DNA from: Streptosporangiaceae bacterium | GTDB taxonomy: Bacteria > Actinomycetota > Actinomycetes > Streptosporangiales > Streptosporangiaceae | Assembly: GCA_025934635.1 (NCBI GenBank) | Contig: JAICWX010000423.1 | Span: 1-6,367 of the forward strand | Length of the DNA stretch: 6,367 bases | Reading direction: 5' to 3' | Shown: positions 1 through 6,367 of the stretch, one piece after another | Position numbering within the stretch: position 1 is the first letter of the stretch | Layout of the letters: each line of letters begins with the position of its first letter | Position numbers and translations under genes: made by a program | Notes under the pieces: generated by a model | What the model was told of the DNA's origin: nothing | The model's input: the letters and a program-made list of their open reading frames with translations, nothing else | Database searches by the model: none

Positions 1-47
1 CCATGCTGAATATCTCTGAGCTGGGCCGGAGTGCGGCGAGGTATTCG
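1..47. other. short flank after the last gene, no feature recognised
   Basis: These 47 bases follow the stop codon of the zinc-ribbon recombinase-like gene. I see no convincing terminator hairpin, no further gene and no TTATG-NN-CAG arm like those at the other end of the module. A GCTGAATATCT at 5-15 is a weak 8-of-11 likeness to an arm and is not enough to call an element end. Confidence 0.5.
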
Positions 48-2165
48 TCAGGTCTGGTGAGGACGGCGGGTTAGCTCGGCTGCATAGCCGGACCAGTCAC
101 CTCCGGCTTGGTGCATCCACTTGGCGGCGGTCGTCTGGTGCAGGCCGAGGAGGTCAGCGAGGACCGCGGCGGGGAGGCGGGCGGCGAGGTCGAGCAGAGC
201 GGCACGTCGGCCGGTCTGGGCGTAGATGCCGAGGGCCCGCAGGCGTTCGCCGAGCGTGCTGGGGGTGATGGGGCGTCCGGGCAGGTGCCCGGGGAACAGC
301 CAGGCGGTCTGCTGCGGGGAGCCGACGCCCCGGTAGCTGCGGCCGTCGCTGATCAGCTGGAGCACGGCGTCGGCGAGCGGGCCGGGGACGGGCGTGTCGT
401 GCAGGCCGAGCCGGATGAGCGTCTGGTCGTCGCGGCGGGTGATCTGGCTGGTGGTCATGGCGGCGATCCGGGACAGCGGCTGGCCGTAGAGCAGGAGCAG
501 GCATCCGGCGACCCGGTCGGTGGGCTCGAGCGTGGGGTCGTGCAGCAGCCGGGTGGCTAGCGCCCACCGCTGGTCCTGGCTGATGGCAGGGCCGGTCGCG
601 CGTGGCGGCGCGGGTATCGTCAGCCGCTGGCAGTGGCGGCGTGAGGCAGCCCAGGCCAGGAAGTCCCTGGCCAGGCAGGCTGAGGGCCCGGTGTTCAGCC
701 ATTGGTCGACGTCGGCTTGCCCGCAGGTGGCGAGCGTGATGCCGTGGCTGCGGAGCCAGATGAGGAAGTTGGCGGCGGCGCGGATGTTGTTGCGGGCGTG
801 CGCGGTGGGGGTGCGCGGACGGGAGGTTTCCGCGGCGCTGGCGCGCAGCCGGCGCATGACCTGCCAGGTGGCGTAGGCCTGCACCAGGCGCCGGTCGGCG
901 GGCGGTTCGATCGCCTCCAGGGTCTCGGCGAGCCATTGCCCGGCACGGGCGAGTTCCTCGTCGCGGTGCGGTAGCGCCCCGGCGGCGGTGAGCATGTGCC
1001 GCAGGTAATCGGCGGCTCGCCGGCGGGGGTGGGCGTCCAGCGCGTCGTGGCTGATGGCCAGCCGGCCGGCGGCCACGTCGGCGAGCAGGCCAGCCCCGGC
1101 GCCCTTGCGCAGCCAGTTCAGCGCGCTGCGCGGCTGGCGGGCGGCGGCGGCCGCGTCGAACACGCCGCCTAGCTGCGCCGGGATGATCCCGGTCCCGGCC
1201 GACAGCAGCTGGCGGGCGCGGCGGCGCAGGCTGCACCGGCCGCAGCGGCCTTTCTCGTAGAGCTTGTCCTCGGTCCCGCAGTCCGTGCAGGCGTGGGTGA
1301 CCGGGAGTCCGGCGCAGTCCGCGCAGGTGTCAGCGGCCGGGCCGGGCGGGACGACCAGCCGCCGCTGCTGCCCGCAGCGCGCGCACGGCCCCCGGTGCTG
1401 CAGGGCCGCGCGGTAACACGGGTCGCAAACCGGTCCCTCCGGCCAGCGGGCTTCCGGCGGCCGGTCCTGCCCGCAGCGCGCGCAGGCGGCGGTGGCCCGG
1501 GGTGAGCACGAGGGGCAGATCGGCTCGCTGGTCGCCGCGTGGGCGCACGGGCGCCGCCGGTGGCATCTGCTGCAGATGGCTTCGGGCGGCCGGTAGCAGC
1601 TGGTGCAGGTGCCCGGCTGCCCATCCCGGCCGCGCGCCGCGACCGGCGCGGTCTTCCCGCACGTGCCGCATGCGCGGTGGCGGCGCGGGTCATCCCGGCG
1701 GCGGCAGACCTCGCAGACCGCCCGGCCGTGCTCGTCGAACCCGGCCGCCGGCTTGGCCTTGCCGCAGGTGGCGCAGGGCCTGGCCAGCTGCCAGGCGCGG
1801 CACCGCTGGCACACTGCGCCGCCGTCACCGCGGAACAGCGGCTTGCCGGCCCGGCCGCAGACCGTGCACGCCGGGATGGCCAGGACGGCGGAGCCGCGGG
1901 CGATCAGCTCGAGGGCCAGCCGCCCGGCGACCGGCGGCGCTCCGGCCCTCAGCGCTGCGGGATCGGCGGTCAGCGCGTCCGCGAGGTTCCGCAGGGCCTG
2001 CCCGCCCGGGGCGGCCGCGTCGACCGCGGCCTCGATCACCGCTGCGGGCAGTGACGGGTCCGCCGCCGCGACCGCCGCGACCACCGTCTCCCGGCGGCAG
2101 CGGGGGCACGGCCGGCCGCCGGGCGGCCAGGCCAGCTCGTGCCCGGCCGGGCAGTGACCGGCCAC
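48..2165 (-). CDS. zinc-ribbon array fused to a degenerate tyrosine recombinase-like domain
   Basis: The predicted protein has 705 residues. Residues 5-23 form an N-terminal Cys/His cluster (CPAGH then CPRC). Residues 100-311 hold seven tandem zinc ribbons, each a CxxC pair followed after about 11-17 residues by a second CxxC pair (for example C100/C103 with C119/C122, and C131/C134 with C151/C154). From about 440 on it resembles a tyrosine recombinase: a helical core-binding segment (HARNNIRAAANFLIWL), then a catalytic-like fold. The catalytic residues look lost: the first Arg is Gln in LLLYGQPLSRI, and the nucleophile position is Trp in TAAKWMHQAG. I infer a DNA-binding helper of the two upstream recombinases rather than an enzyme. 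The GTG at 2165 was chosen because it is 5 nt past the HTH gene's stop. The frame stays open to 2570, but an earlier start would overlap the HTH gene heavily. The Shine-Dalgarno is weak, so translation probably depends on coupling. Confidence 0.8.
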   Translation of the reverse strand: MAGHCPAGHELAWPPGGRPCPRCRRETVVAAVAAADPSLPAAVIEAAVDAAAPGGQALRNLADALTADPAALRAGAPPVAGRLALELIARGSAVLAIPACTVCGRAGKPLFRGDGGAVCQRCRAWQLARPCATCGKAKPAAGFDEHGRAVCEVCRRRDDPRRHRACGTCGKTAPVAARGRDGQPGTCTSCYRPPEAICSRCHRRRPCAHAATSEPICPSCSPRATAACARCGQDRPPEARWPEGPVCDPCYRAALQHRGPCARCGQQRRLVVPPGPAADTCADCAGLPVTHACTDCGTEDKLYEKGRCGRCSLRRRARQLLSAGTGIIPAQLGGVFDAAAAARQPRSALNWLRKGAGAGLLADVAAGRLAISHDALDAHPRRRAADYLRHMLTAAGALPHRDEELARAGQWLAETLEAIEPPADRRLVQAYATWQVMRRLRASAAETSRPRTPTAHARNNIRAAANFLIWLRSHGITLATCGQADVDQWLNTGPSACLARDFLAWAASRRHCQRLTIPAPPRATGPAISQDQRWALATRLLHDPTLEPTDRVAGCLLLLYGQPLSRIAAMTTSQITRRDDQTLIRLGLHDTPVPGPLADAVLQLISDGRSYRGVGSPQQTAWLFPGHLPGRPITPSTLGERLRALGIYAQTGRRAALLDLAARLPAAVLADLLGLHQTTAAKWMHQAGGDWSGYAAELTRRPHQT

Positions 2166-2170
2166 GGCCG

Positions 2171-2506
2171 CTACCCGCGGGCGGTGCCGGTCACCCGGGC
2201 ACGCACCGGCAGGGGCAGCGGCCCGTCGCCCGTTGCGGCGGGCCCGGCGGCCGCCACGCCGCCGGCGCCGGCAACAGTGACAGGCTCGACCAGATCGCCG
2301 GGCTGACAGCCCAGGATGTCGCACAGCGCCGCCAGCGTGGCCAGGCTGAGCCGCTCCGGGACGCCGGTGACCAGCCGGTAGACCTGCTCGCGGGACAGCG
2401 CGACGCCGCGCTCGGCCAGCAGCGGCCGCAGTTGCGTGGTGGCGTACATGTCCTGGCCGGCCATCAGCCGCCGCAGGTGCCACCGGTAGCCGATCGTCCT
2501 GGCCAT
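2171..2506 (-). CDS. small Cro/CI-type helix-turn-helix protein
   Basis: The protein has 111 residues. Residues 5-73 fit the HTH_26-like Cro/CI family: a first helix YRWHLRRLMA, a stretch ending in LLAERGVALSREQVYRLVTG that holds the helix-turn-helix, then LSLATLAALCDILGCQPGDLVEP, the usual closing helix and turn of this family. The tail from about 78 is rich in Ala, Gly and Pro and looks disordered. Its ATG shares one base with the stop of the preceding recombinase (TAATG), which decides the start and implies translational coupling. A GGAGAGG about 10 nt upstream can serve as ribosome binding site. Such proteins usually repress their own operon. Here it may instead be a directionality or accessory factor for the recombinases; the sequence does not decide between these. 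Confidence 0.85.
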   Translation of the reverse strand: MARTIGYRWHLRRLMAGQDMYATTQLRPLLAERGVALSREQVYRLVTGVPERLSLATLAALCDILGCQPGDLVEPVTVAGAGGVAAAGPAATGDGPLPLPVRARVTGTARG

Positions 2507-3591
2507 TACCTGCCGTCCTCTCCGCCGAACGCGCGGGCCAGCGCGGAGCGCAGCATCCGGTTCCGCGCATCTTGCCCGACCGTCGTATACGCAGCCGTCG
2601 TCGACGCCCACGAGTGCCCCGCCTGCTGCTGCACGAACAGCGGATCAGCGCCGTCCTCGATCAGGTGCGAGACATACGAATGCCGCAGGCAGTGCACCGG
2701 CAGCTCGCGCGGCAGCCCGGCCGCCTTGCGCCAGGCCGCGAACCGCTCATCGACCGAGCGGGGTGAGATCCGCTCCCCGCGCTCGGTCAGCCACAGCGCC
2801 GGATGAGACGGCACCCCCCAGCGGGGCCGCACCTGGTCGATGTACTGCGCCAGCGCCTCGGCCGCCCACGGCATCACGGTGGCCACCGCCCGGCGGCGCG
2901 GCGGGCTGCCCCGCATCGCCTTGCCGTAACGCACATGGCACACCCCGAAGCTGCCCAGTTCCGGAGCGGCAGGGTTCGGCGCGAAATCGGCCACGTCCAG
3001 CATCGCCGCCTCCCGGCGGCGCAGCCCCCACCCGTAGATCACCTTGAACAGCGTCGCGTCGCGGAACCCGGCCAGCCACCCCTTGCGCCCCGAGGCCGCC
3101 GCCTTCTCCACGTGATCATCGGCCGCGTCGAAGAGCGCCTGCAGCTCGGCCCGGGTCAGCGGCCGCCGCTCCGCCCGGCCCTCGTAATCGGCGACGTGCG
3201 CCGCGGTGTTCCGCTCCCAGAACACCTGCACCGGCACCGCCCCGGCACGCTGCTCGCACTCGCTGACCCACCCGTAGCGTGGATCGCACACATACTCCAG
3301 GAACAGCGCCAGCGCCCCCTGATACGAGCGGACCGTCGAATGCGCCCACCCGCCCGACGCGATCCACGCCTCGGCCTGCGCCGCCGTCCACTGCCACGGC
3401 CAGCACCCGGTGAACGCGGCGAACTGGCGCACCACCCGCTCCCGCTCGCCGGTCAGCCGGACCGTCAGCCGGCGCGCCTGCTGCTGACGCCGCCACCCCG
3501 CCAGCATCTCCTCCAGCAGCGCCGCACCCGCCGATACCGGCGCCGCGCCGTCCGCGGCAACCAGCGCCAGCGGCCCCCGCCGTGCCCCCAT
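2506..3591 (-). CDS. tyrosine recombinase, catalytically complete
   Basis: The protein has 361 residues. The N-terminal part (about 25-110) is a SAM-like core-binding domain (RERVVRQFAAFTG, then STVRSYQGALALFLEYV). The catalytic domain spans about 145-345 with every expected residue: R191 in YGWGLRRRE, K224 in VRYGKAMRG, H300 and R303 in HCLRH, H326 in QAGHSW, and the nucleophile Y335 in TTAAYTTV. Such enzymes cut and rejoin DNA at paired sites through a 3'-phosphotyrosine link. The start at 3591 was chosen over an ATG 18 nt upstream because a GGAGG at 3599-3603 sits 7 nt before it. Its stop overlaps the HTH start. It is the only intact recombinase in the window. The length is close to Tn554 TnpA, but the exact subfamily needs a phylogeny. 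Confidence 0.93.
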   Translation of the reverse strand: MGARRGPLALVAADGAAPVSAGAALLEEMLAGWRRQQQARRLTVRLTGERERVVRQFAAFTGCWPWQWTAAQAEAWIASGGWAHSTVRSYQGALALFLEYVCDPRYGWVSECEQRAGAVPVQVFWERNTAAHVADYEGRAERRPLTRAELQALFDAADDHVEKAAASGRKGWLAGFRDATLFKVIYGWGLRRREAAMLDVADFAPNPAAPELGSFGVCHVRYGKAMRGSPPRRRAVATVMPWAAEALAQYIDQVRPRWGVPSHPALWLTERGERISPRSVDERFAAWRKAAGLPRELPVHCLRHSYVSHLIEDGADPLFVQQQAGHSWASTTAAYTTVGQDARNRMLRSALARAFGGEDGR

Positions 3592-3598
3592 CCAGCCC

Positions 3599-3603
3599 CC
3601 TCC
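3599..3603 (-). promoter_or_regulatory. ribosome binding site of the intact recombinase
   Basis: GGAGG on the minus strand lies 7 nt before the ATG at 3589-3591. It settles the choice between two in-frame ATG codons, because the upstream ATG at 3609 has no comparable site before it. Confidence 0.75.
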
Positions 3604-3630
3604 GCGCATGCGCCGAACGCATCAACTGGT

Positions 3631-3680
3631 CACCCAGCGCAACCGATCTGGATGCCACATCCTGCCATCCAGCGCAACCG
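3631..3680 (+). repeat. 15-bp direct repeat with an embedded inverted repeat
   Basis: CACCCAGCGCAACCG at 3631-3645 recurs as CATCCAGCGCAACCG at 3666-3680, 14 of 15 identical and 35 bp apart. Overlapping it, CTGGATG at 3648-3654 and CATCCAG at 3666-3672 form a perfect inverted repeat with an 11-base loop. It could be a protein-binding site or the trace of a duplication at a junction. I cannot tell which. Confidence 0.6.
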
Positions 3681-3721
3681 GGAGCCAGAACCCCAGCCCT
3701 AGCCGCGTGTCCCGCGCCCCG

Positions 3722-4900
3722 TCAGCCAGCCAGACCTGACGCCCGTAACGCCGCAGCCCTTACGGCGCCTGCCCCACGCCGGAGACGGAATGATGCATCT
3801 GATGCAACTCCGCGCCCTTTCAGCCGGGTGGCCAGCGAATGCCTGAGCGAGTGCATGCCATGACGGCGCTTGTCGCTCACCGGCACGTGCGCGGCCCGGG
3901 CGTGCTTGACCAGGATCTGATGCAGATGGTCCTGGTCGGAGAACGGCCCGACCGGCGCGTGGTGCCGCAAGAACACCTGCGGGCAGTCACTGGCAGGCCG
4001 GCCATGGCGGATGTAGTCGATCACCGCCCAGCCGACATCCTTCAGCAGCGGCAGCTGCACCGGGTCGCCGGTCTTGGCCTGCGTCACCAGCAGCTGGTTG
4101 CCAGGCCAGTCGAAATCAGCGAACTCGAGCCGGCGTATGTCGGCGCCGCGCAGGCCCAGCCTGGCGACCAGCAAGATGATCGCGTAATCCCGTTTCCCGC
4201 ACGGGTTGTCCCGGTCGATCGCCTCCACGATCCGGGCGACCTCACCCGGACCCCACACCGACGGGATCCTGGCCTGCCGGGACGAGCGCACCGCCGGCAC
4301 CGCGTCCAGGCAGCCGGCATCCACCAGGCCGGCGCCCGAAGCGAACTGCAGGAACGACCGGACCGCGCACAGCTTCTGCTCGACCGTCTTGAACTGGTAG
4401 CCGGCCAGCGTGGCGACGAACGCGCTGATCGTCGCGGCGTCACAGCTCGCCAGCCCGCCGCGCGTCGCGGTAAACGCGACGAACTCCCCGGCCAGCGTCC
4501 CGTAGGTCCGCACCGTCGAGAACGACCGCCCCGAAGAGCGCAGGTGCGCCTGGAACGCCGTGATCACCTCGGCACCCGCGGCGTCCAGCTTGCTCACCGA
4601 CCGGCTATAACGCCGCAGCACCGCCCCGTGTGCCTGGTACTCGCCGAGCATCGCGGCGACCCTGAACAGATAGATGTCGTTCGGCTTCAGGGTGCCGGCC
4701 TGCTCCTTGGCGAAGAAGCCGCACGCCTGGTCGACCCACGCCATCGCAGCGTCCAGGGAGAACTCCTCGATGCCGAGCGCATCGAAATGGTTCTGCATCC
4801 GGCGCCAGCAGCGCCGGTACCAGATCATCGTCGCGTCCTTGTAACCAAGACGCTGCAACTCCGCGTCCAGGTCCCGCACCAGCGCCGACAAGGCAGACAT
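3722..4900 (-). pseudogene. tyrosine recombinase truncated at its C-terminus
   Basis: The reading frame gives 392 residues. An N-terminal core-binding region (about 115-205, including FSTVRTYGTLAGEFVAFT) is followed by a catalytic domain with R251 in ARLGLRGADI, K276 in TQAKTGD, and H350/R353 in HSLRHSLATRL. The homology then stops at about residue 360. The following residues (KGRGVASDASFRLRRGAGAV and on) are Arg/Ala-rich and lack the GH motif and the nucleophilic Tyr, which should follow within about 35-40 residues. The enzyme therefore cannot form the covalent DNA link. The missing part is not in another frame nearby, so this is replacement or deletion, not a simple frameshift. The start at 4900 is preferred over the ATG at 4966 because GGAGGT lies 8 nt upstream of it. 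It is probably the first gene of the recombinase operon. It could still bind DNA or act as a non-cutting partner. Confidence 0.85.
3791..3808 (+). repeat. tandem 9-bp repeat near the recombinase break point
   Basis: TGATGCATC is followed directly by TGATGCAAC, 8 of 9 identical. It lies about 12 bp past the point where recombinase homology ends (about 3820) and may mark the rearrangement junction. A short repeat like this can also occur by chance. Confidence 0.45.
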
Positions 4901-4908
4901 GACAGCTG

Positions 4909-4914
4909 ACCTCC
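4909..4914 (-). promoter_or_regulatory. ribosome binding site of the truncated recombinase
   Basis: A strong GGAGGT sits 8 nt upstream of the ATG at 4898-4900. It fixes the start and rules out the longer frame from 4966, whose extra 22 residues overlap likely regulatory DNA. Confidence 0.8.
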
Positions 4915-4926
4915 GATCATGAAGAC

Positions 4927-4941
4927 CCGGCACCATGCCGG
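4927..4941. repeat. small inverted repeat in the operon leader
   Basis: CCGGCA and TGCCGG form a perfect 6-bp stem around CCA. It lies 27 bp upstream of the first recombinase start and could fold in the leader RNA or bind a protein. Its role is not known. Confidence 0.4.
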
Positions 4942-4946
4942 TCCGC

Positions 4947-4960
4947 ATGATCAAGATCAT
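4947..4960. promoter_or_regulatory. 14-bp near-perfect palindrome, possible operator
   Basis: ATGATC-AA-GATCAT is a perfect inverted repeat around two central bases. It lies between the proposed promoter and the first recombinase gene, a usual place for a repressor site. The natural candidate to bind it is the HTH protein encoded in the same operon. That link is inference. Confidence 0.4.
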
Positions 4961-4964
4961 CAGC

Positions 4965-4994
4965 ATGTTATGCGCAGCGGTCGATCCCCGTCAT
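4965..4994 (-). promoter_or_regulatory. possible promoter of the recombinase operon
   Basis: On the minus strand ATGACG (4994-4989) and TAACAT (4970-4965) each match 4 of 6 bases of the sigma-70-type -35 and -10 consensus, with 18 bp between them. The -10 overlaps the arm repeat at 4968-4978, so recombinase binding could block transcription. The match is modest and actinomycete promoters are variable. Confidence 0.3.
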
Positions 4995-5075
4995 CGCCCT
5001 CACCAGGGACATCAGGACGACGCTGCGCATAATCCCGCACTGTTCATAAGGCGGCTTATGTTCAGCTGAACATAA
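4968..5075. repeat. cluster of five dif-like recombinase arm repeats
   Basis: Five 11-bp arms share TTATG-NN-CAG. As read on the plus strand they are TTATGCGCAGC (4968-4978), GCTGCGCATAA (5022-5032), ACTGTTCATAA (5039-5049), TTATGTTCAGC (5056-5066) and GCTGAACATAA (5065-5075). Arms two and three, and arms three and four, are each separated by exactly 6 bp (5033-5038 and 5050-5055). Arms three and four face each other, giving the 11-6-11 inverted layout of a tyrosine-recombinase core site, with the inner CATAA...TTATG bases shared with XerCD dif sites. Arms four and five merge into a perfect 20-bp palindrome at 5056-5075. I found no other copy in the window. The repeats are seen directly. Their use by the neighbouring recombinases is inference. 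Confidence 0.8.
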
Positions 5076-5810
5076 CGACCCCTGGGGGGTTCCGGCGCTG
5101 GTGTTCTCCAGCGCGCCGTCCTCGCGCAGGATGCCCGCTTTCAGGAACGCCTTTACCAGGGCCAGGACGCGCTTGTCCCCGACGCGTGCCCGCACCCGGT
5201 TCATGAGGCCGACATGCGAGATTTCGTCGAAGCAGGCTTTGATGTCGCCCTCGACCACCCACTCGTAATTCCTGTTGTGGGAGGCCAGGTAGCGCACCTC
5301 GGCCACCGCGTCCCAGGCCCGCCGGTTCGGGCGGAACCCGTAGGAGCAGGGCAGGAAGTCCGCCTCGAAGACGGGCTCCAGCACCAGTTTCAGCGCTGCC
5401 TGCACCACTCTGTCACGGACAGTGGCTATCCCCAGCCGCCTCTTCTTCGAGGTGCCCGGCTTGGGGATCATCCGTTCCCGCACGGGAAGCGGGCGGAAGC
5501 TGCGCGCCTTCAGTGCCTCGCGCAGCCCGCCGACGAGAGTTTCCACGCCCACGGTGTTCTCAACATGCCAGGCGGTCATCCCGTCGACCCCGGCGGACCG
5601 GGCGCCCCGGTTGCCCCGCACGCGATACCACGCCACCCGGAGGAAGGCGGGATCGCAGACGAGGTTATACAGATCATCGAACCTGCGGCCAGGATCGCTC
5701 CTTGCCCATTGGTGCAGCTTGGCCTGGATCTCCAGTACCCGCCGCTCGGCCGCCCACAAGGCGGGGTCGCGCGCCAGATCGCCGGTATTCACCAGCGTCA
5801 CTCCCGGCAT
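4968..5810 (-). pseudogene. ltrA: group II intron reverse transcriptase/maturase, N-terminal fragment
   Basis: The open frame gives 280 residues, of which about 1-245 belong to the group II intron-encoded protein. Visible blocks are FRPLPVRERMIPKPG and KKRRLGIATVRDRVVQAALKLVLEPVFE (RT0-RT2 region), CSYGFRPNRRAWDAV, EGDIKACFDEI with the first catalytic Asp at 189, and TPQG at 241-244. The YADD motif, the X/maturase domain and any endonuclease domain are missing, so it has no polymerase or splicing function. From about residue 246 the frame runs through the arm repeats, and its TAA stop lies inside the arm at 4968-4978. The start at 5810 has a GGGAGG 8 nt upstream (5819-5824), which is better than the longer frame from 5918. 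Full-length relatives are about 400-600 residues. The ltrA symbol is used in the family sense only. Confidence 0.9.
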
Positions 5811-6367
5811 TCCAGCATCCTCCCTGCTGCTTGCTGGCTCCCTTCCCCATGTTCCGGGCTTTCCCCGGCCCGGAGTACTACGGAGCCTCCGCCCCGCCCC
5901 ACGGCCATCAGCTGGCACCGAGCCTGCCCGCTCCTGAACTGGCTGGCCAGGAGGAAGGGCGGCCGGGGACGGTTCCCACGTTCACCATCTGCCGATCGAC
6001 GGGGGAGGCACCCAGCTATACCCCGGCAGCCTCGCCACCGGCTAAGCCGCGGTCCTTCACCGTGGCACCCGTGACCGGCGACGCTGCCCGGCCACGGACG
6101 CGGGACCGCCTTGACGGCGGTACCCGCCTGCTGCGCACCGGCCCGTATCCGCCAGGTTGGAGCCGGCTCACCGCTTACGGGGCCTCGATGCTGGTTCCTC
6201 ACGTGTACCTTCCCGTCTTGCTAGCCGGACCCGGGCCGTCTGGCAGTACCGGCCCGTCCCGTCGTTGTCAGGGCTGCTCCCGCCCTCCCCGCCAGTCCGC
6301 GGATCAGGCTGCCCTCAGCTTCACCCGGCTGCCGCGACAGCCAGGCGGCGGAGTCCTTCCACCTCCG
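5811..6367 (-). ncRNA. group II intron 5' RNA region (domain I to start of IV)
   Basis: This stretch has no plausible gene and sits directly upstream of an intron maturase, where the ribozyme's domains I-III and the start of IV lie. Its length (557 nt) is about right for such a leader. Just before the ORF the minus strand reads GTAGTACTCC, then a strong hairpin at 5854-5873 (CCGGGC and GCCCGG around a CGGGGAAA loop), then ACATGGGGAAGGGAGCC, a pattern I associate with bacterial intron leaders. Farther up, segments such as ACGTGAGGAACC and CGTAAGCGGTGAGCC have the same flavour. I could not place the GTGCG-type 5' splice site, which is probably beyond 6367. Confidence 0.7.
5819..5824 (-). promoter_or_regulatory. 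ribosome binding site of the maturase fragment
   Basis: GGGAGG on the minus strand lies 8 nt upstream of the ATG at 5808-5810. It fixes the maturase start and leaves the upstream sequence as intron RNA. Confidence 0.75.

Follow-up and report, generated by a model that had tools for sequence, protein, structure and literature searches.

A probable RIT element end located within the reverse transcriptase gene of a group II intron, and the attachment-site pattern of its relatives

The DNA analysed here, a stretch of 6,367 nucleotides that we refer to as the window, carries at 4968-5075 a cluster of short phased arms. They probably represent the palindrome-bearing end, on the ritA side, of a RIT (recombinase-in-trio) element that inserted into the reverse transcriptase (RT) gene of a group II intron. 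Its relatives suggest how the RIT class picks its targets and inserts. At the level of sequence patterns, comparison among them shows a common arm grammar, its recurrence at ritA and ritC, a palindrome present at one end, the fixed side of that palindrome with respect to the target, and a rule governing the spacers. On the reading that we somewhat favour, RIT elements would be homing parasites of other mobile elements, with a double-core joint that permits either orientation, a fixed target polarity and a 2-bp match, each type being aimed at conserved, often catalytic, codons, and with an inner spacer that records an earlier site.

Layers of the window

By homology, the minus strand of the window is a nest of three: an RT gene split by a RIT element, whose ritA is in turn broken by a second module (Table 1). 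The outer layer is the group II intron RT gene (RVT_1, TIGR04416), which reads to ..GTPQGS with its last base at 5076; its likely start is at 5810, the open frame extending back to 5918, and its TIGR04416 score (209 bits against a cut-off of 300) falls short, as expected since the gene is a fragment. An Rfam search of the window did not find the intron RNA. The middle layer consists of the arm cluster and then the tyrosine recombinase gene rec1 (ritA), from 4900 downward, while the inner layer starts at 3806, where rec1 homology stops, and contains rec2, an HTH protein and a Cys-rich protein.

Table 1. Features of the window, from the RT gene inward (B, target arm; s, outer spacer; s', inner spacer; P1-P3, further arms).
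Feature	Coordinates	Strand	Remarks
Group II intron RT gene, 5' part	5082..5810	-	ends ..GTPQ at target arm B; RVT_1 2.6e-18; TIGR04416 1.1e-61
Target arm B	5082..5095	-	RT codons ..G T P Q; same position in L098, L099, L100, L103
Outer spacer s = GGGTCG	5076..5081	-	6 bp; Gly-Ser codons of PQGS
Palindrome TTATGTTCAGCTGAACATAA	5056..5075	.	20 bp; proposed common arm of two cores; one-ended in relatives
Inner spacer s' = GCCGCC (reverse complement GGCGGC)	5050..5055	-	6 bp
Arm P1 TTATGAACAGT	5039..5049	-	terminal inverted repeat begins here
Gap P1 to P2	5033..5038	-	6 bp
Arm P2 TTATGCGCAGC	5022..5032	-	orientation as P1
Arm P3 TTATGCGCAGCG	4968..4979	+	inverted partner of P2
ritA remnant	3807..4900	-	RitA residues 1-366 of 410; catalytic Tyr region missing
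TGCATCTGATGCA	3794..3806	.	end motif of second module; RitA homology stops here
rec2, tyrosine recombinase, second module	2506..3609	-	PF00589 2.1e-17; homologues found
HTH protein, second module	2171..2506	-	PF13443 3.8e-15
Cys-rich (zinc-ribbon-like) protein, second module	48..2162	-	794 homologues among candidates scored

The same kind of evidence identifies rec1 as RitA: over 3806-4900 it shares 70% identity with R. pseudokoreensis RitA (residues 1-366 of 410), its identity to the RitA of pHG1 being 34%, and the end with the catalytic tyrosine has been lost by the break at the second module. Pfam places PF02899 at 135-209 of the 414 residues of the frame, followed by PF00589 and with room before PF02899; among the rec1 relatives listed, some possess two SAM-like domains plus PF00589 (PF13495 + PF02899 + PF00589), and two core-binding domains are described for RitA in the excerpts of PMC8138268 that were compared. 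The proteins closest to those of the window, for rec1 and for genes of the second module, come from metagenome contigs, with identities of up to 91%, 97% and 96%. Wider genome searches for close RitA gave 3/298 at E<=1e-30, with 37-40% identity, and 2/401 at E<=1e-60, the latter at coordinates equal to those of L098 and L101; the RitA search of viral contigs gave no locus.

In two Rhodococcus plasmids (L098, L099) the relative of rec1 heads a ritA-ritB-ritC trio; P1-P2-P3 lie before ritA and, mirrored, after ritC, and the RT halves lie outside. A RIT element is expected to carry terminal inverted repeats of about 28-34 bp together with a palindrome. The palindrome-bearing ends of these two elements align with the end in the window, the only one that it holds, whose P1-P3 part aligns with both of their ends. 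Both, as the closest complete relatives, have the three Rit genes adjacent and overlapping (ritB is split in the annotation of L098), and the window has codons 1-366 of ritA only. The original prediction took the recombinase trio to be the window's own operon; the trio is instead RitA/RitB/RitC, present here as the shortened ritA. The rest of ritA, ritB and ritC are not in the window because the second recombinase-HTH module broke into ritA, and are either lost or located beyond it.

The arm cluster and the second module

The arms are all present as originally predicted: ACTGTTCATAA (5039-5049) and TTATGTTCAGC (5056-5066) face each other across exactly 6 bp (5050-5055), a third arm, GCTGCGCATAA (5022-5032), stands 6 bp farther out in the orientation of its neighbour, and the 20-bp palindrome at 5056-5075 is perfect. 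To these we add a fifth arm, TTATGCGCAGCG at 4968-4979, a perfect inverted partner of 5021-5032; the distance from P2 start to P3 end is 65 bp, the same as in L098, L099 and L103. The order toward rec1 is B (..CCCCAG), s (GGGTCG), TTATGTTCAGCTGAACATAA, s' (GCCGCC), P1 (TTATGAACAGT), 6 bp and P2 (TTATGCGCAGC). All five CATAA/TTATG words of the 6367-bp window fall in 4968-5075, against a mean of 1.36 per window and a maximum of 2 inside 110 bp in 500 first-order Markov shuffles. The proposal that this is a dif-like site whose arms number more than two, are phased at 6 bp and belong to an element with a recombinase trio looks supported.

Relatives follow a common grammar, namely target arm, 6 bp, 20-bp palindrome, 6 bp, P1, 6 bp and P2. 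Its strict form matched 24 times in 48 loci around ritA relatives (436,159 bases, window excluded), related elements such as L098, L099 and L103 not being independent in this and the other counts, and 0 times in 8,723,180 bases of shuffled sequence, a result that rules out a chance origin. Going inward from the match, the first recombinase gene is a relative of ritA or ritC in 24/24 cases, at a distance within 500 bp in 21 of them and at 844 bp (L162), 1943 bp (L130) and 3084 bp (L135) in the others. That the arms serve only as an operator controlling ritA, upstream of which they lie, is extremely unlikely, considering that P1-P2-P3 also follow ritC in L098 and L099 and that s is precisely where the homology to intact RT genes stops. 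Use by host XerC/XerD, as in IMEX elements, would account for the inner CATAA/TTATG and the 6-bp spacer, but we judge it very unlikely: the arms vary by RIT type (CTATGCCGA, TTATTCCGA, TTATCTCGA) and adjoin the elements' own recombinases, and the flanking DNA is coding sequence that belongs to other genes.

XerCD dif sites have exactly two arms of ~11 bp, with inner CATAA/TTATG around 6 bp, and are unlinked to a mobile recombinase. The cluster resembles them in arm length, inner words and the 6-bp interval, and differs in having five arms in a mobile end rather than two on a host chromosome. A host dif site was also considered as a candidate and rejected, there being five arms beside ritA as opposed to two arms with no linked mobile recombinase.

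In L130 (3076-4980) and L135 (1935-4980) the RIT ends lie 1.9-3.1 kb upstream of ritA with genes between them (TetR and an EamA transporter in L130; a DNA glycosylase, TetR and an alkene reductase in L135), and these elements seem to carry cargo. Two short contigs (L110, L116) have long inverted copies of another gene flanking the RIT on both sides, which reflect either a real rearrangement or an assembly artefact.

The arms had been assigned in the original prediction to the window's recombinase-HTH-zinc-ribbon module, and they do lie on the upstream side of rec2, ~1.3 kb away. Such an assignment is now hardly tenable. Relatives of the module lack both the arms and rec1 (a rec1 or RT match was found in 0/67 of their loci at E<=1e-5), and several have a different end motif, which the window also contains, at 3794-3806. 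The ends of homologous modules, where the arms should have recurred, are without them, and it is RIT elements without the module that bear arms, at both ends. The strict grammar gave a single match in 28 module loci (L051), 3.7 kb from the module and beside other recombinase genes.

The module's own end, TTGCATC-N-GATGCAA, is situated ~175-225 bp before rec2 in the window, L001, L003 (imperfect), L053, L054 and L055; in the other 13 module relatives examined the TTGCATC/GATGCAA motif is partial or absent. The module sits just after the LRH motif of a tyrosine recombinase frame in L003, L005, L053 and L055, as it does in ritA of the window, and the flank differs in other relatives. Lying inside ritA, after LRH as in these relatives, it makes the window a doll in a doll, and it is perhaps another element type aimed at recombinase active sites. 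Its Cys-rich protein (48-2162) had no Pfam or NCBIfam match at 0.001, and a search of viral contigs with it gave no locus. Some relatives of this protein are named integrase, and for that reason its C-terminal half may be a degenerate recombinase.

Palindrome, spacers and targets

In RT insertions the palindrome is at the PQ side in 5/5 cases (window, L098, L099, L100, L103) and the bare P1 end at the VISP side in 7/7 (L098, L099, L100, L101, L102, L128, L129, the last two near-identical and both counted). The trio reads in the same direction as the RT in the window, L099, L100 and L103, and in the opposite direction in L098. The palindrome also keeps to a fixed side, with both orientations present, in the L122/L123 pair and in five ArdC insertions (L130, L131, L132, L134, L135). 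Among 39 ritA-ritC pairs it is one-ended in 19 (10 on the ritA side, 9 on the ritC side), occurs at both ends in one (L103, a composite of two elements) and was not found within 420 bp in 19; in 6 of these 19 (L100, L120, L130, L135, L162, L165) it was seen by eye or farther out, and the remaining 13 include cut contigs, bare ends and decayed ends, some pairs spanning neighbouring elements.

For each element we compared the outer spacer s, the complement of the inner spacer s' and, if visible, the bare-end spacer. Mismatches at positions 1-6, counted from B, numbered 0, 2, 32, 14, 14 and 32 (32 elements, 84 comparisons), and L160, which has a doubtful partner end 9.6 kb away, accounts for both mismatches at position 2. 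These 32 elements comprise 29 of 31 tabulated rows together with the window, L100 and L120, which were read by eye; the two dropped rows (L098 at 53, L159 at 7618) are weak palindromes without a partner end. A separate spacer count used 19 hand-picked complete elements. In the window, the other end of the element being outside it, s (GGGTCG) agrees with the complement of s' (GGCGGC) at 2/6 bases.

Integron attC is a folded single-strand site. The palindrome with its complementary spacers might similarly be a folded single-strand site or the product of fold-back copying after insertion, in which case s' would be the complement of s. The two are exact reverse complements in 14/32 elements, the best cases forming a perfect 32-bp palindrome, and related SE elements are reported to be strand-biased in the excerpts of PMC10214605 that were compared; we nevertheless find this explanation unlikely, as s and s' differ in 18/32, and as L131 and L134 have matching outer spacers but an s' that departs from them at 3 or more bases. 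This last pattern is expected if s' is a leftover from an earlier site. The bare-end spacer of L099 and L132 agrees with s' rather than with s, and exchange can therefore leave the bases of either parent.

The RT target is best seen in L098 and L099, whose flanks are two halves of one RT (RVT_1 positions 19-123 and 124-204 lie on the two sides of the L098 junction). The break separates B (..CCACAG), the spacer GGNGGN (Gly-Gly) and B', GTGATTTC (Val-Ile-Ser); the window s, GGGTCG, encodes Gly-Ser and therefore fits the PQG[G/S] codons. Group II intron RNA is located nearby, as D1-D4 in L098, L099 and L103 and as the RF00029 intron family in L100, L101 and L102. Element-free RT genes, compared in 9 records with at least 80% cover of the L099 flank, match that flank as far as base 679, where s ends, in 8/9 records, the ninth ending at 666. 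The three of the nine that were retrieved (L166, L167, L168) all retain an intact motif (GTPQGGV, GTPQGGV and GTAQGGV, respectively) in uninterrupted frames of 475-485 codons. Separately, L128 and L129 show a lone bare RIT end (3001-3032) in a group II intron RT gene; beyond P2 the sequence soon diverges between these two Rhodococcus plasmids.

The identified targets, judging from flanks translated separately, appear to be, for the most part, codons that are conserved or catalytic in other mobile genes. Pfam was applied to a chosen set, which took in 3/5 of the ArdC cases and excluded L118, L122, L130 and L135. Besides PQG[GS] of the RT in the window group, the sites are YADD of an RT (L118, by eye); HxLRH of a tyrosine recombinase (L115, L123, L159, and L122 by eye) or the region near its catalytic Tyr (L138 plus, and L105 by annotation and eye); HExxH of an ArdC-type zincin (L131, L132 and L134 by Pfam, L130 and L135 by eye), the ArdC profile in L132 ending at 51 in one flank and resuming at 53 in the other; transposases (L103, L109, L111, L127, L163, L164, L165, and L119 by eye); and IstB at 158/159 (L138 minus). 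The motifs at target sites we take to be HxLRH, YADD, HExxH, DDE residues and, in IstB, Walker B; the sites in L109, L111 and L119 fall in a conserved stretch, yet presumably not a catalytic one. No Pfam match was found for L105, L119, one L123 piece and two L160 frames, and one L115 piece, one L159 piece and L138 (plus) were below the Pfam cut-off. Exceptions to the mobile-gene pattern are L114, with a PCMT-like methyltransferase as its target, and L160 and L162, whose flanks give no identity for the target genes.

Three insertions (L163, L165 and L138 at 548, minus) are at [GC]TCGAC/GA, codons [VL]DD, in three unrelated proteins, a DDE_5 transposase, an ISL3 transposase and IstB.

Proposed mechanism and known systems

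We propose that RIT elements would insert by tyrosine-recombinase strand exchange over a 6-bp spacer, in the present case after the Gln codon of PQG[G/S]. The element would move as a circle with the predicted joint P2-6-P1-s-PAL-s'-P1-6-P2, which would present two inverted dif-like cores (P1-s-PAL and PAL-s'-P1) back to back, with the 20-bp palindrome in common. RitA/B/C could pair either core with the target B-t-B', leaving the palindrome at B and the bare P1 at B'; which core is used would decide the orientation, use of the other core flipping the element. The first 2 bp of the spacer would act as a homology test, as only these would have to match, and the unused core would retain the older spacer s'; P2 and P3 may be accessory arms. 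An exact-pattern search of viral contigs for the circle joint found none, and a search of viral contigs with the palindrome-junction pattern gave no locus. A double core with a common palindrome offers concrete, testable sites for RIT recombination. If the proposal is right, the targeting of conserved motifs of mobile elements would explain how RIT elements can spread while burdening the host little, and such targeting would also explain mobile DNA as nested dolls.

RIT elements are established (PMC3414803, PMC2864759, PMC8138268, PMC10214605), and the comparison that follows refers to the parts of these papers that were available. The trios of pHG1 were named RIT in the 2012 survey (PMC3414803). 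It describes an inverted repeat of 28-29 bp overlapped by a palindrome, as well as elements lodged in mobile genes; it reports no convincing binding sites beyond repeat and palindrome, and finds the need for three proteins hard to see. The term 'group II intron' is absent from the part compared (0 occurrences). According to a 2023 comparison, neither the target specificity nor the empty site nor the movement of RIT elements had been tested (PMC10214605). The attachment-site logic and the intron target appear new with respect to the literature compared, Ricker 2013 and Van Houdt 2009 lying outside it.

The RIT elements of C. metallidurans CH34 and of pHG1 of C. necator H16 are alike in that their genes overlap in the order ritA-ritB-ritC, their termini are inverted repeats that a palindrome adjoins, and they insert in mobile genes; there, the repeat and overlapping palindrome are described as flanking ritA and ritC and as not fitting the usual core and arm sites (PMC3414803, PMC2864759). 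In contrast to those descriptions, in the parts compared, the palindrome here occupies one end only, shows 6-bp phasing and keeps to a fixed side of the target, and the RT PQG[G/S] target is unmentioned in them. SE elements similarly have a motif C - 6 bp - C' at the circle joint and a 6-bp spacer carried between sites, but their genes are intA-tfp-intB-srap and the excerpts describe no common 20-bp palindrome (PMC10214605). The SE gene set was not encountered here, L098, L104 and L105 being annotated with three tyrosine recombinase genes in a row. GInt islands likewise have three integrase-type genes and differ, according to the excerpts of PMC5385486 compared, by a fourth gene, ginD.
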